Shown here piece after piece: positions 1-5,498 of a DNA stretch of 5,498 nt. Below the pieces are notes generated by a model. The model was not told the origin of the DNA. It worked only from the letters and a program-made list of their open reading frames with translations, and searched no databases. The stretch comes from JACPSX01 sp035288405 [NCBI: bacterium] (GTDB lineage: Bacteria; JACPSX01), in contig DATEAK010000385.1 in the NCBI GenBank assembly GCA_035288405.1, positions 1-5,498 on the forward strand. Reading direction: 5' to 3'. The position numbers were made by a program, and so were the translations under genes. Every line of letters begins with the position of its first letter. The first letter of the stretch is position 1.

Positions 1-266
1 TGTATGTCCGGCGGGGACAGGAGGAGACTCGGGTGAAGCCGCACCGTCTGATCCAGGTGCAACCCAAGGACATTATCGCGAAGCTGAGCAGCGGCGGGGC
101 CGGCGTGGGCAAGCCCGAAGAGCGCGATCCCGAGCTGGTCCGCAAGGATGTACGCAACGGGGTCGTTTCAGTGGAAGCGGCCAGCGAGACTTACAAGGTC
201 GCCGTCAATCCCGATACGTTCGAGATTGACCACGAACAAACGGGAGTTTTGAGAAGCCGAGGGTAA
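1..266 (+). CDS. hyuB: Hydantoinase B / oxoprolinase / acetone carboxylase-type subunit, C-terminal fragment
   Basis: The reading frame is open from the window edge (first full codon at base 3) to TAA at 264-266, so the gene starts upstream and only about 88 C-terminal residues are visible. A GTG at 33 is in frame but lies inside the protein and is not the start. The fragment carries the family's C-terminal signature: a glycine-rich turn (SSGGAGVGKP), then EERDPELV, KDVRNG and VSVEAA followed by a tyrosine. In this family the pattern is usually GGGGYGDP-ERDPE-V-DV-G-VS-EAA-YGV. Family members are cytoplasmic and pair with a HyuA-type ATPase subunit, either to hydrolyse cyclic amides (N-methylhydantoin, oxoproline) with ATP or to carboxylate ketones (acetone, acetophenone carboxylases). 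This short end does not tell which. The downstream binding-protein gene follows after 58 bases, suggesting one operon. Family assignment is fairly sure; substrate is unknown. Confidence 0.82.
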   Translation, partial: YVRRGQEETRVKPHRLIQVQPKDIIAKLSSGGAGVGKPEERDPELVRKDVRNGVVSVEAASETYKVAVNPDTFEIDHEQTGVLRSRG

Positions 267-306
267 TTCCAACTGGGGTAAACCGCTTCATCGCCTGCGA
301 CCAAGC

Positions 307-316
307 AGGAGGGAGG
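307..316 (+). promoter_or_regulatory. Ribosome binding site of the substrate-binding protein gene
   Basis: AGGAGGGAGG ends eight bases before the ATG at 325 and contains a full AGGAGG core, which fixes this start. The first bases of the site (307-309) are also the 3' arm of a small inverted repeat, CCTGC at 294-298 and GCAGG at 305-309 with a six-base loop. The stem could partly cover the site, but five base pairs may be chance, and the second GGAGG (312-316) would remain free. Confidence 0.75.
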
Positions 317-324
317 AATTTCTC

Positions 325-1533
325 ATGGTAAAAACGGGAATGTTCAATTGGAAGTGGCTCTTTGCCACAGTCGCTGTTGTGGCAATGGGAGTGGGGAGCG
401 CGGGGGTAATTTGGGCCCAGAAGCCCCCGATTAAGATCGGGGTGCTCTACTCACTAACAGGGGTGTACTCCTTTCCCTCAAAGCACGGCATTCAGGGAGT
501 TAAACTTGCTTTTGATGAGATCAATAACGAAATTGCCGGCCGGAAGATTGAGTTACTTATCGAAGATGACGCGGCGCCTGACGTTGCTGTCGGTCTCACC
601 AAGGCCCGCAAGCTCGTGGAGCGGGACAAAGTGAACGTCCTCATGGGGATCATCTGGAGCCCCACGGGCGTGGCCGTCGCCAAGTACGCCACCGAGCAGA
701 AAGTGCCGCTGGTGTTGAGTGAAGCTGCCCCCCGGGAGCTTACCCAAGAAAATAGAAGTCCCTTCGTCTTTCGCACTTCCTTTGCCGCCGGCCAGACAAC
801 CTACCCCGGCGGCAAATACTATTGCAGGAATATGAGCTACAAGAAGCTCGTGGTCATTGGTTTCGATAGCGTCTTTGGCCGGCAGCTAGGCGACTACGTG
901 GAGAACGGCTGCAAGGAATCGGGGGGAGCGGTGATCGAGAAGATTTATGCGCCTGTCGGTACCCCGGACTTCGCTCCCTACCTGGCTAAGATCCAGGCGC
1001 TCAATCCCGATGCCGTGTACGCAGTGTGGGCGGGTTCGGCAGCCATTCGCTTCTTGAAGCAGTACAAAGAATACGGCCTGAAGGAAAAGTATCCTCTGCT
1101 AGGCTTCGGATCGCTTTCCAGCGACGAAGTTCTGAAAGAAGCGGGTGACGCAGCCTTGGGAGTCGTCACCGACTATTTCTACTCCGCTTCCTTGGATAAC
1201 CCCGAGAACAAGCGTTTTGTGCAGGAATACACCCGGAAATACGGGGAAGGACCCGCCGTATATTCCGATGGCGGCTACTCCGCGGCCCGGGCGATCCGGG
1301 AAGCCCTTATCGCCATCAACGGTGAGGTGGAAAACCAGGAGAAATTCCTCACTGCTCTGCGGAAAGTGCGCTGGCAGGATCCCCGGGGACCGCTGCGCTT
1401 CGACCCCTACCAACAGTCGATCATCAACGTGTACATCTTAAGGGTCCAAAAAGTGGGCGACCATCTCGGCAATGTGCCGATCGAAACGCTGAAGGATGTG
1501 GAGCAGTACTGGCCCAAGGGGAAGCCTCGCTAG
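325..1533 (+). CDS. Branched-chain amino acid-type (Liv) ABC transporter substrate-binding protein
   Basis: This 402-residue protein is a type I periplasmic binding protein (Peripla_BP_6 class), the extracytoplasmic receptor of a Liv-type ABC importer; the length is normal. Residues 1-31 form a signal peptide: a short N-terminal part with lysines, a hydrophobic core (about 12-30) and a likely cleavage after Ala31 (IWA/Q). The mature protein opens with IKIGVLYSLTGVYS, the usual first beta strand and ligand loop, followed by GVKLAFDEIN (58-67). Later family marks are VVIGFDSVFGRQLGDYVENG (176-195), the PDFAPYLAKIQALNPDAVY region (214-232) and a C-terminal RGPLRFDPYQQ segment (354-364). The mature protein has only two cysteines (167 and 196), in neighbouring predicted helices. 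There is no lipobox. Members of this class bind amino acids, amides, dicarboxylates or aromatic acids; the catabolic neighbours make an aromatic or organic acid more plausible than leucine, but this is inference. No permease or ATPase gene is in the window. Confidence 0.93.
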   Translation: MVKTGMFNWKWLFATVAVVAMGVGSAGVIWAQKPPIKIGVLYSLTGVYSFPSKHGIQGVKLAFDEINNEIAGRKIELLIEDDAAPDVAVGLTKARKLVERDKVNVLMGIIWSPTGVAVAKYATEQKVPLVLSEAAPRELTQENRSPFVFRTSFAAGQTTYPGGKYYCRNMSYKKLVVIGFDSVFGRQLGDYVENGCKESGGAVIEKIYAPVGTPDFAPYLAKIQALNPDAVYAVWAGSAAIRFLKQYKEYGLKEKYPLLGFGSLSSDEVLKEAGDAALGVVTDYFYSASLDNPENKRFVQEYTRKYGEGPAVYSDGGYSAARAIREALIAINGEVENQEKFLTALRKVRWQDPRGPLRFDPYQQSIINVYILRVQKVGDHLGNVPIETLKDVEQYWPKGKPR

Positions 1534-1582
1534 CGCCAAAGCGAATGCTGCTGGATTCGTGATGAGGTTGAGTATTCAACAA

Positions 1583-1588
1583 GGGGAG
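1583..1588 (+). promoter_or_regulatory. Ribosome binding site of the E1 alpha gene
   Basis: GGGGAG lies four bases before the ATG at 1593. The spacing is at the short end, but no competing in-frame start has a better site, and the protein N-terminus from this ATG matches the usual start of E1 alpha subunits. Confidence 0.6.
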
Positions 1589-1592
1589 ACCC

Positions 1593-2594
1593 ATGCCGTT
1601 GGATAAGGATCGTTTGCTGTTTGCCTACCGCCGGATTCTGGAGATCCGCTACCTGGAAGCGTCTCTCTCGGACCTACTGAAAAGAGGCGAGATTCCCGAT
1701 CTTTACCCTTGCTCGGGACAGGAAGCTGTTGCCGTCGGCGTTTGCCTGGCCCTGCGCCCTGACGATCAGATTACTTCCATGTACCGCTGCCTGGGCCATG
1801 TGATTGCCAAGGGAGCGGAGCCGTGGCGGGTTGCCGCAGAGTTCTTCGGGCGCCGGGACGGTTACTGCAAAGGAAAAGGAGGGGCAAAACACGTTTGCAG
1901 TTTTGCCGACGGCATCTACGGAGCAACGAGCATCGTGGCGGCCGGCATTCCTCACGCAGCGGGCGTGGCTCTGGGCAATCAGTATCTCAACACGGGCCAG
2001 GTCGTGGCCTGCTTTTTTGGCGACGGTGCGGCGAACCAGGGGACATTTCACGAAGGACTCAACCTCGCCTCTGTCTGGAAGCTTCCGGTGGTCTTCGTGT
2101 GCGAAAACAACCTCTACGCTTTGGCCACTCCCATCGAGGAGACCACGGCCGTCAAGGATATTGCGGACCGTGCGGCTTCCTACAATATGCCCGGCGTCAT
2201 CGTGGATGGGATGGACGTGGAGGCCGTTTACGACGCCGTTACGGAAGCGGTCAGCCGGGCTCGGGCCGGCGGGGGACCCAGCTTGCTGGAGTGTAAGACG
2301 TACCGGTTCGGAGGCCATTTCGCCGCGGAATTTGCCCTGAAGATTCACTACCGCGAAGATAGTGAGATGGACCAGTGGAGAAAGAGGGACCCGATTTTGC
2401 TCTTGGGAGCAAAACTTGAAAAGGAGTTTGGGTTTACGGAAGAAGCAGCTCAGGCTCTAAGGAACGAGGTACAACAAAAGACCGAGGAGGCGATCGCCCG
2501 GGCCCGAAGCAGTCCAGCTCCGCTCCCCGAGGAAGCCCTTCAAGACCTGTATGCAGATTCGTATGCCAACCTCCCGGAGCAGGAGATCTTTTAA
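1593..2594 (+). CDS. Thiamine-diphosphate-dependent dehydrogenase E1 component, alpha subunit (acetoin/pyruvate type)
   Basis: At 333 residues this is full length for an acetoin/pyruvate E1 alpha subunit, which binds ThDP with the beta subunit and decarboxylates a 2-oxo acid or cleaves acetoin. The ThDP/Mg motif is clear: GDGAANQG at 143-150, then NN at 172-173, giving GDG-X26-NN. Other family blocks are GQEAVAVGV (42-50), KGKGGAKH (93-100), IADRAASYNMPG (190-201), VDGMD (204-208) and GGGPSLLECKTYR (226-238). The wording around the ThDP motif (NQGTFHEGLNLASVWKLPVV) resembles acetoin dehydrogenase AcoA more than mitochondrial-type pyruvate dehydrogenase. Odd points: where AcoA-like proteins have YR/HR-x-HGH this one has YRCLGH (64-69), so Leu67 replaces a conserved His; the IPGFVHLYxGEEA stretch is replaced by IPDLYPCSGQEA (34-45), apparently losing another His; and the GHFEGD loop is GHFAAE (241-246) with about three extra residues after it. 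His242 is kept. The alignment is from memory. The true substrate may therefore differ from acetoin or pyruvate. Confidence 0.92.
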   Translation: MPLDKDRLLFAYRRILEIRYLEASLSDLLKRGEIPDLYPCSGQEAVAVGVCLALRPDDQITSMYRCLGHVIAKGAEPWRVAAEFFGRRDGYCKGKGGAKHVCSFADGIYGATSIVAAGIPHAAGVALGNQYLNTGQVVACFFGDGAANQGTFHEGLNLASVWKLPVVFVCENNLYALATPIEETTAVKDIADRAASYNMPGVIVDGMDVEAVYDAVTEAVSRARAGGGPSLLECKTYRFGGHFAAEFALKIHYREDSEMDQWRKRDPILLLGAKLEKEFGFTEEAAQALRNEVQQKTEEAIARARSSPAPLPEEALQDLYADSYANLPEQEIF

Positions 2595-2596
2595 TG
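2581..2596 (+). promoter_or_regulatory. Internal ribosome binding site and TAATG stop-start overlap joining E1 alpha and beta
   Basis: AGGAGA (2581-2586) lies inside the last codons of the alpha gene, seven bases before the beta ATG at 2594. The alpha stop TAA (2592-2594) shares its last A with that ATG. This arrangement usually means translational coupling, fitting for two subunits made in equal amounts. Confidence 0.8.
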
Positions 2597-3565
2597 CGAG
2601 ACATCAATTACCTCCAGGCAATGAATGAGGCAATTGCCGAGGAGATGATCCGAGACGATCGGGTCATTGTCATTGGAGAAGACGTGCGGGCCGGTGTCTT
2701 TGGAGTCACCGCCGGATTGCTGGAAAAGTTCGGTCCCCGGCGCATCCTCGATACTCCCATTTCCGAGTCGGGATTTTGCGGCGCCGCCATCGGGGCCGCC
2801 ATGCGGGGGTTGCGTCCCGTGGTGAACATGCACCTGGGGAGCTTCCTCTACGTGGCCATGGACCAGATCGTCAACGAGTGCGCCAAGCTCCGCTATATGT
2901 TCGGGGGCCAGGTGAACCTGCCGATTGTTTTCCTGTGCCGCAGCGGTCCTCCCGGGAATAATGCGGCGCAACATTCCGACGCACCATATCCTCTCTTTGC
3001 CAACTCGCCGGGATTGAAGGTGGTTCTCCCCTCCACTTCCTACGATGTGAAAGGGCTTCTCAAGCAGGCGATCCGGGATAACGATCCGGTGATGGTCTTC
3101 GGCAACATCCGCAGCCGAAAGAGTTCTGTTCCGGAAACGGGTGAGGATCTCGTGATTCCCTTTGGCAAGGGAGAAGTGAAGCGGGCCGGAACGGACATCA
3201 CCGTGGTGGCCTTCCTGCACTTGGTGGAGGAAGGCCTATCCGCAGCGGAAGATCTGGAGAGAGAGGGGATCTCGCTGGAGGTGGTGGATCCGCGCACGCT
3301 GGTTCCTCTGGATATGCAGATCATCCTGGAGTCGCTGGCCAAAACGGGTAGGCTGCTGGTGACGGACGACTCCCACCGGACGTGCGGTGCAGCAGCGGAG
3401 ATTGTGGCTCGGGTGGCGGAAAAAGGTTGGAATCTGCTCAAAGCTCCGGTCAAGCGGGTCACGCGCTACGATGTACCCATCCCCTATTATCGCGCCATGG
3501 AGCAGTTTGTTCTCCCCAACCGGGACAAGATCAAACAGGCGGCCCGCAAGCTCATGGGGGTATAA
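2594..3565 (+). CDS. Thiamine-diphosphate-dependent dehydrogenase E1 component, beta subunit (acetoin/pyruvate type)
   Basis: This 323-residue protein is a full-length E1 beta subunit (transketolase pyrimidine-binding domain about 1-175, C-terminal transketolase domain about 195-315) and forms the alpha2beta2 E1 with its neighbour. Visible marks are VIGEDV (26-31), FGVTAGLLEKFGPRRILDTP (36-55) and ISESGF (56-61), where Glu58 matches the glutamate that activates the ThDP aminopyrimidine. Others are YMFGGQ (101-106), AAQHSD (124-129, with the conserved His127), the PGLKVVLPS segment, VVDPRTLVPLD (230-240), and VKRVTRYDVPIPY at the C-terminal side. The FGVTAGLLEKFG and YMFGG wording is close to acetoin dehydrogenase AcoB. 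Unlike most relatives, the strand after GLRPV reads NMHLGSF (78-84), where a glutamate and an F-x-DF pattern are usual, and DDSHRTCGAAAEI (258-270) replaces the common E-x-HRTGG-type wording. No E2 acyltransferase or E3 gene follows; a UbiD gene does. Whether it works with lipoyl E2 encoded elsewhere or alone cannot be seen. Confidence 0.92.
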   Translation: MRDINYLQAMNEAIAEEMIRDDRVIVIGEDVRAGVFGVTAGLLEKFGPRRILDTPISESGFCGAAIGAAMRGLRPVVNMHLGSFLYVAMDQIVNECAKLRYMFGGQVNLPIVFLCRSGPPGNNAAQHSDAPYPLFANSPGLKVVLPSTSYDVKGLLKQAIRDNDPVMVFGNIRSRKSSVPETGEDLVIPFGKGEVKRAGTDITVVAFLHLVEEGLSAAEDLEREGISLEVVDPRTLVPLDMQIILESLAKTGRLLVTDDSHRTCGAAAEIVARVAEKGWNLLKAPVKRVTRYDVPIPYYRAMEQFVLPNRDKIKQAARKLMGV

Positions 3566-3608
3566 TTTCCGAGAGAGCCCGGCTCCGTTTTGACAAGACC
3601 CTATCTGT

Positions 3609-3619
3609 GGAGGAGGAAG
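3609..3619 (+). promoter_or_regulatory. Ribosome binding site of the UbiD-family gene
   Basis: GGAGGAGGAAG contains AGGAGG at 3611-3616, seven bases before the ATG at 3624. It is the strongest site in the window together with that at 307 and fixes the start. Confidence 0.75.
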
Positions 3620-3623
3620 CGTC

Positions 3624-5075
3624 ATGCCGTTTGCGGACATGCGGGAGTTCATCTCTCTTCTGGAAAAGAGGGGAGATCTGCTGCGGATTTCCCAGGAAGT
3701 AAACTGGGATCTGGAAATCGGGGCCTGGCTTCACAAGGCCATTCGCACCAAGAGACAACCCGGCCTCCTGTTTGAAAAGATCAAGGGTTATCCTCAGGGT
3801 TACACCGTGGCGGGGATGCTGGTTCCCAATCCCGTCCGCTGGGCTCTAGCTCTGGATTTTCCCGAGGACATTTCCTGGACAAAGATGATCGAAGGGATTT
3901 ATGAGCGTTGCCGTAAACCCATGGATCCTGTCCTGGTGGGCACGGGCCCTTGCAAAGAAGAGAAGCACACGGGGAGTGACTGTGACTTGTTGGAATTTCC
4001 GGTTCCTCATTACATCGCGCGCGACGGCGGCCGCTACCTGGGCACCTGGCATTGCGTAATCACCAAGGACCCGGATACGGGCGTGCGCAACGTGGGGATG
4101 TACAGGATCATGGTCCACGACCGCAACTCTCTGGGGATTTTCATCTGCCCGGGAGAAAACGCTCTGTTCCACTACGAGAAGTGTAAGGCCTTGGGCAAGC
4201 CCATGCAGGTGGCAATTACACTGGGCCAGGAAGAGGTTCTTCCTCTGAACTCTCTATGGTCCTGGCCTTACGGGATTGACGAGTTTGCCATGGCCGGGGC
4301 TATGCGAAAGGCTCCCGTGGAGTTGGTAAAGTGCGAGACCGTGGATCTGGAAGTTCCTGCCACCGCGGAGATTGTGGTGGAAGGGGAACTATCTCTGACC
4401 GAGCGGCGGCCCGAGGGCCCCTTCGGCGAGTACACGGGTCACATGGGGGGGATGATCAAAGAGGGCCCGGTGATTAAAGTAACTGCCATCACCCATCGCA
4501 AGAACCCGATCTACCGCGCTCAACTCAACGGCCGTCCGCCCTGCGAGTATGTTTCTGGAGTGGGAATCTCCCGAGCGGCCGGGCTCTTCGCAGCCTCCCG
4601 CATTTACGGTCGTCCCGACATCATCGCGGCGTTCGTGCTTCCCAACAGCCCTGAGGAAACGATCGCTGTCTCCATTCACAAGAGCTACGCGGGGCAGGCC
4701 TTCGACGTGGCGAATTTTGTCTTCGAGCACGGTCCCACTCCGATGGTCAAGAACGTGATCGTGTGCGATTCGGACATCGACGTGAGCAACCTGGGAGAAG
4801 TCATCTGGGCCTTCAACTGCCGGGTGAAGCCCAGCCGTGACATCCGCATCATCCCCGGCTGCTGCGACTCCCCGCTGGATACCGCCATTGCCCTGGAGCA
4901 ACGTGGACTTGGGGACCGCATGATCATCGACGCCACTTGGCCCATGGAGCCCGAGGACCACTTCCCTCCCAGACCCCAGTGGGACGGCCAGCGCTATCCG
5001 CAACTAGCTCTGCCGGACGATAAGACACTGGCGCGCATCGAGGATCTTTGGCGGGAACTCAAGCTACCCTCTTAG
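3624..5075 (+). CDS. UbiD-family (prenylated FMN-dependent) decarboxylase
   Basis: This 483-residue protein is full length for the UbiD family, which uses prenylated FMN to remove or add carboxyl groups on aromatic or alpha,beta-unsaturated acids. The N-terminus (MPFADMREFISLLEKRGDLL) matches the usual family start. Cofactor and catalytic marks are present: DGGRYLGTWHCVITKDPDTG (134-153), NVGMYR (156-161) with Arg161, and RPEGPFGEYTGHMGG (262-276) with Glu264 and Glu269. Together these make the E-R-E set described for Fdc1/UbiD (Arg173, Glu277 and Glu282 in fungal Fdc1). CDSDIDVSNLGEVIWAFNCR (381-400) is the usual C-terminal acidic block. The key residues look intact, so the enzyme should be active if a UbiX-type prenyltransferase supplies the cofactor; no ubiX lies in the window. 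True UbiD acts in ubiquinone synthesis, but the catabolic context here (binding protein, E1, Hyu-type subunit) points to degradation of, or CO2 addition to, an aromatic or unsaturated acid. The gene starts 58 bases after E1 beta on the same strand, so it is probably in the same operon. Confidence 0.94.
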   Translation: MPFADMREFISLLEKRGDLLRISQEVNWDLEIGAWLHKAIRTKRQPGLLFEKIKGYPQGYTVAGMLVPNPVRWALALDFPEDISWTKMIEGIYERCRKPMDPVLVGTGPCKEEKHTGSDCDLLEFPVPHYIARDGGRYLGTWHCVITKDPDTGVRNVGMYRIMVHDRNSLGIFICPGENALFHYEKCKALGKPMQVAITLGQEEVLPLNSLWSWPYGIDEFAMAGAMRKAPVELVKCETVDLEVPATAEIVVEGELSLTERRPEGPFGEYTGHMGGMIKEGPVIKVTAITHRKNPIYRAQLNGRPPCEYVSGVGISRAAGLFAASRIYGRPDIIAAFVLPNSPEETIAVSIHKSYAGQAFDVANFVFEHGPTPMVKNVIVCDSDIDVSNLGEVIWAFNCRVKPSRDIRIIPGCCDSPLDTAIALEQRGLGDRMIIDATWPMEPEDHFPPRPQWDGQRYPQLALPDDKTLARIEDLWRELKLPS

Positions 5076-5085
5076 GGATTTTCTT
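5067..5085 (+). terminator. Weak candidate terminator at the end of the UbiD-family gene
   Basis: CCCT (5067-5070) and AGGG (5074-5077) can pair across a three-base loop, followed by ATTTTCTT. The stem overlaps the UbiD stop codon (5073-5075). The U-rich tail fits a Rho-independent terminator and the position fits the end of the operon, but four base pairs is short, so this is only a candidate. Confidence 0.22.
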
Positions 5086-5129
5086 CAGTCGATCCAGAAT
5101 TTGATCGCTTGCAGGTCGGTTACTTTTGG

Positions 5130-5151
5130 CGGCGAAGAGTGTCACTCGCCG
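5130..5151. repeat. Inverted repeat between the convergent UbiD and EutA-family genes
   Basis: CGGCGA (5130-5135) and TCGCCG (5146-5151) are perfect complements across ten bases; inside them GAGTG-T-CACTC (5137-5147) is itself a palindrome, so two alternative folds exist. The repeat sits in the middle of the 97-base gap where two transcripts meet. No run of T follows on either strand, so it is not a classic terminator. It could still be a two-way stop or processing hairpin. Nothing that looks like a gene lies in the rest of the gap. Confidence 0.4.
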
Positions 5152-5172
5152 GGAAAGACACCGTGTCCGACG

Positions 5173-5498
5173 TCACGTGGAGGGTAACACCGGTTTGCTT
5201 TGTGCTGACTGCTTGCCCTGGGCGCTCTGACCCGCCGGAAAGACCAGAGACTTGATGACCACCGGTACGGCACCCGACGAGGGGAGCAGGCTGCCTATGT
5301 CGATGAAGTCGAACTCCTGCAGCTCGATGCCGTCGATGGAGATCACCGGGTTGGGGAACTGCATCTCCTGCTTTAGGTGGATGCCCAAGAGACCTCCAAT
5401 ATCGCGATCACACACCAGCACCAGCGGGTTGCCACGGGAAAGAGGGTGCTTTAGGGCATTGACCACACCGTTGCAGACCGAGTCGAGACGGTGGAAGG
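5173..5498 (-). CDS. eutA: EutA-family protein (ethanolamine ammonia-lyase reactivating factor), C-terminal fragment
   Basis: The minus-strand frame is open from the window edge to TGA at 5175-5173, so about 107 C-terminal residues are seen and the start lies to the right. A GTG at 5466 is in frame but internal. Counting from that codon, the fragment reads PLVLVCDRDIGGLLG (14-28), ISIDGIELQEFDFIDIG (42-58) and VPVVIKSLVF (68-77). This matches the EutA C-terminus as I recall it: a PLVLV-x-x-D-x-G block, then IDGI-L-EGD-DIG, then VPVVIKTL-F. EutA is a cytoplasmic ATPase of the actin/Hsp70 fold that exchanges damaged cobalamin out of ethanolamine ammonia-lyase (EutBC). After the family end there is an extra tail of about 20 polar residues with a short internal repeat. 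It converges on the UbiD gene and so belongs to another transcript; eutB/eutC, if present, would lie beyond the window. A related reactivase for another B12 enzyme is the main alternative. Confidence 0.75.
   Translation of the reverse strand, partial: FHRLDSVCNGVVNALKHPLSRGNPLVLVCDRDIGGLLGIHLKQEMQFPNPVISIDGIELQEFDFIDIGSLLPSSGAVPVVIKSLVFPAGQSAQGKQSAQSKPVLPST
5194..5229 (-). repeat. Tandem 18-base imperfect repeat in the tail of the EutA-family gene
   Basis: The minus strand encodes QSAQGK followed directly by QSAQSK: two 18-base units with several silent or near-silent differences. It lies beyond the conserved EutA end and makes a short polar, lysine-rich tail. The DNA units have diverged, so the duplication is either old or coincidental. 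Confidence 0.45.

Follow-up and report, generated by a model that had tools for sequence, protein, structure and literature searches.

Acetoin/pyruvate dehydrogenase (1um9, PRK09212) exemplifies the two-subunit ThDP-dependent E1 component, UbiD enzymes such as Fdc1 carry a Glu-Arg-Glu catalytic triad, and acetone carboxylase is composed of alpha, beta and gamma subunits, of which gamma is small. ATP-dependent caprolactamase (6yra) and N-methylhydantoinase (7hk5) share a HyuA/HyuB architecture with the Hyu proteins considered here and, among solved structures, match the related full-length ones best; for neither of them do we know of an E1 or UbiD partner. For uptake, one report describes five R. 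palustris receptors that bound aromatic acids (PMC3223731), and another describes CouP as binding coumarate and its kin (PMC3610893). In the literature covered, in which UbiD itself is indexed and from which most subscription journals are absent, no work was found that pairs UbiD with hydantoinase or acetoin dehydrogenase, or that treats a hydantoinase and thiamine pyrophosphate operon for aromatics, and UbiD and acetone carboxylase met in review-level co-mention only.

Members of the Hyu, receptor, E1 and UbiD families are encoded side by side in the DNA analysed here. Judging from the sequences, the five genes may belong to a catabolic operon that handles a single small compound, carboxylated and either (hetero)aromatic or cyclic, a reading to which we assign a probability of about one half.

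Gene layout

The window (the whole stretch of DNA analysed, 5,498 nucleotides) holds, from 5' to 3', open frames for a HyuB tail, a Liv-type receptor, E1 alpha, E1 beta and UbiD, all on the plus strand (Table 1). Successive gaps of 58, 59, -1 (TAATG) and 58 bases bear out the initial annotation's description of five co-directional genes with gaps of 58-59 bases or overlap. Purine-rich stretches resembling ribosome-binding sites were seen by eye upstream of the receptor, E1 alpha and UbiD starts. On the plus strand a consensus scan picked out nothing resembling a promoter, nor did it report a terminator-like site in any of the three gaps; its counts stand at chance level and so carry little weight. 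Co-transcription of the five genes is possible. The frames of these 5.5 kb that were named include no permease and none of LivHMFG, HyuA, E2, E3 and UbiX.

Table 1 Features of the window, with coordinates, strand and supporting matches
Feature	Coordinates	Strand	Remarks
HyuB C-terminal 87 aa (hydantoinase/caprolactamase-type beta subunit or domain)	3..266	+	Open at left window edge; NCBIfam caprolactamase beta 3e-12
Liv-type (Peripla_BP_6) ABC receptor, 402 aa, signal-like N-terminus	325..1533	+	Pfam 4e-78
E1 alpha, ThDP-dependent type, 333 aa	1593..2594	+	Pfam E1_dh 2e-82; GDG...NN motif from residue 143
E1 beta, 323 aa, one-base overlap with E1 alpha	2594..3565	+	Transket_pyr 1.5e-36, Transketolase_C 4e-34
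UbiD-family decarboxylase, 483 aa	3624..5075	+	UbiD_N, UbiD, UbiD_C (best 1.5e-68)

UbiD and the receptor

The UbiD domains PF20695, PF01977 and PF20696 all exceed their cut-offs, as does the match to TIGR00148 (327.3 against 244.85). The three domains are shared with the solved decarboxylases 6h6x and 7ae4 (phenolic acid decarboxylase), and R161, E264 and E269 lie in stretches aligned with both and were read by eye as the triad, which is apparently in place; however, the score to any solved UbiD member does not exceed 206 bits. The solved protein nearest to the receptor is 4zpj (243 bits), for which we know of no ligand, rather than 4ey3, 4evs, 4f06 and 4evq (142-207 bits), which belong to the same family and which we take to be aromatic-acid receptors of R. 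palustris.

Recurrence of the gene set

A pattern-based scan of genome contigs, which can miss distant or patternless relatives, found close relatives of the UbiD gene at two loci, L001 and L002 (85-86% identity). In both of them UbiD adjoins a HyuA-HyuB fusion, to which the window's HyuB tail is 57 and 59% identical respectively, and L002 continues as HyuA-HyuB-E1alpha-E1beta. At E 1e-140 these two were again the only UbiD relatives in 98 genomes of their family (up to 16 candidates scored per genome), while 274 genomes of the class, with fewer candidates scored in each, yielded genome G001 alone, and plasmids gave UbiD in four records at 35% identity or less. Genes like UbiX, the enzyme that supplies UbiD proteins with their prFMN cofactor, are present elsewhere in G001 and in a second genome, G002 (L081, L105).

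The HyuB tail and the receptor were searched in six genomes chosen since they hold Hyu-E1 loci. The receptor gave 52 matches, of which only two reached 55-56% identity, all others remaining at or below 35%. In both of these (G001:C209 and G323:C98, the latter truncated where its contig ends) the receptor gene comes immediately after HyuA-HyuB and the locus has E1 genes as well; in G001:C209 two Liv permeases and two ABC ATPases come after the receptor. The orthologue is present in two of the six genomes; G002 is without it (best 31%) though UbiD is present there, UbiD and receptor relatives occur together in G001 only, on separate contigs, and other Hyu-E1 loci have receptors of other types. 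Among 100 matches to the HyuB tail, 17 come from E1 loci, all of them within the better 43 and none in the other 57 (Fisher 6e-8, with related rows not independent of one another and the cut placed post hoc at a score gap from 57.1 to 45.7 bits). Counting G323:C98, which holds E1 beta, would make the tally 18/43; the next two HyuBs in the ranking, G276:C36 and G001:C90, had no E1 in the stretches fetched. Independent searches with three window proteins (UbiD, receptor and HyuB tail) thus each arrive at loci where Hyu genes accompany a two-subunit ThDP E1.

With regard to that pair, Hyu adjoins E1 in 14 of 47 E1 loci. These 47 loci, L002 among them, represent 49 E1 genes judged to be PDH-type by score and open-frame length and kept from 17 + 82 E1_dh rows. 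Rows that were weak, fragmentary or resembled oxoglutarate dehydrogenase, transketolase or DXS were discarded; the 12 genomes behind the 82-row search were chosen by their UbiD candidate counts, and G323:C98, missed by the E1 alpha search, is outside the 47. In G001 and G002 together, 7 of the 10 PDH-type E1 alpha genes are 222 bases or less from a Hyu gene, a proximity expected by chance for about 1% of E1 genes on rough arithmetic. UbiD stands directly beside Hyu in 2 of the 65 UbiD matches of the same genomes (two more are one gene away) against about 0.8 expected on equally rough arithmetic. Linkage of UbiD to Hyu, weak when taken alone, was given up as the core on these figures, and the Hyu-E1 pair is the statistically firm core of the gene set.

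Conservation of gene order had been set as a test by the initial annotation, and the answer is divided: the set recurs, and the exact five-gene order is found in the window alone among the loci examined. An alternative is modular shuffling, in which a host very rich in paralogues of UbiD, Hyu, the receptor and E1 would come to hold runs of them with no shared pathway, by chance or by the drift of mobile catabolic genes. The paralogue load is indeed high (30 and 35 UbiD and 21 and 22 Hydantoinase_B matches in G001 and G002, respectively), gene orders vary between clusters and the UbiD-Hyu adjacency is as slight as stated, but Hyu-E1 adjacency is far over the rough chance estimate and the window's receptor, HyuB and UbiD each lead to Hyu-E1 or UbiD-Hyu loci, and we consider such shuffling unlikely.

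The E1 component

E1 beta passes the cut-off of PRK09212 (329.1 against 321) and has 1um9_B as its solved relative, while E1 alpha keeps the canonical GGH loop in the alignment and, as in acetoin/pyruvate dehydrogenase, has the ThDP motif in place. Unlike that system, the window is without E2/E3, and its E1 alpha falls under the equivalog cut-offs (318.5 against 393.85). Of the annotated "acetoin-type E1", Pfam, NCBIfam and the motif uphold the two-subunit ThDP E1 but not the acetoin type.

Neither E2 nor E3 was found at any of the 14 Hyu-linked E1 loci, several of which are cut by contig ends, versus 16 of the 33 other E1 loci (Fisher 0.0016). In this count L029 was scored as an E2 locus, though its E2 adjoins the second of its E1s, and a 24-bit E3 match at the edge of L044 was left uncounted. 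Past E1 beta, G002:C103 carries what by eye resembles a medium-chain dehydrogenase gene, and no E2-like frame was recognised there.

An E1 tree was built from the 46 rows that passed a filter on length and score, by which fused, overlong, low-scoring and fragment E1s were left out. Thirteen of the 14 Hyu-linked E1s fell in one 19-row set, with L014 and the window E1 outside it, and a single origin of the Hyu-linked E1s is accordingly unsupported. Most of them belong to a clade that has another residue in place of the loop His known from classical E1 alpha; the window E1 keeps this His. Branches are long and no supported set holds the window E1, which is placed among canonical E1s and is not orthologous to the Hyu-linked clade, making it the only window protein that is not the orthologue of its counterpart in Hyu-E1 loci. 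At E 1e-90 E1 alpha had two matches (48%) in the family of L001 and L002; on plasmids it matched 166 records, all under 60% (51.5% being the best among those listed), and the viral contigs searched gave no match.

The position in the tree, the canonical GGH loop and ThDP motif, and an E2 that follows E1 in both plasmid relatives examined (49.5 and 51.5%) are what could be expected of an ordinary 2-oxo acid or acetoin dehydrogenase E1, with E2/E3 elsewhere in the genome and the proximity of Hyu and UbiD incidental. That explanation is rather improbable in view of the tight spacing with the receptor and UbiD, and of Hyu-linked E1s from at least two lineages (the 19-row clade and L014) that stand without E2/E3 in the stretches examined.

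The Hyu fragment

The HyuB tail, for which no Pfam match was obtained over its 87 residues, matches the last 80 positions of NCBIfam caprolactamase beta. The HyuA parts of L001 and L002 score 573-665 bits on caprolactamase alpha, under its equivalog cut-off of 1000, versus 318-374 on acetophenone carboxylase gamma. No acetone carboxylase model was among the NCBIfam matches of the window proteins, the Hyu gene being cut at the left edge. Judged from these matches, and in departure from the earlier designation "Hyu/acetone-carboxylase subunit", the fragment in the window appears to resemble ATP-dependent amide hydrolases more than it does acetone carboxylase.

A carboxylating pathway, in which Hyu would act on a ketone as acetone/acetophenone carboxylase, UbiD would be a ring carboxylase and E1 would cleave the product, could draw on the carboxylases included in both the Hyu and UbiD families and on a weaker match of the HyuB tail to acetophenone carboxylase delta (2e-7), but is improbable given the HyuA scores above, N-methylhydantoinase and caprolactamase as the nearest solved proteins, and a scan of frames in L001 and L002 in which acetone carboxylase gamma did not turn up.

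Proposed pathway

Gene identities, motifs, the recurrence of the Hyu-E1 pair and the ties that connect the receptor, HyuB and UbiD with Hyu-E1 loci in other genomes establish an association of these genes. We infer a common pathway for the five genes, its substrate class, the order of its steps, and that Hyu hydrolyses an amide and does not carboxylate. Close relatives of several of the genes are clustered in other orders in other bacteria, and the five genes probably belong to one undescribed breakdown pathway; recurrence of the set supports a single pathway. The initial annotation's idea of a shared route for an aromatic or cyclic carboxylated substrate gains from this recurrence and not from the five-gene order, which was met at no other locus examined. 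Confidence in the catabolic operon overlaps with that in the alternatives, and the readings are not mutually exclusive.

In the proposed catabolic operon, the Liv-type ABC receptor would capture the substrate, with the membrane and ATPase parts of the importer encoded outside the window. UbiD with prenylated FMN would remove, or in reverse add, a ring carboxyl group, and HyuA/HyuB would spend ATP to activate and hydrolyse the cyclic amide of a later intermediate, thereby opening the ring. The resulting 2-oxo acid or acyloin could then be cleaved by the two-subunit ThDP E1, with no lipoyl E2 encoded alongside.

A more specific and highly speculative version makes Hyu-E1 a dedicated chemical couple. 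After decarboxylation by UbiD of a heteroaromatic acid, for example indole-3-carboxylate, HyuAB would open an isatin-like cyclic 2-oxo amide with ATP, and the released 2-oxo acid would be decarboxylated by a lipoyl-independent E1; the loss of His in the clade would look as if E2 had been given up, and the window E1 would have been recruited separately for this role. A search for a molybdenum-hydroxylase partner gave a match to the references used in one of the 14 Hyu-E1 loci (L053), and the isatin route is therefore left without a gene for its oxidation step.

Overall, three enzyme families (prFMN-dependent, ThDP-dependent and ATP-dependent Hyu) and a dedicated importer appear joined in a recurring set of shuffled order. 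Such a pathway would explain what some members of the greatly expanded UbiD and Hyu families do in the metagenomic Betaproteobacteria examined here, and it draws attention to a lineage of E1 seemingly working without a neighbouring lipoyl E2.

Gene composition of the window

The initial annotation proposed a single pathway for a carboxylated aromatic or cyclic compound from five co-directional genes, and this gene run was confirmed, all five lying on the forward strand with successive gaps of 58, 59, -1 and 58 bases. Profile matches gave strong family assignments for the receptor, both E1 subunits and UbiD, while the first gene is represented only by an 87-residue HyuB tail, which matched the NCBIfam caprolactamase beta model without any Pfam match. 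An EutA-like gene ends downstream on the opposite strand and the run thus terminates convergently; no other ethanolamine gene was found in the window. The window's own gene order was seen in no other locus among those examined, and no published description of the combination was found in the literature searched, where subscription journals are mostly absent.

Coordinates of the window genes and of features noted in compared loci (L numbers)
Feature	Stretch	Positions	Strand	Profile match
HyuB tail	window	3-266	+	NCBIfam caprolactamase beta, 3e-12
Liv-type receptor	window	325-1533	+	
E1 alpha	window	1593-2594	+	
E1 beta	window	2594-3565	+	
UbiD	window	3624-5075	+	
EutA-like protein, C-terminus	window	5173-5496	-	PF06277, 1e-18
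UbiD and HyuA-HyuB fusion with surrounding housekeeping genes	L001	6741-16006		
FAD oxidoreductase and racemase-like gene	L042	4435-6622		
Methyltransferase and Vsr endonuclease	L106	7218-8766	-	
Medium-chain dehydrogenase-like gene	L108	7259-8320	+	
Medium-chain dehydrogenase-like gene	L110	1011-2072	-	

Recurrence of the Hyu–E1 pairing

The comparison set comprised 49 PDH-type E1 alpha genes at 47 loci, drawn from 11 genomes within a single bacterial family. Hyu genes were present at 14 of these loci (L002, L010, L011, L012, L013, L014, L016, L030, L031, L032, L035, L036, L042 and L053), a proportion that is not descriptive of the family since the genomes were picked for many UbiD candidates (on first look up to 47 in G322 and 63 in G323). 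In G001 and G002, the genomes that carry L001 and L002, 7 of the 10 such genes had a Hyu gene no more than 222 bases away, a closeness expected by chance for about 1% per gene by our rough arithmetic. E2 or E3 was detected at none of the 14 Hyu loci versus 16 of the 33 others (Fisher 0.0016, the related loci not being independent), and this absence may partly reflect truncation, the contigs being short in some cases (L031, 6.8 kb; L032, 5.8 kb). At four of the 14 loci (L002, L030, L035 and L053), of which L030 and L035 look orthologous, UbiD belongs to the same run and is no more than 221 bases from Hyu; at L012 it is 5 kb distant and on the opposite strand. In L042, the Hyu–E1 pair is directly followed by two genes, one for an FAD oxidoreductase and one resembling arylmalonate decarboxylase/hydantoin racemase.

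Receptor and HyuB neighbourhoods

From the window's side, six genomes picked for holding Hyu–E1 loci were searched. The receptor gave 52 matching places at E 1e-10, two of which reached 56% identity (contigs G001:C209 and G323:C98), with the remaining 50 at 35% or below; the same search found no comparable receptor in G002, G322, G276 or G277. Both 56% receptors stand directly behind HyuA-HyuB (223 and 191 bases, respectively), and the step from HyuB to this receptor is an adjacency common to the window. The order in G323:C98 is a single run of E1 beta, HyuA, HyuB and receptor, and that in G001:C209 is HyuB, E1 alpha, E1 beta, a LysR-like gene (other strand, by eye), HyuA, HyuB and receptor, followed by two BPD_transp_2 permeases and two ABC ATPases, with 2.2 kb between E1 beta and the start of the receptor-side Hyu pair. 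A cytosine DNA methyltransferase and a Vsr endonuclease gene lie near these receptor and transporter genes (L106).

By our sorting, 43 of the 100 HyuB-tail matches scored at least 57 bits and the other 57 scored under 46 bits; all 17 HyuB copies from E1 loci fell in the upper group (14 without three outside the E1's run, 18 if G323:C98 is counted). Several other Hyu–E1 loci carry TctC-type receptors, and L014 carries NMT1- and DctM-type transporter genes; the transporter is thus exchangeable.

UbiD relatives

A scan of an 84,980-species collection retrieved two close relatives of the window's UbiD (86% and 85%), both in Betaproteobacteria metagenome-assembled genomes. At L001, UbiD lies between an rRNA-methylase-type gene and a ribosomal S6 gene, with a 1288-residue HyuA-HyuB fusion coming after UbiD; E1 and receptor matches are absent from its 21 kb. 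This pair sits inside a housekeeping neighbourhood as if inserted, preceded by RNase R-like and SpoU methylase genes and followed by ribosomal S6.

L002 carries, in sequence, UbiD, a HyuA-HyuB fusion, HyuA, HyuB, E1 alpha and E1 beta (gaps 7, 43, 11, 78 and -4 bases), and its E1 pair shares just 31% and 41% identity with the subunits of the window. No E2 is recognisable past E1 beta on this contig (G002:C103), where a medium-chain dehydrogenase-like gene is found by eye, possibly a further pathway enzyme. By eye, very similar genes follow E1 beta here (L110) and HyuB in G276:C36 (L108).

With 30 and 35 UbiD-family matches and 21 and 22 Hydantoinase_B matches in G001 and G002 (3.6 and 4.7 Mb), 2 of the 65 UbiD matches adjoin Hyu directly and two more are one gene off, against about 0.8 direct neighbours expected by chance (rough arithmetic); taken alone, UbiD–Hyu adjacency is weak.

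Putative substrate

Solved relatives of the receptor include 4ey3, 4evs, 4f06 and 4evq, which we take to be aromatic-acid binding proteins of R. palustris. Published work describes five R. palustris receptors binding benzoates or propenoid aromatics (PMC3223731), CouP as a coumarate receptor (PMC3610893), aromatic and heteroaromatic acids as UbiD substrates, and one UbiD enzyme converting indole-3-carboxylate to indole (PMC8988006). The full-length Hyu relatives look like ATP-dependent amide hydrolases; opening of an amide ring by Hyu could yield a 2-oxo acid, the kind of compound that E1 would handle.

E1 lineages

When 46 E1 alpha rows were placed in a tree, one well supported set of 19 (100/99) took in 13 of the 14 Hyu-linked rows; in this set, RWxG...WPEL or similar motifs replace the usual YRxxGH loop. 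RWxG-type E1 alpha stands beside Hyu in every Hyu–E1 locus listed except L014, and neither E2 nor E3 was found in those 13 loci. The window's E1 has its best match within the family at 48%, on a contig (L009) without Hyu; unlike the receptor, the HyuB tail and UbiD, it does not follow the tie to Hyu–E1 loci. The GGH loop is kept in the E1 alpha of L014 and of the window, both on the other side of the tree. E1s from more than one lineage thus have Hyu as a neighbour, a pattern that favours function rather than common descent as its cause, but by which the window's E1 could also yet work with a lipoyl partner.
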